The position numbers were made by a program, and so were the translations under genes. Positions 1 through 64,000 of a DNA stretch of 64,000 nucleotides are shown one piece after another. The notes under the pieces were generated by a model, which did not search any database, was not told where the DNA came from, and was given only the letters and a program-made list of their open reading frames with translations. Origin of the DNA: Acidaminococcus hominis (GTDB taxonomy: Bacteria; Bacillota; Negativicutes; Acidaminococcales; Acidaminococcaceae); assembly GCF_900291475.1 (NCBI RefSeq), contig NZ_OLMM01000005.1, positions 428,592-492,591 on the forward strand. The letters run 5' to 3'. The first letter of the stretch is position 1, and each line of letters starts with the position of its first letter.

Positions 1-42
1 CTCTATGGCTGTAAAGGTTTCTTTCAGCAGGAGGGGAACAAC

Positions 43-564
43 ATGGAAAGAAAATGGGGCGGCGCTTTACTAGGAGCGCTGCTGGCGCTGAGCCTTATGG
101 CAGCAGGCTGTGCCGGTGAAAAAACGGCCAAGGCGGACCAGAAACAGACGGGCATCAAACAGGCTGCCCGGGTGCAGCAGAAGAATTGGCCGGGCGGCGT
201 AATTAATCTCAGCCGGGCCCGGGTGCGGATTACCCTGGGGGACAAGGTGCTGTGGGCCTCGGTGGAGGATAATGCCACCACCCATGCCCTGGTAGGGGAA
301 CTGCCCATCACCCTGGCCTTAAAGGACCTGGACGGGCAGACGGCGGTGTACTACCAGGATGTGGACCAGTTTCCCACGGACAATCTCCAGATGGGAGGCT
401 ACAAGGCGGGGGATATCGTCTTCTGGCCGGAAAAGGACCGGTTTGTGCTGTTCTACAAAAGCGGCGGACCCCAGTTTACCGGGCAGGTACTGGGTCACGT
501 AGAAGGCGATTTGCAGCTTTTGGCAGGAAATCAGCTGGCCACCTTTGATCTGTTTCTGCAATAG
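43..564 (+). CDS. Cyclophilin-like domain lipoprotein
   Basis: A 173-residue protein beginning with a signal peptide that ends in a lipobox (LMAAGC, Cys23), so it is predicted to be lipid-anchored on the periplasmic side of a membrane. After a short Lys/Gln-rich linker, residues about 55-173 look like the small all-beta cyclophilin-like fold (pattern: V-R-I-T-L-G, 'TTHALVGELPITLALKD', 'GDIVFWPEKDRFVLFYK'), a domain often found next to or fused with flavodoxin-like proteins. The start is supported by a strong Shine-Dalgarno (aggagggg) about 6 bases upstream. The gene stands alone in the window, ending at a terminator. A lipoprotein flavodoxin lies 42 kb away. The biochemical activity is unknown; family membership is by pattern only. 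Confidence 0.7.
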   Translation: MERKWGGALLGALLALSLMAAGCAGEKTAKADQKQTGIKQAARVQQKNWPGGVINLSRARVRITLGDKVLWASVEDNATTHALVGELPITLALKDLDGQTAVYYQDVDQFPTDNLQMGGYKAGDIVFWPEKDRFVLFYKSGGPQFTGQVLGHVEGDLQLLAGNQLATFDLFLQ

Positions 565-580
565 GTACCAAAGGCGCTGC

Positions 581-617
581 AACGGGAGAAGTCTGCGTTG
601 ACTTTTCCCGTTTTTTG
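581..617 (+). terminator. Rho-independent terminator after the lipoprotein
   Basis: AACGGGA and TCCCGTT arms, extended inward by AAGTC/GACTT, are followed by a run of six T. The 3' arm carries the -35 box of the next promoter. Confidence 0.75.
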
Positions 618-626
618 TTGTATAGT
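598..626 (+). promoter_or_regulatory. Promoter of rplU operon
   Basis: TTGACT (598-603), a 17-base spacer, and TATAGT (621-626): a near-consensus vegetative promoter. Its -35 box lies inside the 3' arm of the preceding terminator. Confidence 0.8.
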
Positions 627-640
627 ATAAAAAATAGTGT

Positions 641-720
641 GAAACTCGCACTACCGCCCGGAGGGGTTCCTGAAACTCCGGAAGGAGTACCGTATTCGGC
701 GAGTCTTGGATGAGGGAGGT
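641..720 (+). promoter_or_regulatory. Ribosomal protein L21 leader-like RNA structure
   Basis: The rplU 5' leader can fold with an outer stem ACTCGC (644-649) / GCGAGT (699-704) enclosing a hairpin CCGGAG (658-663) / CTCCGG (676-681), ending just before the Shine-Dalgarno. Position and shape match the autoregulatory L21 leaders known in Firmicutes; assignment to that family is inference from structure and context. Confidence 0.55.
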
Positions 721-726
721 GCAAAC

Positions 727-1038
727 ATGTACGCAATTATTCGTACCGGCGGCAAACAATACCGCGTCAGTGAAGGTGATGTGCTGAACATCGAAAAACT
801 GAACGTTGAAGAAGGCCAGGAAGTCGTTTTTGACGATGTTCTGACTGTAGTCAACGACGGCGATGTAAAGGTAGGCAATCCTACTGTTGCAGGCGCTAAA
901 GTAACTGCTAAAGTTGCTAAACAAGGCAAAGCTGATAAGATTTTTGTTTTCAAATACAGAGCAAAATCCAACTATCGCAAACGCCAGGGTCATCGTCAAC
1001 CGTATACTCAGGTTGAGATCACTTCTATCGAAGCATAA
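727..1038 (+). CDS. rplU: 50S ribosomal protein L21
   Basis: 103 residues, the usual size, beginning [14 protein letters not shown] and ending with the conserved basic segment ([18 protein letters not shown]). L21 binds 23S rRNA in the large subunit. An upstream in-frame ATG at 706 exists, but the gggaggt at 714-720 places the true start at 727, which is also where family similarity begins. It is the first gene of rplU-prp-rpmA, with 3 bases to prp, and is expressed from the promoter at 598-626 through the structured leader. Confidence 0.97.
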
Positions 1039-1041
1039 GTC

Positions 1042-1368
1042 ATGATTCAAGTAGATATTTACTACAACGATCAGGACAAAATCAGCGGGTACCGGGTTTC
1101 TGGACATGCCGATTCTAATCCGGAAGGGTTCGATCAGGTATGTGCGCTGGTATCCCTGGATACGCAGCTTCCCGTACTGGGCATGGAGCGTGTGCTCCGC
1201 CATAAAGTGCAGTGCGCTGTCGATGAGGCAGACGGAACGCTGGAAGTAAGACTGGAGGATGCTCCCAATGAGCAAACGGAAGTCCTGCTAAAGACCATGG
1301 TCTGCGGGCTTCAAGAGCTGAAACGGTATTATCCCCAGTATCTGACTACTGAAGAACACAGGAGGTGA
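1042..1368 (+). CDS. prp: Ribosomal-processing cysteine protease Prp
   Basis: 108 residues of the YsxB/Prp family. In Firmicutes and relatives Prp removes the N-terminal extension of ribosomal protein L27 before ribosome assembly. The catalytic pair is visible as His22 (SGHAD) and Cys34 (FDQVCALVS), in the spacing expected for the family. It sits between rplU and rpmA, the conserved location, and its stop overlaps the Shine-Dalgarno of rpmA. The downstream L27 carries a matching cleavable leader, so substrate and protease are encoded side by side. Confidence 0.95.
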
Positions 1369-1373
1369 GCAAA

Positions 1374-1664
1374 GTGTTCGAATTGATTCTTCAATTACAC
1401 GCCCATAAAAAAGGTTCTGGTTCCACCCACAACGGCCGTGACTCCAACGCACAGCGTCTGGGTACGAAAGCTCATGATGGTCAGCTGGTAACTGCTGGTT
1501 CCATCATCGTTCGTCAACGTGGGACCCGTTTCCATATGGGTCAAAACGTAGGCATGGGTAAAGATTACACCATCTATGCAAAAGTTGCCGGCAAGGTTGC
1601 TTTTGAAAGAAGCGGTAAAGATCGTCGCTTGATCAGCGTTTACCCGGTTGAAGCCGAAGCATAA
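1374..1664 (+). CDS. rpmA: 50S ribosomal protein L27 with Prp-cleavable leader
   Basis: 96 residues from a GTG start at 1374, placed 8 bases after GGAGG; an in-frame GTG at 1365 overlaps that Shine-Dalgarno and is unlikely. The N-terminus [14 protein letters not shown] contains the short hydrophobic extension that Prp cuts before the HKKG of mature L27; mature L27 reaches the peptidyl-transferase centre with this N-terminus. The rest ([41 protein letters not shown]) is standard L27. Confidence 0.96.
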
Positions 1665-1671
1665 AATAAGA

Positions 1672-1714
1672 GAGGGGCTGCTGCAGAAAGCTTTTTGCAG
1701 TGGCTCCCTTTTTG
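1672..1714 (+). terminator. Terminator after rpmA
   Basis: Imperfect stem GGGGC..CTGCA / TGCAG..GCTCC followed by five T, ending about 34 bases before the next gene. Some transcription may continue into that gene. Confidence 0.6.
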
Positions 1715-1747
1715 TCATGCTGCAGAAGCAGGGGAAAGGGAAGGATT

Positions 1748-2149
1748 ATGGAAGCCAAAGAACGGGAACAGGTACGCGCCTATGTGGGCGCAGGCTTGCA
1801 GAGCCTATGGCAGGATAATACGGAAGATGCCCAGGGCAATGTAATGTGGGCCCAGCTGGCCCTTCAGGATCTGACCCAAGCCAAGCTCCTTCTGCCAGCC
1901 CAAGAGCTGGCGGCGCTGGACAAAACCCTTGAGAAATTGGGCAGGACCCCCAAACTGGCGGCCAATGCCCAGGACTCCCTTTTGGATCTGGAAGGCGTCC
2001 GTTGTTATGATTGCGGCAGGTTTTTGATTTTTTATCGGTACAATGCCGGTTATGACCTGGTGGCGATTGTGCGTCTGGCCTGGGACCAGCCTGCCTGGCA
2101 GGAACTGGTGCGGGACGGCCGGGAAAAAACTGAACCCCAAAAGTCTTAA
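1748..2149 (+). CDS. Unknown small protein, ParE/RelE-like C-terminus
   Basis: 133 residues from ATG 1748, which follows 'gggaaggatt'; an in-frame ATG at 1700 lies inside the preceding terminator region. No signal peptide or membrane segment. The first about 85 residues are alpha-helical and Gln/Leu/Ala-rich. The last about 45 residues (LEGVRCYDCGRFLIFYRYNAGYDLVAIVRLAWDQ in part) resemble the final strands of ParE/RelE-type toxins, where a short 'G-R-F-x-I-F-Y-R' strand precedes an 'I-V-R' strand. No antitoxin gene is beside it, so a toxin role is not supported; function unknown. Confidence 0.6.
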   Translation: MEAKEREQVRAYVGAGLQSLWQDNTEDAQGNVMWAQLALQDLTQAKLLLPAQELAALDKTLEKLGRTPKLAANAQDSLLDLEGVRCYDCGRFLIFYRYNAGYDLVAIVRLAWDQPAWQELVRDGREKTEPQKS

Positions 2150-2166
2150 AAACCAGAAAAAAGGTA

Positions 2167-2195
2167 TTGTATTACCGTGAAATACGTAGTATAAT
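2167..2195 (+). promoter_or_regulatory. Promoter of rpoBC
   Basis: TTGTAT (2167-2172), 17-base spacer, TATAAT (2190-2195). It gives the rpoBC unit its own promoter about 210 bases before rpoB. Confidence 0.75.
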
Positions 2196-2201
2196 AATTG
2201 T

Positions 2202-2368
2202 CCATGAAGTTTTTATAGCAGGATGAATAGGTTCCGCGAGTGCTCAGTGGTTGGACATCGCGTTCCCGCTCAAGTGAGGAGAGGAGCACGACATGATGAC
2301 TGAGAAAACGTACACGATACAAGGCTGATCAATCTCTCTAATTGACCGCCTTGTTATTTTTTTTGTTT
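2202..2368 (+). promoter_or_regulatory. Attenuator-like leader of rpoBC with short reading frame
   Basis: Between promoter and rpoB lies a structured leader. GTGCTC (2240-2245) can pair with GAGCAC (2284-2289), covering the Shine-Dalgarno of an 11-codon frame at 2293-2328. That frame's last codons form the 5' arm of a terminator: ACAAGGC (2319-2325) pairs with GCCTTGT (about 2348-2354), reinforced by ATCAAT/ATTGA, and is followed by eight T. A ribosome reaching the stop at 2326-2328 would cover the 5' arm. The arrangement suggests transcription attenuation; the trigger is not evident. L10-type leaders are a related precedent, normally ahead of rplJ. Confidence 0.6.
2293..2328 (+). CDS. Putative 11-residue leader peptide
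   Basis: ATG ATG start, peptide MMTEKTYTIQG, stop TGA at 2326-2328. GGAG at 2283-2286 sits 6 bases upstream. There is no run of a single amino-acid codon, so the peptide itself does not suggest which amino acid or factor would be sensed. Its 3' end overlaps the terminator's 5' arm. Translation is predicted, not shown. Confidence 0.45.
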   Translation: MMTEKTYTIQG

Positions 2369-2405
2369 AGAAAGACCTGCCCAGAGAAAAGGAGTGAGAA
2401 CCCAC

Positions 2406-5400
2406 ATGTTTAAGCCGGTTCATAATGGCGACCGTTTGCGGTACAGTTATGCCAAGATCAAAGAAGTATTGAAAATGCCTCATTTGATCGACTTACAGAG
2501 AAAATCTTATGAGTGGTTCATAAGAGAAGGTTTATATGATGTTTTCCAGGATGTTTCTCCTATTAAGGATTTTACCGACAACCTGGAACTGAGCTTTGAG
2601 AATTTCACCATCGGCGATCCCAAATACGATGTGGAAACCTGCAAGGAAAAGGACGCAACCTATGCCGCTCCTTTGAATGTAGATGTCCGCCTGCTGTACA
2701 AGGATACCGGGGAAATCAAGGAATCCACCGTATTCATGGGTGACTTCCCCCTGATGACCGATACCGGTACCTTCGTGATCAACGGCGCAGAACGGGTTAT
2801 CGTCAGCCAGCTGGTGCGTTCTCCTGGCGTTTACTACGCCAAGGACATGGACCCCATGGGCAAGTTCCTGTACGGCACCACCGTTATTCCTAACCGGGGC
2901 GCCTGGATTGAATACGAAACCGACCTGAACGAAATCATCTACGCCCGTGTGGACCGGACCCGTAAGCTGCCGGCTACGGCTCTTTTGCGGGTGATGGGCC
3001 TGCCCACCAACGATGATATTATTGCCACTTTCGGCGAACATCCGTACCTGGTTGCTACCCTGGCCAAGGACAGCACCAAGAACGAAGACGATGCACTGCT
3101 GGAAATCTACCGGAAACTGCGTCCCGGCGAACCTGCCAACCTGGAAAACGCCGAACAGCTGATCCGGAATATTTTCTCCGACAACCGCCGCTATGACCTG
3201 GCCAATGTAGGCCGTTACAAGGTCAACAAGAAACTGGGCTGGCGTCAGCGCCTTTTGGGCAAGGAATTGACTTCTCCCCTGGCCTTCGAAAACCCCGATG
3301 GCACCCAGGGCGAAGTGGTTCTGCCAGCTGGCACCGTGATTGGCGACGAAGAAATCAACACCATTGAAGAAAGCGGTCTGTTCAAGGATGCCGGCTATGC
3401 CGAGGTCTGGGTAAAATTCCAGGAACATCCGGAACGCATGATTGTTACGAAAGATATTGACGCTTCTGTTCGGACCATTACCCCGGCGGACGTAATTGCT
3501 TCCTTTGGCTACCTGCTGAACGTGATCGACGGTATGGAAGGCAAGGACGATATCGACCATTTGGGCAACCGGCGTGTACGCTGCGTAGGCGAACTGCTGC
3601 AAAACCAATTCCGTATCGGCCTGTCCCGTATGGAACGGGTAATCCGGGAACGGATGACCCTCCAGGATGCCGACGTGATTACGCCCCAGGCCCTGATCAA
3701 TATCCGCCCGGTGGTTGCTGCGGTAAAAGAATTCTTTGGCAGCAGCCAGTTGTCCCAGTTCATGGACCAGAACAACCCTCTGGCCGAACTGACCCACAAA
3801 CGCCGTCTGTCCGCTTTGGGACCTGGCGGTCTGTCCAGAGAAAGAGCTGGCTACGAAGTCCGCGACGTCCATCCTTCCCACTATGGCCGTATGTGTCCTA
3901 TTGAAACCCCTGAAGGTCCTAACATCGGCCTGATCGGTTCTTTGGCTACCTATGGTGTGGTGAACAAGTACGGTTTCATTGAAACCCCGTACCGCAAGGT
4001 GGACAAGAAAAACAAGAAGGTTACCAACGAAATCGTTTACCTGACTGCTGATGAAGAAGATAACTACGTTATTGCCCAGGCCAACGAACCGTTGAATGAT
4101 GACAACTCCTTTGTCAACGAGCACGTTATTGCCCGTGATAAGAACGATGTGCTGTCCATTTCCCCCAGCCGGGTTGACTTCATGGACGTTTCTCCTAAAC
4201 AGGTAATGTCCATTGCTGCTGCCCTGATTCCTTTCCTGGAAAACGATGACGCCAACCGGGCCCTGATGGGTGCCAACATGCAGCGTCAGGCTGTGCCCCT
4301 GCTGAACCCCAAAGCTCCTGTAGTGGGTACCGGCATGGAATACAAGGTGGCTGTGGACTCCGGGGTCTGCATCCTGGCCAAGCACGCCGGCACGGTAAAA
4401 TACGTCAGCGGCGACAAGATCCTGGTTACCCGGGACGACAACGGCGGCATTGACGAATACAACGTGCTGAAATTCAAACGTTCCAACCAGAGCACCTGCG
4501 TCAACCAAAGACCCATTGTCTACAAGGGCGACAAGGTGGAAGAAGGCCAGGTACTGGCCGATGGTCCTGCTACGGATCACGGTGAACTGGCCCTGGGCCG
4601 CAACGCCATTGCTGCGTACATGCCCTGGGAAGGCTACAACTACGAAGATGCTGTACTGCTTTCCGAAGACCTGGTAAAAGACGACGTATTTACGTCCATT
4701 CACATTGAAGAATACAACTGTGATGCCCGTGATACCAAACTGGGACCTGAAGAAATCACCCGGGATATTCCCAACGTTTCTGAAGAAGCCCTGAAGGATC
4801 TGGACGAAGACGGTATCATCCGGATTGGTGCAGAAGTTCGCCCTGGCGACATTCTGGTAGGTAAGGTAACTCCTAAGGGAGAAACCGAACTGAGCGCTGA
4901 AGAGCGCCTGATCCGTGCCATCTTTGCCGAAAAGGCCCGGGAAGTCCGGGATAACTCCCTGCGGGTTCCCCACGGCGAATCCGGTATCATTGTCAGCGTC
5001 AAGGTATTCACCCGTGAAAACGGCGATGAACTGCCTCCTGGCGTAAACAAGCAGGTACGGGTACATATCGTACAAAAACGGAAAATCAGTGAAGGCGATA
5101 AGATGGCCGGCCGTCACGGCAACAAGGGTGTTGTTTCCCGGATTATGCCCCGTGAAGATATGCCCTTCCTGCCCAACGGCGAACCGGTACAAATCGTACT
5201 GAACCCCCTGGGCGTACCTTCCCGTATGAACATCGGTCAGATTTTGGAAGCCCATCTGGGCTGGGCCGCCTGCTCTTTGGGCAGAAGAATCGAAGAAAAG
5301 GATCCCAACCTGGAAGCAGAGCTGCGGGAAGCCGGCTATGACTATGACCAATTTGGCATGCCCCAAACGGTGGACCATGCGGTACAGGTAGCTGTTCCTG

Positions 5401-6128
5401 TGTTCGATAGTGCCCACGATGAAGAAATGGGCAAGACCCTGAAGCTGGCCGGTGTAGACCCCAGCGGCAAGACCACCCTGTATGACGGCCGTACCGGCGA
5501 ACCCTTTGATAACCCGGTTACCGTAGGCTGCATCTACTACCTGAAGCTTCACCATTTGGTTGCCGATAAGATCCATGCCCGTTCTACCGGCCCGTACTCC
5601 CTGGTTACCCAGCAGCCTCTGGGTGGTAAGGCACAGTTCGGCGGACAGCGCTTTGGTGAAATGGAAGTTTGGGCGCTGGAAGCTTACGGCGCTGCCTATA
5701 CCCTGCAGGAAATCCTGACCGTTAAGTCCGATGACGTGGTAGGCCGTGTGAAAGCCTATGAAGCCATCGTTAAGGGCGAAAATATTCCTGAACCCGGCGT
5801 GCCTGAATCCTTCAAGGTATTGGTGAAGGAAATGCAGAGCATCGGCCTGGATATCCAAGTGCTGGATGAAGATGATGAAGAAATCGATTTGGATGACGAA
5901 GATGAAGATATCGGAATGGGCGATATTGCCAGAGAACTGGACATGGATATGGCCAGCAAGACTCCCAGTACCGCAGCCAATATCGGCACCGAAGCTCCTG
6001 CCAGCGAGGATGACCTGAGCCCGGATGAAGATCAGCCGGAAACCAGTGATTTTGATGTGATTGCCGATATCGGGAATATGAGCCTGGATGATTCCCAAGA
6101 TGACGGCAACGATTCTGATGAAGAGTAG
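2406..6128 (+). CDS. rpoB: DNA-directed RNA polymerase subunit beta
   Basis: 1240 residues. Start at ATG 2406 ([15 protein letters not shown]), with GGAG at 2391-2394; an in-frame GTG at 2394 overlaps that site. Conserved beta signatures are all present: '[19 protein letters not shown]', the rifampicin-pocket region ([31 protein letters not shown] in part), '[11 protein letters not shown]', and the C-terminal '[24 protein letters not shown]'. The last about 90 residues form an extra, very acidic tail rich in Asp/Glu. rpoC follows after 16 bases. Unlike most bacteria, rplJ-rplL do not precede it here. Confidence 0.98.
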
Positions 6129-6144
6129 AAAGGAGTGAGTGCTC

Positions 6145-9100
6145 TTGTTAGACGTAAATAAATTTCATTCTATGCGTATCGGCTTGGCCTCTCCCGAAAA
6201 GATCAGATCTTGGTCCCACGGGGAAGTAACCAAACCGGAAACGATCAACTATAGAACCCTGAAACCGGAACGGGATGGTTTGTTCTGCGAACGGATTTTT
6301 GGACCTACCAAGGATTGGGAATGCCATTGCGGCAAGTACAAACGCATCCGTTATAAAGGGGTCGTCTGCGACAAATGCGGTGTAGAAGTTACTCGCTCCA
6401 AGGTCCGCCGCGATCGGATGGGCTCCATTGAACTGGCTGCTCCCGTATCCCATATCTGGTATTTCAAGGGAATTCCCTGCCGGATGGGCGCTATCCTGGA
6501 CATTGGCCAAAGAGCCCTGGAAAAAGTCCTGTACTTTGCCAGCTACATTGTCCTGGATCCGGGCGATACCAACCTGACCAAAAAACAACTGCTGACCGAA
6601 GCAGAATACCAGGATAAACTCAGTGAATACGGCCCTACCTTCCGGGTGGGCATGGGCGCAGAAGCCATTAAGGAACTGCTCCATGAAATCAACGTAGAAG
6701 AACTGACTAAGGAACTGCGGGCTGCCCTGAAAACGGAAACCAGCCTGCAAAAGAGAAGAAATATTGTCCGTCGGCTGGATGTATGCGAAGCTTTCCTGAA
6801 AAGCGGCAACAAACCCGAATGGATGATTATGGATGTAATTCCGGTTATTCCTCCTGACCTGCGTCCTATGGTTCAGCTGGACGGCGGCCGTTTTGCCACC
6901 TCCGACCTGAACGACCTGTACCGCCGGGTCATCAACCGGAACAACCGTCTGAAACGGCTGCAGGAATTGCAGGCTCCTGACATCATTGTCCGGAACGAAA
7001 AACGGATGCTGCAGGAAGCTGTAGATGCCCTGATCGATAACGGCCGCCGCGGCCGTGCCGTAACGGGCCCTGGCACCCGTCCTCTGAAATCTCTGTCCGA
7101 CATGCTGAAAGGCAAGCAGGGCCGTTTCCGTCAGAACCTGCTGGGTAAACGTGTTGACTATTCCGGCCGTAGCGTAATCGTAGTAGGCCCGGAAATGAAG
7201 ATGCACCAATGCGGTCTGCCGAAAGAAATGGCTTTGGAACTGTTCAAGCCCTTCGTAATGAAGCGCCTGGTTGAAAACGGTTCTGCCACCAACATCAAGA
7301 GTGCCAAGAGAATGGTGGAACGGGCTACCAACGTGGTTTGGGACGTTCTGGAAGACGTTATCAAAGAACATCCTGTACTGCTGAACCGTGCCCCGACCCT
7401 GCATAGACTGGGTATCCAGGCTTTCGAACCCATCTTGTCCGAAGGCCGCGCCATCAAACTGCATCCGTTGGTATGTACCCCGTACAACGCCGACTTCGAC
7501 GGTGACCAGATGGCTGTCCATCTGCCGCTGTCCGCAGAAGCCCAGGCTGAAGCCCGGGTACTGATGATGAGTGTCAACAACATCTTGGCTCCTACCAACG
7601 GAAAACCAATTACCGTTCCTACCCAGGATATGGTTTTGGGTGCCTATTACCTGACCATTTTCAAGGATGGCGCCAAGGGTGAAGGCCGCCGCTTCATCAG
7701 CTTTGACGAAGCTCGTCTGGCCTACTTCCATAAAGTCATTGATCTGCAGGCCCGGATCAAAGTCCGCGTGCCCAATGCAGAAATTTTCCCGGAAGCTTCC
7801 GACCAGGGCGAAAGCCTGGTAACCACTTCTGTGGGCAATATCATTTACAACTGCGAACTGCCGCTGGAAATGCGCTATTACTCCAAACAGGAAGATGGTA
7901 CCTGGCTGCTGGGTAAATTGATTGATAAGAAAGAACTGGGCCGCCTGGTGGCTAAAGCCCATAAGCTGTACGGCAACTTCGGGACTGCCCGGGTGCTGGA
8001 TATTGTCAAGAAACTGGGTTACGACAACGCTTGTAAATCCGGCTTGTCCATTGCTGCTTCCGATATTCAGATCCCGAAAGAAAAGGCTTCCATCCTGGCC
8101 GCTGCCGAAAAACAGGTTGATAAGGTGGAAACCCTCTTTAACCGCGGCTTGATGAGCCCGGATGAACGGTACCGCAAAGTTATCGCCCTGTGGGATAAGG
8201 CAACGGAAGATGTAGCCAACGCCCTGATGAAAAACACCATGGACGCCTTCAACCCGGTGTACATGATGGCCAACTCCGGTGCTCGTGGTAACATCCAGCA
8301 GATTCGTCAGCTGGCTGGTATGCGTGGTCTGATGGCTGACCCTTCCGGCCGGATCATCGACCGTCCTATCAAATCCAACTTCCGTGAAGGCCTGACCATT
8401 TTGGAATACTTCATCTCCACCCACGGTGCCCGTAAAGGTTTGGCCGATACGGCTCTGCGTACCGCCGACTCTGGTTACCTGACCCGTCGTCTGGTAGACG
8501 TGGCCCAGGACGTTATCGTCCGGGAAGATGACTGCGACGTTACCGGCATGAATCTGGTACGGGAACGCGCCCGCTTCTGCAAGGCCGTTCTGGGTTCCAG
8601 CCAGCACAAGCTGAAGGAATACGCCGTAGGCCGTACCCTGGCTTCCAGCGTGCTTAGCCCTGTGGATGGCTCCATTCTGGCAGAGGCCGATACGGTGGTA
8701 ACGGAAGACGTCTTTGACCGTCTCCTGGCTGCCCGGATTTTGGAAATCAGCCTGTATCCCCAGGATGAAGACAGCAACGAAGAACCTGAAACTCTGCAGA
8801 TCAACGTCAGCGAGGAAAAGGTGCAAGCTGCTTTCCGGGAACATATGACCCACCATTTCCTGAACAAGGAAGTGGAAGAAGATATCGAAACCGAGTCTGG
8901 GCTGGTACTGGCCCATGCTGGGGACAAGTTCACTGCCGATACCATTGAAGCCATCCTGGCTGACGGTACCGTCAAGGAACTGAAAATCCGCAACAACGAA
9001 GTGGATGGCGTGTACGTAGAAGCCATTACCTCCGGTAAGAATAAGAGCACGGTACTGGAATCCCTGCGGGATCGTCTGGTTGGCCGTGTCCTGGCCGAAG

Positions 9101-10176
9101 AAATCGTGGATACGGAAGGCAAAGTCCTGTACCATGTCAACGACTACATTACCGAAGATATGGCCGACGTAATTGCCGACCTGCGTGAAAAACACGGCGA
9201 CGGCCGGGTGAAGATCCGTTCCGTACTGACCTGTAAATCCCACTATGGCGTATGCCGGGCCTGCTACGGCCGTAACCTGGCTACTGCCAGAAAGGTGGAA
9301 GTGGGCGAAGCCGTTGGTACCATTGCCGCCCAGGCAATCGGTGAACCTGGTACGCAGCTGACCATGAGAACGTTCCACACCGGCGGTGTTGCTGGTGCTG
9401 ACGATATTACCCAGGGTCTTCCTCGTGTCGAAGAATTGTTCGAAGCCAGAAAACCGAAACATCCTGGTATCCTGTCCGAATCCGCCGGTGTGGTGGACAT
9501 TCAGGAAAAGGACGATGGCCGTTTCATCATCATCCAAAAGGAAGATGGCACGGAAGATACCTACCATATTCCTTATGGCGCCAAGATTCATGTGGCCGAA
9601 GGCGATACCGTCGAGGTGGGTGACCGCCTGACCGAAGGCTCCCTGAACCCCCACGATATCCTGCGTATTTCCGGTCCTGCCGCTACCCGTCACTACCTGG
9701 TACAACAGGTACTGGGCGTGTACAAGTCCCAGGGCGTAGAAATCAACGATAAGCACGTGGAAGTAATGGTTCGTCAGATGATGCGGAAATACCGCATTGA
9801 TGATGCCGGTGACACCAACATGCTGCCGGGCTCCATTGTGGACATTGCCCAATTCGAGGATGAAAACGATCAGGTCCTGGCTGAAGGCAAGGAACCGGCC
9901 AAGGCACATCCCATCCTGCTGGGTATCACCAAAGCCTCCCTGGCTACGGACTCCTTCCTGTCCGCTGCCTCCTTCCAGGAAACCACCAGAAACCTGACCG
10001 ATGCTGCCATCAAAGGCAAGGTTGATCCGCTGCTGGGCCTGAAAGAAAACGTCATCATCGGTAAGCTGATTCCTGCCGGAACCGGTATGCCGAAATATCG
10101 GAACATCGAACTGAAGCTCCATCGTCCTGCCGAAGCACAGGAAGAGGCTGCCCAGTCCGTTGAAACTGAAGAATAA
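6145..10176 (+). CDS. rpoC: DNA-directed RNA polymerase subunit beta'
   Basis: 1343 residues. The start is TTG 6145 ([23 protein letters not shown]), 8 bases after AAGGAG and identical in layout to the Bacillus TTG start; the GTG at 6139 is too close to the Shine-Dalgarno. Seen: the N-terminal zinc ribbon (CHCGKYK...CDKCG), the catalytic magnesium loop [16 protein letters not shown], the bridge-helix/trigger region ([22 protein letters not shown]), and the second zinc site ([13 protein letters not shown]). It forms the active enzyme with RpoB and is co-transcribed with it. Confidence 0.98.
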
Positions 10177-10187
10177 GAAGCACTTAG

Positions 10188-10509
10188 AGCAAGGGGCTGT
10201 GAAAAAATGGCTTGCGAATTCAAACTAGTTCGCAAGCCATTTTTATTGTTCGTTATAGCCGTATCTGTGTCTCAAAACTTCCTCAGTCAGCCCTACGTGC
10301 TGACAGCCCCTTCACGCTTGAATGGGCCGGTCTTAGACCTATACTAGTCATGTGCAAAACGGGTTTTGAGATAAAATTTAGGTATGTAAATACCTGCACC
10401 ACCCTTGTCTGTCACTTGACCAGTAGAGGTCTGGAACGCTTCCTGCAAGCGTGTAGGAAGTGTCGCCAAAGGCGACGATAGAAGTCTTATTTTTTCACAT
10501 CCCCTTGCT
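10188..10509. repeat. Structured 322-bp element with 21-bp inverted ends
   Basis: The two ends, 10188-10208 and 10489-10509, are inverted copies matching at 20 of 21 positions. The interior is packed with smaller inverted repeats: a perfect 12-bp hairpin at 10207-10240, CTCAAAAC...GTTTTGAG, GGTCTTAGACC, CGCTT...AAGCG, and TCGCCAAAGGCGA. An internal ACAGCCCCTT is also an inverse of part of the left end. No believable protein is encoded. It fills the gap between rpoC and the next gene and could be a MITE-like insertion or a structured intergenic repeat. Confidence 0.6.
10201..10245 (+). terminator. Terminator of rpoBC
   Basis: Perfect 12-bp stem (ATGGCTTGCGAA 10207-10218 / TTCGCAAGCCAT 10229-10240), extended by A-run/T-run pairing, with five T at the end. 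It lies within the structured 322-bp element. Confidence 0.85.
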
Positions 10510-10537
10510 TTTTTATTAAATCATGCAATTTTCGTAT

Positions 10538-10575
10538 GGCCATTCATGTGAAATAAATATTTTACATGAATGGCC
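10538..10575. promoter_or_regulatory. 38-bp palindrome over the CMD gene promoter
   Basis: The arms 10538-10554 and 10559-10575 match at 16 of 17 positions (GGCCATTCATGT is the core of the left arm). The right arm covers the -35 box of the downstream promoter and there is no T-run, so an operator is more likely than a terminator. Confidence 0.55.
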
Positions 10576-10589
10576 TATTCCGATATAGT
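10561..10589 (+). promoter_or_regulatory. Promoter of the CMD-family gene
   Basis: TTTACA (10561-10566), 17-base spacer, TATAGT (10584-10589). The -35 is inside the long palindrome. Confidence 0.7.
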
Positions 10590-10647
10590 AAAAGGAGAAA
10601 ATCCAGTTGTTTTTTGTCAGGCTGGAGGTTTTGAAAGGAGCATAAAG

Positions 10648-11103
10648 ATGAAAACAGGGAAACGTTTACAAAAATGGGCAGCCGCACTGGCTGCGTCTTT
10701 TCTGCTGCTGTCCACTGGGGCCGCTTATGCGGCGGCGGCCCAGAATGCACCTGCCGCCAAGCCGGCAGGGAAGGTGACTGCCGGCCGGGATCAACTGGGG
10801 AGTATCGCCCCGGAATTTGCTCATTTGAACGATGATGTGCTTTTTGGGGAAGTTTGGGCCCGGGAAAAGGAGCTGTCTCCCAAACTGAGAAGCATTGTGA
10901 CGGTTACGGCGGTCATGTCCAGCGGGGTCCTGGACAGTTCCCTAAAGCACCACATTGCTAAAGCCAAGGAAAATGGTGTGACCCAGGAAGAAATGGCCGA
11001 AATCCTGACCCAGGCAGCTTTTTATGCAGGCTGGCCCAAGGCGTGGGCGGCATTCCGCTACATGAAGGAAATTTATGGAAGCCCCGCCCAGACGGGCAAA
11101 TAA
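10648..11103 (+). CDS. Exported carboxymuconolactone decarboxylase-family protein
   Basis: 151 residues from ATG 10648 (AAAGGAG upstream). Residues 1-30 are a classical signal peptide ending near AAYA-AAAQ. The remainder is an AhpD/CMD-like helical domain (FGEVWAREKELSPKLRSIVTVTAVMSSG ... LKHHIAKAKENGVTQEEMAEILTQAAFYAGWPKAWAA in part). The family includes gamma-carboxymuconolactone decarboxylases and AhpD peroxidase partners, but this protein has no cysteine, so an AhpD-type CxxC peroxidase chemistry is excluded. Exported members are common in anaerobic Negativicutes; the substrate is unknown. It is a single gene between its own promoter and a terminator. Confidence 0.85.
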   Translation: MKTGKRLQKWAAALAASFLLLSTGAAYAAAAQNAPAAKPAGKVTAGRDQLGSIAPEFAHLNDDVLFGEVWAREKELSPKLRSIVTVTAVMSSGVLDSSLKHHIAKAKENGVTQEEMAEILTQAAFYAGWPKAWAAFRYMKEIYGSPAQTGK

Positions 11104-11106
11104 AGG

Positions 11107-11137
11107 AAAAGCTCCGGATACAAATTCCGGAGCTTTT
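11107..11137 (+). terminator. Terminator between CMD gene and M20 peptidase gene
   Basis: AAAAGCTCCGGA / TCCGGAGCTTTT stem with a six-T tail on the plus strand. The A-rich 5' side could also terminate the converging minus-strand transcript. Confidence 0.85.
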
Positions 11138-11146
11138 TTCATAACG

Positions 11147-12268
11147 TTAGTTTTTCCCTGGCTGGGTAAGAAGACGGTGGATAAAGGTGCAGGTGTCTTC
11201 CAGGTCCTTTACCCGCAGTTCTTCTTCCGTGGTATGGACTTTGCTCATACCGGTGCTGAGGATGAGGGGGGTGAAGCCGTGGAGGGCCAGCACGTTGGCA
11301 TCGCTGCCTCCGCCGGTGGCCTGGATAGCGGGGGTAAAGCCCAGCTCCTGGTAGACGGCGCCCACCTCCCGTACAAAGGGATTCTGGGCCGGTACCTGGA
11401 AGACCGTATAGTTGGTTACCAGTTCCCAGTCCAGGACCGCTCCTGCGGCGTCACAGGCTTCCTGGAGGCATTGTTTCAGGTGTGCTGCCTGCCGGTTCAG
11501 TTTTTCCAGGCTGCGGCTGCGGACTTCCCCCTGGAGCAGGACCAGGTCCGGCACCACATTGTTGGGGCCCACACAGGTGAAGGTTCCCAGGTTGCAGGTG
11601 GTTTCTTCGTCAATGCGCAGCAGGTTCATGGCGGCCACACCTTTGGCTGCTGCCTGGATGGCGCTGATGCCCTTTTCCGGAGCCAGCCCTGCATGGGCTT
11701 TGCGGCCGTGGACCAGGGCCTTGAATTTCAGCTGCCCAGGCCCCTGAGTCACCAGCGTGCCCTGGGGACCGCCCAGATCGAAAATCAGGGCGTTTTTGCT
11801 TTGAAACCAGGTATAGTCCAAATGTTTTGTGCCCTGCATACCGGTTTCTTCTCCAATGGTAAACAGCACTTCCACTGTCCGGTGGGGACGCTGTTCCTCC
11901 ACCAGGGAGCGGAGGGCTTCCACAATGGCCGCCACCCCAGACTTGTCGTCGCCGCCCAGGACGGTGGTTCCGTCCGAGGTAATCAGGCCATTGTTAACCT
12001 GGGGCCTGATGCCGCAGCCCGGGGGCATGGTATCCATATGGGCCACCAGCAGTACGGGGCTGCCGGGAAGGGTACCGGGCAGTCTTCCATAGACGTTAAA
12101 GCCGTCTCCGGTACCGCTGTCCCTGCCAGCTGTATCCCGCCGGACCTCCAGGCCCAGCTCCCGCAGGGTTTTCAGCAGCAGCTCCCCCATAGGGGCCTCG
12201 CTGCCGGATACAGAATCCACCTGGACATAGGTGAGAAAGGTTTCCAATAAACGTTTTTGGTTGGGCAT
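11147..12268 (-). CDS. M20-family metallopeptidase (PepT-like)
   Basis: 373 residues from ATG 12268, preceded by GAGGAG; a GTG at 12292 lies inside the upstream gene. Two-domain M20 peptidase resembling peptidase T-like enzymes. Metal ligands and catalytic residues are seen in order: AHMDTM (His, catalytic Asp), GGDDKSG (bridging Asp), IGEETG (catalytic and metal-binding Glu), and the C-terminal KVHTTEE (His). The dimerization domain is between the EETG and the GGSDAN segments. Such enzymes cut di- or tripeptides in the cytosol. It is translated right after the NERD-like gene (5-base gap) as the second gene of a two-gene minus-strand operon. Confidence 0.9.
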   Translation of the reverse strand: MPNQKRLLETFLTYVQVDSVSGSEAPMGELLLKTLRELGLEVRRDTAGRDSGTGDGFNVYGRLPGTLPGSPVLLVAHMDTMPPGCGIRPQVNNGLITSDGTTVLGGDDKSGVAAIVEALRSLVEEQRPHRTVEVLFTIGEETGMQGTKHLDYTWFQSKNALIFDLGGPQGTLVTQGPGQLKFKALVHGRKAHAGLAPEKGISAIQAAAKGVAAMNLLRIDEETTCNLGTFTCVGPNNVVPDLVLLQGEVRSRSLEKLNRQAAHLKQCLQEACDAAGAVLDWELVTNYTVFQVPAQNPFVREVGAVYQELGFTPAIQATGGGSDANVLALHGFTPLILSTGMSKVHTTEEELRVKDLEDTCTFIHRLLTQPGKN

Positions 12269-12273
12269 GGGTT

Positions 12274-12921
12274 TCACTCCTCTACTTTGCACAGGGGCTC
12301 CAGGGCCTTTTGGATTGCCTCCAGTTCCTGGGCCGTATGGGGATGCAGCTGATGTTTTTTCAGCCAGTCCTTGAAGGTTTTCAGGGTTTGGGCGTAGGGC
12401 AGGGCCGCATCATCCAGGGTAATCTCCGGTTCTGCATAATTATCCGAGAAAAGCACAAAATAATGCAGAGTTAGATTTTCTATTTTATTCTTTTTTAGCA
12501 GATTCTCAATCTCAATTGCGTCTTTTTGCAGGAATGGAAGGGGATTCGCTATTTCCTGCGACATAGAATTATCAGAAATTTTCCATTGTTCGGCATGGTA
12601 CGAACCTTGTATAAAGTATCCGGTATACACGTTTTTAAGGATAACCAAATCCTGATTTAAAAGTACTAACAGGTCGCAGCCCTGGAGTAAAGGCGATGCC
12701 GGCCGTAAAATGCGGGCTTTTCCATGACTTTGTTTTTGCACGGCTTCGGTAATCCGCTTCAAGGAACCGGCGGGGGTCCTGGCCTTCTTCATGCGGCGCA
12801 AAACGTAGAAAAGCAGAGCAATTCCGCTTGCCAGCATCAAAAAGAACAGTAAATATTCCTTTAATGAATGGAGCTTCCAGAAGGCAAAATTGGGGAACAA
12901 ATTGATAACGACACTTTCCAT
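12274..12921 (-). CDS. Membrane-anchored NERD-like domain protein
   Basis: 215 residues from ATG 12921 (AAAGGAG 8 bases upstream). One hydrophobic segment at about residues 20-40 (YLLFFLMLASGIALLFYVL) anchors it, followed by basic residues. The soluble part resembles the NERD (nuclease-related) layout: a strand 'CDLLVLLNQDLVILKNVYTGYFIQG' in part, a Trp, 'NPLPFLQKD', and a strand 'LHYFVLFSD'. The acidic-x-Lys pair expected in active NERD domains is not obvious (the position reads LKN), so nuclease activity is doubtful. It leads the operon with the M20 peptidase. Family assignment is tentative. Confidence 0.6.
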   Translation of the reverse strand: MESVVINLFPNFAFWKLHSLKEYLLFFLMLASGIALLFYVLRRMKKARTPAGSLKRITEAVQKQSHGKARILRPASPLLQGCDLLVLLNQDLVILKNVYTGYFIQGSYHAEQWKISDNSMSQEIANPLPFLQKDAIEIENLLKKNKIENLTLHYFVLFSDNYAEPEITLDDAALPYAQTLKTFKDWLKKHQLHPHTAQELEAIQKALEPLCKVEE

Positions 12922-12981
12922 AGGCGATTCTCCTTTGGGAATTTTTTTGCAGAAGTAGAGGGAAAAGTTGAACTTGTAATT

Positions 12982-12987
12982 ATTATA
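12982..12987 (-). promoter_or_regulatory. Extended -10 element for the NERD-like/peptidase operon
   Basis: On the minus strand TGTTATAAT (TATAAT at 12987-12982) lies about 60 bases before the gene. No clear -35 box. Confidence 0.4.
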
Positions 12988-13105
12988 ACATAGAAATTCA
13001 TGAAAATAATAACAAGATAAAAGACTGGACAAGGCTTTTCCAAACATGCTATTATAAAGACAATCCGAACTTCTTGTGAAGAAATGTTCGAGGTTTTGAC
13101 TAATT

Positions 13106-13140
13106 CACAGCAGCTGGGCTGCTGTGCTTAGTATACAAAA
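13106..13140 (+). promoter_or_regulatory. Leader hairpin and GTATACAAAA motif before the AbgT gene
   Basis: CACAGCAGC (13106-13114), a 3-base loop, and GCTGCTGTG (13118-13126) form a perfect 9-bp hairpin. GTATACAAAA (13131-13140) follows directly and abuts the Shine-Dalgarno. The hairpin could be an operator or an RNA element; the GTATAC motif recurs in other intergenic regions of this window. Confidence 0.45.
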
Positions 13141-13160
13141 CTAAAAGGAGGGTGCATCGC

Positions 13161-14705
13161 ATGGAAGCAAAACAAGCATCCAAGCAAAACTGGGTGGATC
13201 GGTTTCTGAATACCATTGAAACCGTGTGCAACAAATTGCCTCCGCCCGCAATTCTGTTCGTGGTCTTATTCTTAATCGCTGCTGTAATTGGTACCGTAAT
13301 GACCGCAACCAATTTCAGCCTGGTGAACCCGGCAACTGGGAAAGCCGTGGTATCCCAAAACCTATTTTCTAAGGACGGGGTAACCTGGCTGCTGAACAAC
13401 CTGGTCAAGAACTTCACCGGCTTTGCCCCCATGGGTCTGGTAATCACCATGACTCTGGCCATCGGGTTCTGTGAAGAATCCGGCCTGTTGGTGACCATGC
13501 TGAGACGGTCCCTGAAAAATGTGCCGCCCTCCATTGTTCCCTATTTGATTGCTTTCCTGGGTACGGTGGGCAACATCGCTTCCGATACGGCCATGATCGT
13601 CATTCCGCCTTTGGCCGCCATTGTGTACATCGGCGTGAAAAAGCACCCGGTGGTAGGCATGATCGTTGGCTACGCCGGTGCCCAGGCTGGTTTTACCGCC
13701 AACCTGATGGTGGCAGGCACTGACTCCCTGCTGCAAGGCTTGACCAACCAGGCCATTGATGCCTTTTTGGGTACGCCCGGCGCCTTTGCCGTAGACGTAA
13801 CCTGTAACTGGTATTTCATGTTCGTTTCCACCTTCCTGTGCTCTTTGGTGATTGGTGCAGTTTCTGTAAAAATCATCGAACCGCGCTTTGGCAAGTACGA
13901 AGGGGCGGAAACGGAAGCAGAGGCTGTTGAAGTAACCCCCACGGAAGTCAAGGCCCTGCATCATTCTGCGCTGGCCGTTATTATCTACGTGGTTATTCTG
14001 GCTGTAGGCTTCTTTACGGGCATCTTGTCCAAGGACGGTCATACCCTGGTAGGTTCTCTGCTGCTGAAGGGCCTGATTCCTATTCTGTTCTTCCTGTTCA
14101 GCATTGCCGGCATTGTGTTTGGTATGAGCACCGGGAAATTCAATTCCATTAAAAGCATCAACGGTGCCATGGTAAAACAAATGAGCGGTATGGGCGCCTA
14201 TGTGGTGTTCTGCTTCTTCTGCGGCCAGTTCCAAGGGCTGTTCAACTGGACCCAATTGGGTACCTTGATGGCCATCAGCGGCGCTGACTTCCTGAAGGGC
14301 GTTGGTTTTACCGGTATCCCCATGTGCATTGCCTTTATCCTGATTACCGCCGGCGTAAACATTTTCGTTTCCTCCGGTTCTGCCAAGTGGGCTATTTTCG
14401 CCCCGATTTTCGTTCCCATGTTCATGCTGCTGGGCTACCATCCTGGTTTCGCCCAACTGCTGTACCGGCTGGGGGACTCCCCGGGCAACTGCTTCACGCC
14501 TATGAGCCCGTATATCTGGATGATCCTCAGCGTGGCCCAGGAAAAATACATGCCCAATCTTGCCATTGGTACCCTGATCTCCAACATGATCCCCATTGCG
14601 ATTGTGCTGCAGATTGCCTGGATCCTTTTCCTGATTGGTTGGCTGGCGCTGGGCCTGCCCATTGGACCTGGTGTAGGAACTATGCTTCCTCCTGGAATCC
14701 TGTAA
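13161..14705 (+). CDS. AbgT-family transporter
   Basis: 514 residues, start ATG 13161 after AAAGGAGGG (a GTG at 13152 overlaps it). About 11-13 hydrophobic segments cover most of the length after a short hydrophilic N-terminus. It shows AbgT-type sequence such as 'NKLPPPAILFVVLF', 'ASDTAMIVIPPLAAIVY', 'GFTANLMVAGTDSLL' and the C-terminal 'GDSPGNCFTPMSPYIWMIL'. E. coli AbgT imports p-aminobenzoyl-glutamate, while other members export sulfonamides/antimetabolites; the direction here cannot be read from sequence. It is a single gene with a leader hairpin and a strong terminator, transcribed divergently from the NERD-like gene. Confidence 0.92.
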   Translation: MEAKQASKQNWVDRFLNTIETVCNKLPPPAILFVVLFLIAAVIGTVMTATNFSLVNPATGKAVVSQNLFSKDGVTWLLNNLVKNFTGFAPMGLVITMTLAIGFCEESGLLVTMLRRSLKNVPPSIVPYLIAFLGTVGNIASDTAMIVIPPLAAIVYIGVKKHPVVGMIVGYAGAQAGFTANLMVAGTDSLLQGLTNQAIDAFLGTPGAFAVDVTCNWYFMFVSTFLCSLVIGAVSVKIIEPRFGKYEGAETEAEAVEVTPTEVKALHHSALAVIIYVVILAVGFFTGILSKDGHTLVGSLLLKGLIPILFFLFSIAGIVFGMSTGKFNSIKSINGAMVKQMSGMGAYVVFCFFCGQFQGLFNWTQLGTLMAISGADFLKGVGFTGIPMCIAFILITAGVNIFVSSGSAKWAIFAPIFVPMFMLLGYHPGFAQLLYRLGDSPGNCFTPMSPYIWMILSVAQEKYMPNLAIGTLISNMIPIAIVLQIAWILFLIGWLALGLPIGPGVGTMLPPGIL

Positions 14706-14712
14706 GAACCTG

Positions 14713-14746
14713 AAGTGGTGTGCGAATCTGCACACCACTTTTTTTG
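14713..14746 (+). terminator. Terminator after the AbgT-family gene
   Basis: AAGTGGTGTGC / GCACACCACTT, 11-bp perfect stem with a 6-base loop, then seven T. Confidence 0.92.
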
Positions 14747-14751
14747 TGTCA

Positions 14752-14781
14752 TTGACGGGGTGCGGTCAACAAAGTTATAAT
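14752..14781 (+). promoter_or_regulatory. Promoter of the ECF module operon
   Basis: TTGACG (14752-14757), 18-base spacer, TATAAT (14776-14781), about 20 bases before the ecfA1 start, giving a very short leader. Confidence 0.8.
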
Positions 14782-14801
14782 CTTAATTTATGGAGGATTT
14801 T

Positions 14802-15638
14802 ATGGAACCGATACTTGAAACGAGAAATTTGACCCATACCTATATCGATGGCCAAAACCAGGAAATGACGGCTCTAAAGGGCATCAACCTGTCCATTGCC
14901 CCCGGTGAATTTGTGGCCATTATTGGCACCAACGGCAGCGGCAAGTCCACCCTGGCCCGGCATTTCAACGGCCTTTTGCTGCCCACGGAAGGCCAGTGCC
15001 TGGTAGCGGGAATGGATACGTCCCTGGAAGAGAACCTGTGGCCGGTGCGCCAGCAGGTGGGCATGGTCCTCCAAAACCCGGACAACCAGATTGTGGCTGC
15101 CATCGTGGAAGAAGATGTGGCCTTTGGCCTGGAAAACATCGGGGTGCCCGGACCGGAAATCCGGCCTCGGGTCCAGCAGGCCCTGGAAGTGGTGGGCATG
15201 ACTGAGTATGCCAAGCATGCACCTCACCGGCTGTCCGGCGGCCAGAAACAGCGGGTGGCCATTGCCGGGGTGCTGGCCCTGGAGCCCCGCTGCATTGTTT
15301 TTGACGAACCCACCGCCATGCTGGACCCCAAAGGCCGGCAGGAGATTGTCAGCACGGTGCTGCGGCTGAACAAGGAAAAACACATTACCATTGTGTACAT
15401 TACCCACAAAATGGAGGAAGCCATCCTGGCGGACCGGATCATCGCCATGGACCAGGGAACAATCGCCCTGGAAGGCACCCCCAAAGAGGTATTCACCCAG
15501 GTGGACCGGATTCGTGCCCTGGGCCTGGAATGCCCTCTGGCCGCTGAGGTGGCCAATGTCCTGAACAAACAGGGGCACAAATTGCCTCCCATTCTGACCC
15601 ATAAGGAGTTGTGTGAAGCATTATGTCCATCCAAGTAG
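14802..15638 (+). CDS. ecfA1: ECF transporter ATPase EcfA1
   Basis: 278 residues from ATG 14802; the ATG at 14790 precedes the Shine-Dalgarno GGAGG (14792-14796). ABC ATPase with Walker A GTNGSGKST, Q-loop LQNPDNQ, signature LSGGQKQR, Walker B CIVFDEP and switch His (YITHKMEE). The NPDNQ after the Q-loop glutamine is typical of EcfA/CbiO proteins. It energizes uptake of vitamins or metals together with EcfA2 and EcfT, using substrate-specific S components encoded elsewhere. It overlaps ecfA2 by 16 bases. Confidence 0.95.
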   Translation: MEPILETRNLTHTYIDGQNQEMTALKGINLSIAPGEFVAIIGTNGSGKSTLARHFNGLLLPTEGQCLVAGMDTSLEENLWPVRQQVGMVLQNPDNQIVAAIVEEDVAFGLENIGVPGPEIRPRVQQALEVVGMTEYAKHAPHRLSGGQKQRVAIAGVLALEPRCIVFDEPTAMLDPKGRQEIVSTVLRLNKEKHITIVYITHKMEEAILADRIIAMDQGTIALEGTPKEVFTQVDRIRALGLECPLAAEVANVLNKQGHKLPPILTHKELCEALCPSK

Positions 15639-16489
15639 ATCATATCTCCTATACCTATATGGCCCACACCAGTCTGGAGCAGAAAGCCCTGGATGATGTG
15701 AGCTTTACCCTGGAAAAAGGGGAATTTGTAGCGCTTATCGGCCACACGGGCAGCGGCAAGTCCACCCTGGCTGAGCATCTGAATGGGCTGCTCCATCCTT
15801 CTTCCGGCCGGGTGCTGGTAGATGGGGTGGACCTGGCCGGCAAAGGTGCCCAGGTAAAAACCGCCAGGGGCAAGGTGGGTATGGTATTCCAATATCCGGA
15901 ACACCAGCTCTTTGCGGAAACTATTTATGAAGACGTGGCTTTTGGGCCTCGGAATCAGGGAAAGACCCCGGAAGAAGTGGAAGAAGCTGTCCGAAGCGCC
16001 CTGGAATTTGTGGATTTGGACTACGATACCTTTGCCCAACGGTCTCCTTTCCAATTGTCCGGCGGACAGATGCGCCGGGTGGCCATTGCCGGGGTAGTGG
16101 CCATGGAACCGGATTACCTGATTATGGACGAGCCCAGTGCGGGTTTGGACCCGGTCAGCCGGGACAATGTGTTCCACCAGCTGCTGCAAATTTTCCATAA
16201 GCGGAAAATGGGGGTGCTGCTCATTACCCATAGTATGGAAGAAGCGGCCCAGTATGCGGACCGGCTTCTGGTAATGCAGGGCGGGAAGGTCCATTTGGAC
16301 GGCCCGGCCCGGGAATTGTTTGCCAAGGAGCGCCAAAAGCTCCAGGAGCTGTCCGTGGATATTCCGGAGAGCCTGAAACTGGCTGATGAGCTGGCACAGG
16401 CTGGGCTGCCCCTGCACGGTACGCCTCTTACCCAGGACGAACTGGTGGCAGCTATTATGCGGGCAAAGGGGTGGAAACATGCTGACTGA
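15623..16489 (+). CDS. ecfA2: ECF transporter ATPase EcfA2
   Basis: 288 residues. Walker A GHTGSGKST, Q-loop FQYPEHQLF, signature LSGGQMRR, Walker B LIMDEPSAGLDP, switch LITHSMEE; the FQYPEHQLF version separates EcfA2 from EcfA1. The C-terminal about 60 residues form the helical extension that contacts EcfT. It overlaps ecfA1 (16 bases) and ecfT (11 bases), implying tight translational coupling. Confidence 0.95.
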   Translation: MSIQVDHISYTYMAHTSLEQKALDDVSFTLEKGEFVALIGHTGSGKSTLAEHLNGLLHPSSGRVLVDGVDLAGKGAQVKTARGKVGMVFQYPEHQLFAETIYEDVAFGPRNQGKTPEEVEEAVRSALEFVDLDYDTFAQRSPFQLSGGQMRRVAIAGVVAMEPDYLIMDEPSAGLDPVSRDNVFHQLLQIFHKRKMGVLLITHSMEEAAQYADRLLVMQGGKVHLDGPARELFAKERQKLQELSVDIPESLKLADELAQAGLPLHGTPLTQDELVAAIMRAKGWKHAD

Positions 16490-17288
16490 TATTACGCTGG
16501 GCCAATACTATCCCGGCAATTCCTGCATTCATCGTTTGGACCCCAGGACCAAAATCCTGTCCGTCCTGTTTTATATGGTCATGGTGTTTATGGCCGATTC
16601 GCCGTTGTCCTACGGACTGCTGATTGCCCTGATTTTTTTGGGCACCCTGCTGGCCAAGCTGCCGGCAGGTCTGCTGCTGCGGTCGCTGAAACCCCTGTGG
16701 GTCATTATTTTGCTGACCATGGGCATTCATTTTGTTACGGATCCCGGGAAGGTGCTGTGGAGCTGGAAATTCATTACCCTGACAGAAGAAGGCATCATTC
16801 TGGGAATCAAGATGTCCCTGAGACTGGTGCTGCTGCTTTTGATTTCTTCCTTGATGACCTTTACTACGTCACCCATTGTACTGACGGATGGAATAGAATC
16901 CCTGCTGCGGCCCTTTAAGAAAATCGGGGTGCCGGCCCACGAGCTGGCCATGATGATGACCATTGCCCTGCGCTTTATTCCTACCCTGCTGGAGGAAACG
17001 GACCGGATCATGAAGGCCCAGATGTCCCGGGGTGCGGACTTTTCTTCGGGGAATATCATGAAACGGGCCCGGAATATGCTGCCCATTTTGATTCCCCTGT
17101 TTATTTCTGCCTTCCGCCGGGCCGATGAACTGGCCCTGGCCATGGAAGCCCGGTGCTACCGGGGCGGGGAAGGTCGGACCCGGATGAATGAACTGGTTTA
17201 TAAAAAAGGTGATGGCGCTGCGGCCCTGGTGATGCTGGGCCTATTTGCCCTGCTGGCCTTTTTGAAATGGGGGCCGCTTGCTGCATGA
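16479..17288 (+). CDS. ecfT: ECF transporter transmembrane subunit EcfT
   Basis: 269 residues from ATG 16479 inside the end of ecfA2. There are about five to six hydrophobic segments, and two coupling-helix motifs: MSRGADF and ARCYRGG, the Ala/Ser-Arg-Gly signatures that dock into the two ATPases. No S-component gene is in the operon, as expected for a shared (group II) ECF module. It ends overlapping truA by 4 bases (ATGA). Confidence 0.95.
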   Translation: MLTDITLGQYYPGNSCIHRLDPRTKILSVLFYMVMVFMADSPLSYGLLIALIFLGTLLAKLPAGLLLRSLKPLWVIILLTMGIHFVTDPGKVLWSWKFITLTEEGIILGIKMSLRLVLLLLISSLMTFTTSPIVLTDGIESLLRPFKKIGVPAHELAMMMTIALRFIPTLLEETDRIMKAQMSRGADFSSGNIMKRARNMLPILIPLFISAFRRADELALAMEARCYRGGEGRTRMNELVYKKGDGAAALVMLGLFALLAFLKWGPLAA

Positions 17289-18022
17289 GAAGAACCATTA
17301 AGGCCCTGGTGGCCTACGACGGAACCAGTTACCAAGGGTTCCAGCGCCAGAAAAACGGGGTAGGTGTCCAGCAGGTGCTGGAACGGGCCCTGACCCGGGT
17401 ACTGGGCGAACCGATTTTGATCAAGGCGGCAGGCCGGACCGATGCCGGAGTCCACGGGCTGGGACAGGTGATTTCCTTTTCTACGGAAAGTCCCATTCCC
17501 CCGGAAAACTACCGGCGGGCTTTGGAGCCAGTCCTGCCCCCGGATATTGTCATCCGCACCGCGGAAGTGGCACCGGAGAATTTTCATGCCCGCTACGATG
17601 CTATTGAAAAAACGTACCAATACAAGGTACTTTATGCGCCTCTGCCGGATCCCTGTCAGCGGAACTATACCTGGGAAATCCGGGAGCCCCTGGAGGTAGA
17701 AGCCATGAACCAGGCAGCCCAGCTGCTTTTGGGCACCCACGACTTTTCTTCCTTCAAAAACCAAGGGAGCCAGGATCGGTCCCCGGTTCGGACCCTGAAG
17801 GAAGCTCATTGGGTGCAGGACGGGGACCTGTATGTGTTTACCATTACCGGGGACGGTTTCCTGTACCGGATGGTGCGCAATATTGTGGGCTGTCTGGTGC
17901 GGGTGGGCACCGGCAAATGGACGGTAGAAGATTTTGCGGCGGTACTGGCCGCTAAGGACCGGAAGCAAGCGGGGATGGCTGCTCCGGCCCAAGGACTTTA
18001 TTTAATGCATGTGAAATATTAA
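17285..18022 (+). CDS. truA: tRNA pseudouridine(38-40) synthase
   Basis: 245 residues; start ATG 17285 overlaps the ecfT stop. It converts uridines 38-40 in the anticodon arm of tRNA to pseudouridine. The catalytic Asp is in GRTDAGVHGLGQV, and the conserved 'YDGTSYQGFQRQ', 'RYDAIEKTYQYK' and 'GDGFLYRMVRNIVG' segments are present. Linkage ecfA1-ecfA2-ecfT-truA is a common Firmicutes arrangement; here rplM-rpsI do not follow, and a TonB-dependent receptor begins 27 bases later. Confidence 0.95.
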   Translation: MRRTIKALVAYDGTSYQGFQRQKNGVGVQQVLERALTRVLGEPILIKAAGRTDAGVHGLGQVISFSTESPIPPENYRRALEPVLPPDIVIRTAEVAPENFHARYDAIEKTYQYKVLYAPLPDPCQRNYTWEIREPLEVEAMNQAAQLLLGTHDFSSFKNQGSQDRSPVRTLKEAHWVQDGDLYVFTITGDGFLYRMVRNIVGCLVRVGTGKWTVEDFAAVLAAKDRKQAGMAAPAQGLYLMHVKY

Positions 18023-18049
18023 AACGAAAAATTGGAAGGGGCTTTTGCA

Positions 18050-19960
18050 ATGAAAAAAATGATGGGGAAAACCCTTAGCGTAACGGTACCACTGACCCTT
18101 TTGACTCTGGGCAGTGGACTGGCCCTGGCGGCCGATGCGGCCCAGGAACCGGTACAGGAGATTGTCATTACTGCCAACCGGCTGAAAAATACCAAGGCGG
18201 ATACCCCTGCCAATGTAACGGTGATTACGGCCCAGCAGATCAAGGAGCGGGGCTACGAAAATGTGGCGGAAGCCCTGGAGGATGTATCCGGTGCCCGGGT
18301 CATGCAGGGTGGTATTGGCGCCGGTGAGCGCCACGTGATGCTCAACGGAGATGAGCGGGTGCTGGTGCTGGTGGATGGCCGCCGGGTAAATAATAGTATG
18401 GGGTCTATGGTGAAGGCTACGCTTGACCTGAATACCCTGCCGCCCATGGGCGCCATTGAGAAGATTGAAGTGGTGAAAGGCGGCGCCTCCACCCTGTACG
18501 GGGCGGACGCCGTAGGCGGCGTAATCAATATTATCACGAAAAATACGGAAGAAACTACGGGAACCCTGCGGGCAGGCTATGGCTCCTGGGGCAATCAGGA
18601 CCTGGGGGTAACCGTCAGCGGCCGGCAGGACAAAACCGGAATTCTGGTCAGTGCCCAGCTGGAAAAGGCTTCCTACACAAAGTATAAGGATCATAATGGG
18701 GACACCAAGCGGTGGCCCGGCAGAAGTGACTATACCCAGGACGCCCTGTCCCTGAAGGTGACCCAGGATTTTGATGCCAACAGCGGCCTGACCCTGAACT
18801 ATGACTATTCCAATCTGGAGGGCAATAACCCCTACCAGGTGAACTATTACAGCCCTTCCCAGATTGACAAGAAAACCAACAATGTGGGCCTGCGCTACGA
18901 CTGGAACCGGAACCTGGACAACAAAGGCTATGTGCAGCTGTACCGGAACTATTATTCCTACTACAACCTGGGGGGCATGGACGAAACCGATTGGGCGGTG
19001 GAGGCCCAGCAGAACCTGAAACTGGCGGAGAACAATACGCTGATTGCGGGTCTGGAATACCGGCATGCCCAAGCTGAAAATATAGCCAGCTATACGGGAA
19101 CCCAGGGGTATAACAACAAGGCTCTCTTTGTCCAGGACCAGTGGCAGTTCCTGCCTTCCTGGCAGTTAAACGCCGGGGTCCGCTATGATGACCATAGCCA
19201 CAGCGGGAACCGGACCACGGGCAGTGTTTCCGTGAACAAGAAATTCTCCCAGGACAGCAATCTGTACGTATCCTGGAACCAGGTATTTCGGACGCCCACC
19301 ATCGATGACCTGTATTATTATTCTGACCTGTCCCTGTGGGGGTGGGGCAAATATGTAGGCAAGGACAACCTGAAGGCGGAAACCGGCAATGTGTGGAATA
19401 TTGGCTACAACTTTAAGGCCACGCCCAAAACTGATGTGAGCATTAATGCTTTCTATAGCCTGCTAAACAATGCTATTGAGTGGCGCGAAGTGAAGGTTAA
19501 TGAGTACCGCACGGATTCCTACGCGGAGAATATCCAAAAAGAAAAGAAACGCGGCCTGGAACTGTCCGCTGTGCACCATTTGAATAAGCATTGGGATTTG
19601 GAAGGGTCTTATACTTATGTAAAAGTGGAAGATAATCGTGCTGATGCAGGCTACACCCGGGACAACAACTATGCCCCCAACTACTACCAGTTTGGGGTCC
19701 GGTTCCATGACCTGCGGTGGAACCTGTCCCTTAGGGGCCGGGCAGCCACCGGTCTCAGCCGGAAAAACTACGGGGAAGACCGGTACCTGACCATGGATTT
19801 CAATGCCCGGTACAAGTTTAACCAAAACTGGACCGGCTACGCCACAGTTTACAATTTGACCAACGCAGCCTATGCTGAGCAGGGCGGCGTAGTCGGAGGG
19901 CAGGATAGCTATCCCATGCCCGGACGCCGGATTATGGTTGGCGCGGAATATTCGTTCTAA
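18050..19960 (+). CDS. TonB-dependent outer-membrane receptor
   Basis: 636 residues from ATG 18050 (ggaagggg 8 bases upstream). A signal peptide ends near ALAADAA. The mature N-terminus carries a TonB-box-like EIVITAN, then a plug domain (about 40-150; 'GGASTLYGADAVGGVINIITK'), and a 22-strand-type barrel with many aromatic alternating strands, ending in the C-terminal signature 'YPMPGRRIMVGAEYSF'. It resembles BtuB/CirA-like receptors for cobalamin, haem or siderophores. Neighbours supply binding protein, ATPase and ExbB-ExbD-TonB. No riboswitch or clear promoter is seen upstream, so it may be read from the ecf-truA transcript. Confidence 0.93.
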   Translation: MKKMMGKTLSVTVPLTLLTLGSGLALAADAAQEPVQEIVITANRLKNTKADTPANVTVITAQQIKERGYENVAEALEDVSGARVMQGGIGAGERHVMLNGDERVLVLVDGRRVNNSMGSMVKATLDLNTLPPMGAIEKIEVVKGGASTLYGADAVGGVINIITKNTEETTGTLRAGYGSWGNQDLGVTVSGRQDKTGILVSAQLEKASYTKYKDHNGDTKRWPGRSDYTQDALSLKVTQDFDANSGLTLNYDYSNLEGNNPYQVNYYSPSQIDKKTNNVGLRYDWNRNLDNKGYVQLYRNYYSYYNLGGMDETDWAVEAQQNLKLAENNTLIAGLEYRHAQAENIASYTGTQGYNNKALFVQDQWQFLPSWQLNAGVRYDDHSHSGNRTTGSVSVNKKFSQDSNLYVSWNQVFRTPTIDDLYYYSDLSLWGWGKYVGKDNLKAETGNVWNIGYNFKATPKTDVSINAFYSLLNNAIEWREVKVNEYRTDSYAENIQKEKKRGLELSAVHHLNKHWDLEGSYTYVKVEDNRADAGYTRDNNYAPNYYQFGVRFHDLRWNLSLRGRAATGLSRKNYGEDRYLTMDFNARYKFNQNWTGYATVYNLTNAAYAEQGGVVGGQDSYPMPGRRIMVGAEYSF

Positions 19961-19969
19961 AGAGGAAGG

Positions 19970-19999
19970 GGAGGCTGAGCGCTGCACAGCCTCTTTTTC
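19970..19999 (+). terminator. Hairpin terminator after the TonB receptor gene
   Basis: GAGGCTG (19971-19977) / CAGCCTC (19987-19993) followed by five T. The stem is short, so it may reduce rather than end transcription into the binding-protein gene. Confidence 0.6.
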
Positions 20000-20029
20000 T
20001 GTATCTGAAGCCTAAGAAGGAGGAACCCC

Positions 20030-20995
20030 ATGAAAAGCCTGCGCTTTCTATTGCTGCTGGGTGTGCTGCTGGTGCTTTTTGGCTGTGGCCCAACGGCAAA
20101 ACCCCAGCTAAAAAGCGGCTATACGGTAGTAGATGTCCGGGGAAAAACTGTCACTTTGCCCCAGGAGCCTCGGCGGATTGTGACCGATTCCCTCCATTTG
20201 GATGAAACCCTGCTGACCCTGGTGCCGGCAGAGCGTTTGGCGGCTGCCTATTATCTGGACGGGGAACCGGGGGTCTCCTTTATCAGTGAAGAAACCAAAG
20301 GCGTCACCCCCCGGCTGCGGGATTATACCCCGGAAGCTGTGGCTGGCGTCCAGCCGGATTTGTTTTTGGCTTCCACCTGGTCCGATCCGGGGCTGATTGC
20401 CAAGGTGGAGGAACTGGGGATTCCTGTGGTGGTGTGCTATGGCCCGTCTACGCTTGGACAAGTGGAAGACAATGTACGGCTGATGGCCAAAGCCCTCCGG
20501 CAGGAAGAGACCGGAGAAAAGGTGGTCCGGCAGCTGGAAGCGCAGCTGACAGAAATCGACCGGGTGGTGGCCCAGGAGCCCCAGCCCCGGCCGGTGGGGT
20601 TTCTGGTTTCGCTGATGAGCCGTTACGGCGGCACCGGGTCCCTTTACGACCAATTGACCAAGCGGGCGGGCTTTCGCAATGGCTTGGCTGAAGCCGGCCT
20701 GAAAAACGGAGATACCCTGACGCCTGAAGCAGTGCTCCGGGCGGACCCGGACTTTTTCCTGGTGGCCCAGCCCTATCCGGAGGAACAGCAGGATTATGCG
20801 GCTATCCGGCAGCAGTTTTTTGCCAATCCGGCCTACCAGGAGCTGCGGGGCCTGAAGCATCTGGTGGCGCTGCCGGACCGGTACGTCTATGACGCTTCTC
20901 CCCAGCTGGTGTATGGCATCAAGGCCATGGCCAACGCAGCTTTTGGCCGGAAATTGTTTGTTTGGGACAAAGAGCCGCTGCTCAAGGGGTACTGA
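20030..20995 (+). CDS. ABC-type substrate-binding lipoprotein (BtuF/FhuD-like)
   Basis: 321 residues with a signal peptide and lipobox LVLFGC (Cys19). Class III (helical-backbone) binding protein: 'PRRIVTDSLHLDETLL', 'YTPEAVAGVQPDLFLAS', 'LTPEAVLRADPDFFLVAQ'. It should hold a cobalamin, haem or siderophore in the periplasm after passage through the outer-membrane receptor. A good Shine-Dalgarno (aaggagg) lies upstream, and the ATPase gene starts 1 base after its stop. The substrate cannot be told from sequence alone. Confidence 0.88.
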   Translation: MKSLRFLLLLGVLLVLFGCGPTAKPQLKSGYTVVDVRGKTVTLPQEPRRIVTDSLHLDETLLTLVPAERLAAAYYLDGEPGVSFISEETKGVTPRLRDYTPEAVAGVQPDLFLASTWSDPGLIAKVEELGIPVVVCYGPSTLGQVEDNVRLMAKALRQEETGEKVVRQLEAQLTEIDRVVAQEPQPRPVGFLVSLMSRYGGTGSLYDQLTKRAGFRNGLAEAGLKNGDTLTPEAVLRADPDFFLVAQPYPEEQQDYAAIRQQFFANPAYQELRGLKHLVALPDRYVYDASPQLVYGIKAMANAAFGRKLFVWDKEPLLKGY

Positions 20996-20996
20996 T

Positions 20997-21833
20997 ATGA
21001 CACTGGAATTAATTGGGGCCCGATTGGGCTATAGAGAAAAAGAGGTTTTGGACCAGGTGGACTTTTCCCTGGCCCAAGGAGAGTGTGTAGGGCTCATTGG
21101 CCCTAACGGTGCCGGGAAAAGCACCTTGCTGAAAAGCCTGGCGGGAATCCTGCCCCTTGGGCGGGGAACGGCTCAGGTGGACGGAAGGGAACTTAGGCAG
21201 CTCAGCCGGCAGCAGCTTGCCCGGAAAATTGCCTACCTGCCCCAGGACGGGCAGCTTGCTTTTGGGTATACGGCGGAGGACGTGGTGCTGACTGGCTGCT
21301 ATCCCTATCTTTCCTGGCTGGCCCAGGAAGGGGAAGCGGAGCGGCAGCAGGCCCGGCGCTGTCTGGCCCTTATGGGAGCGGAAGAACTGACGGCGCAGCC
21401 GGTGGACCAATTGTCCGGAGGCCAACGCCAGCGGGTGCTATTGGCCCGGACCCTGCTCCAGCAGGCGCCCTATTGGGTGCTGGATGAGCCCCTGGGGGAA
21501 CTGGACCTGGCGGCGGGGGAACAGCTGCTGCAGCTTTGCCGCCAGCTGGTGGAAAAAGGCCTGGGAATTCTGCTTTCCCTGCACGACCTGACCCTGGCTG
21601 CGGCTTATTGTGATCGGCTGGTGCTGGTGGGGCGGGGAAAAATTCTGGCCCAGGGCACTCCGGAACAGGTGCTGACAGAAACGCTGCTGAGTGAGGCTTA
21701 TGGCCTTTCCTGCCAGGTGGTGCGGGGCCCTGGAGGGCTGCGGATTCAGCCCCGGCCCAATCCCCAACAGGAAAAACGGCAGCAGGAGTTATTGCAGGAC
21801 ATTTTGAAAAATCGATTTACGGAGGCAGATTAG
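20997..21833 (+). CDS. ABC transporter ATPase (FecE/BtuD-like)
   Basis: 278 residues from ATG 20997, directly after the binding-protein stop. Walker A GPNGAGKST, Q-loop LPQDGQ, signature LSGGQRQR, Walker B WVLDEP and switch LSLHDL are all intact. The layout matches ATPases of cobalamin/Fe-siderophore importers. No FecCD/BtuC-type permease gene lies between the binding protein and this ATPase, or after it. The end overlaps the possible GTG start of exbB. Confidence 0.9.
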   Translation: MTLELIGARLGYREKEVLDQVDFSLAQGECVGLIGPNGAGKSTLLKSLAGILPLGRGTAQVDGRELRQLSRQQLARKIAYLPQDGQLAFGYTAEDVVLTGCYPYLSWLAQEGEAERQQARRCLALMGAEELTAQPVDQLSGGQRQRVLLARTLLQQAPYWVLDEPLGELDLAAGEQLLQLCRQLVEKGLGILLSLHDLTLAAAYCDRLVLVGRGKILAQGTPEQVLTETLLSEAYGLSCQVVRGPGGLRIQPRPNPQQEKRQQELLQDILKNRFTEAD

Positions 21834-21835
21834 TG

Positions 21836-22471
21836 ATGGAATGGCTGAAAACAGGTTGGAGTTATTTTTTGCGGGGAGGTTTGGTAATGTGGCCCCTGCT
21901 GCTTTGTTCTGTGATTTCCCTGGCCCTTACCCTGGAACGGTGGAAGTATTTTCATAAGGAGGATTCAGGCCGGGTTTTTCCCCAGCAATTCTGCGCTCTG
22001 CTGCGGGAAAGCCGCTGGCAGGAGGCTTGGCAGCTGACAGAGAATACTCCGGGAGAAATGGCGGCTTTGGGACGGAAACTTCTTTCCGCTCCTCCCCAGG
22101 TCCGGACCAAGGAGAGCTATATTGTAGGGGAAAGCCGGCAGCTGCTGCAGCATTTTGAAAAAGGCCTGACCTATCTCCAGGTGATTGTGACCCTGGCGCC
22201 TATTTTGGGCCTTTTGGGAACCATCACCGGGATGATGGCTTCTTTTGATGCCCTGGGTACCCGCTGGGAAAATCCTTTGGCGGTTACCGCCGGGGTGGGG
22301 GAAGCCCTGATTACCACCATCTTTGGCCTGCTGATTGCCATTGTGACCATTTGCTGTCATACGTATTTTGCCCAGCGGGTAAAAACCCTGGCAGGGGAGC
22401 TGGAACAGGTGGATAATACCTTTATGGAAAATGCGGACAGCCTGCCGCAGCAAGGGGGCTGGCACCAATGA
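21836..22471 (+). CDS. exbB: ExbB/MotA/TolQ-family proton channel protein
   Basis: 211 residues with three hydrophobic segments at about 15-33, 110-130 and 150-172. It contains the diagnostic 'ITLAPILGLLGTITGMMASF'-type segment (here VTLAPILGLLGTITGMM) and 'GVGEALITTIFGLLIAI'. With ExbD it uses the proton gradient to power TonB. GTG 21833 (7 bases from GGAGG) and ATG 21836 (10 bases) are both possible starts. Overlaps exbD by 4 bases (ATGA). Confidence 0.92.
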   Translation: MEWLKTGWSYFLRGGLVMWPLLLCSVISLALTLERWKYFHKEDSGRVFPQQFCALLRESRWQEAWQLTENTPGEMAALGRKLLSAPPQVRTKESYIVGESRQLLQHFEKGLTYLQVIVTLAPILGLLGTITGMMASFDALGTRWENPLAVTAGVGEALITTIFGLLIAIVTICCHTYFAQRVKTLAGELEQVDNTFMENADSLPQQGGWHQ

Positions 22472-22884
22472 TCCATTTCGGTTCTTCTTCCTCGGAAAAG
22501 GAATCCAATATCCAGATTTCCCCTATGATTGATATGGTGTTTCTGCTGCTGGTCTTCTTCATTGTGTGTACCATGTACATGACCCAGCAGTACGGGGTAC
22601 CCGTGGAATTGCCCAAGGCCCAAGGGGTACTCCAGCAGGAAGCACCCTTGGAAGTAACCCTTACCCGGGACGGAGGCCTTTATTTCCAGGGGCAGCCGGT
22701 AACGGTGGAACAGCTAAAGGCTGAGGCCCAGACTGCGGTGCAGCAGGGCAAGGGTCAGGTGGTGAACCTGCGGGCCGACCAGGAGGTAAGCTACGGCCGG
22801 GTCATGGGTGTTATGGGAGAACTGAAAACCTGCGGCATCAAGGATTTTGCCCTGACGGTGCAGCTGGAGGGAAGTCATGGCTAA
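22468..22884 (+). CDS. exbD: ExbD/TolR-family protein
   Basis: 138 residues: short cytoplasmic N-terminus, one membrane helix with the essential Asp (SPMIDMVFLLLVFFIV), and a periplasmic domain. The Asp carries the protons that drive the ExbB-ExbD-TonB motor. It overlaps both neighbours (exbB by 4 bases, tonB by 8). Confidence 0.93.
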   Translation: MIHFGSSSSEKESNIQISPMIDMVFLLLVFFIVCTMYMTQQYGVPVELPKAQGVLQQEAPLEVTLTRDGGLYFQGQPVTVEQLKAEAQTAVQQGKGQVVNLRADQEVSYGRVMGVMGELKTCGIKDFALTVQLEGSHG

Positions 22885-23611
22885 GGGAAAATGGCCCGGG
22901 TATCTGGGCTGGTCCCTGCTGGTGCATGGTTTGCTCGTCTTTGCAGCAGGCGGGCTGCTGTACCAGCTGCGGCCAGCGCCCCAGCCCCCCAGCATTCACG
23001 TAACCCTTCAGGAAGTGGGGGGCAATACGGCAGGCGGCGCAGCCGGGGTGTCTGGCAACGCTGCCGGTACTGGGGAAAATACGGAACAGGTACTGCAGCA
23101 GCTGCTGCAGACCCCTACCGGCCCTTCAGCAGAAGGAGGCGAGCCGGGGAAAAGAGTACTTACTACGGGGGAGAGCAGTGCAGGGTTTTCTGCTCCCAGC
23201 GCTGCGGGCAGCGGGACTGGCACAGCAAGCCCTGCTGGCTCCGGCACGGGCACTGGCGCTAATGGCGGTGGAGAAGGCGGCGGAGAAGGCTCTGGCTCCG
23301 GGGCTGGGAACGGGGCTGGAAGCGGCAGTGCGGACCTTAGCCGGGGACCCGTCCTGTCCTCTTACCATAAGGTGTACCCAGCCTCTGCCCGGAGTGCCGG
23401 CGAAGAAGGCAGCGTTCTGGTAGGGGTAACGGTAAGCCCTTCGGGCGGCGTAACGGAAGCCTGGTTGGAGGAAAGCTCCGGCTACGACCGGCTGGACCGG
23501 GCGGCTCTCCAGTCGGTCCGGCAGGGGCAGTTCCAGCCGGCCCTGGACCGGACTGGACAGCCCATAACCAGCACCGCCCGAATTCGGGTACGGTACAGCC
23601 TGGAGGAGTGA
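22877..23611 (+). CDS. tonB: TonB protein with Gly/Ser-rich spacer
   Basis: 244 residues. One N-terminal membrane helix containing the conserved His (SLLVHGLLVFAAGG), a long periplasmic spacer (about 55-160), and a C-terminal TonB domain (about 165-244: 'YPASARSAGEEGSVLVGVTVSP', 'SSGYDRLDRAALQSVRQGQFQPA' in part). The spacer, normally rich in Pro-Glu/Pro-Lys, here is made of Gly, Ser, Thr and Ala repeats such as GSGTGTASPAGSGTGTG. It is the last gene of the ATPase-exbB-exbD-tonB run. Confidence 0.92.
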   Translation: MAKGKWPGYLGWSLLVHGLLVFAAGGLLYQLRPAPQPPSIHVTLQEVGGNTAGGAAGVSGNAAGTGENTEQVLQQLLQTPTGPSAEGGEPGKRVLTTGESSAGFSAPSAAGSGTGTASPAGSGTGTGANGGGEGGGEGSGSGAGNGAGSGSADLSRGPVLSSYHKVYPASARSAGEEGSVLVGVTVSPSGGVTEAWLEESSGYDRLDRAALQSVRQGQFQPALDRTGQPITSTARIRVRYSLEE

Positions 23612-23616
23612 TTTTC

Positions 23617-23645
23617 TTGCAGAGGCCGAAAAGGCTTTGTATAAT
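23617..23645 (+). promoter_or_regulatory. Promoter of the DUF3298-type gene
   Basis: TTGCAG (23617-23622), 17-base spacer, TATAAT (23640-23645). Confidence 0.75.
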
Positions 23646-23698
23646 ACAAGGAGAGAATAAGTCGTGGCAAGTGTCTAGACAGGAAAGGATGAGGCAGT

Positions 23699-24439
23699 AT
23701 GGGAAAGAAGCAGGCAGGCTTGCTGCTGACGGGATTTATGGCCCTGGCGTTGGTACTGTCCGGACCAGGAATGAGTCAGGCGGCAGAAAATGATTGGGCC
23801 AAAACCGCCCATTTGACCCTGGAGCAGCCGCTGGAAGGGGAATTTCCAGGGCAGGTCATGGTTGCCCAGCAGGGGCTGGTGATCCGCAGCCAGCTGATTC
23901 AGGAAAATGGCCTGAATCTCAGCTATCCCCAGGTGTACCTGGCAGAGAATCCGGAGGCATCCCGGAAAATTTCCCGGTACCTGAAAAAGGTAGCGGAAAA
24001 GTCCCGGAAGGATTACGAAAAAGCCAACGTTCATTCGGAAAAGCTGACCTCCTATATCCACTACCGGCTGTGCCATTACGGCGAGGGGTATTTGTCTGTG
24101 CGGGAATACGGTATGGATTATTTTGAACGGGCAGCCCACCCCTTGAGTTGGGAACGGGGCTACACCTTTTCTCTCAAGACCGGGGAGCTGGTGAAATGGC
24201 AGGACCTTGTGCCCAAGCACCAGAAAGCCCTGTTTACTCTGGAAAAAATCAACGAAAAGCTGTGGGCAACGCCCTATGGCACAGGCCATTACTTCTATCC
24301 GGAATTTAAGGGCTTGGAAAAATTGCCGGAAAATTACTATCTGGACCCGGACGGCAGTATCCACTTTTTGTTCCAGCCCTACGAAATCGCACCGTATGCG
24401 GTGGGCATCATCGATCTGTCCATGCAAAACGGTATTTGA
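23699..24439 (+). CDS. Secreted DUF3298/DUF4163-type protein
   Basis: 246 residues with a signal peptide (cleavage near SQAAE). A first domain (about 35-130) resembles DUF4163, and the C-terminal part shows the DUF3298 ending 'LDPDGSIHFLFQPYEIAPYAVG'. Such domains occur in RsiV-like anti-sigma factors and in cell-wall-associated proteins that may bind lysozyme or peptidoglycan. There is no membrane segment beyond the signal and no enzymatic motif. It has its own promoter and terminator; function unknown. Confidence 0.8.
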   Translation: MGKKQAGLLLTGFMALALVLSGPGMSQAAENDWAKTAHLTLEQPLEGEFPGQVMVAQQGLVIRSQLIQENGLNLSYPQVYLAENPEASRKISRYLKKVAEKSRKDYEKANVHSEKLTSYIHYRLCHYGEGYLSVREYGMDYFERAAHPLSWERGYTFSLKTGELVKWQDLVPKHQKALFTLEKINEKLWATPYGTGHYFYPEFKGLEKLPENYYLDPDGSIHFLFQPYEIAPYAVGIIDLSMQNGI

Positions 24440-24442
24440 GCA

Positions 24443-24481
24443 AAAAAAGCAGGCAAAACCCTATGGCTTTGCCTGCTTTTA
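24443..24481 (+). terminator. Terminator after the DUF3298-type gene
   Basis: AAAAGCAGGCAAA / TTTGCCTGCTTTT, 13-bp perfect stem. It ends only 20 bases before the start of the next gene, which may therefore share some read-through transcription. Confidence 0.85.
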
Positions 24482-24500
24482 CCCTATAGGAGGAATTCCC

Positions 24501-25745
24501 ATGCAAGATCTGAAAATCGGAGATTTTGCGGACCTGTACCAGGTTTCCAAGGACACGGTCCGCTATTACGTGAAAATGGGTCTATTGCGGCCCCAGGTGG
24601 TGGGAACCCAGATGCATTTTGGCGAGAAAGATAAGCTGGATATGGGAACTATCCTGCGGCTGAAAAATATGCAGTTAAGCATTACGGAAATCCGCAGCCT
24701 GCTGTACCTGAAACGGATGTCCAACTTTATCGAGCCAGCCACCCTGAACCGATGCATTGAACTATTGGAAAATAAGGCCAAGGAGCTGCGGCAGCAGCGG
24801 GAAAATCTGGACGCCAGCCTGGAACTGCTCCAGCAGGAAATCCGGCAGCTGGAAGAACGGAAAAAGGTTGCCCATACGGCTGCCAGCGGGGTGCCGCTGG
24901 AGGCCATTGCCCTGCTGCGCTGCCCCCACTGCGGCAAAAGCTTTACCATTGAAGGTGGGGAAATCAGCCGGTCTTTCCTGATGAAAGGGCAGCTGCGCTG
25001 TGACTGCGGCTGCCAGATGGAGATTCGCAACGGCATCCTGCTGACGGGGAACCTTTATACAGGAAACCACGATACCCCGGACCTGGAGCGGAAACTGTAC
25101 CATGAGACCGGGCTCCAGTTCAGTATCTGTGCGCCTCGCTGCCCGGAATTTATGCTGCAGGAGCTGAACAAGAGGGACTTGCACGGGAAAGTGATTTTTG
25201 AAGGGAACATCAACGGCTACTTTTTTATCTATAATTTTTTGGACAATCTGCCCCAGGACTGTCTGTACATCATTGCGGACAAGTACCCGGAAGTGCTGGC
25301 AGACTATAAATCCCTGATGGAGACCCTGGCTCCTGATCTAAAGGTTTTGTATATTGCGGATGCCGGTGAGCACCTGCCACTGGCCAGGGAGTCCCTTGAT
25401 CTGGTGGTGGCCCTTTTTGGAGAGCTGGAATACAGCTTTTACCATAAGCAGTGCCAGCTTCAGAACCTGAAGGAACAGCTGAAGCCCGGAGCAGAGCTGA
25501 TTGGGGCGTACCAAAGCCTGCCTTGGGGCAGCCAAAGCCGGAAAAACCTGATGCGTAAGTACCCCGAGGGCAGCAGCCGGATGTGCAGTATGAAAGCCCT
25601 GGAGGAAGAGTATCGGCAGAATGGGTACAGCCTGAAGACCAAGCTGCTGGGGACGGTGCTGGAGACCACCAAACATCACATGTATACCGAACATGTGGAT
25701 GGGGAACCCTTGGAAATGTATGGATATGTGGGGAAAAAATTGTAA
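24501..25745 (+). CDS. MerR-type regulator fused to a methyltransferase-like domain
   Basis: 414 residues from ATG 24501 (aggagg upstream). Residues 1-70: MerR winged helix-turn-helix (IGDFADLYQVSKDTVRYYVKMGLL). About 85-130: coiled coil. About 137-175: zinc-ribbon with CPHCG and CDCGC. About 185-400: a Rossmann-like methyltransferase-type region ('KVIFEGNINGYFFIYNFL', 'LKVLYIADAGEHLPLARESLDLVVALFG') resembling the C-terminal half of RlmA-like enzymes, although a canonical GxGxG motif is not evident. It probably senses a small molecule through the C-terminal part and binds DNA; the target is unknown. Confidence 0.75.
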   Translation: MQDLKIGDFADLYQVSKDTVRYYVKMGLLRPQVVGTQMHFGEKDKLDMGTILRLKNMQLSITEIRSLLYLKRMSNFIEPATLNRCIELLENKAKELRQQRENLDASLELLQQEIRQLEERKKVAHTAASGVPLEAIALLRCPHCGKSFTIEGGEISRSFLMKGQLRCDCGCQMEIRNGILLTGNLYTGNHDTPDLERKLYHETGLQFSICAPRCPEFMLQELNKRDLHGKVIFEGNINGYFFIYNFLDNLPQDCLYIIADKYPEVLADYKSLMETLAPDLKVLYIADAGEHLPLARESLDLVVALFGELEYSFYHKQCQLQNLKEQLKPGAELIGAYQSLPWGSQSRKNLMRKYPEGSSRMCSMKALEEEYRQNGYSLKTKLLGTVLETTKHHMYTEHVDGEPLEMYGYVGKKL

Positions 25746-25761
25746 GCGAAAAATATTTTTG

Positions 25762-25792
25762 AAAAAGATGGAGTTAACTCCATCTTTTTTTT
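25762..25792 (+). terminator. Terminator after the MerR-fusion gene
   Basis: Perfect palindrome GATGGAGTTAACTCCATC flanked by five A and eight T. Confidence 0.9.
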
Positions 25793-26105
25793 ATGAGGCA
25801 AAATCCCTGGGGCGAACGAAACGGAGAATTATACAAAAAAATAAAAATGACTTTTTTAAAGCGAGTTTGGTGAAATAAAGTCTGAAAGAATAGGAACCAA
25901 GAATGCTGTATGGTTAATACAGTATACATTATGGTTAATACAAGAAACAAATGGCTAAAAATAGAACAGATTGCATACAATAAGAAAACGTTCGGAGGAC
26001 AGAACGTAAAGTTTCTTCTTGACGTGGTGTGGACTATAGGTCTTACTATGGGGGCAACAAACGAAAGGACGGCATTGCTGCCAGGAAATGCGAGGAGGAA
26101 TCATT
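25793..26105 (+). promoter_or_regulatory. Regulatory intergenic region before the AGCS gene
   Basis: About 310 AT-rich bases without a gene. Two exact copies of TATGGTTAATACA, at 25909-25921 and 25930-25942, are spaced 21 bases apart. Further on, ACGTTC (25988-25993) and GAACGT (26002-26007) form a hairpin with GGAGGA in its loop. TTGACG at 26019-26024 with TACTAT at 26044-26049 is a poor promoter match (19-base spacer). Confidence 0.45.
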
Positions 26106-27512
26106 ATGTTTATTCTAGAAGGTATGCAGGCTTTTGCAAATTGGCTCTGGGGCATCCCCATGCTGCTGTGGGTGGTAGGCGGCGGTTTCATCATGTCCAT
26201 CCGGCTGGGCTTTCCCCAATTTACCCGGTTGGGCTTTATCCTGAAAAACACCATTGGGAAATCCTTTGGGGAAAAGGGTGAAGACGGCAAGTTCTCCGGC
26301 TGGCAGGCAGTTACCGGGGCCCTGGCTTCTACCTTGGGGGCCGGCAACATCATCGGTACGGCCATGGCGGTAGCCTTTGGCGGCCCTGGGGGCGTGTTCT
26401 GGCTGTGGCTGTCCGGGTTCTTCTGCTGCGTCATCAAATTCTGTGAAACCACCATGGCCATGAAGTATCGCCGGATGGGGGACAACGGGGTATGGGAAGG
26501 CGGTCCCCAGATCTACTTGACCAAGGGTACCGGCTGGAAGTGGATCAGCCCGGTGTATGCCGTACTCTGCATCTTCTGCCTGTTTTTGGCCGCTTCGGCC
26601 CAGATCGGTTCTGGGGTGGATAACCTGGTGGGGATTGGTACGCCCCGGCTGGCTACCACGGTGGTGCTGACCCTGTTGGTGGGCCTGGTAGTTATCGGCG
26701 GCATGAAGAGCCTGCTGTCCGTAACGGAAAAACTGGTTCCTTTTATGAGTGTGATGTACATGGCAGGCTGCCTGGTGGTGATTGCCATGAACGTGGGCAA
26801 TCTGCCCGGTGCTTTGGCAGCTGTTTTTGCGGATGCCTTTACCGGTCATGCTGCCGTTGGCGGGTTCGTGGGTGCTACGGTAACCCAAAGCATCCGGTGG
26901 GGGATTGCCCGGGGCTGCTACTCCAATGACGCCGGTACCGGCGTAACCACCATTGTTCATGCGGTAGCCGATGTGAATCACCCCATTCAGCAAAGCATGT
27001 GGGCCGTATTTGAAGTATTTTTTGATACCATTATCGTATGTTCCATGACCTGCCTGGTGGTGCTCACCAGCGGCGTTTGGACCCTGAAACTGGATCCGGC
27101 CATTATGACGGCTACGGCCTTTGAGCAAAGCCTGGGCAGCTTTGGCGGCCTTTTGGTTACGATAGCAGTAGTGCTGTTTACCTTTACCACCGCCTGCGCC
27201 CAGATTGAATTTACCGAAGCCCAGTTCATTGCCTTGGTGGGTGAAAAGGCCCGGGGCGTAGCCCGCTGGATTATGCTGGTATTGATCCTGGGCGGCGGCA
27301 TGGTTGGGATTTCCAAACTGATTACCTATGTAGACTTCTTTGCTGGCGTGTATGTGCTGGTCAATATGCTGGGGGTATACTGGTGCAACGGCCAGATTGT
27401 GGAGCTGTTCAAGGAATATTTCTCCAATCCCCAAAGATGGGAAACGGAAAAATGGGCTCCCTGGGTCAAAATGGAAAAAGAATATGCTGCCCGTAAAGGC
27501 TTGAACAAATAA
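26106..27512 (+). CDS. Sodium:alanine/glycine symporter (AGCS family)
   Basis: 468 residues from ATG 26106 (GAGGAGG upstream; an in-frame ATG at 26088 overlaps that site). About 11 membrane segments. AGCS signatures are seen: 'FSGWQAVTGALASTLGAGNIIGTAMAVAFGGPGGVFWLW' in part, 'ARGCYSNDAGTGVTTIVHA', and 'FTTACAQIEFTEAQF'. The family imports alanine, glycine or related amino acids with sodium across the inner membrane. Followed at 26 bases by a class-I amidotransferase-like hydrolase and then EutH, which suggests a nitrogen-compound use operon. Confidence 0.92.
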   Translation: MFILEGMQAFANWLWGIPMLLWVVGGGFIMSIRLGFPQFTRLGFILKNTIGKSFGEKGEDGKFSGWQAVTGALASTLGAGNIIGTAMAVAFGGPGGVFWLWLSGFFCCVIKFCETTMAMKYRRMGDNGVWEGGPQIYLTKGTGWKWISPVYAVLCIFCLFLAASAQIGSGVDNLVGIGTPRLATTVVLTLLVGLVVIGGMKSLLSVTEKLVPFMSVMYMAGCLVVIAMNVGNLPGALAAVFADAFTGHAAVGGFVGATVTQSIRWGIARGCYSNDAGTGVTTIVHAVADVNHPIQQSMWAVFEVFFDTIIVCSMTCLVVLTSGVWTLKLDPAIMTATAFEQSLGSFGGLLVTIAVVLFTFTTACAQIEFTEAQFIALVGEKARGVARWIMLVLILGGGMVGISKLITYVDFFAGVYVLVNMLGVYWCNGQIVELFKEYFSNPQRWETEKWAPWVKMEKEYAARKGLNK

Positions 27513-27538
27513 TTTGTATGGCAGAAAGGATGACTACG

Positions 27539-28294
27539 ATGACAACTTTGAAACCAGTAATCGGTGTAACGTGCAACTATGATCCCCAGGATGGCCTGGG
27601 CCTGCAATCCGGCGTAGGTATTGCCGGCCAGGATTGGCTGTATCTGGCAGGGGACTACGTCTATGCGGTAGAAAAGGCTGGGGGCATCCCCGTGCTGCTG
27701 CCTCGGCTGAAAGCTATGCAGGAGTTGGATCCTTTGCTGGCCAAATTAGACGGGGTTTTGGTCACCGGCGGCCATGATGTGGATCCCAAAAATTACGGAA
27801 CCCGGATGATTGGCCAATGCGGCCGGATTATTCCGGAGCGGGATAAAATGGATTTATACATTACCCGCTATGCCTTAGCCAATAAAAAACCGTTTTTAGG
27901 AATTTGCCGGGGAATCCAAATCCTGACCACCGCTTTGGGCGGAACCCTGTACCAGGATCTGGAAAGCGAAGGCGGTTACCTGAAGCATTTTATGGGGAAT
28001 AGTCCCAGAGAATATTCTGTGCATAAAAATCTTGTAGAAAAAGACAGCCTGCTCTATACTATCCTCTGTAACGACTCTGTGGAGGTAAACAGTTACCATC
28101 ACCAAGCGGTAAAAAATCCTGGAACCAAGCTGAAGGTAACGGCTCGTTCCGAGGACGGGGTCATTGAGGCGGTGGAGCTGAAGGATGCTGAGGTATTTAC
28201 CCTGGGCGTACAATGGCATCCAGAGATGATGTTTACTACACAAGAGCAGCAGAACATTTTTAAGGCATTTGTAACTGCTGCAGCAAATCAGTAA
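27539..28294 (+). CDS. Gamma-glutamyl-gamma-aminobutyrate hydrolase-like (peptidase C26)
   Basis: 251 residues; ATG 27539 is preceded by AGAAAGGA at 8 bases, better than in-frame ATGs at 27518 and 27530. Class-I glutamine amidotransferase fold: nucleophile Cys in FLGICRGIQIL, catalytic His and Glu in VQWHPEMM, and the GGHDVDPKNY segment of the PuuD/C26 family. These enzymes hydrolyse gamma-glutamyl amide bonds in the cytosol. The location between an amino-acid symporter and EutH fits degradation of an imported gamma-glutamyl compound, but the substrate is inferred only. Confidence 0.88.
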   Translation: MTTLKPVIGVTCNYDPQDGLGLQSGVGIAGQDWLYLAGDYVYAVEKAGGIPVLLPRLKAMQELDPLLAKLDGVLVTGGHDVDPKNYGTRMIGQCGRIIPERDKMDLYITRYALANKKPFLGICRGIQILTTALGGTLYQDLESEGGYLKHFMGNSPREYSVHKNLVEKDSLLYTILCNDSVEVNSYHHQAVKNPGTKLKVTARSEDGVIEAVELKDAEVFTLGVQWHPEMMFTTQEQQNIFKAFVTAAANQ

Positions 28295-28339
28295 GGCTTC
28301 CCAGGGGCAGCAAATTTAGCGGGAAACTGGGTGAATTTG

Positions 28340-29419
28340 ATGGGGTTGGACAAGCTTTTATTCATGATTATCGGCATTGGTATTGTGCTGGGCGGAATTG
28401 ACCATCTGCGCGGCAACAAATTGGGGCTGGGGCAGAAGTTTGTAGATGGGCTCAATGCCATGGGCCCTCTGGCTCTGGGGATGGCAGGGATGATTTGTTT
28501 GGCCCCTGTGATTTCCAGCAATATTAAGCCTTTGGCCGCGCTGGTGTATAATTCCACAGGGGTGGACCCGGCACTGTTTGGAGGCTTGCTTTCCAGTGAT
28601 ATGGGCGGTTATCCTTTGGCTATGGAACTGGCCAAGGATCCCTCTATGGCTCTGTATGCCGGCCTGAATATCGGTACTACCCTGGGCTGTACCCTGGTAT
28701 TTCTGATTCCTTTGGGCCTGAGCATTATCAGTGACAACGACTTGGATTCTTTTGCCAAAGGAATTATGCTGGGCATTATTCCCATGCCCATTGGGGCTGT
28801 GGCAGGAGGTCTGGCTGCAGGGTTTCCCCTGGGCAGCATCTTGTACAATACGGTGCCGGTGCTGCTGCTGTCCCTACTGCTGGCAGTGGGCCTGCTGCTG
28901 AGACCTCGGTTGATTATTGCCGGCTGCTTGGCGCTGGGCAAACTGGTTTCCCTGCTGGGAACGCTGGGGCTTGTGGCAGCTGGCTTTACCCAGGTAACGG
29001 GCATTACCATTATCGCCGGTATGGAGAAAGTGGACGTGGCTATGAAAATCGTAGACGTCATTGCCGTGTTCCTTATGGGTGCTCTGCCCATTATGTCCCT
29101 GGTAACCAAAGCAGTGGAAAAACGCATGGACAAGAAGGGCGGCAAGGCCGTAAACAAGGACGATGTATTTGGCTTTGGGGTAACGCTGGTAAATCCGCTG
29201 CCTACCTTCATGATGCTGCCCAAAATGACGGAAGCCGGGAAAGTCAAAAATATTGCCTTCATGGTATCAGCATCCTGCACCTTTGGGGACTATCTGGGCT
29301 TTACCGCTGGGGTGGAGCCGGGTATGACCATTCCCGTTATTGCCGGTAAACTGGTGGGTGCGCTGTTGGCGCTATGGGTGGCCAACAGGTATACGGCCAA
29401 AGAAAATAAAAAAAGCTAA
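28340..29419 (+). CDS. eutH: Ethanolamine permease EutH-like protein
   Basis: 359 residues from ATG 28340; the in-frame GTG 28331 is an alternative and the Shine-Dalgarno is weak for both. About ten membrane segments. EutH-like features include the MG start, 'ALGMAGMICLAPV', 'SSDMGGYPLAMEL' and 'ASCTFGDYLGFTAGVEPGM'. EutH moves ethanolamine across the inner membrane. No other eut genes (ammonia-lyase, shell proteins, regulator) are nearby, so the true substrate could differ. Last gene of the AGCS-hydrolase-EutH run. Confidence 0.85.
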   Translation: MGLDKLLFMIIGIGIVLGGIDHLRGNKLGLGQKFVDGLNAMGPLALGMAGMICLAPVISSNIKPLAALVYNSTGVDPALFGGLLSSDMGGYPLAMELAKDPSMALYAGLNIGTTLGCTLVFLIPLGLSIISDNDLDSFAKGIMLGIIPMPIGAVAGGLAAGFPLGSILYNTVPVLLLSLLLAVGLLLRPRLIIAGCLALGKLVSLLGTLGLVAAGFTQVTGITIIAGMEKVDVAMKIVDVIAVFLMGALPIMSLVTKAVEKRMDKKGGKAVNKDDVFGFGVTLVNPLPTFMMLPKMTEAGKVKNIAFMVSASCTFGDYLGFTAGVEPGMTIPVIAGKLVGALLALWVANRYTAKENKKS

Positions 29420-29457
29420 AAGCTGTAATAGTTGTTACATATGCAACTGATACAAGT

Positions 29458-29507
29458 AAAAGCTCGTTGAATTGTTCGATTTAGTACGAACGATTCAACG
29501 AGCTTTT
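29458..29507 (+). terminator. Terminator after eutH
   Basis: AAAAGCTCGTTGAAT / ATTCAACGAGCTTTT with the stem continued inward by GTTCG/CGAAC: a very long, strong hairpin. Confidence 0.9.
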
Positions 29508-29514
29508 GTAATTC

Positions 29515-29536
29515 TTACGTAAAGTAACGTAAAGTT
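29515..29536. repeat. Tandem ACGTAAAGT pair upstream of the rRNA operon
   Basis: ACGTAAAGT occurs at 29517-29525 and again at 29527-29535 (10-base period), in the otherwise AT-rich 29508-29620 stretch. Role unknown. Confidence 0.35.
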
Positions 29537-29622
29537 TAAGAAAGTAATGAAAAGAGAACTGCGAGAATGTAAAAAACGCGTAAAAACCAAATTTAAACTG
29601 TTATTAACCGTAATTTTCCATT

Positions 29623-29651
29623 TTGCCATTCTGCCAGGGGTATGGTATTAT
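29623..29651 (+). promoter_or_regulatory. rRNA operon promoter P1
   Basis: TTGCCA (29623-29628), 17-base spacer, TATTAT (29646-29651) with an upstream TGG. Confidence 0.6.
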
Positions 29652-29730
29652 AACTAAGCTTCCTCTTGAGAAGCAAGCAACACTTGGAAATATCAAAACG
29701 CTGTTTTTCAAAAGAAAAACAAAAAAGTTG

Positions 29731-29759
29731 TTGACAAAAACTTCTAAGTTTGCTAGAAT
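29731..29759 (+). promoter_or_regulatory. rRNA operon promoter P2
   Basis: TTGACA (29731-29736), 17-base spacer, TAGAAT (29754-29759), preceded by an A-rich UP-like stretch. This is the stronger of the two candidate promoters. Confidence 0.85.
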
Positions 29760-29802
29760 AAACAAGCTGTCGCTGAGACAGCAAGACGAACTTTGAAAAC
29801 TG

Positions 29803-29824
29803 AATATTGATTGACAGATGTGCG
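29803..29824 (+). other. 16S precursor processing stem, 5' arm
   Basis: This segment, ending TTGACAGATGTGCG, is complementary to 31534-31557 just beyond 16S. The pair loops out the whole 16S, as in RNase III processing stems. Confidence 0.85.
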
Positions 29825-29931
29825 GGTCAAGTCACCTTTACGGTGATGAGATCGAGTCACTTCGAGACAACGAAGTAAAAAAATCAAAGCTAGTATTTTC
29901 AAGAGCCAAGCGGCTTTTCAAAATAATTCTA

Positions 29932-31487
<1,556 letters not shown>

Positions 31488-31533
31488 TATGGAGAACCGT
31501 TGGGTACTACGGTACATCAACTATTCTCGTCGA

Positions 31534-31557
31534 CGCACATCTGTCAATATCAATATT
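31534..31557 (+). other. 16S precursor processing stem, 3' arm
   Basis: CGCACATCTGTCAATATC and following bases pair with 29803-29824 upstream of 16S. Confidence 0.85.
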
Positions 31558-31595
31558 CTGTTTTGAGGGTTCTGCCCTCAAGATGGTAAGGAAAT

Positions 31596-31672
<77 letters not shown>

Positions 31673-31696
31673 TATTTTCCTAAAGGAATGTATGCT

Positions 31697-31772
31697 GGGG
31701 GCGTAGCTCAGCTGGGAGAGCACCTGCCTTGCAAGCAGGGGGTCAGGAGTTCGATTCTCCTCGTCTCCACCA
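31697..31772 (+). tRNA. tRNA-Ala (TGC)
   Basis: 76 bases including an encoded CCA. Acceptor GGGGGCG pairs with CGTCTCC using G-T pairs; anticodon TGC at 31730-31732; T-loop AGTTCGATTCT. It lies 24 bases after tRNA-Ile. Confidence 0.97.
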
Positions 31773-31790
31773 ATTACTTACTATCGTATG

Positions 31791-31816
31791 AACCTTGAAA
31801 ACTTCATAGAAGAGAC
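31791..31816 (+). other. 23S precursor processing stem, 5' arm
   Basis: CTTGAAAACTTCAT...GAAGAGAC is complementary to 35145-35167 beyond 23S, so the two arms enclose 23S. Confidence 0.8.
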
Positions 31817-31985
31817 AAAAAACAGTTTTGATGAAAATCAAAATTAAATCTACTATGTATTGTGATGAATATGTAGTAGATACCTCTAATCTAAATGCGA
31901 ATTTAGAGACGAGTAACGAGAAAACTAGGAACACGTAAGTGTGACTTAGTAGAACTAGTTGTTTTCGTCAAGAATCGATTTTATT

Positions 31986-32195
31986 CAAGGAACGAGGAGC
32001 GTTTTGCCGCAGATAATACTACAAGGTATATCGAGGACAAAACACGACAAGTGACGCAGAAGAAAACGATTATCGGCGAAAACAGAAAGACTCCAACAAG
32101 ATTCGGGATAGTTCGCGAAGCGAGGAAGCAAATTTCCGGAGATAATACTAAAGTATATCGAGGAAAATTTGCGACGAGCGACAAAGAAATGGCCG
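31986..32195. repeat. Two diverged hairpin repeats in the 16S-23S spacer
   Basis: The 440-base stretch between tRNA-Ala and 23S holds two related units, about 31986-32085 and 32113-32195. Both read GAxCGAGGAxGC, then CAGATAATACTA or GAGATAATACTA, then TATATCGAGGA. Each can fold: in copy 1 GTTTTG pairs with CAAAAC, in copy 2 GCAAATTTCC pairs with GGAAAATTTGC, and both share an inner GATA/TATC stem. The compensating arm changes suggest the hairpin is kept, not the sequence. Confidence 0.55.
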
Positions 32196-32212
32196 AATAT
32201 TGCTAGGAGATA

Positions 32213-35117
<2,905 letters not shown>

Positions 35118-35144
35118 AAACCGTAAGTCCAAGAAGTAAAAAAC

Positions 35145-35167
35145 GTCTCTTCATGAAGTTTTGAAGG
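35145..35167 (+). other. 23S precursor processing stem, 3' arm
   Basis: GTCTCTTCATGAAGTTTTGA pairs with 31791-31816. Confidence 0.8.
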
Positions 35168-35187
35168 CTCATGCCTTCAATTGAAAA

Positions 35188-35304
35188 TCCGGTGGTTATG
35201 GCTGAAGGGATCCACCTGTTCCCATGCCGAACACAGTAGTTAAGCCTTCATACGCCGAAAGTACTCGACTGGAAACGGTCCGGGAGGATAGGAAGCTGCC
35301 GGTT
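35188..35304 (+). rRNA. rrf: 5S ribosomal RNA
   Basis: About 117 bases, TCCGGTGGTTATGGC to AGCTGCCGG, with the conserved CCCATGCCGAACACAG loop. The ends are estimated. Confidence 0.95.
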
Positions 35305-35312
35305 AAGGTAAG

Positions 35313-35346
35313 AACCCCTGAGTGAGAAATCACTCAGGGGTTTTTC
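35313..35346 (+). terminator. rRNA operon terminator
   Basis: AACCCCTGAGTGA / TCACTCAGGGGTT, 13-bp perfect stem with GAAA loop, then T-run. Confidence 0.95.
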
Positions 35347-35355
35347 TTTTGTCTT

Positions 35356-35384
35356 TTGCAAAAATCCCCCATTTTCGTTATAAT
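35356..35384 (+). promoter_or_regulatory. Promoter of the split-kinase operon
   Basis: TTGCAA (35356-35361), 17-base spacer, TATAAT (35379-35384), only 10 bases after the rRNA terminator. Confidence 0.8.
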
Positions 35385-35421
35385 ACAATTACCATCAAAC
35401 AAGAGAAAGGGGAAGTGAAAA

Positions 35422-36333
35422 ATGGGGTATAAGTTTATGACCATTCTTCTCTTTTGTTTTTCCCTTTTGCCGTCGGCCTATTTGCGGTACTATCCTTTTC
35501 GGATTCTGGCCTCCAGGTCTGTGCGCCGATTTTTGCTCTGCGGCCATTTGATTATTTTCTTGTTGGAATTTGTACTGATTTCCGTTCTCTATAGTCAGGG
35601 GGTCCTGGTTTCCCGGACTCATACCTATCAGCAGTTGTATTTTATCAGCTACCTGCCCCATGTGCTGCTGCTGGTTTTCACCATCCGACCTTACTGGTTT
35701 CGGCATATCTTTGTTTTGGGGCTTCAGTCCATTTATATGCTGTTCATCCATACAGTGTCCATGGAGATCTATAAGTTGGGCTGGCCTGCCAAATGGGAAG
35801 CCCATGAGATGCTGGAATATTTTGGCCTCTATCTGTTTCTGTTCCTTTTGGGAATGCCCTTGATGCAGCGGCTGCTGGGACGGCTTTTCACCCGGAAACA
35901 GCTGCGGGTGCGGCCGGCCTATTGGTACTATTTGGGACCGGTGCCGCTGCTGCTGTGCTATTACCTGACCAATATGGATTACTACGATCTGCCCACAGAG
36001 GCTGTCACGCTTGTTTCCATCTATGTGTATACGCTTCTGAGCCGGGGCATTCTTCTTTTGGTGGCGGTGTGCCTGGTGGCGGCTGTCCGGAGTGGTATCC
36101 GGCACGCAGATCAGCTGCGGAGGCAGAAGGAAAAGAATGTGGTTCTCCAGGATCAGCTGGAGCAGCTCAATCTTTATGCGGCACTGCTCCAGAAGGAACA
36201 GCAAAAAATGGCTATTTTGCGCCATGATAGCCGGCACCAGCTGCGGCTTCTGGCCCAGCTGACAGAACAGGGCTATTTCGCGGAAGCAGAAAAACAACTG
36301 AAACAGCTGCAGAAAGAGGTAGAAGAACCATGA
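35422..36333 (+). CDS. Membrane histidine-kinase half: phospho-acceptor domain, no ATPase
   Basis: 303 residues from ATG 35422. About six or seven membrane segments cover residues 1-225, resembling the sensor part of AgrC/HPK10-type kinases. A coiled coil (about 230-262) leads to the dimerization/phospho-acceptor helix with LRHDSRHQLRLL (His268), the typical HPK10 H-box. The protein then stops at residue 303, right where the ATP-binding domain should begin; there is no N-box or G-box. It overlaps the next gene by 4 bases (ATGA). The neighbour supplies an ATPase domain but lacks the His, so the two may act as one kinase. No frameshift could join them, because each has its own membrane domain. 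Confidence 0.85.
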   Translation: MGYKFMTILLFCFSLLPSAYLRYYPFRILASRSVRRFLLCGHLIIFLLEFVLISVLYSQGVLVSRTHTYQQLYFISYLPHVLLLVFTIRPYWFRHIFVLGLQSIYMLFIHTVSMEIYKLGWPAKWEAHEMLEYFGLYLFLFLLGMPLMQRLLGRLFTRKQLRVRPAYWYYLGPVPLLLCYYLTNMDYYDLPTEAVTLVSIYVYTLLSRGILLLVAVCLVAAVRSGIRHADQLRRQKEKNVVLQDQLEQLNLYAALLQKEQQKMAILRHDSRHQLRLLAQLTEQGYFAEAEKQLKQLQKEVEEP

Positions 36334-37688
36334 GCTCTTTTTTCGCTACCCTGGGTATTACTACATTCTTCCTTATACTGGTTCAGCCTTTTGCTTTACT
36401 CCATTTTTTGCCCTTCCGGCAATTTCTGCCCGCTCAGCAGCAAAAGCTGCTTTGGCGGGGTTGGTGGGGGCTGGTGCTCTTGGAAGCGGCAGGCTTTACC
36501 CTGCTGCAGCAGCAGGGTATTTTTGAAGATTCCCAGACCAGTTATTGGGTCCTCCGGGACTGCTCCTGGCTTCCTCAGGTTTTGCTGTGTCTGGGGTTTA
36601 CCAGCCGCTTTTGGATTGGCCAGCTGTATGTGTTTGCCTTCCGGATCCTGTTTTCCGGTATTCTGTTTACCCTAAGCCAGGGACTTAGCCAGGAATTTTT
36701 TCCCCTTTTGGCAACTTCCCAGCGAGCAGGGCAGCAGACCCTCTTGTACGGTTTTCTGTCCCTATTGGCCTTTCCCTTTTTGCTGCGGTTCTTTACCCAG
36801 GTGTTCAGCCATTTTTCCCAGGCTGCTACCCGGCGGTACTGGCGGTATATTACCCTGATTCCGGTGCTGCTGGCCGTGGAAAGCCTGTACGTGAGTCTGT
36901 ACGACTTTGTGCTGCCGGGGGTCTTTGATTTGCTGCTGCCCCGGTTCTTCCTGCTGGTGATTGCGGTGCTTCTCCTGGCGTCCATCCGCACTAGCCAGGA
37001 GGAGGTCTATCAGGGCATCCAAATCTTTGAAAAGAATCACCAGCTGCAGCAGCAGTTTACTTCCACGGAAAATTACATTCGGTTGGCCCAGGAATCCCGG
37101 CAGCGCATGGAGGCTCTCTACCAGGAAAAACGGGAGCTTTTGGCCTATTTGCTGGAGCGGGTCCAGCAAAAGGACCGGGATGGGGTTCTGCACTGCATCG
37201 ATAAACTGGGAGAACGCTTCAATACCACCAAACTGCCCCAGTATTGCCAGAATCCCGTAATCAATGCAGCGCTGACGGTATATTTTGCCAAAGCCCGGGA
37301 ATGGGGAATCCCGGTAACCATTGCAGCGGACCTGCCTCCAGGACTGGAATGCAGTGTGGATCTGTCCATTGTCCTGTCCAACCTGGTAGAGAATGCCCTT
37401 TTGGCCAGCCAGAAGCAGCCAAGGGAAAAGCGGAACATTACGGTACTGGCCCTGCACCAGGCTGGGGTGCTGAACATTTTGGTGAAGAATCTGTTCGATG
37501 CACCTGTGGAATTGGACGAAAACGGTCTGCCGGTGACCCATGTGAAGGGCCATGGGATTGGCATGAAATCCTTGGTTCGGTTCCGGGACAAGTACGGGGC
37601 CAGCATCCTGTGCCAACAGAAAGATGGCTGGTTTCAGACCTACCTGCAAGTAGCTGCCCAAACCCAAACAGGGGGTGAAGACGGTTAA
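36330..37688 (+). CDS. Membrane histidine-kinase half: ATPase domain, no acceptor histidine
   Basis: 452 residues with about seven membrane segments (1-220), a coiled coil, an HPK10-like dimerization helix and a complete ATPase domain: N-box LSNLVENALLAS, G-box GHGIGMKSL, plus the family sequence YCQNPVINAAL. At the place of the usual RHDxRHH it reads MEALYQEKRELLAYL: the phospho-acceptor histidine is missing. It overlaps the upstream half-kinase by 4 bases, implying coupled translation and equal amounts. Its stop overlaps that of the convergent LytTR regulator. Confidence 0.85.
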   Translation: MSSFFATLGITTFFLILVQPFALLHFLPFRQFLPAQQQKLLWRGWWGLVLLEAAGFTLLQQQGIFEDSQTSYWVLRDCSWLPQVLLCLGFTSRFWIGQLYVFAFRILFSGILFTLSQGLSQEFFPLLATSQRAGQQTLLYGFLSLLAFPFLLRFFTQVFSHFSQAATRRYWRYITLIPVLLAVESLYVSLYDFVLPGVFDLLLPRFFLLVIAVLLLASIRTSQEEVYQGIQIFEKNHQLQQQFTSTENYIRLAQESRQRMEALYQEKRELLAYLLERVQQKDRDGVLHCIDKLGERFNTTKLPQYCQNPVINAALTVYFAKAREWGIPVTIAADLPPGLECSVDLSIVLSNLVENALLASQKQPREKRNITVLALHQAGVLNILVKNLFDAPVELDENGLPVTHVKGHGIGMKSLVRFRDKYGASILCQQKDGWFQTYLQVAAQTQTGGEDG

Positions 37689-38410
37689 AGGTCAAACATA
37701 AACTGGAAATACTGTTCCTGAAAATCCCGATATTTGCGTTTCCCCAGGGGAATCTGGTGGCCCTGGATTTCCACATATTCAGCCTTGATCAAGTGGATGG
37801 CGGCCAGGTTTACCAGGTAACCCTTGGTGGGGGAAAGAAACTGTCCCGGGGCGATTTTATCCAGGTCGGCCTTCATTTCCTGGCCGGACTTCCGGGTTTC
37901 CAGGGTACTGCCGTCGGCCAGATAGACTTCCATAACGTGGCCATGGTTTTCCAGAAAAAGAATTTGGGCGATTTCTTCTACCCGGATTCCTCCGCCTACC
38001 AGCCGAAAGATGATTTTGGCGCTGCTGCGCTGCCGGATATAGCTTACGGCCCGGTCCAGGGCTTTGTTGAATTGGGCCTGGGTAAAGGGTTTCAGCAGAT
38101 AATCCGTGGCCTTTACGGCAAAAGCGTCTACGGCAAATTCGTCGCTGGTGGTCAGGAAGATGATTTCCGCCTGGCTGTGTTTTTCCCGGAGGGCACGGGC
38201 CACCTCGGTGCCCAGAATGCCCGGCATGCACACATCCAGCAGGACGATATCGAACGGGCACCCCTGGCTGATGGCATCGATAAAGGCGAAGCCATCGGTA
38301 TAGGTCCGGTATTCCACGGTTTCTTTTTTGTTTTGGAAGTAGATTTCCGCAGCGGCCTGAATCATTTGTACTTGATCCGGCAAATCGTCGCAGATAGCAA
38401 TGTGCAGCAT
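37685..38410 (-). CDS. LytTR-family response regulator
   Basis: 241 residues from ATG 38410 (ggagaggtg upstream). Receiver domain about 1-120 with acidic pair D8-D9, phospho-acceptor Asp59 (IVLLDVCMPG), the Thr of LTTSDEF, and Lys107 (LLKPF). The LytTR DNA-binding domain follows (about 140-241: 'IRVEEIAQILFLENHGHVMEVYL' in part, 'FLSPTKGYLVNLAAIHLI'). HPK10 kinases normally signal to LytTR regulators, so this is the probable partner of the two half-kinases although it is on the opposite strand, converging and overlapping stops by 4 bases. Confidence 0.92.
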   Translation of the reverse strand: MLHIAICDDLPDQVQMIQAAAEIYFQNKKETVEYRTYTDGFAFIDAISQGCPFDIVLLDVCMPGILGTEVARALREKHSQAEIIFLTTSDEFAVDAFAVKATDYLLKPFTQAQFNKALDRAVSYIRQRSSAKIIFRLVGGGIRVEEIAQILFLENHGHVMEVYLADGSTLETRKSGQEMKADLDKIAPGQFLSPTKGYLVNLAAIHLIKAEYVEIQGHQIPLGKRKYRDFQEQYFQFMFDL

Positions 38411-38452
38411 CCTGCACCTCTCCTTTCCGTAACCTGTTAGCTTGTTAATTCT

Positions 38453-38458
38453 ATTATA
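38453..38458 (-). promoter_or_regulatory. Extended -10 element for the LytTR regulator gene
   Basis: Minus-strand TGTGTATAAT (TATAAT at 38458-38453), about 45 bases before the gene. No good -35 box. Confidence 0.45.
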
Positions 38459-38481
38459 CACAAATACAAACGCTTTCTGAG

Positions 38482-38511
38482 AAAACCGTCCTAAACAGGC
38501 GGTTTTTTTTC
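38482..38511 (+). terminator. Terminator-like hairpin between regulator and adhesin genes
   Basis: AAAACCG / CGGTTTT with eight T on the plus strand. It could insulate the adhesin gene from transcription reading through from the kinase genes. Confidence 0.5.
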
Positions 38512-38608
38512 ACGAAATGCACCTGGGAAATAGGCAAGCGCAAATTTTTGCTGGTCATGCCAAAAAAGCGCCCTTTCTTGCCAATTGTAAATTTTCCTGT
38601 AAAGACTT

Positions 38609-38617
38609 TGGTATAGT
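38609..38617 (+). promoter_or_regulatory. Extended -10 promoter of the adhesin gene
   Basis: TGGTATAGT (TATAGT at 38612-38617), 60 bases before the start codon. No clear -35. The 215 bases around it hold no gene. Confidence 0.5.
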
Positions 38618-38676
38618 GTAGTTAATAGGAAGGATACAATAGCCCAAACTGTGGGAGAAGAAAAGAGGGAAATTGT

Positions 38677-41667
38677 ATGAACAGGATCTATCAGGTCATT
38701 TGGAATCGGGCACGGGGAATGTATATGGTGGTGTCCGAACTGGCTAAAAGCCGGTCCAAGGGCAGCGGGGCCGGGGGTAAACGGAGCAAACTGTTCCAGC
38801 CCGCAGCGGTTCTGGCTGTACTGCTGACCTTTGGCGTAGGAGGAAACGCCTGGGCAGCCGTCACTATAGGGACAACAGATCCAGGAGTCTCGGCCACCGT
38901 GTATACCACCGATGAAGTGTACACCAAGATTGAAGTGAATGCAGAACTGGAGAAAAAAGCAGATCTTAATACGGACGGGAAAGTTGCTGCTGCTGTCAAA
39001 GCGGACACTGCGGATATCGCTACCAATGCCACTAACGATGGCAATGGAAAAAATATTGCAGATACCTATGCTACCCAGGAAAGTGTAAATGCGGCATTGG
39101 AAAAAAAGGCAGATGTTAATGAGGACGGGAAAGTTGACGCTGCTGTCAAAGCGGATACCGCCACTACGGCAACCAATGCCACCAATGCCACCAACGATGG
39201 AGAGGGAAACAACATTGCAGCTACCTATGCCACCAAGACGGCACTGGCGGGTAAGCAGGACAAGATTGCAGATTCTCTGACGATTGATGGTGCTACTGGG
39301 TCAACCATTATCAATAACAATACTATAAAAGTTCAAGATGATGTTAACACCTGGCATTCCACTACCATCACCAGTAGTTCCATTGATTTTGGCAGCGGCG
39401 CTACTACCATTAGTGAAGACTTTATTGGAACGACCAGCCTCTCTGCCAGTAAACTCACAATGGATACGGAATCGAATCCATCGATTACACTATACTATCA
39501 GAGAGGAAACTATACTACTACCATTGATGCAACGCAAATAAAAACTTCTACCCTCACCGGCACCTCCGGGGTTAATGACGGCAGCCTTAAAGCCGGCACT
39601 TACGTTGCGACCACAAGTACCGTAGGCCAGAACCTGAATGCCCTGGATACCGCAGTGGGGAACGAGAAAACCGCCCGCATCGCTGCTGATACTGCCCTGG
39701 CCGGTGCCGTAAATGGCGGGATGGTCATTGGCAGTGACAATGTCCTAATGAAAAACAGCACTGCTGTCAATGCAGAAACTGGCGCAGTGACCAATAGCCA
39801 AACGGCAGTGGATACCCTGATTATCAACCAAGGAAAGGATAACCAGGTGACCATTGATGAACACGGCATCAAGGTGGGTACGAACAGCTCCCTGATGGAT
39901 GACGACGGTATTTATACCGGCGGCGATTCCTACAACGACGCCAAAGCAGCCCTTAAAGCCACCGGGGAAATCAAAGGGGCGGACGGCAAATTCACGGTAG
40001 ATGCCGAGGGCAGCCTGACCGCAGTTTCTGGTACCATCGGTACAGTGAATGTAGCAACTGACGGTACGGTGACCGGTGTCAAAGACCTTACGGCCAGCGG
40101 CACCCTAACCAGCGGAGACACCAATTCCAGCAACTATACGACCATTAGCGCGGGCAGTACCCACTCCGAAAATGAGAAGATTGATAGCGGCACGCTTTAT
40201 ACCAGCGAAGCCACTTTTGATGAAAAGGGCAGCACCGTAAAGGTGAAAGATGACATAGCCAAAGGCTCCAGTACGTTGACCGCGGGACAACTGGAAAATG
40301 TCGTCAGCAGCAACGATGAGAAGACGAAATCCACCTTCCGGCAAACCACGGGTCAGATTTTGGCGGAGGTGACAGCTGGCACCAATACAACCAGCAGTAC
40401 CCAGACCGCGCAGGATATTACCAATCAGGCAGCCACTGGTACCATCACCAATAACGCCAAGAACCTGGTGAATACAGCTGCCGATGGCATTACGCATACG
40501 GCTGGTACGAGCATCCTGGACGTGGTAGGGAATACGACGGTGACTACGACTACAGAGGGTACGACTTTTGAAAACACAGGTCACAGCACGGCTTTGGAAG
40601 GCGGTTCGCTTACGAAGACGACGATTTCCGGGAATACCCTCCAAACGGGCAAAGCAACCATGGACTATGCGGAGGTCATGAAAGACCTGGGGGTCCGGGG
40701 CAGTGCCGCCATCGACCAGAACCTGACAGTAAAAGGTGCTTCGGACTTGCAAGGCAGCGTTACGGTAGGCAAAGAGCTGGAGGTGAAAGGCAATACCAAG
40801 CTGGACGGTACCTTGGAAGTGGCCCAAGCAGCTTCCTTCAAGGATATCGTCACGCTGGAAAAAGACCTGAAGGTGGGCGGCAATGCTTCCATAGCCGGCG
40901 AAGTATCGGCCAGTTCCTATAAGATTGGGGACAAGACCTACATTGACAAGAACGGCATCAACGCCAATGACCAGAAAATCACCAATGTGGCACCGGGAGA
41001 ACTGGCCCCGGACAGCAAGGATGCGGTAAACGGCAGCCAGCTGTATAGCACTAACCAGCGAGTGGACAGGCTGGACAGCCGGGTGGACAAGGTGGGGGCC
41101 AGCGCAGCGGCCCTGGCTAACCTCCATCCCCTGGATTTCGATGAAGACTCCAAAGTCAGCGTGGCCGCCGCGGTAGGGAACTATGGCAGCGCAGCCGCCG
41201 GTGCCCTGGGCGTATTCTACCGGCCTACTGACCGGGTAATGCTTAATGTCTCTTCCAGTTTTGGCAATGGCGAAAACCTGGTAGGCGGCGGGGTAACCTT
41301 TAAACTGGGCCGGAGCAGCAAACGGCTGGAGCAGGCTGAAAATACCAATGCCGCTTTGGCGAAACAGGTGAATGAACTCCAGGCACGGCTGGACGCTCTC
41401 TTGGGGGCACTGAATCCCCATATGAGCAGGGAATTTCCGGATGTGCCGGCCAACCATTGGGCTTATGAGGCGGTCAGTAAACTGGCCGAGAAAGGTATCC
41501 TCAAAGGGGAGGCAGACGGCAAATATCATGGTGACCGGACCCTGACCCGCTACGAAATGGCGGAAATCATCTATAACGCCCTGAGCAAAGGGGCCAAGGC
41601 CGAAGTCAAACTGGTGCAGGAATTCCGGCCGGAACTCCAGGCCCTGGCGGCTAAGAGACAGGCGTAA
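38677..41667 (+). CDS. Trimeric autotransporter adhesin with C-terminal SLH domain
   Basis: 996 residues. Residues 1-60: long signal peptide with ESPR-type start (MNRIYQVIWNRARGMYMVVS), cleavage near AWA-AV. About 87-190: two related about 52-residue repeats with 'EKKADxNxDGKV', 'NDGxGxNIA' and 'TYAT'. About 200-730: low-complexity Thr/Ser/Asn/Gly beta-rich passenger. About 760-810: neck with 'KITNVAPGEL..DSKDAVNGSQLY'. About 812-872: YadA-type membrane anchor (HPLDFDEDSKVSVAAAVGNYG). After this comes a coiled coil (about 873-905) and an SLH domain (about 915-970: FPDVPANHWAYEAVSKLAEKG). Adhesin on the cell surface; the SLH would sit in the periplasm and grip peptidoglycan. Confidence 0.92.
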   Translation: MNRIYQVIWNRARGMYMVVSELAKSRSKGSGAGGKRSKLFQPAAVLAVLLTFGVGGNAWAAVTIGTTDPGVSATVYTTDEVYTKIEVNAELEKKADLNTDGKVAAAVKADTADIATNATNDGNGKNIADTYATQESVNAALEKKADVNEDGKVDAAVKADTATTATNATNATNDGEGNNIAATYATKTALAGKQDKIADSLTIDGATGSTIINNNTIKVQDDVNTWHSTTITSSSIDFGSGATTISEDFIGTTSLSASKLTMDTESNPSITLYYQRGNYTTTIDATQIKTSTLTGTSGVNDGSLKAGTYVATTSTVGQNLNALDTAVGNEKTARIAADTALAGAVNGGMVIGSDNVLMKNSTAVNAETGAVTNSQTAVDTLIINQGKDNQVTIDEHGIKVGTNSSLMDDDGIYTGGDSYNDAKAALKATGEIKGADGKFTVDAEGSLTAVSGTIGTVNVATDGTVTGVKDLTASGTLTSGDTNSSNYTTISAGSTHSENEKIDSGTLYTSEATFDEKGSTVKVKDDIAKGSSTLTAGQLENVVSSNDEKTKSTFRQTTGQILAEVTAGTNTTSSTQTAQDITNQAATGTITNNAKNLVNTAADGITHTAGTSILDVVGNTTVTTTTEGTTFENTGHSTALEGGSLTKTTISGNTLQTGKATMDYAEVMKDLGVRGSAAIDQNLTVKGASDLQGSVTVGKELEVKGNTKLDGTLEVAQAASFKDIVTLEKDLKVGGNASIAGEVSASSYKIGDKTYIDKNGINANDQKITNVAPGELAPDSKDAVNGSQLYSTNQRVDRLDSRVDKVGASAAALANLHPLDFDEDSKVSVAAAVGNYGSAAAGALGVFYRPTDRVMLNVSSSFGNGENLVGGGVTFKLGRSSKRLEQAENTNAALAKQVNELQARLDALLGALNPHMSREFPDVPANHWAYEAVSKLAEKGILKGEADGKYHGDRTLTRYEMAEIIYNALSKGAKAEVKLVQEFRPELQALAAKRQA

Positions 41668-41703
41668 CCCACTAGCTGAAGTAAATAAAACCTGAATACC
41701 CTT

Positions 41704-41743
41704 GCAAATTCACCCTGGCAATCCAGCCAGGGTGAATTTGTGT
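41704..41743 (+). terminator. Hairpin after the adhesin gene
   Basis: CAAATTCACCCTGG (41704-41717) / CCAGGGTGAATTTG (41727-41740), a perfect 14-bp stem. The T-run is weak. Confidence 0.7.
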
Positions 41744-41835
41744 TACGCAGCGGCAGAAGGCCTGTAAGCTTGTCTTCAGCTATTTTTACTGGACCTGCAA
41801 AGCATAGGACGAAACAGAAAAATAGGTTTCTTTGG

Positions 41836-41864
41836 TTGACAGGTTTGCTGACACTAACTATAAT
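41836..41864 (+). promoter_or_regulatory. Promoter of the amidase gene
   Basis: TTGACA (41836-41841), 17-base spacer, TATAAT (41859-41864): full consensus. Confidence 0.92.
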
Positions 41865-41908
41865 TTAAAAGCGAATGCAAATTATTTGCAAGTAAGGAGC
41901 TGAAAGAC

Positions 41909-42916
41909 TTGAAAAAATGGATTGTTTTGTTATTGCTGTTTTTTTGTTTTTGGGGCAGTGCAGAAGCGGCAGGGCACATTGTGGGTGTATCTTATGGAGT
42001 CAACCAGAAAGGGCAGCTAAGGGTTGTGATTGAATCGGATGAGCCGCTTCCTTACAAGACAAAAATCTTGGAAGGAGAGGCCCATATTTTTATTAATGGC
42101 ATACTGGAACCCTCAATCGCTCCCATCTACCAGCCGCGTGAATCCACTCACGTAAGGACGGTCCGTTTGCAAAAGACGCCAAAAGGGACGTTAATTCATA
42201 TCCATACGGATGAAAACCCAACCCGGGCGGATTTTAAGATATTTGCTTTGAAGGCCGATGCGGAAACAAAACGGCCGCCGCGCATTGTAATCGACGTGGC
42301 GCCTGTATTCGAGCGAGAATACAGGGTAGGGGGCGGACTCAAAGGGAAACGGATTACGCTAGACCCTGGTCATGGGGGTTCCGATCCTGGGACCCATGGC
42401 CTTGAAAGCGGGCTCAAGGAAAAGGAAGTAACCCTGCCTCTTGCCCTTCGGGTAAAGAAGCTCCTTGAACAGAAGGGAGCAACGGTCTATTTAACGCGAT
42501 ATAGTGACCGCGATGTTTTTGGACCTACGGCTACGGATCAGCAGGAACTCCAGGCCCGCGTTGATGTGGCCGAAAAGACCCGTTCTGACCTGTTTCTCAG
42601 TATTCATTGCAATGCGAGTACGAATCGCAGTGTTGGAGGCTATTCCACGTATTATACGCCCAAGACACCCTATGATAAGAACTTTGCCTATGACCTACAG
42701 ACTGAGTTAATGAAAACGGCTGCTGTGACGGATCGAGGCATCTTTGCTTCCCGGCTGTACGTCAATCGCAAATCTTCAATGCCCAGTGCTTTGGTGGAAT
42801 GCCTGTTTATGACGAATAAAAGGGAGGAACAGCTGCTGCTCTCCGAGCATTTCCTGGATAAAATTGCAGAGGCTATTGCGCGGGGAATTGAAAAATTTGA
42901 GGAGGCTGGAGTGTAG
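41909..42916 (+). CDS. N-acetylmuramoyl-L-alanine amidase (Amidase_3) with AMIN-like domain
   Basis: 335 residues from TTG 41909, 9 bases after AAGGAG; no ATG or GTG lies nearby in frame. A signal peptide ends near AEAAG. About 25-130 is an AMIN-like beta domain that localizes the enzyme to the wall. About 145-330 is the zinc amidase domain: LDPGHGGSDPG (His), KEKEVTL (Glu), SIHCNAS (His) and the terminal ALVECLFMTN (Glu). It cuts the amide bond between MurNAc and the stem peptide, used in cell separation. It is monocistronic with a consensus promoter. Confidence 0.92.
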   Translation: MKKWIVLLLLFFCFWGSAEAAGHIVGVSYGVNQKGQLRVVIESDEPLPYKTKILEGEAHIFINGILEPSIAPIYQPRESTHVRTVRLQKTPKGTLIHIHTDENPTRADFKIFALKADAETKRPPRIVIDVAPVFEREYRVGGGLKGKRITLDPGHGGSDPGTHGLESGLKEKEVTLPLALRVKKLLEQKGATVYLTRYSDRDVFGPTATDQQELQARVDVAEKTRSDLFLSIHCNASTNRSVGGYSTYYTPKTPYDKNFAYDLQTELMKTAAVTDRGIFASRLYVNRKSSMPSALVECLFMTNKREEQLLLSEHFLDKIAEAIARGIEKFEEAGV

Positions 42917-43004
42917 GCAATTGGCGGAGAAAATATGCTGGCCCGCTAAAGAACGGACTCCATTGCTTTTTATGATTACTTTTTCCTATCATGGATAATT
43001 CTCA

Positions 43005-43041
43005 ATAGGTATTTGTTATTTTCCCTTACCCTGACTATAAT
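43005..43041 (+). promoter_or_regulatory. Promoter and shared 16-bp element of the flavodoxin gene
   Basis: TTGTTA (43013-43018), 17-base spacer, TATAAT (43036-43041). The -35 is embedded in ATAGGTATTTGTTATT (43005-43020), which recurs exactly around the -35 of the MFS gene promoter. Confidence 0.7.
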
Positions 43042-43105
43042 TGTTGTAGGAAAAACATACTTGTTTTCCGGGTATTTAGTTTGACTTTTTTTGGGAGGGG
43101 TTATT

Positions 43106-43711
43106 ATGTGGAAAAAATTGATGGCCGTTCTGGTCTGTTGTTTGGCCCTTGTGGTGGGCGCCTGCGGAGAAACGGCTTCTACGGCAGCACCGGCTGGCGG
43201 CAATAAGGCGGCAGCTGCAGCGGACAGCAGTGCCGCAGCTGAGGGCAAAACCTTGGTAGTCTATTTCTCCAATACGGGAAATACCAAAAAGGTGGCGGAA
43301 GCTCTTGCCCAGGAAACCGGCGGCACCCTGTATGCTATCGAAGCGGCCCAGCCGTATACGGCGGCCGATTTGGACTATAACAACAACGATAGCCGGAGCG
43401 TAAAGGAACATAAGGATCCGTCCATCCGTCCTGCCATTAAAGGGGATGTGGCTGACTGGGGTTCTTATAAGACCGTTTATATTGGCTATCCCATCTGGTG
43501 GGGACAGGCTCCCAATATTCTCTACACCTTTGTAGAAAACCATAATTTCGACGGCAAGAAAGTGATTCCTTTTGCTACTTCCTACAGCAGCTCTTTTGGC
43601 AGCAGCGGCTCCAACCTGGCCAAAGCAGCAAAAACCGGCAATTGGCAGGAAGGCAAACGCTTTGCCGGCGGCGCTGGTGCAGCTGAAGTAAAGGATTGGC
43701 TGAAAAAATAA
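43106..43711 (+). CDS. Flavodoxin-fold lipoprotein
   Basis: 201 residues from ATG 43106 (gggagggg upstream). Signal peptide with lipobox LVVGAC (Cys19), then an Ala-rich linker to about residue 48, then a flavodoxin fold: FMN phosphate loop YFSNTGNTKKVA, 'YIGYPIWWGQAPNILYTF' and 'FATSYSSSFGSSGSNL'. Membrane-attached flavodoxins on the outer side of the inner membrane probably carry electrons in quinone or nitro/dye reduction, but the partner is unknown. Single gene; its promoter shares an element with the MFS-hydrolase operon. Confidence 0.9.
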   Translation: MWKKLMAVLVCCLALVVGACGETASTAAPAGGNKAAAAADSSAAAEGKTLVVYFSNTGNTKKVAEALAQETGGTLYAIEAAQPYTAADLDYNNNDSRSVKEHKDPSIRPAIKGDVADWGSYKTVYIGYPIWWGQAPNILYTFVENHNFDGKKVIPFATSYSSSFGSSGSNLAKAAKTGNWQEGKRFAGGAGAAEVKDWLKK

Positions 43712-43800
43712 GCTTTGTCTAAGGGCACCCACGGCAGTGAGTGTCCTTTCTTTCTGCCCGGCTGCCAGCAAAAGGGGCTTCTTTTTTTCCCAGGTTTCGG

Positions 43801-43806
43801 TATAAT
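43801..43806 (+). promoter_or_regulatory. -10 element upstream of the phosphatase-like gene
   Basis: TATAAT at 43801-43806, 55 bases before the start; the -35 region is poor. Confidence 0.4.
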
Positions 43807-43861
43807 AAAGAGTAATATTCTTACCAAAGAAACCCAATTTACAATCAGGAGGATTATGGAT

Positions 43862-45193
43862 ATGCACAATAAATGGCTCCGCAGATTTTTGAAGCTGCTG
43901 CTTTTTTTGGTCTGCCTGGCAGGTTTGGGCGCTGCCTTTTGGCAGTTAGCCCCCAGCTACGCCAAGGCCCCTGTGCTCCAAGCTCTGCGCTGGGGCCAGG
44001 AGAAAGCCATCCACTACGATTTGATTTCCGGTTCGGAGGTGACCAATATCCGGCAGGTAATGACTGCGGATCCTTCCACCAGCCGGACCATTATGTGGCA
44101 GTCTTCCTTTGCCCAGGAAAACCCCGTGGTGGAATACCGGGTAAAGGGCCAAAATGACTCCCAGACGGTTTCTGCAGCAGAGGAGAAGTTCACCGATGGG
44201 GGCAAGGAAACCTACATCCATACGGCGTATTTGACCAAGCTGAAGCCGGGAACGGACTACGAATACCGGATCCGCTATGCCAAGAAGGCAGGAAACTGGC
44301 TGGCACTTCATACGTTTAAGGGCAATGATTTTAAGGCGCTGGTATTCCCGGACTCCCAGTCCAGCGATTACAGTGTCTGGAAGGAAACGGCTATGCCCGC
44401 CTGGGAACGGAACCAGGATGCCCAGTTCTTCATCAACATGGGGGACCTGGTGGACAATGGGGAGGATGCTTCCCAGTGGAATGCCTGGTTTGACGTGGTG
44501 GAACCCATGGCGGAAAAGATTCCGGTGGCGCCTCTTATGGGCAACCACGAAACCTATAACCTGGACTGGAAGGTTCGCCGGCCGGAAGCCTATATGAAAC
44601 TGTTCTCCCTGCCGGCCAATGGGTACAAGGCCTATCCCAACCGGTTTTATTCCTTCAATGTGGGAGATGTGCACTTTGTGGTGCTGGATACCCAAACCCA
44701 GGAAATGGCCGATTTTGAGCCCAGTCTTTTGGCGGATGAAATGGCCTGGTTCAAGGCAGATATGGCCAAAAACCAGAAAAAGTGGAATGTGGTGCTGATG
44801 CATAAGGATCCCCTGCAATACGCCTTTAATCCGGAAACCCGGCCCGGCGCCGACCGGAAAGAGGGCTTTTCGGAAGAAGGCCGGCAGTGGATGCCCCTGT
44901 TTGACCAGTACCATATTGACCTGGTACTGTCCGCCCATCTGCACACCTACCGGAACCGGGGCATTATCCAGAACTTCCAGCGGGCGCCCCAGGGGCCGTT
45001 ATACATTATTACCGGCGTGGCCGGCAATGTGCGGTATCCTTCCCTGTGGGCCCGGCATAGCCTGGATGTGATGGTGGCACCGCAGCCGGAGACGGATAAC
45101 TATCTGGTGCTGGAGAAGCAGGACAATATGCTGCGGATTCGCTGCTACCTGCCCAATGGCACGCTGCTTGATACGGCAACGGTGGTCAAGTAA
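43862..45193 (+). CDS. Purple acid phosphatase-like metallophosphoesterase
   Basis: 443 residues from ATG 43862 (AGGAGG 9 bases upstream; the ATG at 43856 is too close). One N-terminal hydrophobic segment (about 10-32) is a signal or membrane anchor. About 60-155 is a fibronectin-III-like purple acid phosphatase N-domain ('RTIMWQSS', 'YIHTAYLTKLKPGTDYEYRIRY' in part). About 160-420 is the metallophosphatase domain: VFPDSQ, NMGDLVDNGED, MGNHET, LMHKDP, SAHLHTY. It hydrolyses phosphate esters outside the cytoplasm. It ends at a terminator, before dapF. Confidence 0.9.
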   Translation: MHNKWLRRFLKLLLFLVCLAGLGAAFWQLAPSYAKAPVLQALRWGQEKAIHYDLISGSEVTNIRQVMTADPSTSRTIMWQSSFAQENPVVEYRVKGQNDSQTVSAAEEKFTDGGKETYIHTAYLTKLKPGTDYEYRIRYAKKAGNWLALHTFKGNDFKALVFPDSQSSDYSVWKETAMPAWERNQDAQFFINMGDLVDNGEDASQWNAWFDVVEPMAEKIPVAPLMGNHETYNLDWKVRRPEAYMKLFSLPANGYKAYPNRFYSFNVGDVHFVVLDTQTQEMADFEPSLLADEMAWFKADMAKNQKKWNVVLMHKDPLQYAFNPETRPGADRKEGFSEEGRQWMPLFDQYHIDLVLSAHLHTYRNRGIIQNFQRAPQGPLYIITGVAGNVRYPSLWARHSLDVMVAPQPETDNYLVLEKQDNMLRIRCYLPNGTLLDTATVVK

Positions 45194-45219
45194 AACTGAA
45201 CAAAGTATACAAAATTATG

Positions 45220-45250
45220 AAAACTTGTCACGAAAATGTGACAAGTTTTT
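45220..45250 (+). terminator. Terminator after the phosphatase-like gene
   Basis: AAAACTTGTCAC / GTGACAAGTTTT, 12-bp stem, then T-run. It is preceded by GTATACAAAATTAT (45205-45218). Confidence 0.9.
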
Positions 45251-45251
45251 C

Positions 45252-45280
45252 TTTACAGAATGGACAGAATGCAGTAAAAT
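45252..45280 (+). promoter_or_regulatory. Promoter of dapF
   Basis: TTTACA (45252-45257), 17-base spacer, TAAAAT (45275-45280). Confidence 0.7.
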
Positions 45281-45339
45281 ACTACTATTATTGAGAATTC
45301 TGCTCCCTGTGGGGCAGAAGGCAGAAGGAGGTTGTTGCC

Positions 45340-46215
45340 TTGAAGCTATCATTCACAAAGATGCATGGCTGTGGAAACGACTATGTGTATGTGAATTGTA
45401 TGGAAAAGATGCTGCCGCAGCCGGGGAAAATTTCGGAGCTGGTGAGCCATCGCCGTTTTGGGGTTGGTTCCGATGGTCTGATCTGCATTTGCCCGTCTGA
45501 GAAGGCGGATTTCCGTATGCGTATGTTCAATGCCGATGCCTCAGAAGGCAAGATGTGCGGCAATGGCAGCCGCTGTGTGGCCAAATTTGTTTATGACAAG
45601 GGTTTGACCAAAAAGGATACCATTACCCTGGAAACCCTGGCCGGGATCAAAACCATCCATATGACGGTCCAGAACGGCAAGGTGACGGAGGCCGAAGTGG
45701 CCATGGGCAAGGCCGAAACAAGAACGCAGCTGATTCCTATGCAATGGGACGCAGAGACCTGCATCAACCAAGGGGTGACTTTCACCCGGCCGGATGGCAG
45801 TACCTTCCAGGTACAGGGAACGGCGGTATCCATGGGCAATCCCCATTTTGTCCTGTTTGTGGACGAGGTGGAAACGGCTCCGGTGGAAGAAGTGGGCCGC
45901 ATCATTGAAACCTCTCCGGTCTTTCCGGAACAGGTCAATGTGGAGTTTGTCCAGGTAATCGATGCCAACCACGTGAAATTCCGGGTTTGGGAGCGGGGCA
46001 GCGGGGAAACCTGGGCCTGCGGAACCGGCGCCTGCGCAGTAGGCTATACGGTGCTTACCCTGGGCAAAGCCGGCAAACCAGGAGAATTCGTCAAGGTGGA
46101 AGCCAAAGGCGGTATGCTCCAGGTGAAGGTCCAGCCCGATGGGGAGATTATCCTGAAGGGACCGGCCACCACTGTTTTTGAGGGAGAAATGGAACTTCCC
46201 GATAACTTGGATTGA
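45340..46215 (+). CDS. dapF: Diaminopimelate epimerase
   Basis: 291 residues from TTG 45340, 8 bases after AAGGAGG. It interconverts LL- and meso-diaminopimelate for lysine and peptidoglycan synthesis. The two active-site cysteines are in MCGNGSRC and ACGTGAC; the N-terminus TKMHGCGNDYVYV and 'MGNPHFVLFV' are typical. dapL, which makes its substrate, follows 63 bases later with its own promoter. Confidence 0.95.
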   Translation: MKLSFTKMHGCGNDYVYVNCMEKMLPQPGKISELVSHRRFGVGSDGLICICPSEKADFRMRMFNADASEGKMCGNGSRCVAKFVYDKGLTKKDTITLETLAGIKTIHMTVQNGKVTEAEVAMGKAETRTQLIPMQWDAETCINQGVTFTRPDGSTFQVQGTAVSMGNPHFVLFVDEVETAPVEEVGRIIETSPVFPEQVNVEFVQVIDANHVKFRVWERGSGETWACGTGACAVGYTVLTLGKAGKPGEFVKVEAKGGMLQVKVQPDGEIILKGPATTVFEGEMELPDNLD

Positions 46216-46240
46216 CTTTACCCCATTGCTAATTTAAAAT
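46212..46240 (+). promoter_or_regulatory. Promoter of dapL
   Basis: TTGACT (46212-46217, overlapping the dapF stop), 17-base spacer, TAAAAT (46235-46240). Confidence 0.7.
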
Positions 46241-46278
46241 AAACATATAAGAGCGCTCAGCACATAAAGGAGATTACT

Positions 46279-47478
46279 ATGGCTTTAGTAAATGGCAATT
46301 ATGCAAAATTAAAGGACAGCTATTTGTTTTCTGATATTGCAGCACGGGTAGCTGCTTTCACCAAAGCCCATCCCGAAAAGAAATTGATTAAAATGGGCAT
46401 TGGCGATGTTACCCTGCCGCTGGCTCCTGTAGTTGTGGATGCGATGACCAAGGCTGTCCAGGAAATGGGCAAGAAAGAAACCTTCCGGGGTTATGGCCCT
46501 GAACAAGGTTACGATTTCCTGCATGAAGCCATTGTTGCCTACTACGCTCGTCATGGAGTGGAACTGGACAGCAAGGAAATTTTCATCAGCGATGGTGCCA
46601 AAAGCGACTGCGGCAATATGACCGACCTGTTTGACGACAGCAACGTAATCCTGGTTCCGGATCCGGTTTATCCCGTTTATGTGGATACCAACCTGATGCG
46701 CGGCCGCAAGATTTTGTACATGAACGGCACTCCGGAGAACGGCTTCCTGCCCATGCCGGACTTTGATGTAAAAGCCGATATTGTATACCTGTGTTCTCCC
46801 AACAACCCCACCGGTGCCGTTTACACCCGGGACCAGCTGGCAGTTTGGGTAGAATACGCCAAGAAGTATGATGCCATTCTGCTGTACGATGCAGCTTACG
46901 AAGCGTTTATTACGGATGAGAACATCCCCCGCTCTATTTACGAGGTTCCCGGCGCCAAGGATTATGCCATTGAAATCTGCTCCTTCTCCAAGACGGCAGG
47001 CTTTACCGGCACCCGCTGCGGCTACACCGTAGTTCCCCTGGGCCTGAAACGGAAATCTCCGGAAGGCAAGGAAATGAGCCTGAACAAAATGTGGCTGCGC
47101 CGGCAGACCACCAAGTTCAATGGGGTCAACTACATTGTACAACGGGGTGCAGAAGCTGCCATGTCTCCGGAAGGGGAAAAGGAATGCGGCGAAATGCTGG
47201 CTTACTACCGTGAAAATGCCCGCATGATCATGGAAACCTTTGACAAGAAAGGCTACAAGTATTTCGGCGGCAAGTATTCTCCTTACGTTTGGATGCAATG
47301 TCCCAACCATATGGGCAGCTGGGAATATTTTGACCACCTGCTCAATGACCTGGCCATTGTAGGCACTCCCGGCGCTGGTTTCGGCACCATGGGGGAAGGT
47401 TACCTGCGTCTCAGCGCTTTCGGTACCCATGAGGGCACCAAGGAAGCCATGGAACGGATTGAGAAAGACAGCATTTAA
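46279..47478 (+). CDS. dapL: LL-diaminopimelate aminotransferase
   Basis: 399 residues, ATG 46279 after AAAGGAG. PLP fold-type I aminotransferase; the PLP lysine lies in SFSKTAGFTGTRCGY, with SPNNPTG and YDAAYEAF upstream. The N-terminus 'NGNYAKLKDSYLFSDIAARV' is characteristic of DapL. It makes LL-diaminopimelate from tetrahydrodipicolinate and glutamate in one step, bypassing the succinylase or acetylase routes. Next to dapF, this completes the last steps of the short DAP pathway. Confidence 0.95.
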   Translation: MALVNGNYAKLKDSYLFSDIAARVAAFTKAHPEKKLIKMGIGDVTLPLAPVVVDAMTKAVQEMGKKETFRGYGPEQGYDFLHEAIVAYYARHGVELDSKEIFISDGAKSDCGNMTDLFDDSNVILVPDPVYPVYVDTNLMRGRKILYMNGTPENGFLPMPDFDVKADIVYLCSPNNPTGAVYTRDQLAVWVEYAKKYDAILLYDAAYEAFITDENIPRSIYEVPGAKDYAIEICSFSKTAGFTGTRCGYTVVPLGLKRKSPEGKEMSLNKMWLRRQTTKFNGVNYIVQRGAEAAMSPEGEKECGEMLAYYRENARMIMETFDKKGYKYFGGKYSPYVWMQCPNHMGSWEYFDHLLNDLAIVGTPGAGFGTMGEGYLRLSAFGTHEGTKEAMERIEKDSI

Positions 47479-47533
47479 AATTGTTTTTTACCAACCAGAG
47501 TCAATTCTTAAAAACAGGAAAGGGTGTTTGCGT

Positions 47534-47986
47534 ATGAAGAAATTAGCATTAGCATTGACCGCCGTTTTGTCCATGGGTTTGGCAAGTATGGGTTTTGCCA
47601 GCCCCGCCAGTGACCTGTTGAATCAGGAAGAAAAGACCGTTACCCAAGTAGTGAACCTGCTGCAGGGCCAAGGCGAACTGGCTGATGTATCCAAGAACTT
47701 TACCCCAGAATTGCAAAAGAACTTTAACGATAAGGCTCTCAGCAATATGCAAAAGGGCGTTACCGACCAACTGGGCAAAGTCAGCGATGCTACCCTGGTA
47801 CGGCTGGACAAGTTCCCGGATGCAGACCGTCTGATCTACTTGGGCAAAGCAAGAAAATCCCCGAATGTGCAATTGACTTTCCTCTTTGTGACCAAAGACA
47901 AGAAAGCTTTGCTCCAGGGCGTTAACGTGACTCCGGTAGAAATCAAAACGGAAAATACCCAGGATAAGGCAGCTGCTGCCAAATAA
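47534..47986 (+). CDS. Secreted DUF3887-like protein
   Basis: 150 residues with a signal peptide (cleavage near GFAS-PA). The remaining part is a small alpha+beta domain: a helix 'KTVTQVVNLLQGQGELADVSKNFTPEL' in part, then strands 'LIYLGKARKSPNVQLTFLFVTKDKKALLQGVNVTPV'. The layout resembles DUF3887 (a cystatin/NTF2-like fold found in exported proteins). No catalytic motif. It is 55 bases after dapL and may be co-transcribed; function unknown. Confidence 0.75.
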   Translation: MKKLALALTAVLSMGLASMGFASPASDLLNQEEKTVTQVVNLLQGQGELADVSKNFTPELQKNFNDKALSNMQKGVTDQLGKVSDATLVRLDKFPDADRLIYLGKARKSPNVQLTFLFVTKDKKALLQGVNVTPVEIKTENTQDKAAAAK

Positions 47987-48019
47987 GTTTCTTGGGAAAT
48001 TATCCAAAAGGCTTGCAAC

Positions 48020-48056
48020 AAAAAATTCCTGACCCTACGGGGCCAGGAATTTTTTT
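48020..48056. terminator. Bidirectional terminator
   Basis: AAAAATTCCTG / CAGGAATTTTT, with A- and T-runs on both sides, between two converging genes. Confidence 0.85.
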
Positions 48057-48067
48057 GTCTGTGGTAT

Positions 48068-49178
48068 TTAGTTTTTCAGATACTTGGTGAAGAATTGGGT
48101 GAGTTTGCCCCAGGGAATCAGGTCCACCTTATCGTACAGGTCCACATGGCCGGCGCCCTTTACGTAGTACATACAGTTCCTTGGGTTCTGCTGCCCGGCG
48201 GTAGGCGTCTTCGCTGAATTCCTTGGAATGGGCCTGGTCGCCGGTAATAAACAGCATGGGCCGGGGAGAGATGGTCTCGATATCTTCAAAGGGATAGAAG
48301 TTCATAAACTTTACGTTGCTGACCAGGGTCGGATGGGTGGTATGTTCCGGATTTTCTCCCGGCGTAGTGTAGGAGCCCCGGGTGGTGCGGTAGAAATCAT
48401 AGAATTCCTTTTGGATGGGGTTGGTGCTGCTGTCAATGGCGTGGGTGGTGCCGCTGGTATATTTTACGGGAGCTCCGTCAGCTTCTGCCCAGCGTTCCTG
48501 GGCGGCCTGTTCCAGAATGGCCTTGCGCTGTTCCACGGTCTGGGATTTGTTCAGGCCCCAGCGGTTGGCGTTGCCCATATTGTACATGCTTACGGTGGCT
48601 ACGGCCTTCATCCGGGGATCAAGCTTGGCGGCGCTGATGACGAAACTGCCGCTGCCGCAGATGCCCAGAACCCCGATCTTATCCCGGTTGACAAAATTCT
48701 GCTTGCCCAGGTAATCCACGGCGGCACTGAAATCTTCGGCGTAGACATCGGGGTTTACGCTGTTCCGGGGTTGGCCTTCGCTTTCGCCCCAGTAGGACAG
48801 GTCAATGGCCAGGGTTACAAAGCCCTTTTCCGCCAGCTTTTGGGCGTACAGGTCGGAGCTTTGCTCCTTTACGGCGCCCATGGGATGGCCCACAATAATG
48901 GCCGGAAGTTTTTCTGCCTTTTTCAGGTCTTTGGGTACAAACAGGCTGCCGGCTACCTTCATATCATACAGGTTCTTAAAAGAAACCGTCTGTTTGGTCA
49001 CCTGGCTGCTCTTGTAAAAGTTGTCAGGATGGCCGGCGGTATCGGTGGGAGCCGGGGTAGTGGCCGGCAGGGGAGCGAAGAAATCAGCTGCCTGGGCTTT
49101 TCCCGTATAGCCTACTGCTGAAAAGACGCTGCTGCACAGCAGCAGGGATACCATTATTTTTTTTGCTTTGGACATCAT
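48068..49178 (-). pseudogene. Secreted alpha/beta hydrolase, frameshifted by a TACA duplication
   Basis: Signal peptide (to about AQAAD), then an alpha/beta hydrolase: 'AIIVGHPMGAVKEQSS', nucleophile elbow GICGSGSF, and 'PMLFITGDQAHSKEFS'. As read, frame 1 ends at 48129 with an unrelated tail. The missing C-terminus, including the catalytic-His-like GAGHVDLYD and 'FFTKYLKN', continues in another frame down to 48068. The shift is at a tandem TACATACA (48168-48175); deleting one TACA joins the frames at EL-YYVKGAGH. It is either a pseudogene, a switchable gene or a sequencing error. Start at ATG 49178, overlapping the MFS stop. Confidence 0.8.
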
Positions 49179-50359
49179 AATACATTTCCTCCTTTTTGCA
49201 GTACAGAAATTGGGGTACCGGATTGGCTGGTACGCCAGAAAATAAACAGGGCACTGACAGCAGCAAAGAAAACGCCGCCGCTTAAAACGAAACTGGTTCC
49301 ATAGCGGTCAATCAGCTGGCCGCAGAGCAGGCTGGCAGCCATGGTGCCCAAATTGGCGGCTGTCAGGAACAGTCCGTTGGCAAAGGCCGCAGCTTCCGGG
49401 GCCGCAGTGGTCAGCCAGTACTGGTTCATGTTGGCATTGATGCCGCCCAGAATTCCCCAAAGAAGAATTACCAGAGCGGTAAAGCTGGCGGAAGTGCCGG
49501 CCAAGCTCAGCAGCCCATACAGGGCGGCCAGCACAAAGGGAAAGGCTTGGACCGAAGAGCGGGGAAAGCGGATCAGGAGGCCGCCGGAAATATAGCTGCC
49601 CACCACATTGGCCAGCCCATAGAGCAGCAGCAGCAGACTGACGTTTTGGGGGTTCAGGCCGGTGACCCGGTCCAGATAATCTGCCAGGTAGCTGAAGACA
49701 CCGAAGACGGCTCCGTTCATAAATACCACGGCCAAAATGGCCTGCCAAACTACGGGCTTTTTCAGTACGGCCAGCTGGCTGCCATAGCTCAGAACCTGAT
49801 GCACAGGCAGGGAGGGCACCCAAAGCAGGGTTGCCAGGAAGGCCAGGGCTGTTACTGCTGCGAAAAACAGCAGGGACGCTTCTAAAGAAAATTGGGCGGC
49901 CAGAAAGTTGCTGACGGGAACGCCTACCACCATGCCGGCGGCGGTGCCAATCATTACCTTGCCCACGGCTTTGGGGCCCTCACCAGCGGGTGCCTCCTGG
50001 GCGGCTGCGGCAAAGGCCAGGGAGCAGTACACCGGATGAAAGAAGGCGGGAATGATCCGGGCGGCCAAAAGTACGGCAAAACTGTCGGTAAAAGCAGAAA
50101 GCAGGTTGCATACGGCGAAAAGCCCCAGCACAAAAAGCATGACGGTTTTCCGGTTGAAGCGGGAAAACAGCAGGGGCATAACGGGCCCGGCCCCGGCAAC
50201 TACCAGGGCGAACAAGCTGACCAAAAGGCCTGCCTGGGAGATGGGAACGGAAAAGCGTTCAGCCACAGCGGGCAGAATGCCAATGACTCCCATTTCCGTA
50301 TTCAAGATGCCGAATACGCCTATGGCTAAAATAAAGAGAAATAAACGCAGGTTTTTCAT
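49175..50359 (-). CDS. MFS exporter (DHA1/AraJ-like)
   Basis: 394 residues from ATG 50359 (AAAGGAG upstream). Twelve predicted membrane segments. The family pattern is 'FGILNTEMGVIGILP' in helix 1, 'RFNRKTVML' in the helix 2-3 loop, and 'GGINANMNQYWL'. The DHA1 group exports sugars, drugs or other small molecules with proton antiport. First gene of the operon; its stop overlaps the start of the alpha/beta hydrolase (ATGA), so the two products probably belong to one process. Confidence 0.9.
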   Translation of the reverse strand: MKNLRLFLFILAIGVFGILNTEMGVIGILPAVAERFSVPISQAGLLVSLFALVVAGAGPVMPLLFSRFNRKTVMLFVLGLFAVCNLLSAFTDSFAVLLAARIIPAFFHPVYCSLAFAAAAQEAPAGEGPKAVGKVMIGTAAGMVVGVPVSNFLAAQFSLEASLLFFAAVTALAFLATLLWVPSLPVHQVLSYGSQLAVLKKPVVWQAILAVVFMNGAVFGVFSYLADYLDRVTGLNPQNVSLLLLLYGLANVVGSYISGGLLIRFPRSSVQAFPFVLAALYGLLSLAGTSASFTALVILLWGILGGINANMNQYWLTTAAPEAAAFANGLFLTAANLGTMAASLLCGQLIDRYGTSFVLSGGVFFAAVSALFIFWRTSQSGTPISVLQKGGNVL

Positions 50360-50379
50360 AGACTCTCCTTTCTGCAAAC

Positions 50380-50416
50380 AGTATAAACTAGGAAAAGATG
50401 AATAACAAATACCTAT
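50380..50416 (-). promoter_or_regulatory. Promoter and shared 16-bp element of the MFS-hydrolase operon
   Basis: On the minus strand TTGTTA (50408-50403), 17-base spacer, TATACT (50385-50380). The same ATAGGTATTTGTTATT that covers the flavodoxin -35 covers this -35 (50416-50401). Confidence 0.7.
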
Positions 50417-50460
50417 ATACTTTTATAAATTATGCTTTAAGAGCATAAAAATAAAGAAAG

Positions 50461-50493
50461 CCGCTTCAGGCCCAAATTGGGCTTTAGAAGCGG
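50461..50493 (-). terminator. Second hairpin downstream of potD
   Basis: CCGCTTC / GAAGCGG with an inner GCCC/GGGC stem. Reading on the minus strand it is followed by CTTTCTTTATTTTT. Confidence 0.55.
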
Positions 50494-50551
50494 TATTCTT
50501 TTGATAGGAGCAGTTAGATGTAAAAACGGGAAAAGCCCCTGAGAATGGAAA

Positions 50552-50585
50552 AGAACCCGGCAGAAGGTGTGTTCTGTCGGGTTCT
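50552..50585 (-). terminator. Terminator of potABCD
   Basis: Minus strand GAACCCGACAGAA / TTCTGCCGGGTTC, then TTTT, 13 bases after the potD stop. Confidence 0.8.
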
Positions 50586-50597
50586 TGCTCTTGTTGC

Positions 50598-51653
50598 TTA
50601 TTTGACGGTCTTCAGCTCCGTCCAGTAATGGTCGTACATGGTAATGGCATCTCCAATATCGTGGAGCCATTCTCCTTTGGAGAAGTTGTCCGCTGCGGTT
50701 TGCAGCATGGGATCCTCCAGGAATTCCTTGGAGTGGAATTCCCGGGCTTTCACGTTGGGGTCGTTGTAGCCGATGTATTCGTAGTTCTGGGCGCTGACCT
50801 TGGGGTCATACAGGAAGTTGATGAATTTCTCCGCCAGTTCCTTGTGTTTGGCCCCTTTGGGAATGGCCAGGGCATCGGCCCAGACAGTGGTGCCTTCCTT
50901 GGGAATCACAAAGCCCAGGTTGGGGTTGTCCAGATGGCTGAAGTAGGCATCGCCGGACCACATGGTTCCAATCCAGCCTTCTTCGGCAATGAATTTCTGC
51001 TTCAGGCTGTCCGTATCATAGGCCAGTACCCCGGGGGCCAGGGCTTTCAAGTCCTCGAAAGACTTTTTCACCTGTTCCGGATCCGTGGAATTGTAGGAAT
51101 AGCCGTTTTTCTTCAGCCCCATGCCCAGTACTTCCCGGCTGTCGTTCAGAAGAATGACACGGCCTTTGTACTTGGGGTCCCACAGGTCATTCCAGGAGGT
51201 GGGCGGGGTCTTGATGTACTTCTTGTTGTACACAATGCCCGTCATGCCCCAGGTATAGACCACGGAATATTCCTGGTTGGGGTCAAATTCCGGGTGCTGC
51301 AGCTCGGGGGTCAGGTTTTGGATGTTGGGCATGGCTGCCTTATCCAGCTTTTCCAGCATACCCAGCTTGATCATGGTGGAAACCATGTAGTCCGAGGGCT
51401 GGATCAGGTCATACTGGGCGCCGCCGGCCTGGAGTTTGGCCAGCAGTTCTTCGTTGTTGGAGAACACGTCGTAGTTGACCTTGCAGTTATATTCCTTTTC
51501 AAATTCCTTGATCAGGGCGGGATCGTAGATATCCGCCCAGCTGTACAGGTTCAGCACTTCCTTATCGCTGTCCTTGTCACTGCCGCAGCCGGTACTGAAA
51601 AGGGCGGTGAGAAGGGTCAGACAGACCAAAAAGAAAATCTTAATTTTTTTCAT
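50598..51653 (-). CDS. potD: Spermidine/putrescine-binding lipoprotein
   Basis: 351 residues with a lipobox FSTGC (Cys23). PotD-like binding protein: 'LNLYSWADIYDPALIKEFEKEY' in part, 'YDLIQPSDYMVSTMIKLGML', 'YSVVYTWGMTGIVYNKKYI', 'MWSGDAYFS'. The aromatic and acidic residues that hold polyamines (Trp, Tyr, Asp) are present in these segments. Last gene of potABCD; starts 4 bases after the potC stop region. Confidence 0.94.
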   Translation of the reverse strand: MKKIKIFFLVCLTLLTALFSTGCGSDKDSDKEVLNLYSWADIYDPALIKEFEKEYNCKVNYDVFSNNEELLAKLQAGGAQYDLIQPSDYMVSTMIKLGMLEKLDKAAMPNIQNLTPELQHPEFDPNQEYSVVYTWGMTGIVYNKKYIKTPPTSWNDLWDPKYKGRVILLNDSREVLGMGLKKNGYSYNSTDPEQVKKSFEDLKALAPGVLAYDTDSLKQKFIAEEGWIGTMWSGDAYFSHLDNPNLGFVIPKEGTTVWADALAIPKGAKHKELAEKFINFLYDPKVSAQNYEYIGYNDPNVKAREFHSKEFLEDPMLQTAADNFSKGEWLHDIGDAITMYDHYWTELKTVK

Positions 51654-51656
51654 GGC

Positions 51657-52454
51657 TCAGTCCTTTCTGGAAGAATGATACCCCTGCTTTTGCAGCAGTT
51701 GGGAAACAACCACCAGGGAAATGGTGATCAGCATCATGCAGGTGGAAAGGGCGTTGATCTGAGGCGAAATTCCCCGTTTTACCATGGCGTAAATGTACAG
51801 GGGAAGGGTGGTGGAGTTGGGCCCGGCCACAAAGAAGCTGATGACAAAGTCATCAATGGACAGGGTAAAGGCCATCAGGGCTCCTGCCACAATGCCCGGA
51901 AGGATCATGGGGAAGGTCACATACCGGAAAGCCTGCCAGGGAGTGGCGTACAGATCGCTGGCCGCTTCTTCCAGGTCCTGCCGGCAGCCTTCCAGCCGGG
52001 CTCCTACGGTGATAATCACGAAGGACAGGCAGAAGGTAATGTGGGCAATGGTCAGGGTGATTTTGCCCAAAGGAATGCCGGCCTGGGAGAACAGCACCAA
52101 AAGGGACAGGCCCATAACGATTTCCGGAATCAGGATGGGCAGGTACAGCAGGCTGTTCATGGCAGCCTTGTACTTGTACTGGTACCGGTGAAGGGCCAGG
52201 GCGGCCATGGTACCCATAATGGTGGTAACTACCGTAGTAATGGAAGCAATAATCAAGCTGTTGCCCAGGGCGGACAGCACTTGGTCATCGTGGAGCAGGG
52301 AAATGTACCATTTCAGGGTAAAGCCCGTCCACACAGCGTTGATTCGGGATTCATTGAAGGAATACAGGGACAAAATCACCAGGGGCAGGTACAGAAACGC
52401 CAAAACCCCCAGGGAATAGGCAACCAAAGTAGCACTACGCCAGCTTTTCTGCAT
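51657..52454 (-). CDS. potC: Spermidine/putrescine permease PotC
   Basis: 265 residues from ATG 52454 after GGGAGG, starting 20 bases inside potB. Six membrane segments and the permease-ATPase coupling motif 'EAASDLYATPWQAFRYVTFPMILPGI' in part. 'FNESRINAVWTGFTLKWY' is typical for PotC. Forms the inner-membrane channel with PotB. Confidence 0.94.
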   Translation of the reverse strand: MQKSWRSATLVAYSLGVLAFLYLPLVILSLYSFNESRINAVWTGFTLKWYISLLHDDQVLSALGNSLIIASITTVVTTIMGTMAALALHRYQYKYKAAMNSLLYLPILIPEIVMGLSLLVLFSQAGIPLGKITLTIAHITFCLSFVIITVGARLEGCRQDLEEAASDLYATPWQAFRYVTFPMILPGIVAGALMAFTLSIDDFVISFFVAGPNSTTLPLYIYAMVKRGISPQINALSTCMMLITISLVVVSQLLQKQGYHSSRKD

Positions 52455-53295
52455 GGTGATGGCCTCCCTTCTGGGCCTGGAGGGCCTTATAGTAAAGCAC
52501 AATGAGCAGCAGGGCCAAAATGGCCAAGATAATGGACAAGCTGGAGCCGAAAGGCCAATCCCGGGCGGCCAGGAACTGGTCCTGGATGACGTTGCCGATC
52601 AGGGCGCTTTTGGCGCCGCCCATTACATCGGGCACTACAAACATGCCCAGGGAAGAAATGAATACCAGGATGGAGCCGGCGGCTACCCCCGGCATGGTCA
52701 GGGGCAGGGTTACTTTACGGAAAGCTGTAAAGGGTTTGGCGCCCAGGTCACTGGCAGCTTCCAGAAGCCGTTTGTCCATCTGTTCCAGGGAAACGTAGAT
52801 GGGAAGAATCATAAACGGCAGCAGGGCGTAGACCATGCCCAGCATCACTGCATAATCGTTGTACAAAAGAATCATGGGTACTTCAATGACGCCCAAATGG
52901 AGCAGGAAGGTGTTCACCAGGCCTTGGGCCCGGAGAATAATTACCCAGGCGTAGGACCGGATTAGGAAGTTGATCCAGAAAGGAATCATCACCAGGATAA
53001 TCCCCATCTGCTGCCACCGCTTGGGCATGATCATGGCAATGGTGTAGGCAATGGGATAGCCCAGGGCAAAGGTAAACAGCGTGGTCACCACTGCGGTAAA
53101 CAGGGTGGAAGCGAAAATTTGAATGTAAAGAGGCTCAAAAAAACGCACGTAGTTGTTCAGGGTCCAATGAAAAATCACCTGTCCGTAGGTGGAACGGGAG
53201 GCAAAGGATACTGCAACCACAATCAAAAGGGGCAGCGCAAAAAAGATTGTCAGCCACCCCATGGAAGGCAATACCAGCCATTTTCCCCGCTTCAT
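52435..53295 (-). CDS. potB: Spermidine/putrescine permease PotB
   Basis: 286 residues from ATG 53295, whose ATGA overlaps the potA stop. Six membrane segments; coupling motif '[25 protein letters not shown]' in part. '[16 protein letters not shown]' is typical for PotB. Translationally coupled between potA and potC. Confidence 0.94.
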
Positions 53296-54287
53296 TTCGT
53301 CACCCGAACGCTGTCCTTGGCGTTCCACCGGATTCCTACCCGATCATCCGGTTCCCAGCGCTTGTGGTCATCATAGTATTGATAGGCAGTGACCAACTCA
53401 TTGGAATTGTCCAGACGGATGAACACCTTGTCAAAGGTGCCGCAGAACAGGATTTCCACCACGGTGCCGTAATAGAAGGAACCGGGTTTGTCCGGGTCTT
53501 CGTCTTCTTCCTTGGTAACGATGACGAATTCCGGCCGCACGGAAATCAGATGGTCCTCATCTCCCTCAATGTCAAAGAAGTTGTTTTCGCCAATAAAGCT
53601 GGCGGCAAACTTGCTTTTGGGAGCCTGGTAAATCCGGGTGGGGGGATCGTCCTGCTCAATCCGCCCGCCGTTGACGATAATAACACGGTCGCTCATGGTC
53701 AGGGCTTCTTCCTGATCATGGGTTACATAGATGAAAGTGATGCCCAGGCCGCGTTGGAGATTTTTCAAATCCAGCTGCATTTTTTTCCGCAGCTTATAGT
53801 CCAGGGCGCCCAGGGGTTCGTCCAAAAGCAGTACCTTGGGGTTGTTCACCAGAGCCCGGGCGATGGCCACCCGCTGCTGCTGGCCGCCGCTCATCTGCTG
53901 GGGCTTTCGGTAGCGAAGGTTCTCCAATTGGGTCAGGTACAGCACCTGGTCGATGCGTTCCTGCTGTTCTTCCTTGGGGACCTTCTTCATCATCAGGCCA
54001 AAGCGGATGTTGTCCTCCACGGTCATGTGGGGGAACAGGGCGTAATGCTGGAAGACCATATTGACATTGCGTTTATAGGGTGCCAGTTTTGTTACATCTT
54101 CGTCATCCAGATAAATATGACCGGTACTGGGAGTTTCCAGTCCGGCAATCATACGCAGAATGGTAGTTTTACCACAGCCGGACGGTCCCAGCAGGGTAAC
54201 GAATTCTCCGTCGTATATGGTCAAATCCAGCGGCGGAATAATCACGTTGTTCTCAAATTCCTTGGTGATACCCACCAGGCGAATCAT
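53292..54287 (-). CDS. potA: Spermidine/putrescine ABC transporter ATPase
   Basis: 331 residues if started at ATG 54287 ([11 protein letters not shown]), which has GAGAG 9 bases upstream; ATG 54296 directly abuts that site and is less likely. Walker [11 protein letters not shown]-loop FQHYALF, signature MSGGQQQR, Walker [13 protein letters not shown], switch VTHDQEEAL. The C-terminal about 90 residues form the TOBE regulatory domain, including an acidic loop ([10 protein letters not shown]). First gene of potABCD. Confidence 0.94.
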
Positions 54288-54334
54288 TTCTTTCATCTCT
54301 CAGTTGTCACGACCTTTCTTATTTTAAACAATAC

Positions 54335-54349
54335 GCACATTATAGCATG
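54335..54349 (-). promoter_or_regulatory. Extended -10 promoter of potABCD
   Basis: Minus strand CATGCTATAATGTGC, with TATAAT at 54344-54339 and an upstream TGC. The identical 15 bases occur at the gdhA promoter. Confidence 0.6.
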
Positions 54350-54584
54350 TTTGCCCCTGCGATAACAGAAAAGAAAGGCAAGAAAAACCCATTTTTTTGT
54401 AAAATTTTCCCGGATTTTGCTACCTTTGAAACGATATTCGAAAAACGGTTCATGTTACGGAAAAGATTGCAGGAATTTCATAGGAGGCTAACGAATATGT
54501 TTCTATGAAATACAGTTTAGATATGAAGCAGAAAGCAGCCAAAATGGGAAAGCCGGATTTTAGGTCCGGGAGAGGAGGTACAGC

Positions 54585-55838
54585 ATGACTACGGTGACAG
54601 CATCGGAGATTGCCCTTCCGCGGGATTTGATCCAGTTTGTGTTTGAAGCTGCCTATATCCAGCGCTGGAATGACCACATTCGTCCCCAGGGCTTTACAGA
54701 GCTTGACAAGCAGGCCCACAAGATGATGATTGCCTATATTCTGGCCCGGTACGAGGAGCAGGATCATCACGCCCAATTGGATTGGCAGGTGCTGATTGAG
54801 GGAGGTATTTTTGAATTCCTCCACCGGATTGTTTTGACGGACATCAAGCCCCCGGTTTTTCACGAATTGATGCGCAAAAGTGGTCCCCGTCTGAATGGGT
54901 GGGTCTATAAGGAACTGGCCAGGAGGGTTCCCTCGTTGGCAGGGTCTGCCTTTATGGACCGGCTGCAGGCGTACCTGGATGGCAATGACCATCCCCTGGA
55001 AAAGCAGCTGCTCCGGGCAGCCCATTATTTGGCCACGGAATGGGAATTCCGGATTATCTATCATATGAATCAGGGAATCTTTGGGGTGGAGGAAATCAAA
55101 ACCGCCATTGCCGACGAAATTGAGGAACACACCAATTTGGCCGGGGTACAGAAGATTGCCATGAACGGGAAAACCCGGAAATTTGTGGACCTGATTGGGA
55201 AGCTTCGCTTCCAGAAACGCTGGTCCCAGTCCCCTCGGATGCCGGAAACCTCCGTTATGGGGCATGTGCTGGTGGTTGCCATTATGGGGTACTTCTGTGC
55301 CCAGTATATGGGAGCCTGCCCTGCCCGGGTGGTCAACGATTTTCTGGCCGGTCTTTGGCATGACCTGCCGGAGGTGCTGACCCGGGATATCATTTCGCCC
55401 ATCAAACGTTCCATTGAAGGCCTGGATGAACTGATCAAGGAAATTGAGCAGCGGCAGATGGAAGAAATCCTGCTGCCCCTTTTGCCGGCAGCGTGGCATA
55501 AGGATATCCTCAACTTCACGGTCAATGAGTTCCGGAACCGGATTTGGGACGGGGGAGAAATGATTCTCCTGTCGGGGGATATCCCTGCCCAGTATAATGC
55601 AGACCGCTATAGCCCGGTGGATGGGGAAGTGCTCAAGGGCTGTGACCATCTGGCTGCCTTTATGGAGGCCTGGCTCAGCGTCCAATGCGGCATTTCTTCC
55701 GTTCATCTGACCCGTGTCATTGACGAATTGCCCCGTCAGTATAAAGGTAAAATTGTAGGGGGAATCCCGTTTGGCCGCATCTATCAACAGTTTATGGAGG
55801 ATGACCCGGCTTCTGGAAAAGGCTGGATTGTTCAATGA
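54585..55838 (+). CDS. HD-domain protein
   Basis: 417 residues, ATG 54585 after GAGGAGG. The HD metal-dependent phosphohydrolase motif is seen in the second half: 'TSVMGHVLVV' (His) and 'FLAGLWHDLPEVLTRDI' (His-Asp, followed by the E-x-x-T-R-D typical of YfbR-like nucleotidases). The N-terminal about 200 residues are helical with no recognized domain beyond a possible second, degenerate HD-like part ('DKQAHKMMIAYILARYEEQ'). It may act on nucleotides; substrate unknown. Divergent from potABCD, upstream of gdhA. Confidence 0.8.
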   Translation: MTTVTASEIALPRDLIQFVFEAAYIQRWNDHIRPQGFTELDKQAHKMMIAYILARYEEQDHHAQLDWQVLIEGGIFEFLHRIVLTDIKPPVFHELMRKSGPRLNGWVYKELARRVPSLAGSAFMDRLQAYLDGNDHPLEKQLLRAAHYLATEWEFRIIYHMNQGIFGVEEIKTAIADEIEEHTNLAGVQKIAMNGKTRKFVDLIGKLRFQKRWSQSPRMPETSVMGHVLVVAIMGYFCAQYMGACPARVVNDFLAGLWHDLPEVLTRDIISPIKRSIEGLDELIKEIEQRQMEEILLPLLPAAWHKDILNFTVNEFRNRIWDGGEMILLSGDIPAQYNADRYSPVDGEVLKGCDHLAAFMEAWLSVQCGISSVHLTRVIDELPRQYKGKIVGGIPFGRIYQQFMEDDPASGKGWIVQ

Positions 55839-55860
55839 ATACAAAATTGTATACAAAATA
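55839..55860. promoter_or_regulatory. Palindromic TTGTATACAA site upstream of gdhA
   Basis: TTGTATACAA (55847-55856) is a perfect 10-bp palindrome inside two direct copies of ATACAAAAT. It lies about 40 bases before the gdhA -10, in the place expected for an operator. Confidence 0.45.
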
Positions 55861-55887
55861 CATAAAAATAAACTGTTATTTCTGAAT

Positions 55888-55902
55888 CATGCTATAATGT
55901 GC
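55888..55902 (+). promoter_or_regulatory. Extended -10 promoter of gdhA
   Basis: CATGCTATAATGTGC with TATAAT at 55893-55898 and upstream TGC. No good -35; identical over 15 bases to the potA promoter core. Confidence 0.6.
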
Positions 55903-55943
55903 ATGTAAGGGTTCACTAGATAATATTTTAGGAGGCGTTACAA

Positions 55944-57182
55944 ATGAGTTTATTTGAAATGGCAAAGATCCCGATGGAAGAAGCTAGCAAGCTGATCAAC
56001 TTGGATCCCAACGCTGAGGCTGTTATTTCTCAACCTGAACGTACTCTGGAAGTTAGCATCCCTGTAAAGATGGATGATGGCACTGTGAAGGTATTCACTG
56101 GCTACCGTTCTCAGAACAGCACCATCCTGGGACCTGCTAAAGGCGGCGTTCGGTACCATCAGAACGTGTCCATGGATGAAGTTAAAACTCTGGGTTTCTG
56201 GATGACCACCAAATGCGCAATTGCTGGTCTGCCTTATGGCGGCGGCAAAGGCGGCATTATCGTTGATCCTTCCAAGCTGTCCAAAGGGGAATTGGAACGC
56301 TTGACTCGTGGCTGGATCGACAAGATTGCTCCGGTAATCGGCGAAAAGAAAGATATCCCTGCTCCTGATGTTAACACCAATGCCCAAATCATGGCTTGGA
56401 TGTGCGATGAATTCTCCAAGATCAGCGGCTCCTACGAACCGGGCTTTATCACTGGTAAAGCAGTTTGCATGGGCGGCTCCCTGGGCAGAACTTCCGCTAC
56501 CGGCCGCGGCGTAATCACTGCAGCTCTGGAAGCTCTGAAAGTAGCTGGCAAGGATCCTAAGAAATCCACCCTGGCTATCCAAGGTTTCGGTAATGTAGGC
56601 AGCTGGACCGCTAAATGCGCTCATGATGCCGGCCTGAAGATTGTTGCTTTGAGCGACATCAGCGGCGGCCTGTATGACGAAAATGGCCTGGATCCCTACA
56701 AACTGGAAGAATACGCTAAGACCAATGGCGGCGTAATCAAAGGCTATCCTGGTGCAAAAGCCATCACCAACGAAGAAGTTCTGGAACAAAAAGTTACCGT
56801 TCTGATTCCGGCTGCTCTGGAACTGCAGATCACCGGCAAGAATGCTGACAAGATCCAAGCTGAAATCATCGTTGAAGCTGCTAACGGCCCGACCGATGCA
56901 GATGCTGATAAGATTCTGCAAAAGAGAGGCATCCCCGTTGTTCCTGATGTTCTGGCCAACGGCGGCGGCGTAACTGTTTCTTACTTCGAATGGGTACAAA
57001 ACCTGTACAGATACTTCTGGACTGAAGAAGAAGTAGTTGAAAGACAGGAAAAAATGATGGTTAAAGCCTTCAAGAACGTTTACGATGCTGCTAAGAAGTA
57101 CAACACCACCATGCGTGTTGGCGCTTACATCGTAGCCCTGAATGCTTTGGCTGAACCCATGAAGCTGAGAGGCATTATCTAA
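55944..57182 (+). CDS. gdhA: Glutamate dehydrogenase (hexameric, small type)
   Basis: 412 residues, ATG 55944 after AGGAGG. Substrate domain: 'KGGVRYHQNVSMDEVKTLGFWMTTKCAIAGLPYGGGKGG' in part, with the catalytic Lys in TTKCA and Asp in PAPDVNTN. NAD(P) domain with GFGNVGSW. In glutamate-fermenting Acidaminococcaceae this enzyme oxidizes glutamate to 2-oxoglutarate as the first step of the hydroxyglutarate pathway, so it may be among the most highly expressed genes; codon choice here is unusually biased toward GCT/GTT/AAA compared with its neighbours. Single gene with strong Shine-Dalgarno and terminator. Confidence 0.96.
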   Translation: MSLFEMAKIPMEEASKLINLDPNAEAVISQPERTLEVSIPVKMDDGTVKVFTGYRSQNSTILGPAKGGVRYHQNVSMDEVKTLGFWMTTKCAIAGLPYGGGKGGIIVDPSKLSKGELERLTRGWIDKIAPVIGEKKDIPAPDVNTNAQIMAWMCDEFSKISGSYEPGFITGKAVCMGGSLGRTSATGRGVITAALEALKVAGKDPKKSTLAIQGFGNVGSWTAKCAHDAGLKIVALSDISGGLYDENGLDPYKLEEYAKTNGGVIKGYPGAKAITNEEVLEQKVTVLIPAALELQITGKNADKIQAEIIVEAANGPTDADADKILQKRGIPVVPDVLANGGGVTVSYFEWVQNLYRYFWTEEEVVERQEKMMVKAFKNVYDAAKKYNTTMRVGAYIVALNALAEPMKLRGII

Positions 57183-57220
57183 GCGAACCCTACAATCGGC
57201 TCACTGTACTGGGAAAGTAC

Positions 57221-57256
57221 ACAAAGCTCCAGGCAAGCAATTGCCTGGAGCTTTTC
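57221..57256 (+). terminator. Terminator of gdhA
   Basis: AAAGCTCCAGGCAA / TTGCCTGGAGCTTT, 14-bp perfect stem with a 4-base loop, then TTTT. Confidence 0.93.
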
Positions 57257-57364
57257 GTCTGTCTGGATAGGAAGGTCCGTATTTGCCTAGCCGTTTTCCA
57301 GCGGCTGGGGCAGCGGGAGCTTGTTCCAGAAGAACGAAGACGGGTATTGCAGCTTAAATAAGGC

Positions 57365-57407
57365 TTGCAATTTGCCGGGGAACATCGTATAATGTATACA
57401 AAATTAT
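57365..57407 (+). promoter_or_regulatory. Promoter of the murI leader, overlapping GTATACAAAATTAT
   Basis: TTGCAA (57365-57370), 17-base spacer, TATAAT (57388-57393). GTATACAAAATTAT (57394-57407) covers the transcription start; the same 14 bases occur at 45205-45218. Confidence 0.75.
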
Positions 57408-57515
57408 TCGACAACTTCATCTGATCCTTATTGGCATGGAAATGGTTTCCCCTGTTTCTGTCCGTCCGTAAGGCCTGAATGCATACCAAAAGGTATGGCA
57501 GTCAGGCCTTTTTTA
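57400..57515 (+). ncRNA. Terminated leader RNA upstream of murI
   Basis: A promoter at 57365-57393 and a terminator at 57470-57515 define an RNA of about 115 bases that ends 50 bases before murI. It contains a small hairpin GGAAATGGTTTCC. It could be an attenuator or riboswitch-like leader for murI, or an independent small RNA. No known riboswitch consensus was recognized. Confidence 0.45.
57470..57515 (+). terminator. Terminator within the murI leader
   Basis: AAGGCCTGA / TCAGGCCTT outer stem, CATACC / GGTATG inner stem, then six T. Confidence 0.9.
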
Positions 57516-57566
57516 TTTGCCCAAAGGGCGGGGCTACAGGGTATTGCAGACTTGGGAGGGAAAATC

Positions 57567-58391
57567 ATGAACAAAAATCAACCCATTGGTGTTATCGATT
57601 CCGGCGTAGGCGGCTTGACCGTCCTGAAATGGCTGAAGGCCAAAATGCCCCACGAAGACTTTATTTTTATTGGGGATACGGCCCGGACGCCTTACGGCAA
57701 CCGGTCCCGGGAAGAAATTACTCGCTTTGTAGGGGATATGACGGCGTATTTAAATGAATGCCGGATCAAACAGTTGGTGGTAGCCTGCAACACCATTACG
57801 GTGCTGGGTACGGATACCATTCGGGGGGATTATGATTTCACGGTGATTGGCATGGATAAGGGCGGCCAATTGGTCCCTTCCCTGACCAAGAATAAACGGG
57901 TGGGCTTTTTTGCCACGGATTTTACCGTGTCCACCGGTGCCCATAAAAAGGCCATTCAGGCAGTGGATCCAAGCATTCAGGTGTTTGGCCAGGGTTGCCC
58001 CAAGTTTGTACCCTTGATTGAAGGGGAACGTTTTGGCAGCCCGGAGCTGAAGGCGGCCATCAAGGAATATGCCGATAAACTGCGGCAGCACCAGGTGGAT
58101 ACGGTGCTGCTGTCCTGCACCCATTATCCTTTTGTCCGGCAGGAAATTGAAGAGGAGTTTGGACCGTCAGTGACGGTTGTGGACCCGGCCGAGCAGACCA
58201 CCCTGAACGCCATAGCGGACCTGGAAGCCCGGGGACTTGCCAAAACTGCCGGCGAAGGCAGTGTGGACATCTGCTTTACAGCGGACCTGGAGCGGGGACG
58301 CCGGCTGGCAGCCCGGATGCTGGATCCCAAGGACTGCCGTTTCCACCTCATTGACCTGAAAGCGGAACCAAGCATAAGCGCAGCAGTCTGA
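57567..58391 (+). CDS. murI: Glutamate racemase
   Basis: 274 residues from ATG 57567 (gggaggg upstream); an ATG at 57495 lies inside the leader terminator. Cofactor-independent racemase making D-glutamate for peptidoglycan. The two catalytic cysteines are in VACNTIT and LSCTHYPF, and the N-terminal IGVIDSGVGGLTV and 'FIGDTARTPYG' are typical. It converts an amino acid that is also the main carbon source in this type of organism. Confidence 0.95.
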   Translation: MNKNQPIGVIDSGVGGLTVLKWLKAKMPHEDFIFIGDTARTPYGNRSREEITRFVGDMTAYLNECRIKQLVVACNTITVLGTDTIRGDYDFTVIGMDKGGQLVPSLTKNKRVGFFATDFTVSTGAHKKAIQAVDPSIQVFGQGCPKFVPLIEGERFGSPELKAAIKEYADKLRQHQVDTVLLSCTHYPFVRQEIEEEFGPSVTVVDPAEQTTLNAIADLEARGLAKTAGEGSVDICFTADLERGRRLAARMLDPKDCRFHLIDLKAEPSISAAV

Positions 58392-58394
58392 ACC

Positions 58395-58438
58395 AAAAAA
58401 TCCCTTCTCTCGCAGAACCCGTGAGAGAAGGGATTTTT
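58395..58438. terminator. Bidirectional terminator between murI and the MATE gene
   Basis: AAAAAATCCCTTCTCTC / GAGAGAAGGGATTTTT: long stem with A/T flanks on both strands. Confidence 0.93.
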
Positions 58439-58442
58439 CTTG

Positions 58443-59783
58443 TCAGATCAACGCTTTTTTCCAGGTGCCCTGGTGCCAGCGCCAGAAGAACACCAGTCCC
58501 CGGGTACATTCGTCCAGGGCCATGGCCAGCCAAATGCCGGCCAGTCCCCACAGCAGGTGGACGCCGAAGAACCAGCCGCCCAGTACGGAAAAGGACCACA
58601 TGAAGATGATGCCGATGGTAATGGGGGCCTTTACGTCCCCGGCAGCATTCAGGGCCATAACCATGCACATATTCACGGCCCGGCCAATTTCCAGGAAGAT
58701 GTCGATGAAAAGAATCACCTTCCCCAAGGCGTGGACTTCTGGATCATTGGTAAAGACGGAGAAAATCAGGTCGCTGTGGAAGTAGACCAAAATCGCCAGG
58801 GAGCCAGAAAGCAGCATGGAAACGAAGATGGTGAATTTTACCCGCTGGTCCACTTCCCGGTTGTTGTCCGCCCCTTTAAAGTAGCTGACCAGAATTTGGG
58901 TGGCCATAGCCAGGGATTGGGAGTACAGGTAGCTGATCATGGCAATGATGTAGGCATATACCTTGGTAGTGATTACCGCAATGCCAAACAGATTCACAAA
59001 GGTCATCAGGGTCGTCTGGGACAACTGGTAGGAGAAGGTTTCTCCTGCCGAGGGAATTCCCAGATACAGGAGCTTGGACAGTTCCTTTTTGGGGAAAGGC
59101 CGCAAATGGGAAAGGGACAGGCGGATGGGGGTCTTTTTCCGGCACAGGTACAGCACCAGCACAAGGCCCAGGGTTTTGGCCGTATTGGTGGAAATGCATA
59201 CTCCCAGGACGCCCAGGGAAGGAATGGGGCCCAACCCGTGAATCAGCACCATATTGCCGCAGATGTTCAGGATGTTCATGACGGCGGAGCAGAGCATAGT
59301 TTCCCGCAGCAGGGAAAAGCCCCGGAGAAAAGAGATAAAGGCGGTGTAGGCGCTTTGGATAATGATAAAAAGCCCAATCCAGCGCAGATACAGGGTGGCA
59401 TCCGGGTAAATTTCCAGGGGTACCCCCAAAAGCTGCAGGAAAAAGCGGGGAAACAGGAAAAGAATCAGGCTGATTAGGGTGCCCAGCGTCAGGTTCAGGG
59501 CCAGGGATACGGAGCAGACCCGGCTGGCCTGGCTCAGATTGCCGGCACCTCGGTAGTGGGCAATCAAAATGGTGGCCGCCTGGGAGAGCACGGATAGGGT
59601 CAAAATAATCATATTGATGATCATGTTGTCGTTGCCTACCGCTGCTACAGCATCCTGGGAATAGTGGCTCAGCATGAATTGGTCCATGTTGGGCACCAGC
59701 ATCTGCAGACCGATTTCAATGAAAATAGGCAGGGACATGGCAAACACGGTCCATTTACTTTTGTATTCCTGTGGTGTTGTCAT
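58443..59783 (-). CDS. MATE-family multidrug/Na+ antiporter
   Basis: 446 residues from ATG 59783 (GGAGG 5 bases upstream; the TTG at 59795 is that Shine-Dalgarno). Twelve membrane segments in two homologous bundles: 'PIFIEIGLQMLVPNMDQFMLSHYSQDAVAAVG' in part near the N-terminus and 'GIPSAGETFSYQLSQTTL' at the start of the second half. Exports cationic compounds in exchange for Na+ or H+. Substrate unknown; single gene. Confidence 0.9.
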   Translation of the reverse strand: MTTPQEYKSKWTVFAMSLPIFIEIGLQMLVPNMDQFMLSHYSQDAVAAVGNDNMIINMIILTLSVLSQAATILIAHYRGAGNLSQASRVCSVSLALNLTLGTLISLILFLFPRFFLQLLGVPLEIYPDATLYLRWIGLFIIIQSAYTAFISFLRGFSLLRETMLCSAVMNILNICGNMVLIHGLGPIPSLGVLGVCISTNTAKTLGLVLVLYLCRKKTPIRLSLSHLRPFPKKELSKLLYLGIPSAGETFSYQLSQTTLMTFVNLFGIAVITTKVYAYIIAMISYLYSQSLAMATQILVSYFKGADNNREVDQRVKFTIFVSMLLSGSLAILVYFHSDLIFSVFTNDPEVHALGKVILFIDIFLEIGRAVNMCMVMALNAAGDVKAPITIGIIFMWSFSVLGGWFFGVHLLWGLAGIWLAMALDECTRGLVFFWRWHQGTWKKALI

Positions 59784-60004
59784 ACTAGCCTCCAAAAAAT
59801 AACTTCCTTGTTATCCTAGCACAGGGGGGAAAGAGTAACAAGGTTTCCAAAAAAGTTACGAATAGTGCCTTATTTCTGATAGAAATTTGCAGGAAACGGC
59901 GCATTCTTCCCGAAAATGTTTTAGTATAGACAGTTTGTTTCGGCTGCTTCCTCTGGCGGGTACCAGAGCCCAGGGCAGGAAACAGAAGGGAAGTGAAAGC
60001 CAGC

Positions 60005-60523
60005 ATGGAAAATAGGGAAAGACGCGAAAAGATTCTTGGTTTGCTGCAGCAGGCGGAGAATCCGTTGACCGGTACGGACCTGGCCAGGGAATGTAAGGTC
60101 AGCCGTCAAATTATTGTAGGAGACATTGCCCTCCTGCGGGCTGGAGGAGTTTCGGTAATTTCTACCCCCAGGGGCTACCAGCTGACCACGCCTCAGCCGG
60201 CCGGAGTGCAGGAATCCTTTTTGTGCTGCCATGGCAAGGAGCAGGTGGCTGCAGAGCTGAATGCCATTGTGGACAATGGAGGAATTGTCCACAACGTGAT
60301 GATTGAACATGAGGTCTACGGCTATATGGAGGCCCAGTTAAATCTCCATTCCCGCCGGGATGTGGCTCTGTACATCAAACGGATGGAAGAAACCAAGGCA
60401 CCGCTCTTGGCCAGTCTGTCAGGAGGCGTACATTCCCATCTGGTGGAAACCGCCACGCAAGAAGAAATGGAAGCCGTGCACCAGGCTTTGCAGGAATTGG
60501 GCGTGCTGTATAATCCCAAATAA
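60005..60523 (+). CDS. niaR: NiaR-like niacin-responsive repressor (HTH-3H)
   Basis: 172 residues from ATG 60005 (gggaag about 11 bases upstream; GTG 59993 overlaps it). Residues 1-65: winged HTH_11 domain (NPLTGTDLARECKVSRQIIVGDIALLRAGG in part). Residues about 75-170: 3H domain with its conserved histidines in CCHGKEQ, VHNVMIEHEVYG and GGVHSHLVE. Family members bind nicotinic acid with a metal and repress NAD biosynthesis or niacin uptake genes. None of those genes is in the window. Confidence 0.88.
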   Translation: MENRERREKILGLLQQAENPLTGTDLARECKVSRQIIVGDIALLRAGGVSVISTPRGYQLTTPQPAGVQESFLCCHGKEQVAAELNAIVDNGGIVHNVMIEHEVYGYMEAQLNLHSRRDVALYIKRMEETKAPLLASLSGGVHSHLVETATQEEMEAVHQALQELGVLYNPK

Positions 60524-60545
60524 AATGCTCCCCAGGGGCGCATAA

Positions 60546-60578
60546 AAAAATTGCTGCCTTTGGGGGCAGCAATTTTTG
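60546..60578 (+). terminator. Terminator of niaR
   Basis: AAAAATTGCTGCC / GGCAGCAATTTTT, 13-bp perfect stem. Confidence 0.93.
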
Positions 60579-60615
60579 TTGGGCAGGGAACCTGGGGGTT
60601 GAACAGCAGTTTCTA

Positions 60616-60630
60616 AAAATCATACAAAAC
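60616..60630. repeat. Left inverted repeat of the TnpB-type element
   Basis: AAAATCATACAAAAC, inverse of 62323-62337. Confidence 0.65.
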
Positions 60631-60724
60631 CATATAAACATGATTATTTTGTACAAAATTCGAACAATATAATTGCATTTTGTAATATAATAGTATTAAT
60701 AATTTACAGAATGGAGGTGATGCT

Positions 60725-62134
60725 GTGATTGTCTCTAAAACCTTTACGCTTGAAACACGACTCAATCAAAATGATAATGCTGATCTAATTAAATACGTCA
60801 AGGAGTATAATGCTCTCTATGGCAGAATGTTACGCTTTGCGTGGCATCGTTATAACAATGGCGGCAAGTTCTCTGTAAAGAAAAGCCAGTTCAATACGCT
60901 TTTACAAATACAATTTGGAGTAAACAAGCGTTTTGCTAATTCAGTTATCTCTGAAGTCGAGGGTTTATATCGAGCCTTATATCAATTGAAATGGCATGAG
61001 TATAATCAGTTGAATAGCAAAATTGCGAAACTCTACAGCGAGCGGAAGAAACTTTGTGAAAAAGTATTTGCCTTGAAAGAAAAAGCTCGAAACAATCAGT
61101 TGTCACCTTCTGCTTTGAGATATTATCGCAGGCAAAAAGAGAAAATCTTTTACACGGGTCAAAAGATTAACCGCCTCAAACAAAAGCAGGCTAACCTGCT
61201 GAAAGAGCTTCAGAGCAAAGATTTGCATCTCTGCTTTGGCTCAAAGAAGCTGTTTTATGCACAGCATAATCTTGAAAACAATAATCTGACAAGTCATAAG
61301 GTCTGGCTGGAACATTTCCGTGAGCAGAGAGATAATCGTTCCTTGTATATCGGAGCGAAGGATGAATTTCGCTGTAATCAGATACTGCAACTAACACCAA
61401 TGGTACACTCGGGTAAAGGTAATCGTTTCGTTATTCAGCTGCGTAAGAACACAAAAGCTCGGGAGTACGTTTATGGAGCTTGTATTTTTAAGTATATGAG
61501 CAGCTTGCTAGCAAAAACCATTGTACAGAAAAGCCATGGCGTTAGCTATCGTATCGTATTCCGTGGCAGCAAGTGTTATCTGCAAGCTATGGTAACGTTC
61601 GATATAGATACCGACAGCTACAGGACCCGAAAAACGTATGGAACGATTGGCTTGGATTACAATGATGGCTTTATCGAACTTGCCGAGACCAATGAAACGG
61701 GAAATCTTGTCGGGCTAAAACACTATGATTTGCATTATCATGGTATGGGAAATAGAGCAAAGTCCGAAATTCGAGAGGTAACCTCTAAGATTGTAAACTA
61801 CGCAATATCTGTCGGGAAAGACATTGTTATTGAGGATTTAGACTTTAAAGGATCTAAGGCAGAAATCACCAAAGCAAAGTCAGACCAGGGCAAGGCGTAC
61901 AATAAAATGATTCACGCCTTTGACTATTCGAGATATAAGGAAACTTTCGAAAATTGTTGTTTTAGACGAAATGTTAATTTGATTCAAGTCAATCCTGCGT
62001 ATACGAGCAAGATTGCAAAGCAAAAGTATTGTGACAAAAAGAAACTCGTTATTCACCAAGGAGCAAGTTATGTTATTGCTCGTAGAGGTCAGGGCTTCGC
62101 AGATGAATATATAAGCAAAAAGAAGTCCTCATAA
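60725..62134 (+). CDS. TnpB-like RuvC protein (IS200/IS605 accessory type)
   Basis: 469 residues from GTG 60725, 7 bases after GGAGG. N-terminal about 250 residues: helical, basic, with a coiled coil (about 95-165). C-terminal RuvC-like domain: TIGLDYNDG (Asp311), IVIEDLDF (Glu370), and HQGASYVIARRG, where the third acidic residue of TnpB/Cas12 nucleases is expected but His444 is found. The Cys4 zinc ribbon usual between motifs two and three is absent. The region resembles a divergent TnpB-related family whose third motif reads H-x-x-A-A-x-V-I-A-R-R. RNA-guided cleavage is possible but uncertain. Codon use is AT-rich, unlike its neighbours. Confidence 0.8.
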   Translation: MIVSKTFTLETRLNQNDNADLIKYVKEYNALYGRMLRFAWHRYNNGGKFSVKKSQFNTLLQIQFGVNKRFANSVISEVEGLYRALYQLKWHEYNQLNSKIAKLYSERKKLCEKVFALKEKARNNQLSPSALRYYRRQKEKIFYTGQKINRLKQKQANLLKELQSKDLHLCFGSKKLFYAQHNLENNNLTSHKVWLEHFREQRDNRSLYIGAKDEFRCNQILQLTPMVHSGKGNRFVIQLRKNTKAREYVYGACIFKYMSSLLAKTIVQKSHGVSYRIVFRGSKCYLQAMVTFDIDTDSYRTRKTYGTIGLDYNDGFIELAETNETGNLVGLKHYDLHYHGMGNRAKSEIREVTSKIVNYAISVGKDIVIEDLDFKGSKAEITKAKSDQGKAYNKMIHAFDYSRYKETFENCCFRRNVNLIQVNPAYTSKIAKQKYCDKKKLVIHQGASYVIARRGQGFADEYISKKKSS

Positions 62135-62337
62135 ACAAAAACTTCCGTTAAGAAAGAACTGCTTCCAAGAGATTGCAGTCCTTGTACTTAACGGAAACTA
62201 TAAAATAGACAACAACAGTTATATTTTGTTGTGCCACTTAGCAATAAGAGAAACAGAATTGAGCTGTTGGTAAATATGAGTGTGCCGTAACACTCGAAAT
62301 CATTGGGAATTTGTCTTACCCTGTTTTGTATGATTTT
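62135..62337 (+). ncRNA. Candidate guide-RNA-like structured tail of the TnpB-type element
   Basis: Non-coding, 203 bases from the TnpB stop to the right inverted repeat. Hairpins in order: TTCCGTTAAG (62143-62152) / CTTAACGGAA (62187-62196) with an inner ACTGC/GCAGT; ACAACA (62209-62214) / TGTTGT (62227-62232); GAGTGT (62278-62283) / ACACTC (62290-62295). Position 3' of tnpB and running to the element end is where omega RNAs are encoded. Expression and guide use are inferred only. Confidence 0.45.
62323..62337. repeat. Right inverted repeat of the TnpB-type element
   Basis: GTTTTGTATGATTTT, inverse of 60616-60630, 10 bases from the stop of the convergent gene. Confidence 0.65.
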
Positions 62338-62346
62338 ATTTTACGG

Positions 62347-63309
62347 TTAGGCGCTTTTTTCTGTTTTGGTTTCCTGTTGGGCTTCCTGTTCCAGTTTCTC
62401 AATGGCCAAAGGGGCGTTCTTTACTTCGTCCGGAATGACGACTTCTTTTCCCTGGTCGTAGAACAGCTGGATATCCAGGCTGGAGGTGGAGCTGTCAATC
62501 AGGCTCTGAATCATTTCCTTTTTCCGGTCATCCAGGTTCTTTTCCTTGGACACGGTTTCCAGAACGCTTTGGCCCAGGGAGTGGACCAGGGGCGTAAAGT
62601 TAAAGGAAATCCGGTTGTAGCGGGTCTTTTCCTTATCGATGGACACGTTGTAGCTGAAGTCCTTCATACTGGCCAGGGCCTTGCGCATTTGTTCGTGCTG
62701 TTTTTTCAAGGTCTTGGCCCAAAGGCTGTCGGAATTGTCACCAAAAAGCCGCTCGTTGTCCAGGGTAATCTTGATCAGCTGTTCCATTTCCGAATCCTGG
62801 AGTACTTGGACGGAACGCACCATTTTTTCAAAATCGGGCAGCATTTCTTCCTGTTTTTTGGCTTTTTGCAGGGTTTTCTGATCCAGTACTTGGACGGTTT
62901 TGGTCCAGCCTTTGCCGCTGTTGAAGTATTGGGTCACCTGCTTATCATCTTTGGACGCATAGAAAGAAAAAGGAATCTTTTTGCTGCCTACCCCGGCCAG
63001 GGGAACCACTTCTGCCGTGCCCTTGCCTTCCAGGATGTATTGGGGTTCGGCGGCTTTTTTGTCAGCCTGTTCCTGCTGCTGGACCATCCGGCCGTTTAGG
63101 GTCATGGTCCCCATCCCCAGCGGAGAAAAGATATTGCTGTGGATCTGGTATTGGATATATTTTTCCTGGTTGGTGTTTTTCTGGGCTTGGACCACTTCTT
63201 TTAACGCTGCCTGGTCCACTTTGGCGGCCTGGGCCGGAACCAGGGGAGAGAACAGGAAGCAGAGGGCTGCGGCCAGTCCTAAAACGCGTACGTTCTTAAA
63301 AAATGTCAT
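62347..63309 (-). CDS. Secreted DUF6612-like protein
   Basis: 320 residues from ATG 63309 (AGGAGG upstream). Signal peptide to about AQAAK. The remainder is a beta-rich fold with long amphipathic strands ('YIQYQIHSNIFSPLGMGTMTLNGRMV' in part, 'PFSFYASKDDKQVTQYFNSGKGW', 'FSYNVSIDKEKTRYNRISFNF') resembling LolA/LolB-like or DUF6612 proteins that may carry or bind lipids in the periplasm. No Cys for lipidation. Function unknown; single gene. Confidence 0.65.
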   Translation of the reverse strand: MTFFKNVRVLGLAAALCFLFSPLVPAQAAKVDQAALKEVVQAQKNTNQEKYIQYQIHSNIFSPLGMGTMTLNGRMVQQQEQADKKAAEPQYILEGKGTAEVVPLAGVGSKKIPFSFYASKDDKQVTQYFNSGKGWTKTVQVLDQKTLQKAKKQEEMLPDFEKMVRSVQVLQDSEMEQLIKITLDNERLFGDNSDSLWAKTLKKQHEQMRKALASMKDFSYNVSIDKEKTRYNRISFNFTPLVHSLGQSVLETVSKEKNLDDRKKEMIQSLIDSSTSSLDIQLFYDQGKEVVIPDEVKNAPLAIEKLEQEAQQETKTEKSA

Positions 63310-63430
63310 AATAATCCTCCTTTGGCATATCTGACAATTACAGCATATAAGGATAGAATTACACATTGGAAGCAAAAAGTCAAATCCAGTTGCCCTAAAT
63401 GGCAAATAAACTGAGAAAAGAATGGAAATA

Positions 63431-63439
63431 TGGTATAAT
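63431..63439 (+). promoter_or_regulatory. Extended -10 promoter of the dioxygenase gene
   Basis: TGGTATAAT with TATAAT at 63434-63439; no good -35. Confidence 0.55.
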
Positions 63440-63480
63440 GAAACAAACGCTAAGAGAAATTTATTCTTAATTAATAGAAC

Positions 63481-63496
63481 CCCATCTATAGATGGG
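63481..63496. promoter_or_regulatory. CCCATCTATAGATGGG palindrome before the dioxygenase gene
   Basis: A perfect 16-bp palindrome between promoter and Shine-Dalgarno; operator or RNA hairpin that could affect ribosome access. Confidence 0.45.
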
Positions 63497-63512
63497 AGGG
63501 AGGCTGATTTTT

Positions 63513-64000
63513 ATGAAAATGCCCGTAATTTTTTCCGGTCACGGCAGTCCCATGGTGGCCCTGGAACATAATGCCATTACCCAGGAAATGAACCGGGTGG
63601 GGCAGGACGTATTGGCCAACTTTGGCAAGCCCAAGGCCATCCTGGCCATTTCTGCCCACTGGTTCACGCCAGGCACGTATATCCAGACGGCGGCGGAGCC
63701 CGACCAGATTTACGATATGTACGGTTTCCCCGATGCTCTGTACCAGGTAAAATACCCGGTGAAAGGCTATTTGCCCCTGTCCCAGGCCGTGGAGCAGCTT
63801 TTGGGAGAGAAAGTTTCCGTAAATGATGACTGGGGCATTGATCATGGCACCTGGGTGGTGCTGAAACATATGTTTTCCCAGGCGGATATTCCCGTGGTTC
63901 AGCTGTCCGTGGCCCAGGGCAGTACGAAAGAGGCCTATGCCCTAGGGCAAAAGCTGGCACCTCTTAGGGAACAGGGCTATTTGCTTTTTGCCAGCGGCAA
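63513..64000 (+). CDS. LigB-type extradiol dioxygenase (YgiD-like), 3' end outside window
   Basis: The first about 162 residues are in the window from ATG 63513 (gggaggg upstream); the frame is open to the last base. Class III extradiol dioxygenase/DODA-like: 'FSGHGSPMVALEHN' with the first metal His, 'ILAISAHWFT' with the second His, and 'DWGIDHGTWVVLKHMF' with the catalytic His. E. coli YgiD is a DOPA 4,5-dioxygenase-like protein. In an anaerobe the physiological role is unclear. The remaining third, including the last metal ligand, is not visible. Confidence 0.85.
   Translation, partial: MKMPVIFSGHGSPMVALEHNAITQEMNRVGQDVLANFGKPKAILAISAHWFTPGTYIQTAAEPDQIYDMYGFPDALYQVKYPVKGYLPLSQAVEQLLGEKVSVNDDWGIDHGTWVVLKHMFSQADIPVVQLSVAQGSTKEAYALGQKLAPLREQGYLLFASG

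Follow-up and report, generated by a model that had tools for sequence, protein, structure and literature searches.

Histidine kinases are taught as homodimers, and AgrC is one complete homodimeric protein; ComE-like response regulators belong to the LytTR family. The kinase-like proteins RetS/GacS, RocA/CovS and DivL pair with or modulate kinases, or do without the acceptor histidine; they are modulatory and are not known to divide acceptor and ATPase between partners, unlike the locus described here. In group A Streptococcus, FasB and FasC, described in 2025, are adjacent six-transmembrane kinase-like proteins with a ComE-like regulator (PMC12675982). His246 of FasC is essential and the FasC kinase domain dispensable, FasB supplies the kinase domain, FasC cut after its DHp (residues 1-286) still works, and two-hybrid assays gave a FasB-FasC heterodimer and no homodimers; its authors leave room for phosphorylation on FasB too (PMC12675982). 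The split CheA of Rhodobacter sphaeroides, CheA3/CheA4, has been characterised biochemically and shows that an acceptor and an engine on two proteins can work; modelling predicts that output becomes ultrasensitive or bistable when the free acceptor protein doubles as phosphatase (PMC3591291). Hik36/Hik43 of Synechocystis, a kinase split over two genes, are both required for the phenotype (PMC7656254). None of the open-access papers listed in our searches presented a split kinase of Negativicutes.

The window, the whole 64,000-nucleotide stretch of Acidaminococcus hominis DNA that was analysed, carries two adjacent genes, P1 and P2, for predicted membrane proteins. An earlier note on this DNA had read them as halves of one obligate kinase and had known of no well-described system of this kind. 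The latter statement does not hold: since FasBC (PMC12675982) and split CheA3/CheA4 (PMC3591291) exist, a P1-P2 kinase is not categorically new. What is new here, as judged from sequence, is the complete loss on both sides, its recurrence, the role reversal and the micro-DHp form. The features of the locus are as follows.

35422..36333, forward strand: P1, 303 aa (ORF); predicted membrane sensor and complete DHp phospho-acceptor, no ATPase
36208..36330, forward strand: P1 DHp region; H-box ILRHDSRHQLR, His268 codon at 36223-36225
36330..36333, forward strand: ATGA, 4 bases shared by the P1 stop and the P2 start (ORFs)
36330..37688, forward strand: P2, 452 aa (ORF); predicted membrane sensor, His-less pseudo-DHp and intact GHKL ATPase
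37122..37124, forward strand: P2 acceptor position, Gln265 rather than His (alignments)
37380..37400, forward strand: P2 N-box NLVENAL (sequence and alignment)
37545..37565, forward strand: P2 G-box KGHGIGM (sequence and alignment)
37685..38410, reverse strand: response regulator, receiver and LytTR domains; convergent with P2 and overlapping it by 4 bases
38484..38509, forward strand: terminator-like hairpin and T-run beyond the regulator start (script call in the window; 6 of 6 aligned loci)
38677..41667, forward strand: trimeric autotransporter adhesin, divergent, a candidate target (Pfam: ESPR, YadA stalk and anchor, SLH)

An rRNA operon (16S, two tRNAs, 23S, 5S) lies at 29931-35304, directly upstream of P1, which starts about 118 bases 3' of the 5S rRNA gene.

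Two complementary halves

As the earlier note had it, P1 carries the H-box histidine and stops before an ATPase would begin: RHDSRH is present, 36 residues follow its His268, and a Pfam search returned no ATPase and indeed no significant match at all. P1 is best regarded as a sensor-kinase relative, an identity that rests on homology to complete kinases. Its AlphaFold2 model (mean pLDDT 67.0, pTM 0.44) has a helix at 198-282 and a second at 286-301, after which the chain ends; because nothing follows this hairpin, P1 is predicted to end at the end of the DHp, with helix 2. The description of P2 was likewise borne out. Residues 343-439 match HATPase_c_5/GHKL (PF14501, E 2.3e-10), the N-box and G-box are intact, and the column aligned with the phospho-acceptor histidine of complete relatives holds Gln265. 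The P2 model (mean pLDDT 69.5, pTM 0.41) shows the same hairpin, 198-279 and 283-296, followed by an ATPase fold; the solved structure that Foldseek ranks first against it is 6e52, the cytoplasmic kinase of AgrC (E 3.2e-8). Both models are of low confidence and place several long helices at the N-terminus. A GHKL kinase has its histidine and its ATPase in one polypeptide, and neither P1 nor P2 combines the two.

P1 and P2 probably form an obligate heteromeric kinase: P2 would phosphorylate His268 of P1 and so feed the LytTR regulator. Its origin would lie in a complete multi-pass AgrC-like GHKL kinase that was duplicated in tandem, each copy then losing the part that the other retained. Translational coupling at the ATGA overlap, whose 4 bases the ORFs confirm as previously noted, would yield similar amounts of the two proteins. 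The intact DHp helices of P1 may pair with the His-less ones of P2 in a mixed four-helix bundle, within which the P2 ATPase would phosphorylate His268 in trans; the phosphate would then pass from P1 to the convergent LytTR regulator, whose target is perhaps the neighbouring trimeric autotransporter adhesin. Because a P1-P1 dimer would have no engine and a P2-P2 dimer no acceptor, output would require both receptors, and the pair could behave as an AND gate that responds to two ligands.

The locus resembles FasBC in having two adjacent membrane kinase-like genes and one LytTR regulator, here linked by gene neighbourhood, and in placing the acceptor histidine in one subunit and the ATPase in the other, here read from sequence motifs. 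By analogy, the FasBC work supports phosphorylation of P1 by P2, pairing of their DHp helices and transfer from P1 to the regulator. The systems differ in that FasC retains a kinase domain whereas P1 has lost its ATPase, that FasB retains two histidines in its DHp region whereas the acceptor of P2 has been replaced, and that the regulator is co-transcribed in FasBC and convergent in the P1-P2 locus. With CheA3/CheA4 the pair shares the placement of acceptor histidine and ATPase on two proteins, which in the split CheA function only together. Those, however, are cytoplasmic chemotaxis kinases with P1/P5 domains, without membrane sensors of their own or a DHp of the AgrC kind, and Pfam detected neither the HPt (the CheA P1 domain) nor the CheW-like P5 domain in either of our proteins. 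Hik36/Hik43 differs as well, being a split cheA homologue (PMC7656254). To AgrC-type GHKL kinases the locus is linked by the P2 ATPase domain, the match of the P2 model to 6e52 and the LytTR partner.

Conservation of the pair and its neighbours

The same arrangement is found in nine loci, hereafter the window clade: six of nine Acidaminococcus genomes, the window included, and three of the Mitsuokella genus. P1, P2 and a close regulator match occur together in six of the nine Acidaminococcus-genus genomes, and none of them occurs in the other three. Throughout the clade, P1 precedes and adjoins P2, and the acceptor histidine is present in all nine P1 proteins, each with RHDSRH, versus none of the nine P2 proteins, where the acceptor column holds Gln in the window and either Arg or Glu in the remaining eight loci. 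The histidine of P1 is followed by 36 residues in eight loci, including the window, and by 42 in one. The gap between the genes is -4 in eight loci; in the ninth (genome G001, locus L046), where P2 is frame-broken, 132 bases separate P1 from the homologous start of P2. Among the six Acidaminococcus genomes, two (G001 and G005) have frame breaks in P2, which is read there as separate pieces; these breaks reflect either assembly errors or real loss. The pieces lie at 8814-10295 and 8950-9468 in L046 and at 7211-7714 and 7302-8558 in L048.

Across six sequence pairs, whole-gene dN/dS was 0.21-0.29 for P1 and 0.13-0.28 for P2, the mark of purifying selection. By region, the six comparisons gave 0.12-0.38 for the P1 DHp, 0.09-0.24 for the P2 CA and 0.08-0.71 for the P2 pseudo-DHp, the last being below 0.35 in four comparisons and 0.51 and 0.71 in the other two. 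Conservation of both halves in relatives, which the earlier note had asked about, is therefore evident: the complementary losses are not due to chance, since they are the same in all nine loci and dN/dS is below 0.3 for both genes in all six pairs. The frame breaks in two of the six Acidaminococcus P2 genes could be taken as a sign that a duplicated kinase is decaying or that an assembly error has split one gene. Such an origin is highly improbable given the nearly identical P1 end and the same P2 loss in nine loci of two orders, together with the low whole-gene dN/dS. Nor are P1 and P2 fragments of one gene, because each contains a full sensor. We also considered, and set aside, a programmed frameshift that would join P1 to P2, as the gap varies in other pairs and P2 brings its own sensor.

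Two further readings place the chemistry elsewhere. P1 or P2 might be a pseudokinase that modulates another kinase, in the manner of RetS-GacS or RocA-CovS, so that the pair would not be the source of phosphate; modulators of this type are documented (PMC12675982; DivL, PMC4211667). We regard this as quite improbable here, given the complementary losses and adjacent partners in nine of nine loci, the co-inheritance of the regulator with the pair, and the absence from the window genome of any further sequence matching P1 or P2 at E 1e-3. Alternatively, P2 might autophosphorylate on a shifted histidine, five residues past the lost one. This is the sole candidate for an acceptor in P2, a point on which the earlier note had staked its interpretation, and +5 is indeed His in six other unbroken aligned P2 proteins of the window clade. 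The position is Leu in the window P2, however, sits about 140 degrees round the helix and holds other residues in the Selenomonadaceae P2 rows inspected, leaving autophosphorylation there barely credible.

A single-sequence P1 query had no match in 28 other genomes of the family, and a profile search there recovered complete single kinases in three genomes (G072, G075 and G079; loci L140, L137 and L130) and a weaker P1-profile match in a fourth (G069). Among named genomes, P1 alone found no relative; an alignment of six P1 sequences found six loci, in A. massiliensis, A. fermentans, an uncultured Acidaminococcus member, Mitsuokella multacida, M. jalaludinii and a "Selenomonadaceae bacterium" of the same genus code. 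The P1 proteins of the three Mitsuokella-genus genomes (L058, L060 and L061) are 48-51% identical to that of the window, versus 44-57% within Acidaminococcus, which hints at a transfer between gut genera of two orders.

The adjacent LytTR regulator of the earlier note was recovered at 37685-38410 on the opposite strand, with Pfam matches to Response_reg (4.3e-17) and LytTR (2.5e-6) in a search run on a longer ORF reaching 38461; the start adopted here was set by the conserved MLHIAICDD. The regulator is convergent downstream of the pair in five of the six Acidaminococcus loci and all three Mitsuokella-genus loci, and in the sixth Acidaminococcus it lies on another contig. The hairpin and T-run at 38484..38509 are a possible end of the P1-P2 transcript, which may thus cross the whole regulator gene as antisense (window 37685-38509; also L047-L050 and L060). 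Among 24 pairs with an opposing downstream regulator, our script called a terminator-like site at the P2/regulator junction in none and terminator-like hairpins beyond the regulator in five, counts that start from the longest ORF and miss some window-clade hairpins visible in the alignment. The adhesin adjoins the regulator in six of the eight loci searched (five Acidaminococcus and the Selenomonadaceae genome) and is absent there in the two named Mitsuokella loci. A search of the regulator-adhesin spacer with a consensus for LytTR binding sites gave no conserved match. The SLH domain of the adhesin is placed after the anchor, at the C-terminus.

Paired kinases across Negativicutes

Profiles of P1 and P2 matched 103 and 142, respectively, of 380 genomes of the class. 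The survey comprised 130 loci (10 plus 120 taken among the matches listed) rather than every match, and many of the genomes are drafts; 173 kinase ORFs of 270-530 aa were classified by acceptor column, N-box and G-box. An earlier classification of 110 loci with a stricter H-box gave a slightly different result, and all counts here are those of the 130 loci. For many genomes, "Selenomonadaceae" denotes a family code (f15) shared with named Mitsuokella records.

The ORFs included 43 adjacent same-strand kinase pairs, 36 of which divided acceptor histidine and ATPase between their two members. The split was strict in 31 (His without detectable ATPase versus ATPase without His), although within these the ATPase member was contig-cut in two (L119, L183) and frame-broken in three (L046, L048, L133). 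In the remaining five, the His-bearing member retained a decayed ATPase (L107, L165) or a near-intact one (L166, L177, L191). Seven pairs were exceptions to the complementary rule. The ATPase member kept its histidine beside a partner with a decayed ATPase in L156 (NHN) and L159 (RHD); one member of L174 had both histidine and ATPase and the other neither, being also cut; both members of L171 had the histidine and damaged ATPase motifs. Neither member had an acceptor in L173 (2390-4980) and L198 (2909-5577), pairs that may be decayed or served by a third protein. Both members were complete kinases only in L201 (40-2894), a possible unsplit stage. Gaps in most pairs outside the window clade ranged from -13 to +4, with outliers of -208 and -151 in two pairs whose second ORF is over-long and +26 in L201.

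Complete kinases, whose presence among relatives the earlier note had tied to decay, do exist, but as solitary genes: they account for 69 of the 87 ORFs that lack an intact neighbour of similar size, and a single pair of the 43 was doubly complete. Neither of the refuting conditions named in the earlier note, complete relatives or another acceptor in P2, is borne out. Since many relatives show the complementary split, some of them with exchanged roles, the locus has the look of a two-part sensor that evolved as such rather than of decay. The claim of an obligate two-protein kinase is thus well supported by comparison, through complementary loss, adjacency and swapped roles elsewhere; as a rule for such pairs it is weakened by the seven exceptions. 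The near-intact ATPase of three His-bearing members, the frame breaks in two P2 genes and the two higher dN/dS values of the P2 pseudo-DHp also count against it.

Seven more of the 87 ORFs were broken or cut, or had a partner that was broken, cut or over-long (L105, L106, L160, L175, L180, L185 and L215). The other 11 were His-less kinases, ten with intact ATPase motifs and one (L208) with GHVLGM, each beside a micro-DHp protein. These 11 small proteins consist of one hydrophobic stretch, about 35 residues and then a whole DHp hairpin, and measure about 100-120 residues when counted from the conserved start (the ORFs of L200 and L207, as given, start further upstream). A profile of nine of them matched 13 of the 380 genomes, in four genus codes, at E below 1e-36. 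Since RHDLRH (in the motif RHDLRHHYR) is present in 11 of 11 beside His-less kinases, the micro-DHp keeps exactly the acceptor that its neighbour is missing.

The micro-DHp partners resemble stand-alone phosphotransfer proteins, and in this respect they favour an arrangement of separate homodimers, in which P2 would act purely as a kinase and P1 as a phosphotransfer protein of the membrane, phosphate passing between complexes with no mixed DHp bundle. Transient docking is also how CheA3/CheA4 works (PMC3591291). We nonetheless judge separate homodimers unlikely for P1 and P2: the whole pseudo-DHp hairpin is kept in P2, with four of the six comparisons giving dN/dS below 0.35, and would be needless in this form for a lone kinase, and FasB and FasC gave a hetero- but no homodimer signal (PMC12675982). 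The heteromeric kinase remains our preferred reading.

In a sample of the phylum, 11 of 398 genomes matched, eight of them in Negativicutes; the three matches outside the class sit in long open frames of 478, 482 and 752 aa.

Evolution of the split and its meaning

Trees were built from the sensor region, which omits the role-defining columns. In a quick-search tree, from which 10 of the 173 ORFs were dropped (four contig-cut, six broken or with doubtful ends), a branch with SH-aLRT 99 separated the window-clade pairs from the Selenomonadaceae pairs. Near the window clade lie pairs of family f7 (L105-L107), whose His member has a decayed ATPase where readable. A more careful search used 90 rows: 73 were paired genes, the partner being in some cases a micro-DHp, broken or cut, and 17 were singles selected by us. 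The 30 downstream genes all grouped in a single clade (99/96; 100% of 200 bootstrap trees); among the paired rows the tree required one change of gene position and four changes of role. A single origin of the His carriers in Selenomonadaceae (28 His versus 36 ATPase carriers) was rejected with p-AU 5.7e-11; roles were assigned before the tree was built, and this AU-type test was picked after the tree had been seen.

Because the tree sorts by position and not by role, one Selenomonadaceae tandem duplication was resolved in opposite directions. In some Selenomonadaceae lineages the His member lies upstream and the engine downstream; other lineages have the opposite order. Provided that a lost ATPase is never regained, the four single-role parts of the downstream clade (bar unclassified rows) imply at least four separate resolutions, and the window clade would, on the same premise, represent one further resolution beyond those four. 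The number could be smaller if neighbouring tandem copies have undergone gene conversion, with which the poorly supported ATPase-domain tree is compatible. On balance, we lean towards the view that tandem GHKL kinases of Negativicutes have repeatedly become obligate heteromers, in both directions and in a micro-DHp form, as an evolved two-part and often two-receptor, AND-gated class.

Complete kinases, half-decayed pairs and full splits in both directions make up a natural series, together with a minimal acceptor protein. With this series the evolution of obligate heteromers becomes testable, as does the question of whether a sensor can run on phosphorylation between subunits alone. Split kinases also offer parts for two-input signalling, and they carry a warning for annotation: many kinases labelled "truncated" or "His-less" may be halves of working enzymes.
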